A stretch of DNA of 64,000 bases from Heterotrichella gracilis (taxonomy: Eukaryota > Sar > Xanthophyceae > Tribonematales > Xanthonemataceae): assembly GCA_032358255.1 (NCBI GenBank), contig JAULBX010029599.1, positions 124,001 to 188,000 of the forward strand. The letters run 5' to 3'. The position numbers and the translations under genes are program-made. The notes beneath the pieces are model-generated. The model made no database searches. It worked only from the letters and a program-made list of their open reading frames with translations, and was not told the origin of the DNA. Positions 1-64,000 of this stretch are shown one piece after another (positions within the stretch are counted from its first letter, which is position 1; each line of letters opens with the position of its first letter).

Positions 1-1626
1 CTGACCTCCCTCCTTGCAGGAGTGCCTGCACGCGTGCCTGGCTGTGCTGATGAACGTGACGCACAACCACGATGGGGGGAGGGAGCAGGTGGTGGCGGCA
101 GGAGGGGTGGCGGCGGCGCTGGCAGTGCTCAGACACTGGGTGGATATGGACCCAACCACGCCAAGGGGTAAGCGCATGCGGAGGGAATTGGGGGTGCGGG
201 GTTATGTGCTGGAAGTTGCAAAGCACTGTAGGCGTTTGTGGGTAGTGACAGGGACTGTCGCGACCAAATGCGTGTGGGTTTCAGCTGCTGTAGCAAGTTT
301 GGGTCGTCGGTCGGTCATTGCTGGGCCCCTCCAGTGTCTGCCGTCTTTGTTGCAGTATCAGGGGTGACCCCTTGCCACATTACTTGAGTCCCAGTGTCCC
401 AACATGCACACCGCTAAAAGTTTATACTGTAAGATTCAAGGTAAGTTGCAAATACACTAATGATTTTTCGGGCACAGTCCCGATAATCGGGAATCGGATT
501 GTGATCAGATGAATTTCTTATTTTCTTCTTTTCCAATTGCGCACATTTATGCATTGCAGGTGCTGCACGGGCACGGATCCTGTCCGGGATCGACCTCATC
601 AGCGTATCCCTGGGATTGCTCATCAACCTGGTGGAGGAAACCCACGCCAACCGGCGCGTGGTCCAGGCACACCAGGATGCGCCACCTGGCAACGGGGTGC
701 CCCATGTGGGTACTGTGTCGCTGCTGTGCCGGCTGATGGCCATCATGGCGGTGGAGAGGGGTGGGGGTGGGGGCAGGGAGGGCGACGAGATGACTGTTGA
801 GCGGTTACAGGAGCGGGAGGAGCAGGGGCACGCGTCGATTGTAGAGGTGAGGATATGGAAAAGTGAGGAGGAGTATGTTAAACTTACGAGTATAGATCAT
901 AAAAAATTGGAAGGACAAGCTGGGTGGCTATGTATTCGATTATATTTAGCGCATGGAATGATGGCACCTGCATATGTATGCACCGAGAAAATATTCGTGC
1001 TCGGCTTGGAAACCCTTCCTTGTGATCTTGTAATGCGCATTCACCACCAGCACCAGCACCATGCCAGCACGTGACCAGCAACTTGTCCTGCACACCTTTT
1101 GTAATCATCAAGCAATGGTTACAATCATGTGTGCCTGCAGACCATTTGTAATCACCAATCAATGGTTACAATCATGTGTGCCTGCAGACCATTTGCAATC
1201 AACAAGTGATCGTCACAATCATGTGTGCCTGCAGACCATTTGCAATCAACAAGTAATCGTCACAACCATGTGTGCCTGCAGACCATTTGTAATCAACAAG
1301 TAATCGTCACAATCATGTGTGCCTGCAGACATTTGTAATCAACAAGTAATCGTCACAATCATGTGTGCCTGCAGACCTACACCGCGCTGCTCCTGGGTTT
1401 CCTCATCGAGGGCGACGAGGAGCTCCAAAGCAGTGCAGCGGCGCTGCTGCCTGGCCAGTCGCTGGATTGCGTGGTGCGGGCAGTGGAGTGCTGCCTGCAC
1501 TTTTACGTGAACGCGGGCGCCATCACCAAGTCCACAGAGGCCTCCTTGCGCAAGCTGCTGGCGTCACTCAAGCGTGACGTGGCCATGTCGCAGCACCTGG
1601 CATCGCAGCAGTCGGTGCAAATATGA
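1..1626 (+). CDS. WAPL: WAPL cohesin-release factor, C-terminal part (5' end outside window)
   Basis: Three exons are visible at 20-167, 560-846 and 1375-1626. They are phase-consistent and give 228 residues ending in TGA. The family is recognised from its C-terminal WAPL signature: a helical segment with LLINLVEETHANR, then IVE joined across an intron to TYTALLLGFL, then a helix ending in LRKLLASLKRD. This matches the animal and plant WAPL ending (IVEAYSALLLAFL type). WAPL opens the SMC3-kleisin gate with PDS5 and removes cohesin from chromatin. The middle exon carries an acidic, glycine-rich insertion around 750-790 that looks lineage-specific. The last intron is unusual because its acceptor region is a six-copy tandem repeat, listed separately. 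The N-terminal part, which carries PDS5/cohesin-binding motifs in animals, is not in the window. Confidence 0.8.
1101..1376 (+). repeat. Six-copy 47-bp tandem repeat carrying 3' splice sites (WAPL intron)
   Basis: Units begin at 1101, 1148, 1195, 1242, 1289 and 1335, with spacing of 47, 47, 47, 47 and 46 bp. Each unit contains TGTGCCTGCAGAC, that is, a complete acceptor-like CAG. The AG dinucleotides end at 1140, 1187, 1234, 1281, 1328 and 1374, and only the last is followed by the conserved WAPL reading frame. Copies 3 to 6 are more alike than copies 1 and 2, and one copy has lost a C. Confidence 0.95.
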
Positions 1627-2392
1627 ATGGCACGTCTGTCTGTTGTATTGGGGTGAATGCAGCGTAGCGAGTTGCCATGGAGATCGTGCATAATCTAGGC
1701 GGCATGGTTTGGGACTGCATATTTATGCGAAGGTGGGATGTTGGTAGTTCCCTCATGGCGATGACAATCATTGACAGAGTCTGAGCGTTTTTGTATACGT
1801 CTTTTTTTTAATCAACTGAGTACATAGTACGTGCTAAATGCGGACCGGTTCATGCCTCAAAGCATGCATAGCACATTATGCAAATTTCACAGCTGGATAA
1901 TATATATTACCGTAAACAGCGGTGGCTGTGCTGCCATTAACAAGCAGTTTGCCATCAGCTGAAAACAGTGGCTTCACGCGAGTTTTAAGCATGGCATTGT
2001 ACCTGGGCCATTGCCCCTTTGGCTTTTGCCAAACACTAGAGCTCTGTAACAGATGCTGCAACAGCACCGACAGGTCTGACCCAAATGCCCGCGCACAAGG
2101 GCGCAATGATTGTGCATGGCATGCATGCCATATGGCAATGGCATTCAATTTGATACTTTGGAGTGGATGCCACTGCCAGCGGCTGATTGTACAACACTTC
2201 CACCATGCACACAGGCTGGACTCCTCCTCCGAGGCCAGGGGAACTGCACATTGTGCAGCATGCGCAATCTGATGAGGAAGGGTCATCCTCAAGGAATAGA
2301 CTAATCAGCTGTCACTCTGCCAAATTTGTACAAAACCCTAAACAGCAGAATCCAATGTTGTGAGCCTCAGCTTCATCCTCATGGACCTGAGA
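1627..2392. other. Convergent intergenic region
   Basis: This 766-bp stretch lies between the WAPL stop codon and the stop codon of the minus-strand membrane protein gene. It should hold both 3' UTRs. It is AT-richer than the flanking exons. Short open frames on both strands show no family resemblance and no supporting splice pattern, so no gene is called. Confidence 0.5.
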
Positions 2393-3872
2393 TCACACTG
2401 TGGATGGTGGCGCACCAGGTGCAGCTGTCATTTGCAGCGCTGCTGTGGCAGCAGTGCTGGTCTTCTTGCTGGATGACGCGTCACCTGAATGGAGCACATC
2501 CATTGCATTTGAAATGGTTGCCGCAGCATAGCATAGCATTGGTTATATAAGCATTTTCCAGCTGTGATAGGACTGTTACAATGTATGTTTTACCTGTCTC
2601 CTGTTTGAGGAAAGCGCTTTTGCAGAGGATGCAAGCCACGAAGAAGAGGGCACAAAGCAGTGTCAGGATGTACGCAATGATAAAAGTTGCGGTGTAGCAG
2701 CTGAACTGCGATGACGACCAGATTCCAACGTCTTGCCAAGCTTTTGCCTGCAAGAAGGTGCAGGCTGTAAATGATGATGATGATGACAAATCCTCAGTTG
2801 TCAGGTTCAACCAGACACTATGGTTTGAGGCCATCCAACACAGAGTGACACACAGGAAACTTTGCCAGGCCCTGGATATACCATAGCTGGTGCACTATGT
2901 GGTGCTGCAATGGGTTGTGTATGCACCCAGTTGGAACAGTAGATACTTACTGGTCTGTAGGCTGAGTTCAAGACAATGCCGCTCAGAAGCAGATACAGCG
3001 CCGTAAGCATCGAAGACGATAGCAAGAACCCATATCTGCTTGACACAGGCACCACGGTGTGATCGCCATTGGTTTGGCCCAAGGCAAGACTGGTTGACCA
3101 ACATTGTTCTCAGGACTGACAGTACCGCAATACATTCCCCCTCCCTCACGCCCCTTGACAATGTCACAACATTTTTTTGTGAGAGGCATGCATCGTTGGT
3201 TATAGTTGCACTGCATTGTACTATGGGTCAAGCCCCAAACCTCATGGCCCAGCACACTCACCCAAAACCAGCCATACGAGCTCGGAGGATCGTGCTCCTG
3301 CAGTTTTAGCACCAAGTCAGGTACAAAACACTAGGAAGTGGAAAAGCCAGTGCAGAATTTGGTTACGTACTTGAGGAATATTACTAAGGCTGCAATGGTG
3401 TTGCCGATTACCACCAAGAGTGAAAGAACACAGCTGGCAAGCAGCCCATGGAGCAGATATTTGTCCTTGGTTGGAGTTCTTGAGTAGACCTGTCACACGT
3501 TGAACAAAGTCAGGATATTCAGGTGTGAGGTATGTGTGCTTTGAATAACGAACGCTTTTGCATCGACATATATGGGCCATTGGCAGGTCCCACTAGCTAT
3601 AGCCTCCTGGGAAGCGTTTGCCTTGGGGGCACCAGCTGGGCAACTCGCCTTAGATATGTGCCTGAACGTGGCGCCAGCCAGAAAGACGTAAAAGGCTCCA
3701 GACACCTGAGCACAGCAACAGAGTGGGTATCACTTTGGCTACTGTGAACTAGCATACCATGCGGGTGTATCAGCATACATCAGGGGTGGTGGGTTTCAGC
3801 CTCGCCCAATTCACCCACCGTGTTAACAAACCACAAAAACCATAAAACTCTCTGTGGTTTGCTGACAGCCAT
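2393..3872 (-). CDS. Small four-helix membrane protein, family unknown
   Basis: Seven exons (3872-3819, 3705-3649, 3489-3371, 3297-3262, 3035-2951, 2747-2594, 2484-2393) join in consistent phase to a 198-residue protein. The start is the ATG at 3872, followed by MAVSKPQRVLWFLWF, which runs straight into the first hydrophobic helix. Four transmembrane segments are visible: about residues 9-31, about 46-72, near LLSSSMLTALYLLLSGIVLN, and near YTATFIIAYILTLLCALFF. The C-terminal tail is short, polar and Ala/Ser/Thr/Pro-rich and ends PPSTV. The second intron needs a GC donor (AAG|GCGAGT at 3648). The alternative is read-through of an in-frame TGA, which I reject. The four-helix layout recalls MARVEL/CASP-like proteins, but I see no diagnostic residues, so no function is assigned. 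The gene is divergent from the mS34 gene. Confidence 0.6.
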
Positions 3873-4505
3873 ATTAGCAAACGTGCTTCCCAGCTGGAAG
3901 TTGTATAACAGTGCACTGCAGTGGTGCGCTTGTGAACGGTGCTTTGGCCTAGGCAATGCCGCTAGATGCCACTGGCATATTAGGATCGACCCAGCCCTGC
4001 AATCGTGCGTTTAACGAAGTTTATATGCACGCCCAATGCAAATTACACCTCATCACCGAGGATGTCGCTAGCTATACTCCGGTTAAACGACGTACTGCAA
4101 GCAGCGTAAGGGACGTTATCTTTGACTATGAGAGGGTGCACTTGCAAAAATTACGAGACAATTTGTCGCAGAAAATGAAAATTCTTTTTATTTTTTGGTG
4201 GGCAATGCATGCATTGTGTGAAGGCGGCGTTATCGCTCGGGCCGTGCAGCAAACCGACCAGCACAACGCCCAAGTTGTAGCAGCCCAAGTTGCAAACCGT
4301 TCCACCCCTCGAACACAGTGGAACTTCTACGCCGTCGAGTCCCAGGGCATTTCCTATACGCATGCATATGAAAACCCGTATAACTAACTCAGAACTGTAA
4401 CATCGTACGTCTACAAGTGTCAGCCAAGGTCATATGATGCGCACTTGACGAACGAACGCATTCCACGAGATCTGCAGGGGCTGGGGTGGCCCTGGACAAG
4501 AGACA
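3873..4505. promoter_or_regulatory. Divergent promoter region between membrane protein and mS34 genes
   Basis: This 633-bp interval separates two head-to-head start codons, so it should carry both promoters and 5' UTRs. It contains several GCATGC-type palindromes (for example near 4205 and 4362). I see no TATA box at a convincing position. Confidence 0.4.
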
Positions 4506-5108
4506 ATGTTGCTCAGCCGAGTGCTTGCGCAGAGCAAAAAGAACAGTAAGTACCTATCCATTCAGAACTTTTTTTTCTCGTACTTCTATGTCAACATACA
4601 GGAGTGGGTGCAGCTTGCAGCATGCACTTGTCTTCCCGTCGTCAATCTGCATATGTTCAGAAAACATAATGGACCCCACAGTACACCCACCAAACCTTTG
4701 GATGTTCTGCAGTCTTCGAGCTGCTGAACCAGCTGCCCACTCTCGGTGTTGGTGCCAAGGTCAATAGGATAAGTTGGCAGCCAGACTCATTTTGGGTCAT
4801 CCACAAGATCAAGCCCTCCCTGGATGGTAAACATGGTAAAGCGTATGGGATCCTCACGTGGAAAGGTGGGTTCCACACAGCTAGACTTTCTTGCAGTCCC
4901 ACCGGCAAAGTGTTGCCATCGATCAACTATACTTGTGTGCCCACCAGGTGTTCCACAACACACAGAGCCGGTGCGGGTAAATGGGGGTCTAAAAAAGGTG
5001 TGGAGGACGCTAGATGCGCCCGGTCAAATGCAGTGGACATCCATGCTTCCAGAAACTTTGGAGGAACCTGCCAAGGAGGCCAAGGAGGAACAGCTTCTGG
5101 AGAGCTGA
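4506..5108 (+). CDS. Mitochondrial small-subunit ribosomal protein mS34 (MRPS34 family)
   Basis: Three phase-checked exons (4506-4545, 4713-4865, 4948-5108) encode 117 residues. The conserved core reads FELLNQLPTLGVGAKVNR, followed by a segment with DSFWVIHKIKP and HGKAYGILTWKG. This is the pattern of mS34: a family-specific helix, a GVG turn, then a GK-x-W/Y-G-x-L-T-W strand. The C-terminal third is charged (AKEAKEEQLLES) and family-variable. mS34 sits in the body of the mitochondrial 30S-like subunit. The first exon supplies only 13 residues (MLLSRVLAQSKKN), which are basic and hydrophobic and compatible with mitochondrial import. The start is the first ATG giving this frame. The 3' end converges on the HP1-like gene. 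Confidence 0.75.
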
Positions 5109-5503
5109 GCTCACAACTGTTACACTGTCTTTCAGGTCCTTAGACCTTGTTTGCAGCACCACACTGACTGGTGGCCAGCTCGATGCTTACAAGACATTTT
5201 TCATCACTCCTCCATCGGCCTGTTGCTATAGCTTACAAACAATTAAGTGGCAAGGTGGGCGGGACGCGCTTAGCAACAACCAGCGGCAGTGCTAATTCTC
5301 ACAGTAGTCAGACCTTGCATGACTATTAAAACAGGTCCCAGGCATAATTAGGAAGTTCTGGTCAAAAGCAGCAGTAACTAGTGTAGATAGTTCAAAACGT
5401 TTGCACCAAGGAAGTTCGCAGTACCAAGTGATCGTTTGCGCAGGTGGCGCAAAGCGTTAGGTTGCGATTCGCGCCACCGATTCAGTATGCTTGTGGGCAA
5501 CTC
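5109..5503. other. Convergent intergenic region with a short inverted repeat
   Basis: The 395 bp between the mS34 stop and the HP1-like stop contain no gene. An 8-bp perfect stem, GGTGGCGC (5443-5450) with GCGCCACC (5471-5478), encloses a 20-base loop. It could fold in either 3' UTR, but it is not a tRNA. Confidence 0.5.
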
Positions 5504-8500
5504 TCAGTGTTTCCTATGCCTCTTCTTCTCGTTGACCTTGACCTTGGATTCGTAGTACTTCACCAGGTTCACCAGGCAGTGCGGCCTGGCATACAGCTCC
5601 TCGCTGTGCACCATTGCCTTGTAACCATCCTCCCACCTGATTTGAATCAAGATGCGGCCATCCACGTCATCAGCCTTGCGCTTGGCACCTACGCCACCAA
5701 GGGGAAGTCAAGGATGGTACCGGCGTGTATTTGAGCATGCGGTGTACAGACAAGGATATGAAGAACATTTTTTGGCAAGTTGATGAGTGGCACAGGGTCA
5801 CTGATGTAGGAACTATGCATTCATTATTGGCATCGGTTGCTGTGCACCACAGTATGAGCAGCAGCCGCACTAATGCGCATCACTCCCACCTGTGATGGTT
5901 GCATCCGCCCACATCTCTGGCCGCATGTGCGCCTCAAACAGCTGCTGGCTTTCGTCATCTGTGCTGCCAGAGGTGGAGGAGATTGTGACTGGCTCCTGCT
6001 TGATCTCCACCACAGGTTGCTGTGGCAGCTGCTCAACGGGTTGTGGTGGGGGTTCCAGCTCGCCGGCCTACACACGTTGCATGCATCCAGTCAGCTCAAC
6101 TGCATATGTAGGCAACAGCATGCCACCTGCCAGGATAGCGGCAGCCACATGTGCGTTGGCATTATCAACAAGTAGACAACACCGTCAAGCGATTCAGCTT
6201 TAGTGCCAGGCCTCCAAACCACGAGCCACATGCACCCACCTGCTGTGCGTGCTCGTTGCGCCTCGACATCACATCCCCCTGCGAGTCCGTCGCGGCCACT
6301 GCAATGGCCTGCACGCTGCTGGCGGCACCCCCGCCTTGCGACAACTGCCTGTTCTCCACACGCTGCATGGCCTCCCGCGTTGCAATTTGCTGCAGCATTG
6401 GCAACCTGCTGCTCAACTGCTGCAAGAAGGATGGCGCCACAGGCTGCGCAGGCGCAGCGGGTATTTGTGGATCAACTGGGGGTGCAATCGTGGACATTCG
6501 GGCCTTCAACGCATCCCAGGGCCTGCTGGGTGCCTGCTGGTTCTGCTGAAGCTGGGCATGTGCAGGGCCGCTTGCATTGGGCGTGGGCACTGCAACCCCC
6601 CGGTGCTGGACCTGCGGCTGCTGCGGGGCGCCATAGCTGTAGGGCGAGGCAGCAGGCGTGGGGATGTGCCCTGTAAACACATCCACATTGGGGTCAGATG
6701 CTGCATGGCGGCAGTTGCTAGCGATAAGATGCAATGTGCTGTCCCCTCCAGGCAATGCATAGTACTTGGTGCATCGAAAGCAGTGCTGCATTGCAATAAG
6801 GAGTCCAGCTCAGAGTTTGTTCACGTCAGCCCATTTTGGTCGTCAAGATGACAAGCACAATCATATGCATGCATGCACATGAGGGACCTTGTTGACAAGA
6901 GGTTTGCATGGGGCAGAGGCTTGGGCAGCAACCTCAAGCAAGCAAAAGACAGGAACTCTATGCAAGGCATGTGACAGCTGTGATTGCTTTGCAATGTGCG
7001 TTACCTGAGGGCTGTGGAGGCCACGAGGGGCGCACTGTGCCAAACTGGGCCCGCGGTGGGCCTGCCGGCTCTCCAGAGTACACCTGGATGTAGAATGCTG
7101 ATGCCTTGTCCCTGGTTGTTCCAGGGCTGGCAATGGTCAGCAGCGGCTGCGGATCATGAGCACCAACGGGAGCCCCTCTCGGGGCCTCGCCTGGTGGCGC
7201 GCTTGGCGTGTAAGCGGAACCCTGGTCGCCACCCCGTTGCAAGTACTGTGACATGTAGTACTGCGTGTTGGCATCCACTGGCGCCTGGTTGGGCATGCTC
7301 CTCGCTGACAGGCCCATGCTGAGCGGTTGCAGCTGAGGAGGATGCTGTGCTTGTGGAGCGGGGAAGCTTGCTGGTGGCAGGTATGACGGTGGCAAGTAGG
7401 GAGCCATTTCCAATGCACCATATTGGCGATGATACCCATTAGACTGCGGCTGTGCCTGTGGCTGTGGCTGAGGCTGTGAGTATGCCTGCGGCTGTGGGTG
7501 TGGCTGCGACCGTGGGTGTGCCTGTGCCTGTGGGTGTGGCTGCCGCTGAGGATATGGCTGCGGCTGTGGGTATGGCAGCTGGGCATGCACACTGCTGCGA
7601 GCAGGCCCCTCCTGTGCCACCACCAATGGCTCCCTGCGGTACTCATCATGGGAAGGAGTCCATTGCAGTGGGTGCACGGGGGGCCGCCGAGCGCTGCTGG
7701 TTGGTGGCTGGTGTGCTAGGTGCTGGTGGGCAGCCCCTGTGCCTGCCCCGACTCCCGCTGCTGGCTGGAGTGGTGCCGCATACCCGGCAGGCAACTGCCT
7801 GGTGGTCGCTCTGGGCTCAGCTTTCACAGCTTGCCGCTGCTCGGCCGCTCTGTGGTACACCGGGGCGGGTGCGCTGGGCTGGTGCCTGTGGGTGGCCTGG
7901 ATCTCGGGTGAGCCTTCAGTGTCCTGAAAGCTCGCTGCTGCTGCAAAGTCATCAGCTGGCAGGGGCACTGCAGCTGCGGCTGCAAGTCCTTGATGCTGCT
8001 CAAAAAGCGGCATGGCTCGCACAGGACTTAATTCCTGTACCACCGGAAGGTGCGCCTGAGGTTCGGGCCTGGGGTGCGCCGCTGCAGGGAGGTGAGCGCT
8101 GGTGGGCAGGCTCGCGGCCTTGGGGCGCATATCAGCTGCGAGTCTGGTCTCTGCAAACCAGGCTGCAGCCCTCAGGTCTGAGTCTGTTGCTCCCTGGGCG
8201 TTGACTGCTGGCTGCGCACTCCCGCTGGGGCTGGCAAACGCCTCTGGGAGGAACTGTGTTGGCTGGAACTCGGCACCCAAGTCAGGTGCTTCCTGTGTTG
8301 CCGGGGTTTCTTCTGGTTCAGCTGGCTCCAAGGGGATCTCCTCCTCGTCAATGCCCTCGCTGAAGGGGAGCATATTCACCAGCTCCTGGGTGTCCACGTT
8401 GAACTGGTCCCCAAACTTCTGGCGGAACTCCTGCTGGACCCTTGCCAGGGCTTCCTTCTTGGCCTCCCACGCCTGGAAAATCTCCTCGGCACGCTGCGGC

Positions 8501-8709
8501 TGCTGTTTCCTGATGGCGCTTGCTGAGACGAATACTGTGGAGTCTATGGCGTCCCCTTCAAACCCCACTTCGTACTCCACCTCTGACCTCCTGCCCCGCT
8601 TTGTTACCCTAGAGCTGACAATGTAAGGGACAAGAGGCTGGACTGTAGAATCGACGTTGTGCCCCTCCGCTCTCAGTATTGACACCAAGAGGTCACCGTG
8701 GTCCGTCAT
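5504..8709 (-). CDS. HP1-like protein: chromo-like domain, long Q/P-rich linker, chromo-shadow domain
   Basis: The exons are 8709 to about 7009, about 6672 to 6242, about 6067 to 5891, and 5688-5504, giving roughly 830 residues. Near the N terminus, PYIVSSRVTKRGRRSEVEYE followed by VGFEG resembles a chromodomain (the YVVEKVLDRR...EYLLKWKG type). The C terminus is a chromo-shadow domain: ITGAKRKADDVDGRILIQIR, then WEDG, then LYARPHCLVNLVKYYESKVK, ending in a basic tail. The linker of more than 600 residues is disordered, with a PQPQ/PHPQ repeat tract (about 7437-7590) and a KQEP motif. HP1 proteins bind methylated H3K9 and dimerise through the shadow domain. Here the aromatic-cage positions look changed (W to F, and the third aromatic lost), so methyl-lysine binding is uncertain. 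Usual HP1 length is about 200-500 residues. An upstream 5' exon is possible, because an acceptor-like CAG lies just before the chosen ATG. Confidence 0.65.
7437..7590. repeat. Low-complexity tract encoding PQPQ/PHPQ repeats
   Basis: A run of imperfect GGCTGTGGCTGTG-type units on the plus strand encodes alternating Pro-Gln/His/Tyr on the minus strand, within the linker of the HP1-like protein. It is coding, but likely to vary in length by slippage. Confidence 0.8.
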
Positions 8710-9965
8710 GAGGGCCTGCAAGCAACAGATTGGTGAGCTCAAAGCCCAGCATGGCCTTTCATAGCCTGTGGACTTTGCATATGCATGCACTGTCAAGATA
8801 GACAGCAAGTGCTAAAGACGTAGCTCAGACCGACCCAAGTTGAAAGGAAAGTGCAGAAACAGTCTCCTGCTGCCAAACTGACCATGCTGTCGCAAGTGAG
8901 TTTAAACTGCCATAAGGGCAGTTGGGAAATGTGTGAGCGACTTTGCAGTAGTCCGCACTTGTGCGTCAAAGTCAGCTATGCAAGGTGCTCCTGATAACGG
9001 TATAACCGCGGCAGGCGGGAAAGGTTGAACGAAACTCACCTACGCCAGCTGAACGATGGTGTACTGAGGTATGGGTGTACTGAGCTCATCGATTCAACTG
9101 TCAGTGACGAGAAGTGGGACAAAGGGCTGCACACACAGTACAACTAGTCGTTCCGCACACTTGGAAACCAGCGTTGATAGACAAATACAGCTACAAATAA
9201 CGCGATGTCAGCGGTTTGAAAGGCTTGACCGGGTCGTTGACTGACACACATAATTCATTTAATTACAGTGTTCCCCTGGCTACTTTTATTTTTTCCATAT
9301 TGCAGAAAAGTAATTGATGCCTTGAACTTCAAGTTGAAGCCCAGCACAAAGCAAGCAACAAACCTCTGAGTTTGACATGCATAATAGCAGTAGTGCTTGA
9401 TAGACAAATAGTTAGGTAGATAAATGTTGAAATACAGGAAGGAAATGCAGAGGAAATGCCCATCTTGTCAGGCTCTGTAAGAGTTCATTATTTTTTAGAA
9501 AACAAAGAATAGCATCTTTACCAGGTGTGCCTGCTGCGCAATGCGCACTTGAAATAACTTCCTTCTGCCATGGCAAGTGCGCATCCCAGTCCGCTGCCAG
9601 CCGGCGCGGGTGCACATGAACCTGTTGGTACCACGTGGTGTGAATTTGTGTGAACGGATTCGTGAACCTGTTGGTTGTGTGGATTGCATGAACGGATTCA
9701 TGCCGTGCATATGTGGGCTAAGCCATGGTATACAGAGCTCTCAGTGCTGCATCATAGATTGTAACATTGTGTAAATTTTCCTGCATGAGGCACACCAACT
9801 GTGCAGTAGGCACACCCATTGGACCTCAGCTACAAATCAATTATATGGTAAAGCAGTACACGGCAAGCAAATTTAGGCCTAAAAGAACATGGTTCCAACA
9901 AAATCAGTTCGTTGTACGGATCACTCCCGCAATAACTGAATAAAAAACTTTGTCAATAAAACCAT
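8710..9965. other. Intergenic region upstream of the HP1-like gene
   Basis: These 1256 bp lie between the HP1-like start and the stop of the M11 peptidase gene. They should hold the HP1-like 5' UTR or first exon plus promoter, and the M11 3' UTR. Around 9612-9702 there are short direct repeats (TGAACCTGTTGGT twice, GAACGGATTC twice). No gene is supported. Confidence 0.5.
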
Positions 9966-12900
9966 CTATGTGACAACTTTCAAGCTTGTGACCTGTGACT
10001 GGGTACCAGGCGGCTCATGCCTGCTAGACCTCTTCATGCAGCACACCACCAGCGACATAAGCAATGCCGCACACGCAATGCCAACTCCAGCAGCAACCCC
10101 AGCAACAAGAATCAATGGAAAACCCGTCTCCTTCCCATTAACTGTGCTCTGCTGTTCTTGCTGCACAGTACTCAAACCAAAGTATGTAGCTGCCTTGGCA
10201 TTGGAGCTGGCCATTTTTTCTGCTGCAATATCAGCTGCTGGCATGGCATAATTGTACATGCGGATGCCTGACACCTTCCCTGGAACTGGCGCGAGGGCAG
10301 GCAGAGAACTCCAGTTGAAGCTCAGCAGCTGTGGCGGGTAGTACACGGGTGCTTGTGATTGAACACAGCGCCCAGCCACACTGCGCCGTGCGCATGCCAG
10401 TTCATCAAGCACCCACCGCCCTTGCCCATTGATCCACACTCCGAGGCGATTGTCATCCCTGCAGTTACAACATTTGCGTTGGCATGTGCTCGGATTTATG
10501 AAGGGGACAGCACAGTGCACACTTCAGTAGGCCAGTTCCAATGCAAACTGTTGGTTGTGCGTTGCCATTACCTCACATTACCTCAACATGGGCACGTGTG
10601 GATGGCAGTCATGCCCGTGAACCACGCTTTTGGACAATTGTTGGAAGTAAATGAACTCCAATGCCACAAATGCAGTACACATGTAAACTACCCACCTGAT
10701 GACCACAACATCAAGCTCCCTAGTGGTGTCCCCAACCCATGTGATGTCCATCTTGCCGATGCTGGATCCCCAGTGGACCCACACAGCGGTGCCAGCCAAT
10801 GACCCCGGTGCAAACGAAATGGCAGGCTCCGGATCCGACAGATCAACAAAAGCTGATGCAGCCAACTTCCACAGGCCTCCTCTGCTGGCTGAAAGGGCAC
10901 TGGCCAGCTGGATTGTCGTTGAGATTGTCCACTGTTGGCTGCATCTAGTATCTGGTAGCACAGACATAGGGAAATTGAGCTCCTGGTTGCCAATCTGCAG
11001 GCGGGAGGCGATGGTGGCGGCTTTGTAGAGATCCTTGCCAAGTCTGGCTAACTGTGGTGAAGGCTGAGCCCCATCGGGTGACTGGCTGATAACGCTGGGT
11101 TTGATGGCGGTGGGCAAGGTGGTTTGTATGGTGTGGATGCTGTAGGAGAGCTGATCCAGACCGTAGTATTTGTACCTGCACCAGGCATGGTGCACACATG
11201 ACAAAACACAGAAGTGGACACCAGTCCCATCTGATGCATAGAGCACATGCATTCCATGGTCCATCACTGACAGTGACTGTAGTGTGTACATGGAGAGATC
11301 CTCCTGGCTACTGTGACAGCGCAATATGAATCCTCATGGCATGGGCTTCAATTGGGAAAACTAAAAAATGTGCATCATGAATAGAACACCCACCTGATTG
11401 TGATGTTGACTGAAGACAGCGTTTGGCTGTCAATCGACACCTCAGCGCGCGTGTGGCGCCCATCCATTGCTAGAACCTTGACACTGTAGCTGGTTGGGCA
11501 CTGCCCTTGACACTGATACGAATCCTCCCCTGACGACTCCCGCAACTCCCTCAAAGACGGCAGTTGCACCTCTGTCTGGTCGAGTGCAACAGTCTTGTTG
11601 AGATTGTTCTTCCAGATAATTGCTGCGATGCTCGACATGTCAAGATTGAAGATTTTCAGCCTTGGCCGCAAATCATAGCCACAGCTGGGGGGCTCCAGTT
11701 CAACGTCGAAAGTCAAGGGAGAGGTGGATGGGGGATTGGCCACTGTTTGTAGTGTTACGTAAGCACATCGAAGGTCTTGCTGACCTATAAGTGCAAACAT
11801 AAGCTGTATTAGGACATGGTCACTCAGTGATGTTATTTCTTGCTGTAAAACAATGCATGCAAGCATCGTACCGGTAAAATCAGCCTTTCTGAAATTCTCC
11901 TGTGATGGCCATTCTCCTCTAAATCCGTAGAAGTCATAAGCAGAATACTGATGCACTGCTACGGTTGCGTTCCTCGGGCAATCATGAAACTTGTTCACCC
12001 TCAAGAGCATCTGAGTTTGGCCGTCATACCATGAGTAGCCATCTTTTATGAGCACAAATTGGGACCTCCTGAACAAGGCAACAGCAAGGTAGCGTCAGAG
12101 GCCGTGGTGCAGAGGCAAGTATTCACATCCGCACCACCAACTTCACAAGTGCACTGCGCATCTGTTGTACTTTGCTCATGCATGGAATTCCATCCGACAA
12201 AATGCAATCTTATCTCTTGCCTTCCTACACCTTCATGTGAATACTGTGACCCACCTAGCACCAGACCCTTCAGATGCTGGAAGCGCATCCGGCCAGTCCC
12301 CATACATCAGGTTGAAGTCCAGTAGTCCTTTATCACTCCAGTCAGACATCAGTTCCCCGGTGGTTGCATTGCGCTGCCTGCTGCTGTAGGCCACTGATAC
12401 TCCCTCAACATTGGTGCGCATGTTCTCGGGTACCAGAGGGCTATTTTCAGTGCCAGATGCAAGTGATACATCCTGCATATATCAACAACACGATTTGTAA
12501 GATGAGATTCATAGTTATAACCAAACATGAAGCATGGGTGAGGCACACAAAAGCGAATATATATAACGGGTTGCTTGCTATTTTTTGACGGCAGGTCGTG
12601 CAGTGGTCATATATGGGTGCACATTATAATTAGTTGCTCTACCTCTGGCAATGCCATGTCACTAGTGCTTAGTACATGTAGTGACCATCAATGCTTGAGA
12701 AACGTTGCAAGAGTACTTTACCTGCCAATGTGACGATGATCTAAATGAGATAATTATTATCTCATCCACACTCCTCCTCACTGAAAAAGTCATGAGGTTG
12801 CCTCCAGACTCGGCTCGATCTGATGGCCATAGAATGAGCTCATGGGTGGCAGGTGCTGCCAAGTCTGAAGTGCTGAACACCTTCCGCTCATCACCTGCAT

Positions 12901-15900
12901 TGATCATGCAATCCCTTTAATTAAATCAGAATATTAAAAACCATTACATGCCAATCGATTATAAAATGCCAATAAATATTACTATGCACTAATTGACACG
13001 GTATGTGCTGCTTGACCTTCCCCATTCGCTTGCACACCGCGATCAGCGATTCATAAATGCACAGGTGAACAATCAACCACAGCCCACCCATGCACGCCAC
13101 TGGCATAAATGCATCAACATCAGCACCAAGCTAGCTCACCAGATATCCACCCAGCCAGCACTTTGTCGTATGCACTGAAGGCCCCTTTGCAGCACGCCAT
13201 CATATCCAGCTGGTCTGTGTATGCGCTGCGGTCGTCCACTTCCCCAGCTGCCAGTGGGTCGGTTGGTGCGCTGGTGCCATCATGCACGCGGTAGTTCTCC
13301 GCATGGAAGAAGCCTAGCCTGTGACCAGTCTCGTGCATGGCGTAGTACATGCTAGGGTAGCACTGCGTGATGGTGGCGCCTTTGGAATCAATTCCGCCTG
13401 TTGACACACAAAGGCAGCACATCAGCAGCCGAGGTGCGTAATTTGCATGCACAGCCAGATTTTTTGTGCATCTGAAAAACAACAGCTGATGATCAGCAGG
13501 AAATGATAAAAGTGAACAGAAGGGTGGCACAATGGATCATGTTGATCAGATTGTTTTTTATACCCGACCACGCTCGAAATGGCGGGGCTTTGAGGTTGGT
13601 CATGGGAACCAGTGCTAGATAGTTCCATGCGCTTATGTTGCTATCAAGCAGTGTCCTTGGTATGAATTCATTGTAGTAGGAAAGGGCATCGCCTTCTGGC
13701 GTGGGGGGTTCCAAATAGGCCTCTGTCAGCACCGTCACATCTGGATTCATTGATAACTTTCCAAATGACTGTGAGATCAAGCCTTCATTGTACTGATCAA
13801 ACCACCCAGTCTCATGCATGAGCTGCTCGGTGCCCGCCTGCAGAACAGCGTACGCGCATTACTTGATGATGGGAACATATGTACTCATTGAAGCTACATA
13901 GCACCAGCATCAACGGCTACCCTGGTGCTAGCGCTGCTTTACTATGCAATTACCTTTGTGCACATTGTGGAACAGGTCAAACCACTCTCTGTTGTCTTGT
14001 GAGGGGATGAATTCTGCCAGCCAGACCAATGCGATTGACAAGGAACCTGCAAGGTATGGTCATTGGTGTCACTCAGATGTTTAAGGGTGCTTTCCAATTC
14101 AATTCAGTCGGAAAACATCATCCAGCAAAAATGCAAAGTATGCAAGGAACATCTGTATCACGTGCACAAGTTGGCAAGCCCTTATGGAAGCATGCCACGA
14201 CCAATCCACCTTGTGATTACCTGAGAACGAATTGCCCAGTCAAACCCAGCGGGCAGCACTGCCAATTGCTTATTGTGGCCTTGAGTATCTGCCTGGTACG
14301 TTGGGCTGTTGCCATAGGCCCTGATGCTTCCAGCACCAGCCAACCTCGAGTCTTGACAGCTGCGGAGCTTGATGGGTCCTGCATGCAGTGCACTTTGTAT
14401 AAATGTTGACGCTGTGGGTGCACATGCTGTAGAAAGCATACTGGCATGATTGCATGCACAGCAAACTCCCAATGCTGTGGGCAACAGCATACCTGTCACT
14501 GGAGGAGCTAGCATGGAGAAGTCAAATAGTCTTTCTGCCTGCATTCAAAGTAAAGGGATGCTCAGGGACTGTTGCGCATGTAATCTTGCCAGTGGACCGC
14601 AATGAAAGTGAGCTAGACATGTGCAACACGTGATGAGAAACATGATTTGTACTTGCCTCCAAATCCTGGTTGTTCCAGTAGTCCTCATCCCAGCCCAGGG
14701 ATTGCGCATAACCCCTTGTGACAGGGTGGCGGAACACTGTGTCATGGATTGGCCTGCCCAGCTGCTGAGCAGTCACGAACGATGTGCTGCGGCAGCAGGG
14801 GGCGCGCCTCATTGTGTCTCCAATCTTACGCACAATGATGTAGCTGTCTTGTGTCGACACTGCACCATTGCTGGCCTGTGCGCACATGCCATATCATTTC
14901 AGCACTTGAAGCCTGGAATAATTGCAACTACATGCATGGCAATGCCTGCATGCCAACACCATCGTGGTACGCGTATTACACAAATTTCGAGTAATTTCTT
15001 CTGCTGTGCACTGCATCCTACAACCTGAAGATTAATGCACTGGACTAACCTGCACCCTGATGAGGTATTTGCCAGCACGCTTGAAAGCAACCACCATCTG
15101 CACTGACACAAAATTGTCGCCAGGCTGGCCAGTGCTCTCTGCCATTGCATCACCACACTCCTCCTGCTGCTGGTTGCAATCGGCACGAGGGACGCCATAC
15201 ACAGTCATTTGAAGCCTACATGGATCAGCACAAAGGGGGGTCACAAATAACTTTCAATTCTTAAAAAGCGCTTTCTGAATTGCAGTGTCCTTAAATGATG
15301 CATGGCTGGATGTGCTAACTCACGGCAAGATGCTGTGCTCAAGAAGAAACACTTGGCTCATAAGAAATACTTCTGCATTGCTTTTTAGCCACAGCTTGCT
15401 ACTGTCCACAAGTTGACCATGCATGTAACATGCAGCATGTCTTACCGTAAGCTGTCACCAGACTCGCTTGTGGCTGCCCCTGTAAAAGTTATGCTGTCCC
15501 CAATGAACACATCCCCACTTGCAACCATGCCTGAGCTGGAATATGTGAAAGAGCTGATTTTTGGGGACTGGACTAAAATGGTGTCATCAGTTGGATTTGC
15601 CAGTGCCTGCGCAATGGCCTCACACTCCATTGCCTGGCTGAACACCTGCAGGCTGTCCATCTGTGCCCTGATTGTGTCAGCATATCGCGTTGTGAGGAAT
15701 GACCCCACAGTGATGCCCGTGTCAAGCAGATTTTGATCATTCGATATCAAGTCCGGTATGCTGCTGCTGGCCTGTGAGGTTGTGGCGTTGCCTGGGCTCA
15801 GCATCAACTGGTTGAGGCACAAGAAGAAGCTGCCATCGGCCTTTCTTGACACAGCAAGAATGGCATTCCCATCTGACGCAGCTGTTGCCTGGTCTGATGC

Positions 15901-16432
15901 ATTGTCACCCAAGCTAAGAAGCATCCATTCCGTTCCCAGAGCCACTGCCAATTGGTTGAGGGGCAAATCCAGCGCAAACTGCACGCCCTTGAGGCTGAAG
16001 ACTGTGCCAGATGAGGCTGAATTTAGGTCTGATAATGATGCTGCAACTGTGAAGCTTACTTCACTGGTTGGAAGTACAAATGGGTTGATTTGCGCAGATA
16101 GGATTTCACGTGACGTGCAGTCCTGCTGATCCTGATTAAACATGCCGTCAGGGTAAAGCGCAAGACCACCTGCATCAACACATCATGATCAGTTCAAAAT
16201 TATATATGATACTGCACAGCACTTTAGCCCGCTCTTGTCAAGCGCTTGGAAAAACACAAGCTAGTGCAATCTGTGTGACATGGTTTAATGTGGCATGGAT
16301 CACGATGTGGGAGCTACCTCAAATGCTGGCTGTGGTGTACTTACCCTTGGGAAGCAGGCTGCGACCTGCAGCGCTGGCCACAATGCTGCACACCCCCAAC
16401 ATGAGCACAACGCTTCTGGCCCTGTACTCCAT
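9966..16432 (-). CDS. Membrane-anchored gametolysin-like (M11) zinc metallopeptidase with LamG-like domains
   Basis: About fifteen exons encode roughly 1300 residues. The ATG at 16432 starts a signal peptide (MEYRARSVVLMLGVCSIVAS). Exon 2 (16169-15446) holds a concanavalin/LamG-like sheet domain. The catalytic core (about 13819-13130) carries HETGHRLGFFHA, which fits the HExxHxxGxxH zinc motif of M11, and a downstream SAYTDQLDMMA matching the family Met-turn. A second LamG-like domain (about 11160-10290) ends in GIRMYNYAMPAADIAAE, the usual closing strand of that fold. One transmembrane helix (ILVAGVAAGVGIACAALLMS region) and a 25-residue cytosolic tail follow. Gametolysins degrade the extracellular matrix or cell wall. 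Topology implies a type I surface enzyme, not a secreted one. One intron uses a GC donor (14656). The junction between the exon ending at 14221 and the one starting at 14046 is not phase-consistent as drawn, so a donor shift or a missed exon lies there. Confidence 0.75.
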
Positions 16433-18058
16433 GGTATGAATAGTCTCGTAGTGGCCCTGCGGAGGTAGGTCTGCCTACACTGTGGCAATTGCAGGCTAGG
16501 GACCAGCCCTGGTGCTGCTCAGCCCAGCCTGGCTAGATCAAACTGCAAGTAATCGAATCGATATTTGCACAAGCCTTGCAGCACCGAGTAAAACTGCAGT
16601 TGTTAAACAGCCACAAGCGTTACTCGTGTGGCTACCGGCGGCTGAGAGTGCTTCTGTACATCCACCTGGTGTCGACAAGAGGCTGCAGCACCGCACAGGC
16701 AAGATGTCTTGTCGCAGGCGTCGCCAGTACTCTGTCGACCTAACTACGGCAGCAATACTGACGGGACTCCGCACGCGACGGGACAGGACCACTAGTGCGC
16801 CAAGAAGGGGACCTGGTGCGTAAGATGCAGACGCACCTGGCTCAGTGACCTGTCGCAGTCGTTGACTGATGCCGCGCGCGCCGATCGCCGCCCCCGCCTC
16901 TCGTGACGGCCGTGGATGCCCGCCGGCAAAGCGAATCAAAAAGTTGCCTTACACCTTCTGATTGGAGGTACAACCTTCAGACAGCGCTGCTTACCATAAC
17001 GGCAAGTATTGCCGTAGCCGTGGCAAGGATTTGAGCGCAAAAAGTACATTTTGTCAAGTCTTGTCTTCTTGGAAAAGCTTGACAAGAAACCGTCGGCATT
17101 CAGCTCTACAGAGTCTGTAGAGCTGAATCTGTAGGTCTGACCAGACAAAAAGGATTCAATCACTGTAACACATACCATTTGAACATGCATGCGCCAGCAA
17201 ATGCGCATGCCGCAACAACTTGCGGCCCATCACCTATATGCCAATACGCTGAGCCTGAGGCAAAAACATTCATAGATTTTGTGCAAGTGCACATTCCTAC
17301 TTTCTTCATGCAGACTTTAACGCAAGTGCATTACGCTGCCTACCCGGTACGCTACGTACCCAATGCATGCACTGTGTCATGTCTGTTTGCCAGCAACAGC
17401 AGCAGCATACGCTCATGCCTGTTTGCCAGCAACATAGTCAATATGCAGCAGCTAAGCATGCACCCAATAGCATGCCTACTGGCAGCACTTCTCAAAAGAC
17501 ATACATGTGCACCTAACCAAAAAAACTACATGTCTGTATCATACATGTCAATGGAACAAATGGGTGGATTCTGTCGAGCAAGGCCAAAAGATTTAACACC
17601 ATTCCAGCAGAGCAAATGGCCCCCGCACTAGCCTGCCACAGTGGGTAAAAGTGGCGTTTGTGGCAGTTGCCTCAGATAAATCATGTGCACGGTACTTTTG
17701 GCGTACAATGTGCACCGGCAATAAAAAACATAGCCCAGAACGTGGCGTATACATGTGATATGGACACAAAAAGGACAAGCCCAAGAGCTTGCATAAGATA
17801 TGGCTGAAACGTCGCGATAAGGTGCCAGCTGGCATTGTAAGCCTCGTGGCCTGAAAAATGGGATTGTACATCTGTAGAATGTAGCTTTTGGAACTTTTAG
17901 GTGTTTTACTAACGACATGCCTACCCAGACAACCCCCCTCATGTCCAGGACTATTGATACACAGTATTAAAAGTACAATTTTGTAACGCTCCTGAGCCAA
18001 CCAGCGCCCGAACCCCTTGCCACAGCCATGCCCTGCACTGCGGCCAATTGTCCCTGCC
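16433..18058. other. Intergenic region: M11 promoter and ATG1 3' UTR
   Basis: This 1.6-kb stretch lies between two minus-strand genes. The part next to 16433 should contain the M11 peptidase promoter, and the part next to 18058 the ATG1 3' UTR. A perfect 14-bp hairpin lies at 17098-17128. Open frames on both strands (for example 16538-16939, minus) show no recognisable domain. Confidence 0.5.
17098..17128. repeat. Perfect 14-bp inverted repeat with 3-base loop
   Basis: ATTCAGCTCTACAG (17098-17111), loop AGT, then CTGTAGAGCTGAAT (17115-17128). It could be a DNA-binding palindrome or a hairpin in a transcript; nothing decides between these. Confidence 0.85.
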
Positions 18059-21000
18059 TCATGCTTCCGCAGTGCTGCTGGCTGCCCTCCCATCGTGTTG
18101 CGCAGAGGCGCATGCCATGTGGCGCTGGCTGATGCCTGCCGCGATGCGCTGCAGCCGCGCCTTGTCGGCCTCAGCCAGCTTGAGGGGGGGTTGCACAGGG
18201 AGGGTGCTGGCCTCGGAGAAGAGGAAGTAAAACACGGTGCCCGCCTGCGATAGGCAGACACTGGTTAAAGGAGGGCAGTGCATGGCGGCTGGCGCAAGGC
18301 GTGCACGGCAGACTGCGTTTAATGAATCCTCTTTGAAGTTTTCAGCTTCTCCAAGGAATCTTGTTGCTGAAACGCATCTAAACAATATCATTTGCGCTGG
18401 CGTCGGGCAGGTACAAGCTATGGAGGACATGCACTTGACAAGCAAATTTCCTTTTTCCACGTTCAAGTTCTCCTGACCTGCCACTGCACTCTCCTGACCT
18501 GCCACTGCACCTGGCCCCATGAGTAGCTGCCCCATCACCACCACACACACCACCGCCCCCGTTGCCCAACCATAAACAAGCCTGCCTCCAACGCCCGCCC
18601 CACCTTGGCATAGCAGATGTCAAGCAAGGTAAATCTATCTTACCAGGATGACTTGCTTGGAAAGGAGACAGTCTAAACATCTGCAATCTCACGTGCCCAC
18701 GTGAACAACTGTCCTATCCCCACCACACACCGTAGCATACCCACATCCCTCCACCCCCCCTACTTCCCCTCTCACACCCACCTTGGCATAGCTGTACATG
18801 GCTGCCTTGCGATTGCTCATGCTCTCCTCCTTGGCCCCCTTGCACCCCAGGCTGAGCGCCAACTCGAACGCCAGCTCCCAGGCATCAGGCAAGGGGCCCT
18901 GGTACCCCGCCTCCCGCAGTGCAGCCCCACAAGCCCACCCCTGCTGCAGAACCAGACCCAGTTCCCGCCACAGGCGCTGCTGGGTGGCGGGATCGGGAGG
19001 CAAGGGGAGCGAGGGCGGGGCGTCGGGTGAGGGGAGGGAGAGGGACAGCTGGTAGAGCTGCATGCCCAGCCATTGGAGGGCCAGCGCCTCGGCTAGCAAG
19101 CCAGCCTGAGAAAGGGAAAGGTAGGGCAGGTGTGGGATCACTGGGGGCGGGGATGGAATTACGGCGCAGCGCCCCACATTTCACCCAAACCATGATTGCA
19201 AGTGTGAACGAGCGAGGGACGCAAGTGGTTGCTGATGCATGCCCCTACAGGTGCAGTCCACTTTGCTCAGCAGCCGAGCTGCATGTGGCCTAAATTCAGG
19301 GTCTACAACCAACACAGCAGTAATCAGTAACGATTCAGGGACACATCCGCCTCCACACTGCCAGCACCACCCACCCACCTCATGCTTGACATTAGCATGC
19401 GCCACCAACGCGCTAGCAACCCGCTCCAGCAGCTCCTGCCGCGAGGCTGGCATGAAAGAGACGGCCAGTCGGTCCGGCGGGGCGCGCGGGGACAGCGGCG
19501 GGCGCCAGTTGTGCGGGCTGCTGCCGCTGCTGCTGCTGGCACTGGCTTGCTGCGCGAAGGGCGCCGGGGAGTGCGGTGCTGCGCTGGGGCTGCCTTGGTA
19601 GCCGCTGCTGGGCGCCGGTGATGGGGGCCCATGGCTCTGCGGGGATCAGAATTGGGGTGCGTGTGAGGTTCGGGGAATCGTTTGTAAACCAATTTTAGGA
19701 TTTCTCAGCCTACATATCTGACTCCAAAGCCATGACTCCGAAGGCATGATTAGCAACATATAAGGAAAGCATTTTCTATCGTTTAAATTATTGCAACTAC
19801 ATTAATGCTTTTTTTAAAGAATTTAATTGTACAATTTATTCTCAATCTTTTTCCTTCATAATTACAACTAAATAGTTCCCGTGCCCTACTCCCCCGGCGC
19901 ACACCTTTGGTACCGGTGGGGGCGCCGGTCGTGAGCTGGCTTTCACCGGGGAGGTGGAACCAAAGTGCTTCAGCCCCAGGGATGCCGCCCGTCCCGACGC
20001 CAGGGATAGCAGGTTTTTGGGCAGCGAGGTCGCAATTCCTGTCAGGTGCTGCGCAAGGGGGCTGGCCACACTGGCTGCGCGCTGGGTGGGCTGGTGGGCG
20101 GAGCTGGTAGCGGAGGCGGGCATGTGCTCAATGAGCACATAGTCGTCGTCAAATGAGTCCTGGAGGGGTTCGTCTGACCGCCGGGAGCCAGAGCGGGTGG
20201 ATGCAAAACCTGGGTGACACAAGTGAATGGCCTGTAAAGAGTCGGTCGCGTGCTCAATGGTGCTAGAATTTGCACTACCCAATTCCACTCGATTGACATT
20301 TATATGGTGCTCGCCTTGGAGGCATTTTTTGAAAATGTTATAATATACAACATAATTGTACAGCACCGATACGTGCTCATGAGCGTGCAGCTGGCCCCAC
20401 ATGCACCATAAAAAATGCAAAGGCACAGACAAGGGCAGCCACTCCTCCCCCAAGCTAGCAGATGCAGCAGCCAGGCATAACCCTGTGACGCAACCTCACC
20501 TGGTGACATGAAGGGCGTCCCCCGATCCCTAAAGCTGTTGTTCTGTGCCGGCTGCTGGTAGGTGCCTCCAGCACCGCCTTGTGACAGGCTGGTGCTGGTG
20601 CTGCGGGTGGGCCCAGAGCCCTCCAGAAAACCCTGTGCAAAACCCTTAGCAGGGGCCGGACCGCCCAGCTGCTGGTGCAGGTCGTCCATGAAGGGGAAGG
20701 AGGTGGTGCACACAGGCGGGGGGGAGGGGGACAGCGGGTGATGGTAGGCGGAGGTGCTTGGCTGCTGGGCGGCCACTGTGAAGGCGCTTTGCGGTGCAGA
20801 CCTGTCCATGGGCAGAGCGAGCGTGTCATGGGGATGCCACGTGCTATCCCTAATGCCACGGGCTGATATGTCTGGAATGTTACATGGGGTGCAGACCTGT
20901 CGGTATGCAAAGCCTGATGTATGGGTGCAGTGCAGTCAATAGGCGAGTGTGGCGTGGGAACGGCACATGGCTGTGCATGGTGTGGACGAGTATAGAGCAA

Positions 21001-22615
21001 TGCCCTAAGTGGCAATGGCATATATTTTCTGTTGGTGCAGCAGGGAGAGTCCGGCTACTGAAAGAAGTGACATGCAACAGCCGTATGAATGAAGATGGGG
21101 AGCTGCATGACCTGTGCCGGGATCCCCACCGCCCATACACGGGAGCGCGCCGACGGCCTTTTTGCATACAATGTGCGCGCATTTACATGGCACGGTGCGC
21201 AGGTACATCCAGTGCCTACCCTGTGCTGTCAGCTCCCTCCCGCCCTGCGCCTTGCACGGCGCTGCTTGTCCCCGAGGTGCAGTCCAGGCCTGTGGCACCG
21301 CTGGGGCTAAGGAAGGGGTGCGCGAAAAACTCCTCAAAGGAGATGCGCTCCACCGGGTTGCGCCGCAGCAGCTGGTGGATGAGCTGCTTGCAGGGGGCGC
21401 TCAGCTGCGCCTCCACCTGCGCAGGCAGGGGTGGATATGGTTTGTTAGACAGCAACACATTGGGGCTTTTAATATGCGCCTCAACCTGCGTTTGGCAAGA
21501 GGGCATGGTTGGGCTGTGCCTTTAATAGCTGTGCCCACACATGGTGAGCTTTGAAAAATAAATATTGACAGGAATCATGGCCTTCATGTCCTGGCCGTCA
21601 TACCACACCACCACCACACCCTCTGTGGGGTATGCAGAGGGCCGCACCTGGTCAGGGATGACCACGTTCTGCCTCTCTATGTTGCGCAGCAGCTGCACAT
21701 GGTTTGCTCCATAGAAGGGGGGCTTGCCGCTGACCAGCTCAAACAGTATGGCACCCACGCTCCACAGGTCAGCTTTGGCGTCGTACTTCTGGAACTGCAG
21801 GATCTCGGGCGCCATGTACAGGGGAGATCCACAAAGGGTTTCCAGAAGGCCCTGGGGCTGCAGGTTCCTGGCAAAGCCGAAGTCTGCTATCTTGAGGGTT
21901 CCCTCAGGGCTTGAGACCGAGAGCAGCAGGTTCTGTGGTTTGAGGTCCCTCTGCAAGAACAACCCAACCAAGGTTGAGCAAACCAGGCCACAGTCGTTGC
22001 CACCACAAGTTGTGCTATTTTGAGTCTGTAACTTCAAAACATTTGTCTTATACACTGGAAATAGCCAGCTTGGAAGCCAGGGAATACGTACGTGCACCAT
22101 GTGGTGAGCCCACAGCTCCCGGAGACCAACAGCAAGCTGCTGCATAAGCCGGTGCGCAGTGGCCTCCTCTATCCGTTTCTCGCGCTTTATGAACCTTGCA
22201 AGGTCCCCACCCGCGCAGTATTCCATGACGAGGTACATTCGGTTGTTCTCCTGCCCACAGGGAGTCAACCTCAGCAGGCATACACACGGCATGCATGCAT
22301 ATGTTGCTCAACAACAGCGCAGAGTGGGCAGTGCTGGAGCAACAGACAGCAAAACAAGGACTAACGCTGAAAACTCGCCTCAATAACCTCGTAGAGCTGC
22401 ACTATGTTTGGGTGGTTGATACGCTGCAGTATGGATATCTCGCTCTCCAGGCTCTGCCGAAGCTTGCGGTTCAGCTGCTCCAGTTTTATCTCCTTCACGG
22501 CCACCTCCTGACCCGTGTCCCTATGCCGCGCCTTCCAGACGACGGCAAACGAGCCGGAGCCTATGTGGCGCTCCAGCAGCCAGTTCCCAAGCACTCTGCT
22601 CGTCCCGTCCCCCAT
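18059..22615 (-). CDS. ATG1: ATG1/ULK autophagy-initiating Ser/Thr kinase
   Basis: The ATG at 22615 starts [20 protein letters not shown], an N-terminal kinase domain with glycine loop GSGSFAVVW, catalytic lysine in VAVKEI, RDLKPQN (the H before it is in the previous exon, VH|RDLKPQN), DFGFARN, and APEIL. The closing segment, [20 protein letters not shown], is nearly diagnostic of plant and algal ATG1. A Pro/Ser-rich disordered linker follows; it contains [11 protein letters not shown], which could be an ATG8-interacting motif (inference). Two helical C-terminal exons (about 19105-18785 and 18250-18059) resemble the MIT-like EAT domain that binds ATG13. ATG1 with ATG13 starts autophagosome formation under nutrient stress. 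The protein is roughly 700 residues, as expected. Exon borders are approximate. It is divergent from the GRIM-19 gene. Confidence 0.85.
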
Positions 22616-23142
22616 TGCACAAACACCCACCCAGGGCGACTAGTCAAAACCGCATAGCAACTCGGTGACACCGCAGCGAGGTGCGCAGTACAAACCCACA
22701 ACCCCGACTGTTCTTCTGTCCCGGCCTCAGTCACGCAAGCTTTAAAAACACTGCACCTTCATCCAAACGTTGTGAGGTTTTGCACGAGGTTTTTCACCGA
22801 GAGCTGTCGCCGGTCCCCCCGTGACAGTTTCATAATTGTTTCCTTCCTTCCAGTGCAATGAGACTTTGTTCTTAACCCTTGCTCTGACTACAAGTCTTCC
22901 TCAGAACTGGCACAGCTGCTGTGAAGCGTTTGTCGACTTTGTAGAAGGATCTCACCCTGTTTGCAACTCACGCCATTGGCGCCCACCTGACCCTTGCACC
23001 AACAACTCACCAGGCGGGTTGTGCGCCATTGGGGGTTTGGAAGCTGGACGTGCCTGGACAAGGACGTGGTACACTGCATGCAGCCTTGGGCTGGATAAGG
23101 TTTAATCTCTCGCTGCAAGCCTGATAATCAGCTGTGGGAACG
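22616..23142. promoter_or_regulatory. Divergent promoter region, ATG1 and GRIM-19
   Basis: The 527 bp between two head-to-head start codons must carry both promoters and 5' UTRs. I see no recognisable TATA element or long palindrome. Confidence 0.45.
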
Positions 23143-24154
23143 ATGACGGAGACGCTACGACGGGGGTACCCTGGGCTGAAGGTAGGTGCACAACAGAGCA
23201 GTGGGCCAAGGCCGAGGTTGAGTTGGGTTGCGTTCCGCCTTGTCAGCGTGGCATGCAAGTGCCTAAGGCTTCCTTTAGCAACCCACATGCATATGTAAGG
23301 GTGGTTTGGGTTTTGGTTGATGAGTTACATCCCACCAATTGCAACCTCTGTTGGATGTTTGGGCACCGATAATGGGCTCAAGGTGGCTCTTGTTCTGCAG
23401 TCCGTGAAGGACATGCCAGTGGTCCAGGACGGTCCACCTCCCGGAGGCTTCCCCTCTGTGCGCTATGGCAGAAGAATTCCCACCGGTGGCCCAGCTGGAG
23501 CCACCATGTTTGGCATCTCCGCGTTGGTTATCGGCTATGGCTTCTACAAGGTGAAAGCTCTGTTCCTGCTGGTTACTGTGTGTCTTGTAACTGCTTTGTT
23601 GAGCTGGTTTGCTGACCCATAGCTGCTTGCCTGGCAGGTGGGAATCAACAACAAGAAGCGAAGGTGCGTGCAGGCGATGCAGGGTCTAACTGCAAATTGT
23701 GCTGCTTCCATGACAACGCTAATGAGTTGTATGCACATGCAGGGCAATCAAGAATGAGAAAATGCATGCAAGGATGACCCTGGCACCAGTCCTGCAAGCT
23801 GAGGAGGATAGGAGGTGCGTATTGTTCTAGACTCCTGTGCTGGCGGCACAACAGTGAGGCACTGCCAGGCCTTGACCTTTTTTTTGCGTGTGCCAGGTAT
23901 ACTAACGCAGTCAGAGAGACCATCAAGCACGAAGCTGAACTCATGAAGAACGTAAGTCCACTGGAGGGTTCCTGCTTGGGCCCTCTGATAAAACACAAAA
24001 GGTCATCTTTGTGACCTTGCTATTGTCTGACACAGGAACCCTCTTGAGGCGTTTGGTGTTTGCGCAGGTACCTGGGTGGAAAGCTGGCTCACAGGTGTAT
24101 GACTCGCGATGGATGCCTCCGGCCCGGAGGGTTGGGATTTGGGGTGAAGTGTAG
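23143..24154 (+). CDS. NDUFA13: Mitochondrial complex I subunit GRIM-19 / NDUFA13 (B16.6)
   Basis: Six phase-checked exons (23143-23181, 23401-23550, 23638-23663, 23743-23814, 23897-23951, 24068-24154) encode 142 residues, close to the usual 140-145. Features are a short N terminus ending YPGLK, then VKDMPVVQDGPPPGGFPSVR and YGRRIPTGGPAGA, the family signature, then one transmembrane helix (MFGISALVIGYGFYK). A charged helix follows (MTLAPVLQAEEDRRYTNAVR) with a conserved tail containing VPGWKAGSQVYDSRWMPP. The subunit is nuclear-encoded, anchored in the inner membrane near the base of the membrane arm, and needed for complex I assembly. One exon is only 26 bp. No cleavable presequence is expected for this family, and none is seen. 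Confidence 0.93.
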
Positions 24155-24743
24155 AGCGCGTGAGGTTGGCCAGCTAACCCAAATCCCGCGAAGGGTGATA
24201 TGTAGAGCGGGGTGGGGTGAGGTGTAGACTTGTCCCAGTGTATGCAACCAGTGCTGCTGTATTACAGGTTGGACTTCTCCTTTTTGAGTGGGTGCAGAGC
24301 GCAACAGCCATTTAAACACTACAAAATTGGTCAACAGTCAGCATTGATAAAGGGAGGGCACAACTGCGTGCGCTAGTACAGTAGTTAATACCATCCCGAG
24401 AGCAAAGTTCAACTATCACGTGGCACTGGTGGTCTACGCAGTACTGCTTGTCTACAGTTGTCAATTCACAAGTTTTTTTTCAAAGGTCACGAATGCCTAG
24501 CACAGCCTTCTACTGGTGGGTGCAGCTCAAAAATCTCTGGTTATCAGCCACTTTGCTTCAATAGACAACTTTGTTGTAACAAAAGAAGCCCACCTTGACA
24601 TGCATTTTGAAAGTGCCTGCTATGCATGCCAATTTTAGGACATTTCTGAAAAATAGCCCTCCTATTTGTGCTAGTGAATCATGCATGGATGGTGCAACGC
24701 TGCCTGCTAGTCAATTCACTGGCATGTTATCCCCTGGGCGTGA
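24155..24743. other. Convergent intergenic region
   Basis: This 589-bp stretch lies between the GRIM-19 stop and the kinesin stop. It should hold both 3' UTRs. Just after the GRIM-19 stop, a TGTAGAGCG phrase recurs (about 24149 and 24201). No gene is seen. Confidence 0.5.
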
Positions 24744-27700
24744 TCAGCTGGGAAGATGGGGCAATTGTGAGCTGTTGTTGACGGCAAGGTCTTGAGAGGC
24801 CTTGGCAAGCTTCTCCTTCAGCGCCTGTGCACGCCGCAGTGCCTCGCTGCAGGACTGCATGTACACAAAAATGTAAGAGACAAAGCAAAACAAGTACTGA
24901 ATTGGTACAACATGTCGCGTGGCAGCAGGGTGCAGAGGCAATAAGATAAGCCGTGTTGCTAGGACATGGTGATCATGTCACAATGATAGTAACTATGTGG
25001 CATCCACTAGGCTTGCTAGGCTATGTGGTCCTCTGGCGGACACTGTAATGCAACGCTGCAGCATGCTGGAAAAATCCAGTACTGGGGGTCGATCATTCAA
25101 CACATCCAAAGGGGCACATCAATCCCAACTGAAGGTCAATGCCTTGACCATCCCTCACACCATGTACAACCTGCAACTCTGCCCCTACCCCCACACCATG
25201 CACGGTCCTAGTTAGAACCTCCTCACATACCTGCAGATAGAAGCGTGCGGTGGGCGACAAGGACTCCTGCACGTCATCGGCCTCCTGCACCTTGCCAAAT
25301 GCTGGTGTCTTCTTGCCAACCGTCTTGGGGGTGGGTGGCTTAACAGGAGATCGCTTGGTGTTCACCCACTTCGGGGATGGGCGGCTGGCGTAAGGTGCAG
25401 GCTGTGGAGCGGCCCCTTGCGCAGCCCCGCCAGGTCTGCAGTGCAGGCACGGGTGTGAGGACAGGAATCTTACGTGCATCAAGGTTGGTATCATTGGCAG
25501 CATTTCATATGGGGCTGTAAATTCACGGTGGCAGGTGCAAGACAGGAGTGCGTGGCGTGTGGCCACTGTTGGTGGATGCATCCCACATGGGGCACGCATG
25601 CGAGTAAGATATTGCGACCATAGGGATGCAGGCATGGCGTATACATGGTGTTGAAATTGGCAGAAATTGACCATGTCATGACCATGCAGGATGGAGGTAT
25701 CACAACTGGTCGCCCATGCACATGATCCTGCACCGTACAGACTCCCAGTGCTGCTTGATGTACCTGAATGGAGGCAGCATCAAGCTGCCGGGCCGGCTGG
25801 GTGCGCCAGCGGCCCCATCCACAACGCTGCCAGACGCGTTGTTGTTCTCGATGATGCGCGCCGCCATCTCCGCCATGGACAGGGTCCCGGGGGGCGACAT
25901 GGAGAAGCTGGCGCCCTCCTGTACAGCGGCATCCACCTCCCGGTAGCCCTCATACGTGGCCCCATCCGTGGGCTCTGCCGAGGCCCTGATGGCAAAGGGC
26001 AGCGCGGGAGGGTAGACAGCCATGTCGGGGCGTGCGCCACTGTCGCGCTCCCGGCTGCTGTTGCTGCTGGCAGCAGATGTCAGCTCCGGATCCGAGCTGG
26101 AGGAGATGCGGTGAGCGGCCTCCACGCACTCCACTTCATCTTCGGCCGAGTCGCCGTGGCGCCGCACCGCAAACACCGGTGAGTGGACAAGCTCGGGTGC
26201 AAAGTCTGTGGCTGTCTCCACAGAGAGCAGCCGGGGTCCAGCTGGCCCAGGAGTCACCGGCGTGGCGCCCCCTGCGCCGGGGCTGGCGAATGCAAAAGGC
26301 GCTGATGGCTCAGTGGCCAGTGTCGCAGCAGACGTCGTGGAGCTGCCAGGGGATAATAGCACCCTGCAGGGCAATAACCAGTCAGTGCAGGTTGCACAGC
26401 AACAAGGGATTGAATGCGGGTGGCACATGCAGCTTTGACAGCAGCAGGAAATGAAAGCGATAGACAGGTACTCAGCAGGGATTAGGAGTGCATGGCAGCA
26501 TGGGTAGTAGCAGGGGCTTGAAGCCGCATGGTGCCAGCATACATCATAGGCTGGGAGAAGATTCTTGTCAGGCCCTACCTGTGCGAGTCCACTGCTGTGA
26601 CTGCTTGCTGATCCGACTGCCCGGCCTCTGCAGCATTGCTGGCGCGCCACGAGCTGGCTACAGGTTTGGACTGCCACCCCTTCCCCAGGTTCAGTGGCGA
26701 CACCATGGGATTGGAGGAAAGCCCCAGATAGCGCCTGCAATGTCATCGAGTGCATTAAGTCTGGGCATGTGCATGCGCGTGCATAGCAATGGAGGAATGC
26801 GGAAGGGAGCATATTTCCCATGCCATTCAAGCATGATGCACACCTGAAATCCTTCACCAGCTCTTCCCGCTTCTTGCCGCCTGGCTTCCACTGGCTGCCA
26901 TCAATGAGCTTGCCCTTAAGATGCGCCTTCAGCAGCTGCACAGTCAGCTTGGACACGGTTTGGAGGCCCTGCACGCAAGCAAGAAGTGAGGGATCCAGCT
27001 TCATTAACGTTAATGCATTGCTATGAATTGTTAGTCAAATTTCAAGCGAGCCCAGCAGGCAGGAACCAACAAAACCCTGTGGTGCACAACCATGGTACTG
27101 CTGCCCAGCGGTGTTTCACGTCATGCGTGCCAGCAGCGCCACATGGCTGCCGCTCACCTGCTGCATGCGCTCGTCGTTGATTGCCAGCAGCACCGGCTCC
27201 TCCTGCGTCTCCTGTTGCGCCCTCTCCGCGGAGGTGGACGCAGCCTGGCCGCTGGATAATCGGGACGCGTCAGATGCACCTGACGTCCTGTTGCGACCGC
27301 GGCGGTTGGGGCGCGCAGGCGTGGCTGCAGATGGGTCCCAGAGGTCATCCGCACTGTCATCCGCGCTGTCATCCTCTGTCTGCAACACCAGACACTGCAA
27401 CGCTCAGGACCACAGGACAGCATGGCAGCACGTAGAAGATAGAGCGTATTGAAAGCCATTCAAGCTGATATAAGGTCAATGCAATGCAAGTGCACACGAT
27501 AGTGGATGCAAGTCATGTGGGGACGTACGTCGGAGGCGTCGAATGCCTCCTCTATCACAGCCTCGACAGTTGAGGTGGCTTGCTTTGGCAGGCGTTGGGC
27601 TTCAGCACCATCCTCCCGATCGCTCAGGGGGTTTGTCTCTAAAAGCTGCTCCGCCTCAACAATCAGGGACTGAATCTCCTCCTCGGCCTCCTGCGCCCAA

Positions 27701-30700
27701 CACACATACTGTCAAAGCCTGTCCCAGCCAAATGCACTACTTGTTTGCTGACAAACCCCTGTCAGCAACTGGCAAAAACACCGGACCCCACCTGTGAGAG
27801 CGTTGCAGTCACCATTGCAGCAGTGGGGCTGGGCGGCGATGCAATCTGCCGGCATGCTGCGGATGCCGCCACTGACTGCGCCGCTGCCGCCATCTGCTTG
27901 GCTGCCGTCACCTCCTGCTCAGCGATGTCCAGCTTCAGCCGCAGCAGCTCAATCTCCTCCTGGCGCTCAGTCAGCTCCAGCTGCCCCTCGTATGCAGCGG
28001 CCTTGTGGGATGAGGCACAGCGAAACACGCTCCGCACCATTGCGCGCGCCTCGATGACGGAGCGGATGCCGTTCCAGCGTCGCGCGTCCGCTGCGCCCCC
28101 GCCCTTGGACTCCTCTTCAGCCTTGAACTTGAGCAGCTGCTGCTGGAGGTCCATGATCTAGCGGGAACAAGGCACATGTCAGGCAAGCACCAGCTGAACG
28201 GCAACAGAGAGGATTTATTTTGCATTGCAATGGCAATAAGTCTAGCAGACAAACAGCCAACACCCCTCTGCAGGCAGTTGTTTAATACACATTTATTTTC
28301 ATGCAATTTCTTACAAATAAAATTACAATTTCAGATGCGCACCTGCTGGCTGTGCCGCCTGCATTGCTCCTCCAGACGCTGCTTTTGGCGCTCAAGCACC
28401 TCGGGCGGCGCATTGAGCACCACCGGGCTGGTGAAGGCCAGCTTGGGAGAGCGCGACAGTGCCAGCTTCTTCTCAATGTCCTTCAGCTTGCGGGAGGCCT
28501 CTGAGCGCATGGCCTTTTCACCCTCCAGCACGCGGTGCAGCTCCATGGCCTGGACACAAGGGCAAGGCGATGACTCGTACCACATGCATCAGGGTGGCGC
28601 ATCGATTTTGATGACTAGGAGATGTGCATACCTATGCCCTAAAGCGGGTAGGTGCTGATGCATGCGCACGAGATTAGAAATGCCATAATGATGTAATGGT
28701 GTTGGTGGCACCCGTGCGCACCTGGCAGCACATGTCCAGCTCATGCTCCACCCACTCCCGCCGCGTCTTTTCATCGCGCAGCAGCGGCGCACCCTGGTTG
28801 GGCTGGCACTCCACAGCCAGCTTGGGCGGGGCCGTTGGTGGCCTCGACTGGTTGGCAGCGGAGTGCCTGTGGCTCTCCATCATCTCCTGAAAATACATTA
28901 CGCAAGGGATGAACATCATGAATCTCACATATTTAATCCCGGTGATTTCCAATTAAGTAAAGTCCAGAGTGAGCATGTTGTTGGGCGCTGCCTGCAAATA
29001 AGCCTTACAGGCAGAAAGCTATTATCTTATGGTAATAATATAATTTTGGTATGGGGTTGGTTTTGTTTTAGTATAGTGGTGCCAAGTGGGTTTGTTTTGG
29101 TATAAGGGTGCAGATAGGGTCTATACTAGTATAGCCCCACCTTGAAGGATCAGTTTTGGTATAGGGCCACAAACAAGGCCAATTTGAGTATGTGGTTTCA
29201 GAACCCTAACTTTGGGGCATGGCCAACTCAACATAAACCCTACTCAGCGCGTTGTCTGGTCAGGAATGAACCCTATAAAGCCCTTGTAGGGTTTCTATGT
29301 CACCGTGGTTACGGTTTTTACCTGCAGGCGGGTTTAGGAATATTTAGAGTGCCCTGCAGGATTCAGTAGTGATATTTCCTGGCAGATAAACCCTTGTAGG
29401 ATTACCGCCTGCGGGTTAGGCTTATTTAGAGTGTCTTGCAGGGTTTTCAAAACCTGGGCTAGTGACTCTTCCTGGCTGATTGACCACTGAAGGCTTTTTG
29501 TCGTTCCAAATGGTTAGGGTCTGTAACTGCTGTGCAGGGATTACGTTTAGTTGTAACCTTATAGCAATTTTGGGCTTATACCCAAAATATTGGTTTATAT
29601 ACCAAGCTTGTCCTTTGGTGCAGTGCTTATACCAAATCAAACCCATTTTGGGGGCTTATACCAAAACAAATCCATATAAGACCCTTATACCAAAACAAAT
29701 CCATCCCCATACTAAAAAAAAACCATCTTATTGCTGTATCAATGGTCTAATTACGCACCTTGAGCCTTCTGCGCGCCTGCTCTGCCTCCTCGGTCTTTCG
29801 CCGCAGCACAGCCTGCTGCTTTGCATGCAGCGCCTCCAGCTTCTTGAGCTGCACATTGGTGCGCGCACCCTGCAACACCCACTTGCTCTCTCAACTCGTA
29901 CCATTACATTACCTGAACTTGAGGATGGCCATAGACCTGAGGGAGATCATGACATGCAGACAGACACTGTGCGCTTGGCCAAATGTGACTTGTGTAGGGT
30001 GGCAGCTGCTTGATGGCTTGCAATGCCACCAGAGAATGCACTCCAACTGAGGCATGCCTGTCACTGGCGAACTATACATGCGGTGTGCGGCATTACCTCT
30101 CGCCGGGCCTGCGCAAGCTCTCGTTCACGCTGGCGTTGGCGCTCCAGGAACTCGCGGTTGGTGTGCTCCAATTGCTTGGCAAGTTGCACCTGCAGAACGG
30201 TGGTAGCAGGTTCAAAAACGAAGATTTTCAGCATCGTCGGCTTGGCACGCATCACCCCAGTCCAAACTGTGCAAGAGCTTAGGGCTCTTTTGTTGCTCCT
30301 GCGGCCCACCTTTTGCTGCTTGATCAGCAGGATTTCTCCAGTCAGGCGCTTGCAGGTGTGCTCAGTTTGGCTGCGGATGTGCTCGATACGCGCTGCCGCC
30401 TTCTCCTTCTCACGCAGCAGGCTCAGCTTCTTGTCCATCTCAGCCAGCTTGGACTTGTACCTAGCCTCCAGCCGCAGCCGGTTCTCCTCGCTGTCATGCT
30501 TCAAGAATTGCAGCTTCTGCAGCAAGAGATGTTCAGGGTCTCAGCACAAACCCAATCCCCTTGTGCGATGTGGTTTAGCTGCAGAAATGACATGCACTAC
30601 CCGCCACATGAACTTGTTTGTATAAACTGTCATGATGAACAGGAGGGTATGCCTCCCTCGTTGCGAACTCCTGTGTTCAAGGACACGCTGCAGCGCCGTT

Positions 30701-33383
30701 CATTTCTTTTTATTCTGCTCCATTTTATACTTTAATATTATACCATATTTGTATTTGCATCAAAGGGCCACCACGCAGGCAGAGATTGTCGCACCTGCAC
30801 CAGGTCCATACGCTCCTTCTGCAGCTGGTCCCGCTCCTGCTGCAGCTCCCGCAGCTTGTGGTCATACTGCTGCTTCAGCGCGCTGACAGGTGCCTGGGTG
30901 CTCTGCAGCTTGGTGAACTGCTCCTCCTTGGTGGACAGCATGGCCTGCAGCGCATCAAGCTCCCGCCGCACACGCTCCTGCTCCGCCCTGCAACAACATG
31001 GATTTTTAGCTCAAATGCTTTGGCCACAATTTTGTTTTTCAAGAAACAAATGCAATTACCAAATTTAAATCTTTGACTAGTTTTATAATGTTCTGTCCTC
31101 AGATTGAACAACCCAGGAGGCGGTACAAGGGATTGCCATGCAATGCCAGGGCCAGCTGCATGGTATCCTATGCCATCCCGGAGGGTTGCCCACCTGTGCG
31201 CCTCCTCCTCAGCAGCAAACTCCTCGTCATCTGCCAGGCTCTCCATGTCCCCTGAGGAGCCCCCTCCCCCAGAGGACATCAGCTCGCCAGTGCTAAACAG
31301 CCCAGGGCTTTCTGCGCCGCCGATCATCTCACTCAGGGACAGCCGGCGCTGGTTGACAACGTATGCACCGCTCACCCTCGACACCTTGCGCAGGCGCTTC
31401 ACCTCATTCTCCAGGTCTGAAATGCGCTGCAGGTGGCCCTTGAGGACATCCACATCCGCCTGGTCGGCCTCAGCTGGCTGTCCAGTGGCGGACAAGAGCT
31501 GAGATTCACGCATTCGCGCCGCGTCACGCTCGGCTTGAGCTGTCAGCAGCTGTCCGCTCGTCTGAGACAGCTCCTGCCGAAGGGACTCCTGCCAAGGTGC
31601 AAACCCCATGTCAGATACCCCATCAGCTGGATTGTCACATCGGTACACAACATGCACACAGTCTGAGGCTGAAACAACCAGCATGCGTACCATTTCAAGC
31701 CGCAGGGTATCATTCCCCAGCTCCAGCTTGGAGTTTCGCCGCTCAATCTTGTCAATGGCCTGCTTCATTGCAGCATCAACCTCAGTGGCGGCGCTCCAAG
31801 CCTCCGAGCCATTGTCTGACAGCTGCAACCTCCGCCTGAGGGTGGCGTTCTCCGCCCGAGCTGCGCTGAGCTGCTGCCGCAGGTAGGCCACTTGCGCTGC
31901 CACAGGGTCTCTGTTCACCACCGGCTTGTTGCGGATGTTCCTGGCGCGGTTGGCGTAGCGCAGGGTGTTGAGAGTCTCCTCCAGGTTGATGTCTGCTGGG
32001 CTGACGCAGGCGATCATGACTGTCCTGCTGTTCCCACCCAAGGAGTCCTGCAGCATGCGGGTGAGCTTGCTGTCCCGATAAGGGATGTGCGCCTTGCCCT
32101 CACTCAGGGCGCAGATGACGTTGCCCAGCGCCAGCAGCCCCTTGTTGATGTGCACACCCTCCTTGAAGCGCTGCCCTTCTGCCTTGGTGCGCTTGGCCCG
32201 CTCGCTGCCTGCCAGGTCAACAAGGTGCATCTTGGCGCATAGGAAATCCTCCACCGCCTCCTCCTCGTCGCTGCCCTCGTCTGAGTCATCGTCGTCGTTG
32301 TCGCGGGCAGTGGCGGGCTTTGTGGGTGGCAGCTTCCTCCGCTGCTCAAGGGTCACAGTGAAGATGGCGTGGGACCGGCTGGAGTGCTTGTTCATGCCAG
32401 TGGAAGCTGTGGCTCGTATAAGGGAGCCCTGCTCCAGGACAGCAACCATCTCCTCTCGCGTGCTAACCTCCCTTTCTGTAGCCCCAGCCAGGCACACCCC
32501 TCCCCCAGCGACCTCCCGAATCTGGATAGACTGATGCGGTGCCGTGTCCGCAATCAACAGGTCCTTGATTTCCTCCTGCAAAGTTGAAGCACACGGCAGG
32601 AGGGTTTCAGATGGATGCAGACAGCTTCTGGGTGCTCTTTGTTGGTAGAATTGATACAACTGCACACCCAGCGCCCCTCACCTTGTGAATCTCCACAAAG
32701 CCGACCCTCACAGTGAACTGCACGTCCTGCTCTGAGTTGATTTTGTGAAAAATTGTTTCCATGCAGTGTGGTATGACTCCCTTTGCACTGCCCCCCGGCG
32801 AGAACGCACTGCCCATGGTGTATGTCTTCCCACTGCCTGTTTGCCCATATGCAAACACCGTGCAGTTGTACCTGCATGCAGGACAAGAAAGCCGTCAGGG
32901 GTAGCAATGGCTTGCATATTCAATTTATTCTACGTTTTGCGGTTAGCAGAGTGCCAGATGGAAGGTGCACAGGACCTTTGGGCTGCAATGTCAACACAAA
33001 TGGCACTTGGGACTTTTGGCCTCACCCCTTGAATAGACCTTCGACGAGTTGGTGCACGCATCTGTTGTACAGGTTGTCAGGGTGGTCACCAACTCCACCA
33101 AACACATGGTCATAGGTGAAGGTGTGAGCACCACTGGTGACCTGCGAAAGTGGTCATGCAAACGTCAGGAACCAATCAGTTGGTCAGCCACGCATGCGAG
33201 GCAGTCAACCTGGTATCAACCAACCTGAGGCTCGTTTGGCGTCACATACAGGCACTCTTGACAACCGTCTGCAAGTTCTGCGGATATGAGAGGCCTGACG
33301 TTGACTGCCACGCAAACGCTACACTCTTCCGCTTCTTTCCCTGGGCATGCGTCTCCGCCACCAGGGAAAACCTCCTCGTCCAT
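24744..33383 (-). CDS. Kinesin-4 family motor (KIF4/FRA1-like)
   Basis: About nineteen exons encode roughly 1550 residues. The N-terminal motor opens with [20 protein letters not shown], a kinesin-4 feature, and carries the P-loop GQTGSGKT, switch I NKHSSRSH, switch II DLAGSE and [19 protein letters not shown]. The motor ends at [20 protein letters not shown], the typical kinesin-4 neck. A long coiled coil follows ([48 protein letters not shown] and others), then a helical block (27792-28158) and acidic Ser/Pro-rich tail exons. The C terminus reads [15 protein letters not shown]. Plant kinesin-4 (FRA1) moves along cortical microtubules in cell-wall deposition, and animal KIF4 acts on the spindle midzone; which applies here is unknown. 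The ATG at 33383 ([10 protein letters not shown]) is chosen as the first Met before the motor. Exon borders are approximate. The gene is divergent from the coiled-coil gene at 33783. Confidence 0.88.
29045..29715. mobile_element. Possible non-autonomous element with inverted ends in a kinesin intron
   Basis: The kinesin intron at about 28888-29758 contains inverted ends. Near 29048-29075 the plus strand reads GTATGGGGTTGGTTTTG, and near 29685-29715 the minus strand reads GTATGGGGATGGATTTG. Inner copies of TTTGTTTTGGTATAAG lie on both sides. Between them is a diverged direct duplication of about 115 bp (29330-29390 versus 29415-29480, each with TTTAGAGTG and a CTGCAGG-like or TTGCAGG motif). 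There is no coding capacity. The ends fit a foldback or MITE-like element, but no target-site duplication is clear. Confidence 0.45.
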
Positions 33384-33782
33384 ACTGGCTGTGTGGTCAA
33401 CCGTCACACCATGGCAACTAGGCAACGCTCCTTGTCATGCAATCCACATCTTCGTCTAGTTCAGCAGGAAAACAGCGGGCAAACTGGCCAGTCAACCTTT
33501 TTGGTTAAGCCATTGAATGGTTCTTGAGACAGATTTCTCATTTTGTACAATTGCTCCCTTGGTGCCACATGTCAGGCGCTGGTGCCACACCCCTGCACCC
33601 CAAGCACCCCAAGAGATGGGCCTCGGTTTGGACCCATATCATACGAAAGCTTGCGACCTTGCGAGCCACGAGGTACAAGAGCTACTTTGGAATTTCGTAT
33701 ACACTAGCCAAACCCTTATCCTCGCCCCTAACTGCGTTTCTCCTTGTACATTGGATGCCACATTGCATGCCAGAAGTAAGCC
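33384..33782. promoter_or_regulatory. Divergent promoter region, kinesin-4 and coiled-coil gene
   Basis: Only 399 bp separate the two start codons, so the promoters are adjacent or shared. Both products are probably cytoskeletal, so co-expression would make sense; this is inference. Confidence 0.45.
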
Positions 33783-36700
33783 ATGGTGTACATTGAGCCT
33801 CCAAGACGGGCAAAGGAACGCCCACGCCAAGCAGGTAGGTTCAGGTCAAAATTCAACTAAACACTAAAACCCACTTTCAGAACTGACCCTGAAGAACTCC
33901 ATTTTAGCGGGGTGATTCCCTGGACAAGGCTCAGGTTCAACAACAGTCCTGAACTTCGTTATTGATACATATCATACGTACATTTGTTTCTTCCAGGCTC
34001 TAAAACTGGCTCAAAGCACTCACGTTCTGCTAAAGCTCACCCAACCATTGAGGAACTGCAAGAGCTGGGTAAGTTCATCTGGCACCCTTGCGCCCTGCAG
34101 CAGTTCTGTTGGGTACTCTGAGTAAACAATTGGCCTTCCTTTTGCGTAGCCAACAACGCCCTCAAGAATAAGAAGATATTACAGAGAGAGAAGCAGGCGT
34201 TGCAAGTGGGCAAGGGTGCTGTTGGCGCTGTAAAGGTAACGCCGCTGGACTAGCGCCTCAGGTTGTACACATATACATCCTGAACTGCAGAGTTTGGGCC
34301 ATAATACGCAATTGATTGTTTTGGGTTTGTGCCACAGGAGTCTAGTGCAACACAAACTGAAACTTCAATTAACAGCAGTGGAACATATGGCTACTCAAGC
34401 CCAGCCCTGCCAAAAGTACAGAACAAGATGGAGAGCGGCACAGTTCAAGTCCGAGCCTCTGCAACAGCAGCAGTCATGCCAACAACGACAAATCAACCAC
34501 TGGTATGCATGCAACATTTTTTTGTGATATTATTGCACAGGCATTCACCTCATTCCATTTCTCGATGAAGCAAGATCCTGACACAGCAACTTGCTTCCCG
34601 CAGGTGCAACAGCAGGCTATCTCTGCAGCTCTTAGCGCAAAGACGGGGTTCATGTCATCACTTGCATCGCTGCATGGGGGGCCAAATGACGAGGAGTTGA
34701 GGCGCAAGTACCTTTTGAGGCAGCAGTTATTGCATGATTTGGATGAGCAGGTATGCTGCCATTTGTATCACTTCAGTCTGCAAGAATAAGATGCTCATCC
34801 TGTGGAAGCTGGAATTGTCAACAATTGATAGTTTTCAAGAGTATGCCGCATTGCAGGTACAGATGAAAAAGATGCGGCAGGAGATTGAGAGGGGCAAGCA
34901 GAAAGCCCTTGAAGCCAAAGAGGAAGCTCAGTGGGACAGCATGTCGCGCATGAGTGCTTGTGGAAGCCCATCAGTTCACAGCCCCAATTCTCCCCCTATG
35001 GCTCATCAACCCACTTGGTAAACCTTGCATATGAGCTGGATGATGTTATATTATTGTTTGTAAGTGTCCTTATTGTACACCTCTGTGTAACACTGGCCAG
35101 CCCCCGTCACTTTCACAGACACGACTCCAACTCCAATCTACTTACCTAATGATACTCCACCTGGAGCTTACCTGCAATAGTGCATGCGCAGGAGGGTCTC
35201 TGACCATGACCATGCGCCAATTATCAATGGGGTTTCACCCACGACGCAGCAGCACCAAAGCATTCACCCGCCTAAACAGAGCTTTCGAGGAGGACCACAC
35301 AGACCATCACCGCCTCATCACAGTGCATTGGACAGCCAGGCAGTTGCATCAGCCATTGGTAAGGCTTGTGAACAATGCATTTGCTGCTGCAAGCAAACTA
35401 GTTGATGGCATCGTTACATGCATCATGCATCACGCCACTCAGCTGAGATGCTGCACTTGGCAGGGCACCATGCAGACGGAGGCTTGCGAAAATCAGTTGA
35501 TGGGAACAAAGGAAAACGGTACATGTCAGGGTTAGCAGAGCTGAAGCCAGGGCTAACAGAACAACAGCAGGCCAAGAAGGAGCAGCAGCGTGCGGAGATG
35601 CTGAAGGAATGGGAGGAACAGGTGCGCTCAGCTGCGCACTTTTTCACAAGCCGTTAGTTACCCATCAATCATAGCCAACAGTGACTGCAAAAGAATATGC
35701 AGTAAAATGGCACACTTCATTGTCAGTTTGCCTGCAGCTTACGCCCAGGTTACACATAAAGTTCATTACAAAGATGTTTCATTTTGGCATGGAATTCAAT
35801 TGTGCTTAAGGATGGCTGCCTTTTGGAAGTAGGCCCGCAAATAAATGCCTGCAGTACTAGCTAGTACCGTACTCGTATTGATCAAAGCTGAACAACATGC
35901 TGAAAAGCACGTGCAGCGGCATTTTAATAGCTTGCATGATGGGCAATGCTCTGTTGCAGATACGTCTCAAGCAAGAGATTGTGGCATGCAAGAAAGAACA
36001 GCAGCGCTTGCAAGAAGAGAACGAGGAGAGGGCAATCAGAAACTACTATGAGCGCATGAAGAGTGAAGCAGGTGGGATGTCACTGGCAGCGGCATAATCA
36101 CTAGCTGTTTGGAGCAGTTAATGCCCTACTTTGTTGATTGTTGATTGCTGATCGCTGATTGTTGATTGCTGCAACAGCCACAGGTGTTGCTGAGCATTAA
36201 ATGACTAGTCTTGCATCGATGGATCCTTACTGTAACCATGCCATGCCATGCGCATGCCATGCACATTCCCTGTGCACAGCCCCATTTCATCATTATATCG
36301 ATGATTTACTTTAATACATACACGCCTACTGCTGTGTTGCCAACCCAGGGAGTGGTGCTGGACATCCAAGCAACCACGCAGAACAAACCAGCCCATCCCA
36401 GCCAGCTGCAACGCCACCCAGGGCAGTTGACCGTGGTCCACACGGCAATACTACCAGTACAACTTCAGACAGAACAGCTAGCAGTCACCAGGGAGCGAGC
36501 GCTGCAGGGTCAAGTGGCAAAATAGCAGGGTTACTCACCAAGCCAGATCAAAACAAGCCAAAGCACGGCGCTGCCATGGAAGCACGGAGTTCTGGCGATG
36601 CCCAAGAAAGCACAGCACATATGGACAGAGGACCCAGCACAAACTCCAATGTGCGCCAATAGGTTGTGGGAGAGCTGTTCATGTGTATTCATATTGCACA

Positions 36701-38190
36701 CTGTGTGCTGAGGAACTCCATAGTATTGCTGCCTTTTTACTTTTAACCAAATGTGGACCCCACCTTGCAATGGCTTGATGCAATTTATGTTCTTTCTGTC
36801 CATCTGGCATGCCGCGCAACATGTTTGCTACATTTCATTGGGATTTGGATTATTTTTGTAGTAATCTTCTGCTGAACAGGTAGTGCAACTTCTGAAAACA
36901 ATGCAAGAGGAACAAGTGCGGTTGCGGGAGCAGTTTCAGCACCAAGCTGAAGCTGTTTCAAAGCTTGAGCAGGATGTTCTGCGTGCGCAAGGGTGAGATT
37001 GCAGTCATTGACCCCTTGATTACCACTATGATTCCAATATTGACTACATTCACAGCTTATAAATTCAGTTGTCTGTCTGCCTGCCCTTGGGTGCAGTGCA
37101 CCCACTTGATTTATGGTCATTTCCAAGTGTTATTGCATGCCCGTGCAACGGTCTTGCAAATGATAGGCAAATGGGGCGCACTTGGAATGCGCAGCATTGA
37201 TGCCAGGGAGCAATCACTTGCCTAATTGCGCTCCAGCCAGATTAGCAGTCTGAGACTCATCATGGCTTATTCACTGTTTGCTGTATTTTGCAGGGAGAGG
37301 GACAAAGCTCGTGAGGAAGTATCCAGGGTGCAAACCATGCTGGATGGACACCGCCCTTCTGCATTATTTCAAGAAGGAGAAGACCCAGACACCCTTGCAG
37401 CTACCAGCTATTTTTTGCCAGCTGATGTCACCAAAATTCCATCAAGGCTCAACACCCCAGCACTGCCAAGTATTGGTGCTTCACATACTCAACCAGCAAG
37501 TACTTTGTCATCCAAAGCAGCAACATCAAATGTGACTGGTGTCAAGAATACAAAAGGGGTCAAACCCCAACTTGCAGGCAACAGTTATGCTTCCCGGCAA
37601 GGCATGGCCAAACCTGTGTCGGCAAGCAACGATATTGGGGCAAGCCGATCAGGTACGCTGTGGTTTACCCGATAACTGGTAATTACATATTTATATTGGT
37701 AATGCATTTTATATGGACCCACCTCAGTGGGCCTGAGGCCAGCACCATTGGCGTCTGAATTTATGCCATTGACGGACACCACCAGGACCATCGCAGCTTT
37801 TGAGCAGGCCCTAATATTAATGCCACCATAAATCATTTGCTCTGTTGCTATATGCAATTGGATTTATTATCATGATTATGACAATAATTATCTGAGGTAT
37901 AATACCTCCAATCGTATTGAACACATAGTCAAAACTGTGCACCGAATCAATCTTGCATGGCCATGATGTACATGCACCCATGATCTTGCACGTGCCCCCA
38001 ATGCTTGTGCTGGTCTGCAGGGGTCTTGCAAAAGCAAGCATTTGGGGCAAGCAGCCGCCGACAGTGGCAATTACCAGCTGACAGCATGCAGCGGGCTGAA
38101 TCACGCAAGGTGTTGAGGTCAAATTTTACAGCAGGCCAAACCACAGCAGGGTCTATCCACAACAGCCAACATGGGTGGAGGCGAGGATGA
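33783..38190 (+). CDS. Coiled-coil protein, possibly CSPP1/CCDC66-like (centrosome or microtubule)
   Basis: Thirteen phase-checked exons (33783-33834, 33997-34068, 34150-34235, 34338-34502, 34604-34750, 34857-35017, 35192-35358, 35443-35621, 35960-36071, 36349-36650, 36880-36992, 37294-37652, 38021-38190) encode 694 residues. Short charged coils alternate with Ser/Pro/Gln-rich disorder: LRRKYLLRQQLLHDLDEQ with VQMKKMRQEIERGKQKALEA, then EQQRAEMLKEWEEQ with IRLKQEIVACKKEQQRLQEE, then LKTMQEEQVRLREQFQHQAE with ERDKAREEVSRVQTML. The repeated LRQQ-(x)n-DEQ style is like CSPP1 and CCDC66 of cilia and spindle poles, but I see no decisive domain. If the final intron is retained, the frame ends at 37675 instead. 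Its partner across a short divergent promoter is a kinesin-4. Confidence 0.7.
36131..36176. repeat. TTGATTG/CTGATTG microsatellite-like run
   Basis: Imperfect repeats of TTGATTG and CTGATCG lie in the intron after the exon ending at 36071. They are non-coding. Confidence 0.7.
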
Positions 38191-38258
38191 TGAGTCAATG
38201 AGGCAGGCAATGCATTTAGCATCACATTCTTGCAGGCACGGAATACACAGTGCCAATA

Positions 38259-39221
38259 CTACACTGCAACATTGCTGTCTCGTGAACGCTTGAGCTGGCG
38301 CATGATATTTGCCAGCCTGGCAGCTGAACCAAACGCTGTGGGCGGGCCCCATTCAGGCCGCGAAATGCAGCAGCACTGTGACGGGTGCTTGGGCACAAAT
38401 ATGAGCTTCCACACCAGGCTGTACCTTGGCTGCCCTGCGGCTGCTGAAGGGGCCGATAGGCGATGGATCACATCCTGGTCCATCAGCACGCCCCGGCCCA
38501 ACCGGGGCCGCACCATGATGCCAGTGTCTGTGCTGGCATCCAGGAATAGGGTCTCCGCCTGCCATTCCCTTGGCCACTCGGGGTTGAGGTAGAGGATGAG
38601 GCTGACAAACAGCGGTTTCCCTGGTTCGCCATTGCAGTAGTCCCCATATCTGTCTGTAAATGGCGAGTCTGGTAACCCTGAAGGGTCAGCATCTATGTGC
38701 CAGTCGAAGCTGTCCCCATGCACGGCAGCGTTTGCAACGAACTTGTCACAGTCCACAACCGGATCATCCTCGCTGGTGGTGGCCGCCCTTGGCTGCATGA
38801 TTTCCGATGGCATGTGGGCAATGTCATACTCCGGGTACAGCTTGCTCAGCCTGGAGTGCACCTCTTGCATTGCTGGCAGCTCGCTCTCTGCCAGCTGCTG
38901 AAGGACAGAGTGCTTTAGGCCCCACGTGCGCGCTCCTCCTGCAGCGTCGCATGTGCGCTTTTCCCACTTGTCAGCTGGAGGTCCCATGCCATGGTCATGC
39001 CCTGCCGCTGTCAAAAACGCCAGCAGCTCAGCTGCCTCCGATGCTCCCGCAAGCTCATCCAGCACCACCAGATGGCTGTATGCCACCCGCGCCCCACCAT
39101 GCATTGAGGGCACCACCCTGGCGTCCAGTCGCACGTTCATGGTCACCTTGGCTTCATCCGCCTGCCAAGCTGTTTCCTGAAGCTTGACGTACTGCAGTGG
39201 GACCGCGTTTGCCAGCTCCAT
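38259..39221 (-). CDS. 2-oxoglutarate/Fe(II)-dependent oxygenase (prolyl-hydroxylase-like fold)
   Basis: This is a single uninterrupted ORF of 320 residues. The iron ligands fit H175 and D177 (FDWHIDADPSG) and H253 (DQDVIHRLSAPS), with the 2-oxoglutarate-binding arginine at R266 (QPRYSLVWKL). GKPLFVSLILYLNPEW is the double-stranded beta-helix core strand. The domain fills residues 165-275, with an unassigned N-terminal part of about 160 residues. No signal peptide is seen. The substrate is unknown; relatives hydroxylate proline or other protein side chains. Its ATG lies one base after the stop codon of the upstream mL59-like gene, in another frame, so it is probably the second cistron of one mRNA. 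The lack of introns contrasts with all other genes here. The 3' end converges on the coiled-coil gene 68 bp away. Confidence 0.82.
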   Translation of the reverse strand: MELANAVPLQYVKLQETAWQADEAKVTMNVRLDARVVPSMHGGARVAYSHLVVLDELAGASEAAELLAFLTAAGHDHGMGPPADKWEKRTCDAAGGARTWGLKHSVLQQLAESELPAMQEVHSRLSKLYPEYDIAHMPSEIMQPRAATTSEDDPVVDCDKFVANAAVHGDSFDWHIDADPSGLPDSPFTDRYGDYCNGEPGKPLFVSLILYLNPEWPREWQAETLFLDASTDTGIMVRPRLGRGVLMDQDVIHRLSAPSAAAGQPRYSLVWKLIFVPKHPSQCCCISRPEWGPPTAFGSAARLANIMRQLKRSRDSNVAV

Positions 39222-39222
39222 G

Positions 39223-39747
39223 CTACTTGGCGGTGCCGGTGTTCTGCTTGAACTTGCGCTCCTTGGTTGTGAGCAAAATCTTGTCCAGCAGCGAGTTGTC
39301 CTTCAGCTTCTTTGCCTCCTACACAACCCAGTAGCGTGCAGAGTCATTCAAAGCTGCCACATTGAAAGCAAATAGTGTGAATGCTCATCCTGGCGGCTCG
39401 GAAGGCTGGCGTGCAATGGCTAGGTGTGCAACACGCAACTAGCGTAAAATGCAACTTCCAGGCAACCTTACCCTGTATTTGGCTATCTTCTGTGGCATGT
39501 TTTTCATGTTCTCCTCGATCTCTGCTTTCCTGATCAGCTGGAGCCTGTCCACCTTGTGGCCCTTGGGTTTCTTGTATGGCCTGGGCTTCTTTTCTTGCTC
39601 AAACTCCCACTCCTCTCCAGCGAGGAGGGTCTCTTTCCGCAAGCGCGCAGAGTTCTTGGCAGAGATGGCTGGTTTCCACCACAGGCCGTTCACCTTCTGT
39701 GGCTTGAGAGCGGCCTCACCAAACTTCTTCAGCAGTGCTAGTGCCAT
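39223..39747 (-). CDS. Mitochondrial large-subunit ribosomal protein, mL59/mL64-like
   Basis: Two phase-checked exons (39747-39472, 39318-39223) encode 123 residues. It is a very basic protein: LLKKFGEAALKPQKVNGLWW, KPAISAKNSARLRKETL, RPYKKPKGHKVDRLQLIRKA, then IEENMKNMPQKIAKYREAKK and a C terminus with LTTKERKFKQNTGTAK. The run G-x-W-x-K-P-A-x-S, then LRKE, then KGHK-x-D-R, then MP-x-x-I-x-x-YR fits what I recall of the plant and algal mL59/mL64 mitoribosomal protein; this assignment is from memory. If right, it sits in the mitochondrial 50S-like subunit. The start is the first in-frame ATG, and the upstream gene (Acinus) is divergent. The TAG stop is followed by one base and then the ATG of the oxygenase gene. 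Confidence 0.6.
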
Positions 39748-40367
39748 TAATCCTGTCTTGCAACGCTAGCCTATTGCCCCATCATTTACCCGTGACAAAG
39801 AGGTACATACTATTGCAGCAACTGAATAGACCCCCCAGCTACAACGGCAAGAGTGCCGGCACTGGTGACGAGAAAACCGCTATGGCTGGGGTGGCTGATT
39901 GTGGGCAGTATTCCCTTTTACTAACAGAAGGTTGGGAAAAAGGCACCCTGGTGGTAAAAGGGTGACAACTACGAAAGTTCCTGTGGACTGTTGTCCCACT
40001 GGGCCAGAGGCAAAGTATAATGGCGCAAGCTGTAAACAGGACCATATGCATGCATGTTCAAGGGGGGAACACATAAAGGCGGCCACAGTGGGTCAGGCAT
40101 GCATCAACGCATCAATGGATGTCTTCTTCTTCTTCTTCCTTTGGGCTATTATACAACCAACAAAAGGCGTCGAATACTTAACGCTCAAAGGGCGTTTTCC
40201 TACCTGGTCGCTATTTGCTTGCCTATCTCCACGTTCAGCTCGGGCCCTGCTGGATCAACGTTTCATGACAGGGCAGTGACACAAGTTTGCTCCCCGTACT
40301 AGCCTGGGGAAGTTATCACGCCTGCTGCTTACTACTGTCGTGCACAGGACGTTGTACTGCATCAGCC
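39748..40367. promoter_or_regulatory. Divergent promoter region, mL59-like/oxygenase unit and Acinus
   Basis: The 620 bp between head-to-head starts should contain the only promoter available to the mL59-like/oxygenase pair, and that of Acinus. Long open frames cross it on both strands, but none resembles a known protein. Confidence 0.4.
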
Positions 40368-42866
40368 ATGGGTACGGAATGGGTGGATAGCTTGAAGGTG
40401 AACGAGTTGAAAGATGAGCTCAAAAAGAGGAAGCTGAAGGTTGGAGGCGTCAAAGCTGAGCTTATTGCTAGGCTGAAGGAGGATATTGTGGCGAATGCGG
40501 TACGGTGCATGCTCTGTGTATTTGCCTTTTACCGTTCAAACTCGTGAACGACATGCGCCTGTATATGCATGCATTGGGCACGGGACCCATCAGTGCGCAA
40601 TGTCGCCAGGCTAGTCGTGATTCAACCTCCGAAAGGCGTGCATTACCGTTGTTTCCAGCTTGTATCAAGCCACTTGCTTGGCCAACCGCAGGAAGCTGGC
40701 GATGAAACTGCACCTGCAGAGGTTGCTGACGAAGCACCCCAGCAGGAGGAGCAAGCAGCAGAAGTGCAGCCAGAACCTTCAAAGGCTGAAACAGCCCCTG
40801 CACCTCCCGAGGAGGAACCAGCTGCCCCCGCACCAGTTTCAGAATCAGCTCCGGAACCTGCTCCAAAAGCAGCAGATGCGCCAGCTAATGAGGCACCAGC
40901 AGATGAGGCTCCCGCACCCGAGCCAGTGGCAGCTGTGGAGCCTCCCGCACCTGAACCAGTGCCAGCACCGGCACCGGAGCCAGAACCTGTCGCATCCCCT
41001 GAGCCAGCCGTCGAGGAGGCGCCACCAGCAGTAGAGGAGGAGGGGCCACCAGTTGTTGAGGAAGAAGCCCTTGAACCAACCTCAACCCCTGAGCCAGTCG
41101 CTGCAGCAGAACCAGCAGCTGTAACGGAGGAGCCAGCACAAGAGGACAGCCAGCCCGACAAAGCGGCAGAGCCCATGGATGAAGACCCAAAAGCAGAGCC
41201 CCAAGCAGAGCCCAAGGCACAACATTCAGAGACTGCCGAGAAGGTATGTCTCAACTCTGCAAGCTGGCTGTTGTGATGGAGTCGGCCAGAGCAACGCTGC
41301 ACACTATCGGTATGAACCAATCGGAAGGGGGAGGGTGTTGTCACCACCGGCAATGACCTCATTGTAGTATATCATGCTCGTGGTCTGTTAACCTGAACCT
41401 CTAATGCTCTCAGGGCGAGGAGCCAGCAGCTGTTGAGGCTGACCTGCCCGTCATGCATGCTGAAGAGGAGCTTGATTTTGAGCTGGCTCCCGCTGAGGAG
41501 GAGATGGACGAGGCACCCGAGCCCGAGCCAGGTGCGGTAACTCACAGCTTAATATACACTAAAGTTGAGTTTCTTTATTTTAGACAAAGTTGCTGTCAAA
41601 AAGTAAGACTCTCAAAATGCATTTTGTGAATGGCTGCTGAGACAGGATATTATGTTGATGCAGAAGTATCAACGAACCGCAAGCGCAAGGCATCGCCAAT
41701 TCCGGCTCGCAAAGATGAGGACCAGCCTGCAGACAAGGTGAATACCTTTCTATACTTTCTGATGCATGCATATCCTGTACCGAAGGCACTAAACATGCAG
41801 CGTAAATTTGGTAAGTGATGTGATGGTTAGATGCTGAGGGCCTGCTCCATGCCATCAACCAGGACATTCCTCTCCCGCAGGCCTTGCCAGAGCGCTCTGC
41901 AAAGCTGCAGCGCGTCCTGTCCAACAGGATTGCACCGCAATTGGCGGGGGGCGATCGCCCCGCCAAGGCCGCCGCGCCGGCCTTCAAAGGCCCGCCCTCG
42001 CGCGCACTGCGCATCGACAACTTTGTGCGCCCCTTCACCGAGCCCGCCTGCCGCACCATGCTGGCGGAGACCGGCACCCTGATCGACTTTTGGATGCCCA
42101 CCATCAAGACGCACTGCATCTGCATCTTTGAGAGCGAGGAGCAGGCAGAGGCCACGCGCCAGGCCACCTATGACCTGGAGTGGCCCCCAGGCAGCGGCCG
42201 CAGGCTGCTGCCTCGGATCATCCCCTTGGCGGAAGCTGAGCGCCTCATCCTGCAGGCCACTGGGCAGCCGAGTGCGAGCGCCAAGGCGCGTGCAGGTGGC
42301 GCTGCGGAGGTGAAGGACAAGGTGGTGGCTGTGGCGGCTGCCAGTGCCAGCGCCCCGAAGGAGGCGCCGGAGGCTGAGGCGGGCGGGAGGATAGTGCGAC
42401 CAGTGGGGGATGTGCGGGAGCTGCTGCGCGCCCAGCGGGTGAGTGGTTTGCACTGGATCACGTGCTGCATGGTGCGGACCCTGGCGTGGCTGCAATACTG
42501 CCCAAATGTCATTACAATCATTCACATTCATGACTAGCATGGGCACATGGATGGTCGCACAGGACCTATGCTGAAATTACAGAGCAAAACCCCAGCAGCA
42601 TGCCAACCACACCCCCTGCCATTTTCCAGGAGCGGCGGGAGCGTGAGGCGGGTCAGGCTGCCCGTGTGGTGCCTGTGGAGGCGGTCAGGCCCCGGCGGCC
42701 CGCACCCCCCGAGCCGCGCAAGGCGGTTACCCTTGAGGATCTGTTCCGCAAGACCACCACCAAGCCGCCGCTGTACTGGCTGCCGCTCACGGACGAGCAG
42801 GTGGCGGACAAGAAGCAGCGCGACGCCTCGGCGGCCAATGGCGCAAGCAATGGGGCTGCGGCGTAG
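40368..42866 (+). CDS. ACIN1: Acinus homologue (SAP domain, RRM-like domain, RSB motif)
   Basis: Seven phase-checked exons (40368-40499, 40692-41243, 41414-41536, 41584-41602, 41664-41737, 41881-42438, 42630-42866) encode 564 residues. An N-terminal SAP domain (KVNELKDELKKRKLKVGGVK) binds nucleic acid. A Pro/Glu/Ala-rich acidic linker of about 200 residues follows. An RRM-like domain has SRALRIDNFVRPFTEPACRT and HCICIFESEEQAEATRQATY. The C-terminal RSB motif, AVTLEDLFRKTTTKPPLYWL, is the hallmark of Acinus; it holds RNPS1 and SAP18 in the ASAP complex on the exon-junction complex, acting in splicing control. One exon is only 19 bp. The caspase-linked name comes from animals and is not implied here. 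Confidence 0.9.
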
Positions 42867-43806
42867 CGCGGGAGGGTTCTCGCAGTGGCGCTGTGGTCTC
42901 GCCAGCTTGACAAAGTGATAATTTTGTGGGTGTCATGGGGCTGTTTATGTTGCCAGTGTGCAGGGTAGTCATGCACTGCTAGCCATGCATGGCGGATTAT
43001 CATGGTGAGTTTGACAGCAAGGTTGTAGTCGGATGTGGTATGTTGATTCTAGATTGAAGCCATATTTGTACCTTCAAAAACTATTTTGCCAGCCTGGAAG
43101 TTTTATGAAACTCTGTAGTCACTGCTCAAATTGAGGCAACTCTGAGAGTTGCCGCGCACCATGGTGACTTGGCTGGTGATGGAGCATGTGAAATGCAAAT
43201 GTTGAATTGAATTCATGGATGCGCAGCATATTTATGGATTACTGCGCCCCTGTAACTCATCAGTGGCACCATTATGGCAGCCCATGGAAGCGCAAATACA
43301 CAATGGCTTTTGAGTAGCCTACGGGTGTGCGGCATTTCTGTTACATTTACTGTAACAGTTGGCAATGGACCATAACAAAGTCACTGTAGCATTGCATTGC
43401 AACTTGCGCAACGTCAAAATTGTGCTTGGCACTGCCATCATGATGGACCACACCAGGTGTCATATTGCCATAACTGTTGTCACCCCCCATTGTAGACATC
43501 CATCATCGGATAATCTATGATGGAATAAACTATTCATTAGCTGTAGCACCAGCACCTCGCAGCCCTGGCTTTGCACTCACTTAGTCTACAAGAATACCCT
43601 GCGACCCCATGTGTATTTACCCCTTACCCTGTTGCTGGCTGCCATGAAACTCACTTCACCAGACAGTTTGCTTTCATCCCCACCCCCCCGGGGCCCCTTG
43701 ACAGCACACACAAACTGAGCGCGCCCTTGAGCACCACTCACTGGCCGACCCCAACCTAGGGGCAGGCTAGGGTGCAGCCTCAACCCTCAACCCTAAACTC
43801 GGCTGC
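42867..43806. other. Convergent intergenic region
   Basis: This 940-bp stretch lies between the Acinus and eIF5 stop codons. It is AT-richer than the exons and contains a CCCTAAA-like phrase near 43790. No gene is recognised. Confidence 0.5.
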
Positions 43807-46800
43807 CTACTCGTCATCAGAATCCTCCTCTGACTCTGCCTCCTCCAGCCAAGCCACAAAGGCCTTGGCAGCCGCGCGCACCGCCGCCGCGCCGCTCTCA
43901 CTCACGTCCACCACGCTCGCTGCGTCAGCCTTGTTGAACCAGGCCACGATGATCTCCTCATCCGCAACGTCACCGTCGTACAGCACCTTGAGGGCCAGGG
44001 CAGTCTCCTTGACCTTCTCGGGGAGCACCTGGGGTGACATACTCACAGTGAGCTCCCAAACCTAAACCCTAAAAACCTTGAGAACACGTCGTGGAAGGAT
44101 GTGAGATGGCGATGCAGGGGTGCATGTCCCGTACGCCCATGCGGATGGTGTGTAATGATAGCATTGTGTGTAGCTAATCATCCTCGCCAAGACCAATGCC
44201 ATAGTGGCAACGTCAGCAGGTTTAACACTCAGACGGTAACTTTACTTACCTCCACGTGCCCTACGCCACATGCCACAGGTACGCCAGGTGCACCCCACCA
44301 TGCACTGGCAAAGCAAGCATGTGCACGAGATGCGCAACAGGTAAAGGTAATACATAGTGGATGCACCAGCGGGGAGGGAAAAGGCTAGTCCCCTACCTCA
44401 GCCAGCAGGTACTCCAGTGCCACCAGCTGCGCCAGCTGGCTCTTGGGGTCACCCGCCAGTGCCACCAGCAGCTCCACGTGCATTTGGAGGGCTGGGGCCA
44501 GCTTGGCGTCACCCACGTCGCCAAACAGGGCCTCGTACAGCACGCGCATGCGGCCTGGGGGGGGGGGGGGCACCAGATGGTAAGCAAAGCAGGACAAGAG
44601 TCTGAGATGCACCACCGCACTTGACCTCGGGGCCCGACGAATATTAAAAAAAATGGATATTTAATTTGATTTTCTTACTGAATCATCAAAACATGCTCAT
44701 GAAGATGCATACACTGCTTTACACCGCAGGCGCATCATGAAATCATGCTCATGAAAATGCATACACTGCTTTACACCGCAGGCGCATGCCTTCACACAAC
44801 GGCAGCGGCGCCTCACCCACCTGCCAGCCCCCCCTTGACCTCCATCTCCTTGAGCTTGGCAGCAGTCTCCTTGGCGCTGTGGCTGTCAGCGAATGCGCGC
44901 AGGTCTGACAGCTGCGCAGCCACCTGGCGGGCAGCCTCCTCCAGTGCCAGCTTCTGCGCCAGCTCCTCCGCTAGGCGGGCATCCTCCTCGGCCTGAAGAG
45001 CGTATTGTGGGGCAGAAATCAGGCCATAATGTCCACAGGGGCACACCATTGCATATCGCATGGTACGCTGCAGGCCGCATGGTAATAGGCCGTTGAACAA
45101 GCGTGCTGCTTTGTACCATGCCACGTGCATGGGTCCCATGCACATGGACATGCACAACGCCATCATAAACCACCCACCGCCAGCTTCACACATGAACACC
45201 CAGACACCAGCCATTTGTGGACCAGGATTGCGTCCCCCTTTCCCCCCCCCCTTGCCATCGTTCATGCAGCTTCTACCAGTAGTTGTAAACACACCATGCG
45301 TCCCCCCAACCCAGCCTCACCCACCCACCACCTTAAGCCTGGTCGCCTCCTCCGCCCTCGTGCACCCATCCCCCACCAGTCGCCGTAGATTCCCCACCCA
45401 CTCACCCACACCCACACCCACACCCACCCACCGTAAATCCCCCACACACCCATGCAGCCACCCCCTCCCATGTTCTCCCACATCCACCCACCTTGAGCCT
45501 GGCCTCCTCCTCCGCCAGCACGCGCGCCGCCTCCTCCTCCGCCTTGCGCTTGGCCTCCTTGCGCTCCGCCTCGATGTTGCCCTGAGTCACCAGCGCAGCG
45601 GTGGCGCTGGTCAGCTGCTCAGCAGCGCGCGCTGCGATGGCGGCCTCAGAGGTGTCGGTCATCCACACCACCTCGTCCTCGTCGTCCTCCTCCTCGGACT
45701 TGTCGGCGGCCTGGAGATGTAGGGTTTAGGGTTAAGGGTTTGGTTGCAGGGTTCATGGGTGGGTGGGGTGGGGTGGGTATCTTGGCAGGGGTGGACTGCT
45801 GTACATATGGGCAAGCCAATAGGGATGGGAGGCAATGGTGGGTGGGATACTGCCGTGCGGGGGCCATGCATATGCAGTGGGGTCCGTTGTCTTTATGTCT
45901 GCATTCAGTTGGCAGCATGCGTGCTGGTGCGCCTTGGCATTTTGCCTTTCAGCATGCCACCCACTGGCTCGCGACGCCGAGGTGATGTTTGCATGCCTAG
46001 TCCGCCAAGATGTGTGTGTGTGTGTGTACGTACCTCCATTGTGGAATCCTCCTCAGGGGGGGAGCCATCGGTGAGGTCCAGCTTGCTCTTCTTCTTACTC
46101 TTGTCCTTGCCATCCTTGTCCCTGCAGGGCAGCAGCGATAGCGGGTGATGCATGGAACCTATGTGCCAGGCTGGGTGCGGGAGCGAGCAACTTGTACCAG
46201 TGATGCAAGGAACGCATGTGCCGGAACACCGGCTGGATGCGGGTGCAGGCAACTTGAAACCACCACTCACTTTTTCTTCTTCTCCTTCTCCTCCTTGGTG
46301 TCGTCCCCGTTTACCCCTTTGAGCCTCTCCGCCTCCATCTTCTTCACCCTGCACGCCAAATACACCGTTGTTGACTAAAATGCCTTACTGTGATTTAATT
46401 TAATTGTAACCTGTATGCCAAATTGAAAACCCTCCTGCAGTGCAGCACGCCCGCGGCGACCATGACATCATTGCTTTACTTCAAAAGCAATTGCATTGGG
46501 AGGCGCAGAATGTGTGCAAAGTGCAGCAGCACCCCACGCACTTTTTCTCCGCCTTGCTGAGCTTGTCATCCGGCGGGTTCTTGATGATGAAGGTGTTGAG
46601 CTTGTGCCTGTGGTCCACGTCAGACACGTTCCCGCACGCCTTGCACTTGAGCATGATGCTCTCCTTCCTCAGCTTGACTTGCGTCTCGGGGTTGCCGCAC
46701 GCGTAGCACTGCACATAGGTCTTGATAAAGCCCTCCAGCATCGTGGACAGTGTGTTTGCATCGTGGGCGCCGTTGACGATCGAGGTCCCTGACTTCTTAT

Positions 46801-47203
46801 CAAACTTGGTCTGAGCACCAAGCTCACACCCAAACCACTTGATGATGTCTGCACCCAATACCGAGCGTCAGACAGCTGACACAGGGCAGCATGCCACTTG
46901 CAACAAATGAAATCTATTGTGTATTATGCAGGCATGACGTCCAATAGCCAAGCAGCAATGGAACACTCACACTCAGGGGGGCGCTCCAGGGCCTTTGCAA
47001 TATCCACATTGTTCACGATGTTGGTCTTGATGCCGTTGCCGCGCCCCTCAATCTGCAAGAACACTACTGTTAGTTGCTGCATAGCATGTATCAAAGAGCA
47101 ACCCAGCAAAGCACGTGACAAGAGGGCTCACCCGGGCCTGCAGCCTTGGCATCTTGTAGCGATAGAAGGCATCGCCTGCGTTGGCTTCACCGATGTTCTG
47201 CAT
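43807..47203 (-). CDS. EIF5: Translation initiation factor eIF5
   Basis: The ATG at 47203 begins [20 protein letters not shown]. The arginine in FYRY falls at residue 15, the position of the GAP arginine in eIF5. Next come [20 protein letters not shown] with [24 protein letters not shown], and the C2-C2 zinc ribbon CYAC...CKAC. A Lys/Glu-rich spacer ([18 protein letters not shown]) is followed by the C-terminal W2/HEAT domain. That domain ends in the acidic-aromatic box [17 protein letters not shown], which contacts eIF2-beta and eIF3. eIF5 promotes GTP hydrolysis on eIF2 at start-codon recognition. The estimated length of about 460 residues is normal for plants. About nine exons are seen; borders are approximate. 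Confidence 0.92.
44692..44787. repeat. 52-bp tandem duplication in an eIF5 intron
   Basis: The phrase CATGCTCATGAAGATGCATA (44692) recurs at 44744 with one change, and the next 24 bases also match. The second copy ends just before the exon boundary near 44822. Confidence 0.9.
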
Positions 47204-48679
47204 GGTTGCTGACTGTGGCGGTCCTGGAGATCTACTACGTCGGAAGGGAGCAGCAGCTGCATAAGCTGGTGGCTGACTGTGCTGTTGAGCACCGTCTCCA
47301 ACAAGCTAGTGAGTGGTGGGGGCTGTGTATGGCCTGCACCAAGAACAAGTGTGGTTTACGACACCAAAAAGACGTTGGCGCCAGTGGGCTTGCACAACTA
47401 TTCAAACGCCAGGCATTGGGCTTGAACCAGCCTCAAGTCGAGCTTCAACAGCACCCTAAAAAACTATTTGAACACCAGCACTATTTGAACACAAACCCAA
47501 GGTGGCCATGTCACCATGGGCATGCAGTTGCACACTGACCGCACATATATAACCAACCACTTGCTTTTAGCAAACATAAGGTTGAAAACCACAGGCCCTT
47601 TTTGCTGTCCTCCCCTCGTGAAGTATGCTCACCGTGTTATGACGCAGTGGGTGGTGTGCGATATGGACACCTAAGCATTGCTCCAAGTCAGTTGCACGTA
47701 TACGTTGCCACTGAGGTAACGTTTTGACAGGTATCCGAGAATCGCTGTGCATAAAAAGACCTGTGGGACAGGCGGGGCCCAATACTAGGACAAGTGGGCA
47801 AATGGACCTTCCAGGACACCAAACAACGGGACGATCGGAGACAGGTACGGAACTGCAACAGAGGCCAAACTCGCCAGAGAGGATGAACGCTTTGACAGTC
47901 ACCAACTTGAATTGCAGAGTTTCTTGGGACAAACAGGATGGCTCAAGTTAAGAACGTTTTTTCTGGCGGCAGCGCTGGGCAACCTCCCCCGAACCCAAAA
48001 TTGCTACTACCCCTTGATAACCACAGAGGAAGAAAATCTTCAGAATTATTTTGTGCCCCTGGGGCTTGCAAGCGTGATGCCACGGTCATTGTTCACTGTA
48101 AAACGATATAAGCGGAAAATCTGCATCAGAAGCGGCAGTAATTGCAATGCCCCGTTGCCAGGTTTTGCATGCGGCATGCCGCCAGCACCCACTCGCAGTG
48201 TATTGACACCCCACACCCTCACCGCCCTGGCAACAATTCATAAAGGCAACCAGGATCATACTGGAGCAGGCTGTATTATGGCTAAAAAACATAGGACCAA
48301 AGGCTGCCTTCCCATATGCCTGATGTAAAATACACATTACTAGTCAACTGCGTCGCGAATTGTCCCTAACAACTGCTAGAAATACACAGTATCAGAAGTA
48401 CTGAGAAAATCTGCACCAGTGACTGCAAAAGCTGCTCTGGTAGGTTGCTAAGATTTCAACAACCAACCTATTATACAACTAACAATAATTGACAAAGTGT
48501 GTGCCCCTTGCTCCTTGCTCGATCCAACTCAATAGTCGCAATCTATCCTGTGAGCGCATGCAATAGGGCTGGACTCCTGCCGGTTTTGCAAAAACGGCAG
48601 GACAAGATAGGTGAGAAAGATATTGCATGCTACACTAGCCTTCAAGCCTCCTTGGGTACAGCGTTGTTCGGCAGGACCG
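47204..48679. other. Intergenic region upstream of eIF5
   Basis: These 1476 bp lie between the eIF5 start and the stop codon of the J-domain gene, both on the minus strand, and should include the eIF5 promoter. A plus-strand frame starting with ATG at 47938 (MAQVKNVFSGGSAGQPPPNP) looks faintly protein-like, but it ends after about 60 codons and has no family resemblance. It is not called. Confidence 0.4.
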
Positions 48680-49975
48680 TCACTTGCTTCGCTGGTCATC
48701 CTTGCCCATGGCCTTATCAACCTGTTTCTGCACCCTCTTCTCATAGATTAGGTCCATGATTTGGAGCTGGCGGGGGGTGGGATTGCGCAGGCTGGATTCT
48801 GCCTGTTCAGGGGTGCCGTGGCTGTACCTAAAAAAGCGGGTTGAGCCCGGGTGAGCGTGGCGGTGGCTCGGTTCCTTGGGTGGTACAAGTGCAACTGGGA
48901 GTTGTGGCAAATGCATCACTACAGCAGTATCATAGTGGCAGCAAGGATCTGCGCGTCCAAAACCTTGGCGTGTGACTGCAGGTTGAATTCTCTGCTCCTG
49001 GGCTACAAAGTGACCTCTCCGGCCACAGCTGAGCTGTAACACAGCATGGGAAAGGGTGCAACAAGGCCCCCGGTGCTACTCACAGGAATTGGTGGACGTA
49101 CACCGCACCGCCAAAGAGCGCCACGCCACCCACAAGGCAAATGGCTGAGAAAACCAGAGGAAAGCTTGATTTCCTGCAAGACCATAGAAGCCAGTTCAAC
49201 AACGAGACAGGCGTGGTTGTTCTCCAAGTGGGTTTTACAAGCAACCTTGGGAAGTGATCTCTAACGCCAAGGGTCTGTCACACAGAGCGTTCACGTGCTG
49301 GGGCAGGCCGAGTGAGAAGTGGTGCAAGGCCATTCAGCAGCAGTGCTGAGTTGAATACCCTTCCCGTACCTAGAGGCTTTCTCAAAATGGGACTGTCTGG
49401 GCCTTGAGGAGGAAGACCAGCTGGCTCGCGCAGCAGCTGCTGCTACAGCTTCTGCTTCTTGCTGGTTCTACAGGACAAAAACTACCTGTTGGGACGCGGA
49501 AGTAGTGCACATGCCTCGTGCACAAAAATGCCTTGGTGCACCGAGTTTTTTTGGTACAAGCCTGCGGCGATTTACCTTTGCCAATAACGACCTTGCCGCC
49601 TGCTGTACCTTGAGGAACTTTTCTGCAGCGGCCTGTGACGAGTCCCTGTTTGCACCACACAGGACAAACGTGGGTTGCATGCCACATATAAGGGATGCAT
49701 GTAAGCAGGGCCTACGTCTCGTGGCACGCAAAGAACGCAAGAGCTGGTAGTAGAAAAGGTATTGCAGAGCCTAGATGGAACAGAGTGGGCGAGGCTCAAC
49801 CCCAGCAGCAGGCATAGAAATTGCATGCATGCATAATGCATGCATAGAGCGCTTTAATATCTCAGGCGTACTTGTCTGGATGAAACTGCAACGCCAACCG
49901 TCGGAAGGCAGCTTTGATGTCGGATTTTTCGGCACCAGGCTTCAGGCCGAGCACCTCATGTGGGGTTTCGGTCAT
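48680..49975 (-). CDS. Small membrane-anchored J-domain protein
   Basis: Five phase-checked exons (49975-49872, 49645-49576, 49467-49370, 49173-49084, 48827-48680) encode 168 residues. The J-domain is at the extreme N terminus: PHEVLGLKPGAEKSDIKAAF, RRLALQFHPDK with HPD at residues 32-34, then SSQAAAEKFLKVQQAARSLL. The FP/FEVL-type fourth helix is short. A Ser-rich spacer leads to one transmembrane helix (residues about 94-119, PLVFSAICLVGGVALFGGAV) and a charged 48-residue tail. J-domains stimulate Hsp70 ATPase, so this should recruit an Hsp70 to a membrane. The N terminus would face the Hsp70 compartment; which organelle is unknown, as no transit peptide precedes the J-domain if the ATG at 49975 is right. 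An extra upstream exon is possible. Confidence 0.75.
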
Positions 49976-52900
49976 AACGGGGTTACTCTTTGTGAAGCCA
50001 TGCCAGCCACATGCACGCCAGACCCAGACAAAGTGAAGCGTTACTAGCCCTTGTGCCTGCCTCCCTCCTGATAACGTTTAACAGGCAGAATTTGCGGCCT
50101 GCGCGGTGTTCAGTTGAACTTGATACGCGCAGACTACACGCCTGAGAGACGAAGTGTTGTGGTGAGGCCACGCAGCAAGGCCAGATACAACCCTTTAGAA
50201 ACCCTGAGCCATACTATGGCCCACCGGCTGCAGCTCAGGGTACGCTCTGCGGTTCACAAGTGCTCACACAAGCGATTGAACTCACGCGATTGGATGGCAA
50301 AGCGAGGTTATGGGCCTGTTCCAGGAGCTGCTCCTGCCTGTGGGTCAGGAGGAAAAAATAGGTTCTTGACATGCCAGGTGCATGCCACTGCAGGCAAAAA
50401 CGAATCCATAGAGTCCTGGTTCCAGGGCGGACGTACTGGTTCTATCAGCGACATTTGTAAGGAATTGCAGCACATGCAATGTTGCAGTCTCAGAAACCGG
50501 TGGGGATGCAATTACGGACAATTGCTGAGCTCTCGGAGCGCCTTCAGCACAGAAATAGTGATGGAAACATGGCGTGCTGTAGCTATAATTGAAGGGGCAC
50601 TGCCAAAGTCAGAAGCTGCAAGTGCGATATCATGAAGAAAGAAAAAATCCTACAAACAACCTGAATATATGATGCTTTTATATTGGCAAGTGGCAAAACC
50701 ATGCAAAATATGCAAAACCAGGTGCGCATGCGCATCAACAACAGCAACAGCTGCAGCTAACTGTCAACCTGAGGCTGCAACGCACAGTGGAATTTGAAGC
50801 TCTTTCCATCAAAAGGGCGTATGTCATTTATGCCGCACGGACTGATCGCACGGACTGGACTGGCATCGCTAACAAAGGGAAAGAAGTGCGCATGCCAACT
50901 CCTGGCTGCAAGGGGATGACATAATTATGTAGCATGTTTTTTCTTCCTGTAAAATTTGGCTATAACATTTGTAGCACAGCGTTTGGTAGGCATTAATGTC
51001 AAACGCTCAAGTACCTGCCAGTAATGTCTCAGCATTTTAACAATTAGTATGTACAAGTGCGCACGCATAATGACAGCAGCATTTGAAACTGCCAGTGATC
51101 GCCTGCTGCTAAACTAGCAAGTTGCAAATCACCGCGACAGTCCCAACCACATTGAAATACATTTCATCACTCCTCTGTGCTAACCTGCTTGCATATTGTG
51201 GCGCCACATGGTGCAAGCATTTGACAACCAATGTGACAGCGCCTGGTGCATGATCATGGCATGCCATCACCATTGGGCCTGCAGGATGCCAGTGGCATGC
51301 GGCATCGGTTGCTGCACATGATAATTATACAGCACCATGCACTTTGAGGCCCTGGGTGGGGTCAGCTGCGGCAGGGGTGGTGAATGTTGGGCCATTTCAG
51401 TGCGAAGTGAAGCAGGCAGAATTCAAAGCTATTGATGGTCACTGCGTTGCACATGCCCAGCAATGCTGCACCGGCGTTGAAGAAACAGTTTCTTGCAATC
51501 ACTGATCACTCCTCATCCTGCCAGGGCTTTCAAAGCTTGCATGCTTCACTGCAATTGTCTGCCACATCTACCAATGACTGCCAACGATGTTGGTGAGGTG
51601 AAGAAAGGAACAAAGCCCCCCCACACATGGCAGCTTGCACAGTGTGCGGCAGATCGTGGAGGCTTAATGAAAATTGATTACCTGCATCACAACGGTTGTA
51701 ACCAGGTAACCTTGTGACCTGGGCGAGATTTTTTCCACACCATTATTGCTGCCACACAACAGTGCAAGGCTACTCGGTCTTGGACCCTCCTAACCTCCAC
51801 ATAGGCAGGCTTGGGAGCCCAAGGAGGTTAGGGGGCCTCCAAGGGGAGGACCCGGCAGCCTGCGGCAGCTTACCTTGAGGGGAGATAATATCTGTACATG
51901 CAAACGCGGACGCCCTGGGCGCGGGCGCCGGATCTTTAGCGGAGGGTGCCGGATCTTAGCTTCATGTGTACGCCGAACTGTAGCCGAAGCCTGTCCATCA
52001 GCGTGCATGCAAACCTTTAAGGCTTAAGGCATGGCTTTGCATGGCAACAAGATCATTCCGATACCTTCTATCCTTTCTCCCGAGGGCCCTGTGGCCCACG
52101 CCAAGCTGAATAACACAGTGACTGCAGTTCCGAGCAAGTTGTCCCTTCTCGTTGGTTGCATGCGCATCAGCTGTTGAACAGGCGGCTGGGCTGCAAAAAC
52201 GCAGCACGTCGCGGCCAGGCTTCTTGTTATTGATGTTACGTGCGCTGTAGTGTCGAGGTCTGAACTATTGCGCGCACTTTGCATCCTTGGAGCTCCAGCG
52301 TAAGGGTGGCGGCACTCCGCACCCCTGTTGGAAGAACCCACAGCCTTGTACCGAGGTAATTTCCTGGGTTCACAGTGCTCAGGAGTCCATGCATGGGCTG
52401 CTCAGTTTTCATGGTGAACTTCCGGGTCAGGGATAGTCACTCTCCCAATCCCATGTTGGCGGCGGTTATGGCGGTGTCACACCTTCACCGTGACGGCAAA
52501 AACCTGTACAACGCACCATTATGCAGTGCATGGAACAGGCTTGTGTAGCAGCGTGGTTGCCAAGCCGAGTAGGTCCCGAGTTGCAATCATTGCAATGGAT
52601 GGAAGTGCCACCGTGGTCTGACACCCAGCTATCGTCCTTTCTGATCTGTGTTCAGAACAAGGTCTTAGCTGTGTCAAAACTGAAGTATATGTTGTTGCAT
52701 GCGCACTCTTCTAGTTTTATGGCCTGTTATGGTGCTTTATGTGATGGCCCAGCCATGGGAGCTTGGCGCACAAAACGGCCACTGCAAGGCTGAAGCATGT
52801 GCAGTAGTATTCACACCCGGACTGTGATACTGGACCACTGGCCAAGAAAGGCTTGGTTCCAAAACTGCATACTACATACAACGCATGCATGGTTTGTTGC

Positions 52901-53642
52901 ATGGAATCACTGCCCCTCCCCTCTTGATATCGCGCGTCAAGCGGAATTGCCTTTCAAAGTCACAAGTGACAGTGATTGTGTGTGATTCCACAGGGCAAAG
53001 CTAGTGCATCCGCAGCGTACTGTGGCACAATAAGCTTACATCCTGGGGTGCTTGTACAACTGGTGCAATCTGGATCCAGGCAGAAAATCAGCTGCTCCGG
53101 AGGCCCACCAAGCGCCCACCCCTGCTAGACCACTGGTAGCCCACCTGTGTGTTGATGCATCCCCGGTTGCCCTCAACCCGGCACAGGACTTCTGAATCAA
53201 GGCTTCAATGCAACAACAAAGTCCAAGGTAATCAGTGGAGGCCTACCAAGCCTATATTACCTTCTGAACAACGGTCTCTTGACCCCTGACCACACCCAGT
53301 CCACCACCACTTTCTTACCCCACCATAAGCCCTGCAAGCGGCATAGGCGCAGATGGGAACATCAGACCAAACTTGCATGCAAAAGCTGGAATGTAAATCA
53401 AGTTCTTTGGGACTCCACTACCTTCAAGTTTACCGTGCTGTTAATCTGAGTCTTTGAATTCGTTTCCCAACTAAGTATCACATCTGTCCACAAACTTGTC
53501 GTAATTGGCCAACCAGTCAGCTCAGTGCCATACATGTGACCATATGGTTGGGGAAACTTCTGCTTAATCTTTTCTTAGATTTATTCTTAAATCCATGATA
53601 TATGTATACACCTGCCCATACACCACATAGACAATTCTGCCC
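49976..53642. other. Gene-poor region upstream of the OPR gene
   Basis: No recognisable gene lies in these 3.7 kb. The open frames (for example 50114-50635 plus, 52024-52341 minus) lack family motifs and convincing splice partners. A short duplicated phrase (GCCGGATCTTTAGCG and GCCGGATCTTAGC) lies near 51928-51961. TGCATGC palindromes are frequent. The region should include the promoters of the J-domain gene and the OPR gene. Confidence 0.4.
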
Positions 53643-56600
53643 ATGCACTTCTCCAGGAGCCAGTTGAACAGCCCTGCAAGCGCGCTTGCCAGCCAGCCAT
53701 CCCTCCCATCACCATCAAGGCTCACCCCATCCTCCTTCCTCACCCCAACATCATCGCCATCGCCCAACACCACAGCCACTACACCTCCAAGCCAGCAGAC
53801 CACCAGCTCATCCTCCGCCTACCACCCCCTCTTTTCCAGCGCGTGGCAAAGCCCAGGTTGGTGCATGGTCCTTGCAACAGCTTGAGTTGGGCGAAACCTG
53901 CCGTAGCACATAATATGTATGGTTGTGTCGTTGGTTAGGCTGCTGGAAAATACGTACAGCAGTGCAGCGCAGTGTATTGCACCAGGGTAGCCCTGTTTTA
54001 AAATCGTGCGACATGGAGGGTAGCACTGATCCATGGCAACGCATCCCCTAAGGCGCACAGGTCTTGGCCTCCCATCTTTTAGCCTTGCCAGACACAGCAT
54101 TTCTGTGCTCCGTGCAGAGAGTGCCAACTGGGAACCTGCTTCCCACCACCTGGTTGACCCCAGCAGCAGCAGCCCCTCCCAAACCACCGGCTCCACCCGG
54201 AACACCCACCTGGCTCCAGTCTCCAGGCCGCTTGATATCGCCCAGCTGGTGCAGTGGAGCAAGTACGTAGGGACCCTAGCTCTCAGATTCAGTCTGACAC
54301 TGAGGATGTGCTCGGTTGCGTTCTGACCTGCGATGGAAAAGTACATGGGCAGGTCTATGTTGGTTCCGGGTTATCAACTAAATTAGGGTTCCACCTGCGT
54401 GACGTGTGCAGGATGAAGATCACCGCCTCTTCTGACAGCGGGCCTTGCAGCAACGGTGAGAGCAGCAGGGAGGGCCACAGGAGGGGCACGCATGCACCTG
54501 GTGAGTGGGCTGGGAGGCGTACCAAGGTTGTGCTGATGTTGCCCAACATGTTGTACCTTTTGCGTGCACACGTGGGCTGCGTTGGATCAACAGGTGTGAC
54601 TGGATCAACCAGCGCCAGCCCCACATGATGTCGACTCAACCGTGCAAACTGGGTTTCCATTAATGATTACATCTCCTGCGTCTCACTTAAGCCAGCGGTG
54701 TATTACAGGTTACTAACAGATGCATGATTGCGCTCTGACCTTGCCTTCTGCCGTCTTCAGATCCCAACCCCCAGCGCCGCCGGGATGTTGACAAGCTGCC
54801 CCAATCCCTGCTGGACCCGCCACCGCGCGACGCACCACCCCCCACCTCCAACCACCACTCCTACTACTACTACGATCCGGCACTCACCTACACCTCCAGC
54901 GGCCCCCGCCACCACCCGCCAGGTACATGTAGTACTGTGGGTTAGGGTTTAGGGTTTAGATTTTAGGGTTTTACACCTAAATTAGGGTTTGGGGTTCAGG
55001 CTGGCGGGGACAACCTGCCTCCAGGTGATACATGTAGTACTTGTGGAGGATGGTGATGCTGATGCCTCGTTTTTGCAGTGTCGTACAGGGGTGGCAGTTG
55101 CAACAGGACTTGAAACTCATGCCAGTATTGCGGGTACACGCAGGGACCGGCGTTGGTAGCCATGGGCGTACAGCCGTTGGTGGCGAAGATGGCATATGCA
55201 GTTTTCTTGTTTTGGTCATTGGGATTACATATCTTAAGTTGATGCCATTCTAGCCATCTTGACATGTCAGATTATATAAGGGGGCCTTTTTAATCGTCCT
55301 CTGGTTCCACATATCTTGCAGGCTATCGCTCCTCCCCTCCCCGCCACGACGCATATGCGGGCACCCCCCATCCACCCGCCGCACCCCCCACCTGGGCCCC
55401 ACCCTCCCCGTCACCTGTAGCCAAACGCGCGCGCACAAGCATGCCCTATGAAGGTCCAGGCTACCAGCCTGACAGCCCAGGGTGCGGATTTGAATTGCAA
55501 ACCACTTGATCTTTCAAACACAGCACATGCCTTAGCTGCAATGCATTCCCAACATATCCCATCATTGAAGAAGCATTTCACACTTTTGCAGCCAATGTGG
55601 TTCTTTGTAGACTTTCTGAGACATGGGTCGTACACCACCCCAAGACCTGTGCAACTGCGTGAGCTGAAAAGTGTCATACAGAATGTTTTGTGACACGCTG
55701 AACTTGACCGTGTTGTATTGCTCCTTGCAGGGGCCAGTGGGTGTGGGCTCAAAATGCGCCCACCCCGTCAGGGGGTCGCGGGGCATGGATTTGGTCCCCA
55801 GATCTGGATGAAGGGCCGCCACCCGGTTATGGCCACCCCCCCGCACCCCACCATGTGGCCGCCAGCCCTCCTCCGCCGCGGAGGTACTCGTATCCCCCCC
55901 CTCCCCCTCCCTCCTACGAGCAGGACCGGGGGCAGCGCAGTGGGTATGGTGGTGGGCAGTACCAGAGGGCAGGTGAGTGTGGTGTGGTGATGGGTGGCAT
56001 CCAGTATACGGTGTGCACGTCCAGGTGTACACTGCGGTTTGTGAGGTGCTGGGGCTTGTATTATATGTTGTAGACCTGTCAAGTTGTCAACTATCAATGA
56101 TAGCAGTTTCAGTTGGTGTAAAAGTTGATAAGGGTTGCTGAACAGCACGTGGTCAAGTGGCTTGTGATTAGCCAGATGTTTTCAAGGCTTCATGATGTGA
56201 TAGGCTTCATGATTAAATGAACAAGCTCCATGCTTGCAATACACCCTTGTCCAGGCAAGCTTGAACCTTCACCCAATGCTGCTGTTCAAGGTTAGCCGGG
56301 CTGCTCATATGCATCCAACACATGTCTTTGTTCATTGCCAACCCTTATACAGGGTATGGCGGTGAATACGACACCTACCACCGCTCCCCACAGCCCTCCC
56401 CACATTATGACACCGAGCGAGCCGACCCTCGTGCCCCCCCGCCACCATACTATGGCCCCAACCCACCCCACCACCACCCCTACGACACATATCCAGGCAC
56501 CCCCCACGAGGCAGCAGCAAAAGAGGTGGGGATGAGATCCTTTCACAGGGGTATTTATCCGGATGGTATTCAGTCAATGTTGGTTATTATTGAGCTGACA

Positions 56601-59600
56601 AATGGCCACTCAAATCACAACCCTGCAAATGGCGTTGTGGACGTGGCTTGGCTTGGGAGAGTATGGCCAGCTATAGTGGCTAGCATGTAGCTGGCCATTC
56701 TTCGCCAAGTCTCACCGCGCCCACAACCCCAAATGCAGTCTTGTGATTTCTATCGTGGCTTGCTGTCCACTATGACTTTTATAGCTTTGCATTAGTAGTG
56801 ACCATTTTATTAATTTATTTATTGTTGTTTCTTATATCTGTGATTTATGGTCACTCCTCCAGAACTTGCACTGTGCAATATCAATGGGTGATCTGCTTAC
56901 GACCCCCCCCAACCCCCCCCCTCATTATCCCCTGCCTGTCCCACAGAGCCTCCTGGCATGGCCCCCGCAAGGCACGCCACCCCCCCGCCCAGGATCAAGC
57001 CGCAGGGATGCATCACTGCAGGCTGGGATCCCAGGCGGCCCACCCCCATCCCCACCCCCAGCAATTGCTTCCGGTCCCCAGTACCAGAGCCCAGGGGCTG
57101 GAGGTCGTTGGTCTGGAAATCTGGGGGAGCGCCCCAGGGATTCCAGGGATTCCAGGGAGAGGGAGAGGGAGAGGGAAAGGGGAAGGGGGGGAGGGCGAGG
57201 GGGGGACTTTCAGAGGGAGCCAAGGGGGGCGAACGATGGCAAATATCCCCGGTCAGGGGATGGCAAGGCGCCGCTGTGCATCTCCATCAACAAGAAGATC
57301 ACCAATGCCAATGGGCCAAATGTAAGTTGCGGGAGCAAGGCACACAATTGTTGCAATCCTATAGGAGGGATTCTGGGTGTGGGCTGCCTCAGCATGCCTC
57401 AGCAGCAGTGCGTCACCACTTAAATATAAAACCGTCGTTGTGAGAGTCTGAGTTACATTACTGCAACTGGCACTGGGTCTGAAAATGCCAACTGCCAAGT
57501 TTCCAAGTGCATTAACCTTTCTTTGCGTCGCGGGTGAGGTTCCTGTCTCCCCTCCTGGTACCCATTGTGTGATTTGCTACAAGCCACCCACCATCCTGCA
57601 CCAGCCAAAAAAAACCTATAATAGGGTAAATCTCATTACCTGGAGCCCTGCGCACAGGACATCCCACCTGGTACGCGAGTGCAACCCAATTAAGCAGGCA
57701 CTTTTGATGCTGTGTGCATGGCCAGCATACCGCTGGACCTACGCACATGACCCCATGACCTTGTTGTGGTCAAGTGGTTCCCTGCCCAGCTGCCAGCTGG
57801 CGCATGTGGGGCGGCAGCTGGGCAGGAGCTTGCTCGACCGCAACAAGACCTGGGTAGGTACAGCATTTGATGTAAGTAATTACAAGCAATTATGCCTTTA
57901 GCAAAGGCTAGATTGTCGCGAGAATCGTTGTGGGTGACCTTGACAAAGCCTGACAGTTCAGTGCCCAGCACAATCTGTGTGCCAAACCGTTGAACGTCTG
58001 CAAGGGCCACCACTGAGGTTAGGGTTCAGGGTTCAGGCGCCACCACTCAGTGTAGGGTTCAGGGTTTAAGGTCTCCTAAATTAGGAGGTCGACACTTTGC
58101 CATGCTGCCGCTGACTGGGGGCTCCACTCTGCGCTGCACAAACCCTAAACCCTGAACCCTACACTGAGGGCTCCACACCGATGCATCCACACTGCTCTGC
58201 ATAGTGGCCACCTCACCACCTGGACCCTGTTTACAGCCCCGATTTTCTCACCCCCTCAAAATCTTGCCCGCAGGACCTCTTGGACCTGACAGGCTTCCTG
58301 TGTGGGCAGACAGCTGGTTCCATGTGGCTCCCCTGTGCACGCAGACAACTTTGATGCTGTGTGCATGGCCACTGCTCAAGCTGGCCAGCAAAGGACCCGC
58401 CTCACCCATCTAAAACCCTCCGATAGGGCCGACCTCACCACCTTGGGTGCAAAACCCCTAGCCTAGGGCCTGCCTCACCCCCAAAATACCTGCTCGCAGG
58501 ACATTCTGGATCTGGTGCGCAACCCTGAGTACGCAGACAACTTTGACGCGGTGTGCATGGCCACTGCCCTGCACAAGCTGGCCAGCCTGCGCATGACTAA
58601 TGTGCAGATGGTGCTGCTGGTGGAGCGCCCGGAGTTCCTCATGCTCAAGAGGATGCTAGGTAACTTACCTCGGAGGGTTTGGGGGATATTACAAACCCTA
58701 GTGGGTGGATGAAGACGTTGTGGCCAAGCATTGGATTCGATGCCACGTTCAGCAAGAAAACATTGCTCTGCTCATAAACCAAAATGGACCCTCTCCAACC
58801 TCAATGTTCTGCCCGTGCATCATGCTTGAAATTTTAACCACCAGCCCCTTCTAATGCCTTCCCTGTGACAGTTCTGGCTAATGATGCAATCCACAACTCT
58901 CTCAGTACCCTGTACTACATGTCCTGGAACATGCAACCCACCCACCCACACCCATGTGCTTCCTGTAGAGTCCAACATCGAGAGCTTCACAGCGCGCAAC
59001 CTGGCCAACAGCATCTGGGCGCTGGCCAAGCTGAACCACAACCCAGGGGCAAAGCTGCTGGGGCTGATCACCGACCAGATTGCGGCCAAGGCGGAGGACT
59101 TCAATGCGCAAAACCTGGCCAACACGCTGTGGGCGTACGGCACGCTCGGTGGGTTTGTGGGAAGGTTCCACCTTGTAGGATTTGGGATTTGGGTACACGC
59201 CATGCGTTGTTCCGGGACTATCACTTGTGGGTGTTCCTTACCCTGCTTCTAGGGCATGGTTTTTGTTTTTGCCTAGAGGTGGGGGAGCTGTCTCGCCACA
59301 GTGACTGGTCGGACTGCATAGTCTCCTCCCTGCAAGCCATTCCCCCCTCAAATTGTGCAAAAATATTTGCAATTGGTACATCCATGGAGAAATTGAAGCG
59401 GCAAGTGATAGGTGATCAGCATGCACCTCCTCATATCTGTGGACACGCGGACCGCTAAGGAATCCCCATCCACATCCCCACCAGGCACCCATCCCGGGGA
59501 ACATGTGCTTGATGTGCTGGCCAAGCGCTGCGAGGCGCGCCTGTCTGAGTTCACCTCCCAGAACATCAGCAACACTGTGCTTGCGTACGCCAAGCTGGAG

Positions 59601-62600
59601 CACTGCCCCCGCTCCCTGCTAGATGCAATCACCACTGATGCGCTCAGCAAGATTCGGTCTTTCTCGCCACAGGTGGGGTGCAATGGGGGTGGTAGGGGTG
59701 ACCCTAGCCAAGCAGGGGGCAAAAGGAGGAGGGGAGGTGGGGGGGTATGGTGGCGCCATTGGCAATCTGTGAATACCTACTTTTAAAGGGTGTGAGGTTA
59801 GCTTTAGGGGTATTGAGCAAATATTGAGCCTTTTAAACACACACTGCCATGATACCATCAAATACTGGCACCTTTCCCAACCTGATCAAGGCTCACATTG
59901 AAAAACCTCAAGTCCTTACAAAACCCTTCTCCTCCTTTGAGGCTTACTCTAAATTCCACTCTCCCTGCAGGCTCTGAGCAACACGGTGTGGGCCTTCAGC
60001 AAGCTGAACATGCCACGGGTGGACCTGCTGGAGGCTATTGCCCAAGAGGCGTGCAGGCAGATATCTGAGTTCAACTCCCAGAACCTAGCAAACACGGTGC
60101 GCCTTTGGTGTATTGGTGCCCAGGTTTTCTCCCCATTCGTGGGTTAGTACAACAGTTGTGGTATGCCGCACTGCTGCGCCAATCCCAAACCCTAACCTTA
60201 ATCGCTAAACCCCAAACCAGCAGTCATTGTGCATTTGCAGAGTGCTGTCACCACAAGAAGTAGCGGGATAGCTACATCATTGCACAATGTAGCCTATGCT
60301 GTCTGTGGACAGGAGGACAATGGCCTCCTCTTCCTGTGTACCACTGGTGTCTCGAGCTATCCATGACAGGCAGGGTAGCTTTTAATATTATTATTATAAA
60401 ATAATAATACTAAAATAATACCGTATTATTTTTACATGCTGGGTGCCTGCGCAGGTTTGGGCATATGCCAACCTGGGCTACCACCCTGACGGCCTGCTGG
60501 AGGCAATTGCAGGTGCATCGGTGGCGCGCATCAGGGAGTTCAGCCCACAGGTAATCACACACAAAAAGTAAATAAGTAACTAAATAGGTAATAATGCAAT
60601 GCTTGGCAGGTGCAATGCTCATGCCACAAACCAGCGACCCAACACCTCGTTAAAATCACTGTTCAAAACAACACTGTTGACTGTTCTGTGTGCAAACACT
60701 TGCACGCAATTCATTATAATAAACTTGTCAGATTATGAATAACATGTGAGCTGCCTGCGCAGAACATCAGCAACACTGCGTGGGCATTTGCCAAGCTGGG
60801 TGTGCAGATGCCGAGGTTCATGGAGATTGCTGCGCAGCACGCAACAGCATCCATGCACACCTTCCAGCCACAGTCAGGTGAGACGCTGCATATACATGTG
60901 CTACACCTACAGCCTCCCAACACGCAAATAGGATTAAATTATCCCAGGTGCGTCATGCAACAGAAGCATATGGCGCATTGGAAAAAGCCCTTTGAGTTCC
61001 AATGTATCCTGCGCTTCCAGCACTGCTTTTTTTCGTCTTGTCTCAAAGTCAAAATCTTAGGTATACCTAAGTAAGGTTTGACTTCGAGACAAGACAGGAA
61101 AAAAGCAGTGCTGGAAGCGCAGGATACATTGGAACTCAATGGGCTTTTTCCAATGCGCCATATGCTTCTGTTGCATGACGCACCTGATTTCGGATAAATG
61201 TTTTCACCACCTACGCAGTGGTATCGATTGTCAACCTTTTGCCCACCTTGCTGTTGCCTCTGCAACAACATTCATAAACTGGATGGTCCTCCAATCTGGC
61301 ATCACTTTGCACTTTGTGTTTTGCAAAATGGGAGGCTCCTCATCCCCCCCCATCCCCCTGTTGCAGTGGCCAACATGGTGTGGGCCTACGCTACCCTGGC
61401 TGTGCAGCCAGACAAGATGTTTGTGTCTGCGGTGTGCAACCATGCGCTCAAGACCCTGAGGGACTTCTCTGCGCAGAACCTGTCCAACACCGTGTGGGCC
61501 ATGGCCACGCTGCGCATCTCACCCGAGGTGGGGTCCCAATATATTCTTTTTTATTAAAAATGTATTGATTTGATTGACTACAGAATCCTGCGGCGGGGTT
61601 CTGTGCATTGCTTAGTTGCCATTTTTTGCCTGTAAAGGAATGGGTATCTGTGCTTTCTCCTCAGGTGGGGTTCATTGCAATTACGCGATGCCTGGTATTG
61701 CCTGCAGCCATTTTGCTATGCGTGGTATTGTGTCGTGCGTGGCATCGTCGTGCAGGTCTGAAGGTATGCGTTATCTGTAGATTATAATCAATCCAGCTGT
61801 GGGATCACACTACATGTATAGTGTACACTACGCCTTTGGAGTCTGTTTTAAAAACTGACCTACCCTAACAACTCACAGGACAAATCACACACACACACAC
61901 ACAAACGTAAACAAGAAAAAGTTGGGCCAATACATGAGTGGCAGTGTTACTTTAGTGCTTTGTTTCCTCGGTTCAAACACTACAGTGCTTAGTAAATACT
62001 CAGCCATTGTGGCTGTGCTGTCGAGACCAGGCTGTTAAGTATAACTGCCGCTATTGTTTTGGCCATTTCCCCCCGCTTGTTTTCATTGGTGTCCTGTAAG
62101 TTGCAAGAGTGGGTGAGTCCTTTTATAACCATGTTGCCCTGACCTTGAAACACCATGCAGTCCATGATGGTGAGTGCATTTGCGCAGCATGATGACTGCA
62201 CAAACAAAATGAATCAGGTGGCAAAGTCCTGACAATGACAAGTATATTCGCCTCCAGGGCCTGCTGCCAGCTGTCGCTGGTGAGGTGGCAGTGCGCCTGG
62301 CCTCCGACAGGGGCCGCGACTTCAGCCGCCAGCATTTGGCCAACATCATGTGGTCCTTCGCAACCCTGGATTACAACCCCGGCAGGCGGCTGCTGGACGT
62401 GGTTGCCAGCGCCATGTGTCAGCGCGCCAGCGACTGCAACCCGCAGGAGATGAGCAACACTGTGTGGGCGTACGCAAAGCTAGGTGCGCAGCCAGGCCAC
62501 ATGTATGCCAAAATAAAGTTAATATTATTTTGCCTATTATAGGGAGGAAGTCAATGAAAGCTTTAGCAACACTGTGTGGGCGTACGCAAAGCTAGGTGCG

Positions 62601-64000
62601 CTAGTGTTACAATTGCAAGTTCGGCCTCCATGCCAAAAGTTGGATATGAATGCCAAGAGCATCTACAAGCAGTGTAAAAGCGGGCAAATGTTTTAGCTGG
62701 AGATGCCCATTATGGGCTCTTGATGCTCATCCCTTTGCAACCCCTGACCTGAGGCCCAGCATATGGGATCCCGGGATCCATGTAGGGATCCATGGGGGTC
62801 TGGGATATTTACCTGCTCCCCTCTACCCCTGTTTGCAAGCCACTACAATGCCACCTTGCCGGAGACCTTTGCCAGCCATATATATCCATTTTTGACATGA
62901 AAGCTATTTTGCAATCGTAATCATAGCATCCACCCACTCCCATCTACCCCTATTTGCAGGCCACTACAACGCCACCCTGCTGGAGACCTTTGCCCGAGAG
63001 GCTGAGAAGCGCATCGAGGAGTTCAGCCAGCAGAACCTTGCCAACCTTGCATGGGCGTTTGCCAAGCTGACCCATTTTGACCAGGCGCTGCTTGATCAGG
63101 TGGCCGCCAGGGCGGTGCTCATGATCAAGGTAAGGGGGAAAAAGGGCATTTCGCGGTCAGGTGATTGGTGCAGATTCCGTCTTACAACCATGTTTGAAGT
63201 AATTTTGTGGTGATAGGGGCCGGTCAATTTGAAGCACGATTTAAATCCCCCACTCCTCTCCCTCAGCAGTTGAGCCTACACCCTACAACCCTCCTCAAAC
63301 TCCACATTATGAAACCCTACACCCCCCCTCCCCTCCCCCCCCGCAGGAGCTGAGCCTGCAGCACATCACCAACATCCTGTGGACCTACGCCACCTTTGCC
63401 TACCCCACCCCCTCGCTGGTCACATCCATCCTTGACGAGGTGGCGGAGCGCACCCTCACCCAGCAGTTCAACTCGCAGCAGCTCTCCAACCTGCTGTGGT
63501 CGCTGTGCATTCTCAAGGTGGGGATCATAATAGAGTGAACAAAGCAGTAAGTATAAAATGGGCCAAAAAAAGGAAATACACCCAACTCACAGCTGTCAAG
63601 CCTGCTGTGGTTGCTGAGCATCCTCAAGGTGGGGATCATAATAAAGTCAACAAAAACTTTGAATGAAAAACCCAATTACCCAGCTTATTTTATATAGGCG
63701 GGTTGTTCGAGGATAGCACTTTGGCAACTGGTTGCAAAATATTAAATATGAGAAAGCATTCCCACTACCTGCCTTTAAACCCTCAGGCTTCCTTGCTCTA
63801 GGCCAATCCTGAAGGCTCTCTTTGCTTGTGCATAATTTGATGCGTCGTTGTTGTAGTGCCTGTTGCATTCTACTCACCAACTGTCTGCACCCATGCCATA
63901 CATGCCCTCCCCTCATAGCCCTCCCTCACATTGCACCATCTTCACTGATTATTCCCCTCCCCTTGCTCCAGGTGTGTGATCCCACCATATGGACCAGCGC
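53643..64000 (+). CDS. Octotricopeptide-repeat (OPR) organelle RNA-binding protein, 3' end outside window
   Basis: Nineteen exons are visible (53643-53856, 54118-54262, 54412-54455, 54761-54922, 55322-55481, 55731-55972, 56353-56525, 56947-57321, 58500-58659, 58969-59148, 59485-59672, 59971-60096, 60455-60550, 60763-60877, 61367-61527, 62258-62483, 62960-63129, 63347-63517, 63972 onward), all phase-consistent, giving over 1040 residues. The first 500 are disordered: a Ser/Thr/Pro start resembling a transit peptide, Pro/Tyr/His-rich and RGG-type stretches, and an RERERERERGRGGGRGG run. A conserved lead-in follows (ISINKKITNA joined to ILDLVRNPEYADNFDAV). Then come thirteen repeats of about 37 residues of the form F-x-x-Q-N-L-A-N-T-x-W-A-x-A-K-L (for example FNSQNLANTVWAYANLG). 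Such OPR proteins bind one chloroplast or mitochondrial RNA and control its stability, splicing or translation. The target cannot be told. A RAP or other domain may follow outside the window. Confidence 0.85.
54941..54997. repeat. Interstitial telomere-like TTTAGGG repeats in an OPR-gene intron
   Basis: GTTAGGGTTTAGGGTTTAG and following degenerate units lie right after the exon ending at 54922. They match the plant-type telomere unit TTTAGGG. Confidence 0.85.
58018..58168. repeat. Inverted pair of telomere-like repeat blocks (OPR-gene intron)
   Basis: A block with CTCAGTGTAGGGTTCAGGG (58046 onward) is matched on the opposite strand at 58146-58168, with about 75 bp between. A further copy of AGGGTTCAGGGTTCAGG precedes it at 58021. 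All units are degenerate TTTAGGG/TTCAGGG. Confidence 0.85.
58256..58395 (+). pseudogene. Degenerate duplicate of OPR exon 9 inside the preceding intron
   Basis: After an acceptor-like CCCGCAG, the sequence GACCTCTTGGACCTGACAGG aligns with the start of the true exon at 58500 (GACATTCTGGATCTGGTGCG). Later, GCAGACAACTTTGATGCTGT aligns with the same exon at 58531. The middle has an insertion and the frame is lost. A smaller third copy (TTTTGATGCTGTGTGCATGG) lies at about 57702. Confidence 0.8.
60945..61186. repeat. 242-bp near-perfect inverted repeat (long hairpin) in an OPR-gene intron
   Basis: The left arm begins CAGGTGCGTCATGCAACAG at 60945. The right arm is its reverse complement, ending at 61186. 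The arms are about 109 bases each, with only about four differences, around a short centre that is itself palindromic (CTTAGGTATACCTAAG). There is no coding capacity and no clear target-site duplication. It could be a recently inserted foldback/MITE element or a precursor of small RNAs. Confidence 0.92.
62548..62612 (+). pseudogene. Duplicated 3' end of an OPR exon inside the next intron
   Basis: TTAGCAACACTGTGTGGGCG (62563 onward) followed by TACGCAAAGCTAGGTGCGC repeats the end of the true exon and its donor (62452-62491) almost exactly. A second copy of the donor site therefore lies about 110 bp downstream of the real one. Confidence 0.85.
62832..62882 (+). pseudogene. Duplicated 5' end of an OPR exon inside the preceding intron
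   Basis: GCAAGCCACTACAATGCCAC and the following bases repeat the start of the true exon at 62960 (GCAGGCCACTACAACGCCAC), including a CCCCTCTACCCCTGTTTG lead like the real polypyrimidine tract. The acceptor AG is mutated to AA, which may be why this copy is not used. Confidence 0.8.
63575..63660 (+). pseudogene. Duplicated 3' end of an OPR exon plus donor inside the next intron
   Basis: AACTCACAGCTGTCAAGCCT through CTCAAGGTGGGGATCATAAT repeats the true exon end and donor at 63473-63540, with a few changes. The match extends into the intron (CATAATAAAGTCAACAAA against CATAATAGAGTGAACAAA). Confidence 0.85.

Follow-up and report, generated by a model that had tools for sequence, protein, structure and literature searches.

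A probable bicistronic nuclear locus with a one-base gap between a gene of the mL59/mL64 mitoribosomal protein family and a predicted 2OG-Fe(II) oxygenase gene

How are two nuclear genes expressed when the stop codon of one lies a single base ahead of the start codon of the other? The question is raised by a locus on the minus strand of the window, i.e. the whole stretch of 64,000 nucleotides of DNA that was analysed. A preliminary description had proposed that the two genes share a bicistronic mRNA. The 1-nt gap, the coding-like character of both open reading frames, the occurrence of known pairs in the expected order in this genome and the start codon contexts all favour this proposal, which they stop short of proving. 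Since a TAG stands one base before an ATG in another frame, a single mRNA likely yields both proteins. We consider it probable that the locus is one transcription unit, that the spliced mRNA carries both ORFs, and that the second is translated mainly by leaky scanning.

Layout of the locus

The first ORF (ORF1) comprises 372 nt in two exons and encodes 123 amino acids. Exon 1 (39472..39747, minus strand) opens with the ATG at 39747 and is followed by a 153-nt GT-AG intron (39319..39471, minus strand) and by the 96 nt of exon 2 (39223..39318, minus strand), which terminates in TAG at 39225-39223. A lone C (39222, minus strand) separates this stop from the ATG of the second ORF (ORF2; 38259..39221, minus strand), resulting in the junction TAG-C-ATG. 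ORF2 is an intronless frame of 963 nt encoding a protein of 320 amino acids, a predicted 2OG-Fe(II) oxygenase-like protein. Each ORF has its own start and its own stop codon, and the frame of ORF2 is offset by one from that of ORF1. The sequence given earlier for this locus, AAGTAGCATGGAG, was found on the minus strand at the position claimed for it.

These coordinates bear out the stop-C-ATG junction of the preliminary description and the complete 320-residue ORF in a different frame. They also agree with its remarks that the second ORF lacks an intron (39221-38259 is open throughout) and that there is no room for a promoter or terminator between the genes, as noncoding space is absent there apart from the single C. 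Its statement that every neighbour has several introns is in line with the neighbouring coding segments viewed collectively, which are many short pieces, and fails for ORF1, which has one. When kept in, the ORF1 intron brings in-frame stops. This intron had no match to Rfam at E values up to 1, ruling out an Rfam-known RNA gene inside it.

Upstream of ORF1, a region of 620 nt (39748..40367, minus strand) separates it from a divergent plus-strand gene that starts at 40368, and the promoter of the pair is presumed to reside in this region. The divergent gene (40368-42866, plus strand) displays an SAP-like start, a middle that is acidic by eye and a terminal RSB motif (PF16294), and looks like an acinus homologue. 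On the other side, a TGTAA (38126..38130, minus strand) lies 129 nt 3' of the ORF2 stop; judging from other green algae, it is a candidate poly(A) signal. No further TGTAA occurs on the minus strand between 40500 and this copy at 38130, and no AATAAA between 40500 and the ORF2 stop. Because the enrichment of TGTAA 3' of stop codons is weak in this genome (two tests), the motif is taken as a mere hint.

ORF2 may actually begin at a later methionine, e.g. residue 28 or 40, in which case the gap would be wider. For codons 2-27 of ORF2, the score per codon is 0.29 in frame, whereas the other two frames have -0.48 and -0.87; ORF2 itself was part of the training set.

The two predicted proteins

The protein encoded by ORF1 scored 34.8 bits against the Pfam family Mitoc_mL59 (PF18126; cut-off 31.5) and matched PDB chains named mL59/mL64, from E = 2.6e-10. 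Chains 7pkt_J and 8a22_Yi, both of which we take to be green-algal, align from their residue 4 with its residues 5-6 and following, and this N-terminal alignment supports the ATG at 39747. Across the 68.5-Mb assembly (903 contigs), ORF1 is the sole PF18126 match found, and the protein's only match is this locus. By its sequence, the ORF1 product is a member of the mL59/mL64 mitoribosomal protein family, in agreement with the mL59-like identity first assigned to it.

A side observation concerns two of the PDB chains. 8a22_Yi and 8a22_AJ belong to one mitoribosome entry, presumably that of Polytomella magna, and are named mS114 and mL64; about 100 of their 103 aligned residues are identical and the differences are confined to the N-terminal edge. 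Given this near-identity, either a single gene may supply both or the two names may have been applied inconsistently. In the P. magna paper (PMC9576764), mS114 occurs once in the text and mL64 never.

The ORF2 protein passed the cut-off of the 2OG-FeII_Oxy_3 family (PF13640) marginally, with 28.5 bits against 27, and had no match to PDB sequences at E values up to 1. Reading of the sequence pointed to H175-x-D177 and H253 as candidate iron ligands and to R266 as the candidate 2OG-binding residue; a second HxD is found at 168-170. Together, the PF13640 match just over the cut-off and the HxD...H...R set sustain the 2OG oxygenase identity originally given to this ORF, and we predict a 2OG-Fe(II) oxygenase-like protein. 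A single-sequence structure model displayed a mean pLDDT of 32.9, too low to judge a double-stranded beta-helix fold. FlmC, the only NCBIfam match, was dropped as a name, since its 29.8 bits are far below the cut-off of 240. The sole match of ORF2 in the 68.5-Mb genome is this locus. Viral contigs and prokaryote genomes were scanned by a method that detects close relatives only; these scans yielded no relatives, and PHROGs gave no match.

Coding potential was assessed in 264 kb, made up of this window and 200 kb from contigs C706 and C14, by means of a home-made codon model that delimited 211 coding segments. The in-frame score of ORF2 is modest, with means of 0.03 to 0.29 per codon, and its frame outscores both others in four of four stretches, a comparison that favours ORF2 somewhat as it is among the training segments. 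ATG-initiated ORFs of at least 320 amino acids numbered 10 in the 264 kb (both strands), against a total of two in 20 single-strand Markov shuffles.

The preliminary description had also raised the idea of a mitochondrial or ribosomal target for the oxygenase. We found no support for it. Residues 1-30 of ORF2 contain two K/R and four D/E, and such a net acidic start is unlike a typical mitochondrial presequence. Furthermore, in the main text of Duenas et al. 2025 (PMC11892635), the two proteins of the majority of green-algal bicistrons apparently do not work together, and many pairs differ in predicted location and have unrelated functions.

Genome context and known bicistronic pairs

Exon-joined PsbO matched best to PDB chains 6kaf (401 bits) and 8bd3 (400 bits), presumably from Chlamydomonas and a Chlorella, respectively. 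On the basis of these matches, the genome is likely that of a core green alga. The window also holds minus-strand exons for a protein kinase (21522-22307), a kinesin motor (31199-32578) and an eIF5/eIF2B domain (46481-46867), and a plus-strand exon series (58467-63538) with repeated 'SQNLANTVWAYAKL'-like units that by eye resembles organelle-RNA repeat proteins.

Two gene pairs served as controls. On contig C14 (71191-74364), REX1B (PF14966) is preceded on its own strand by a 75-residue TFB5 protein (PF06331, 89.1 bits), which we take to be REX1S, the partner of REX1B. The 283 bases between these two ORFs contain no ATG, against 3.3 expected. On contig C6, a CDC26 start (MLRRKPTRIELRPEDKE) lies about 0.9 kb upstream of the sole CYTH (TTM3-type) match in the genome, on the same strand. 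At 22.2 bits (E 0.016), the CDC26 match falls short of its family's cut-off of 24.5, but among the matches listed up to E = 10 it is the only one in the genome, and its position is as expected. REX1S-REX1B and CDC26-TTM3 are both described as green-algal bicistronic loci by Duenas et al. 2025 (PMC11892635). Both pairs, the second with a weak match, stand in the known order here, and they are controls for order, not for common transcripts.

Spacing of the pair

Within the 264 kb, 22 same-strand pairs of coding segments had spacings between -60 and 300 nt; a large part of these pairs are probably exons of one gene, and ORF1/ORF2 was the tightest at 1 nt. The next tightest in the raw scan output were 33 and 53 nt apart. 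Near position 22294 of contig C14 (minus strand) we observed a TGA, one C and an ATG, with the start picked by the scan 33 nt further on; this could represent either a further tight pair or an exon artefact. According to the main text of Duenas et al. 2025 (PMC11892635), monocistronic colinear neighbours have median distances of 3,415 and 2,518 nt, while the medians between the ORFs of bicistrons are 183 and 40 nt. In the same source, the median lengths of bicistronic ORFs are 357/291 nt for ORF1 and 1,113/1,185 nt for ORF2, to which the 372 and 963 nt found here are close.

Start codons and translation of the second ORF

Start contexts were ranked as percentiles among 71 home-made, mechanically chosen starts, a noisy model in which only 62% have A or G at -3. 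Under this ranking, the ORF1 start (GGATTA-ATG-GCA, T at -3) is weak, at the 14th percentile, and the ORF2 start (AGTAGC-ATG-GAG) is stronger, at the 70th. Apart from its start, ORF1 contains two AUGs against 4.7 expected, a shortfall of the kind published for bicistrons but on numbers too small to decide, and ORF2 contains 26 against 12.3 expected. The two internal AUGs of ORF1 are in frame, at 39507 and 39498 (39496..39507, minus strand), both with A at -3, and rank at the 27th and 46th percentiles. They are the sole AUGs between the ORF1 and ORF2 starts in the spliced mRNA, and their products would be 43 or 40 codons long, ending one base ahead of the ORF2 AUG. Further upstream, AUGs at 39808, 39785 and 39782 (61, 38 and 35 nt ahead of ORF1) have weak contexts, at the 11th percentile or lower. 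Given published median 5' UTR lengths of 54 or 83 nt (PMC11892635), these would fall partly or wholly in the 5' UTR.

Under the reading that we favour, transcription would proceed from a single promoter within the 620-nt region ahead of ORF1, the single ORF1 intron would be removed, and one poly(A) site would lie 3' of ORF2. Ribosomes would then leak past the weak ORF1 AUG and start at the stronger AUG of ORF2 as the main route. This is how ORF2 of green-algal bicistrons is mainly translated in the account of Duenas et al. 2025 (PMC11892635), which lists weak ORF1 contexts, stronger ORF2 contexts and few AUGs ahead of ORF2 as their features. The two internal AUGs count against simple leaky scanning, since with A at -3 they should catch scanning ribosomes, and in a reporter described in the same paper an extra in-frame AUG severely cut ORF2 output. 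The three weak AUGs ahead of ORF1, which could be part of the 5' UTR, count against it as well. As the internal AUGs are in the ORF1 frame and translation from them would end one base short of the ORF2 AUG, reinitiation could contribute. A minor share of ribosomes that start at 39507 or 39498, stop and restart at the ORF2 AUG is plausible, and some reinitiation is not completely discounted in the main text of PMC11892635.

Two ways of making the oxygenase as a continuation of ORF1 were rejected. Read-through of the ORF1 stop is excluded because the frames differ, and exon 2 has no AG in phase for a fusion of exon 1 to ORF2 by alternative splicing.

Alternative explanations

One bicistronic mRNA might also yield the oxygenase mainly by termination-coupled reinitiation at the AUG one base past the UAG, by ribosomes that have translated either ORF1 to its end or just the C-terminal parts of 43 and 40 codons that begin at its internal AUGs. 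The 1-nt spacing between stop and start speaks for this, as do these two AUGs, both of which have A at -3 and share the ORF1 stop; yet leaky scanning better explains the weak ORF1 start. Nor do the 96 nt of exon 2 contain TGGGA, a motif of viral reinitiation signals. Onishi and Pringle 2016 (PMC5144980) preferred reinitiation for the short junctions of their Chlamydomonas constructs, and described the junction as unstructured, whereas the junction here is not (z of -1.55, with 9 of 200 shuffles folding equally well or better). Moreover, ORF2 output was inverse to ORF1 context strength in the experiments reported in PMC11892635, which argues against reinitiation as the main route. We thus regard this as an unlikely explanation, and we are equally doubtful that a natural nuclear mRNA acts here as a stop-start coupler of viral or bacterial kind, with oxygenase output tied to termination and not to leaky scanning alone.

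Two separate transcripts would call for a promoter and cap for ORF2 in the ORF1 intron or in exon 2, and for a poly(A) site of ORF1 inside ORF2. Internal promoters have a predicted precedent in Auxenochlorella, where they would give rise to many alternative isoforms, according to PMC12633428. In the locus under study, however, noncoding space between the ORFs is absent, the minus strand has neither TGTAA nor AATAAA from 40500 to the ORF2 stop, and the succession of a weak and a strong start context would be a coincidence. Collectively, this makes two transcripts quite improbable. Even harder to credit is the production of only one of the proteins, with ORF2 as a relic or untranslated frame, or with ORF1 serving solely as a long uORF that regulates the oxygenase. 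The modest codon score of ORF2 and its Pfam score barely above the cut-off lean that way, but ORF2 is open for 320 codons, its frame is the best in all four stretches (ORF2 being in the training set) and it holds the full HxD...H...R set, and ORF1 is the sole PF18126 match found in the genome.

Comparison with known systems and implications

Nuclear loci of green algae that are exclusively bicistronic have reportedly been described by Gallaher et al. 2021. The arrangement that the preliminary description invoked is indeed documented in green algae for other gene pairs (PMC11892635). The locus resembles those pairs, as presented in the main text of that paper, in the shared strand, the separate starts and stops, the short ORF1, the weak and then stronger start contexts, the very short inter-ORF distance and the different frames, which are often found in the published set. 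It differs in that its 1-nt gap is far under the medians of 183 and 40 nt, and in that ORF1 contains two further AUGs, each with A at -3. The REX1 gap is 14 nt in Auxenochlorella (PMC11892635) and 283 nt in the genome studied here. The main text of PMC11892635 mentions neither mL59 nor an oxygenase, a hydroxylase or a (mitochondrial) ribosomal protein.

A close likeness is found in an engineered junction. In the constructs described by Onishi and Pringle 2016 (PMC5144980), one promoter gave both products in Chlamydomonas, and linkers such as TAGCAT were enough, with the ATG 3-4 nt past the nearest stop. The synthetic TAG-CAT-ATG and the natural TAG-C-ATG are alike and both without an IRES. Unlike the present pair, the synthetic one belongs to an engineered vector whose ORF2 is a resistance marker, and its linker comes after the upstream gene's own stop, so that the TAG of the linker is an extra stop (PMC5144980). 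In the UAAUG of influenza B segment 7, as described for that virus, a start codon likewise lies at or adjoining the preceding stop; there the two overlap, whereas here they are 1 nt apart. Stop-start reinitiation in influenza B requires upstream RNA signals.

Based on these findings, the locus is most likely one more green-algal bicistron, with an unusually tight junction. If real, it would add to the green-algal bicistrons one whose spacing is near the lower limit of the range. It would also provide a natural test piece for leaky scanning versus termination-coupled reinitiation, because it combines a one-base gap with two in-frame AUGs of ORF1 that end at the same stop. Finally, if real, the junction would be a compact natural element usable in algal two-gene vectors.
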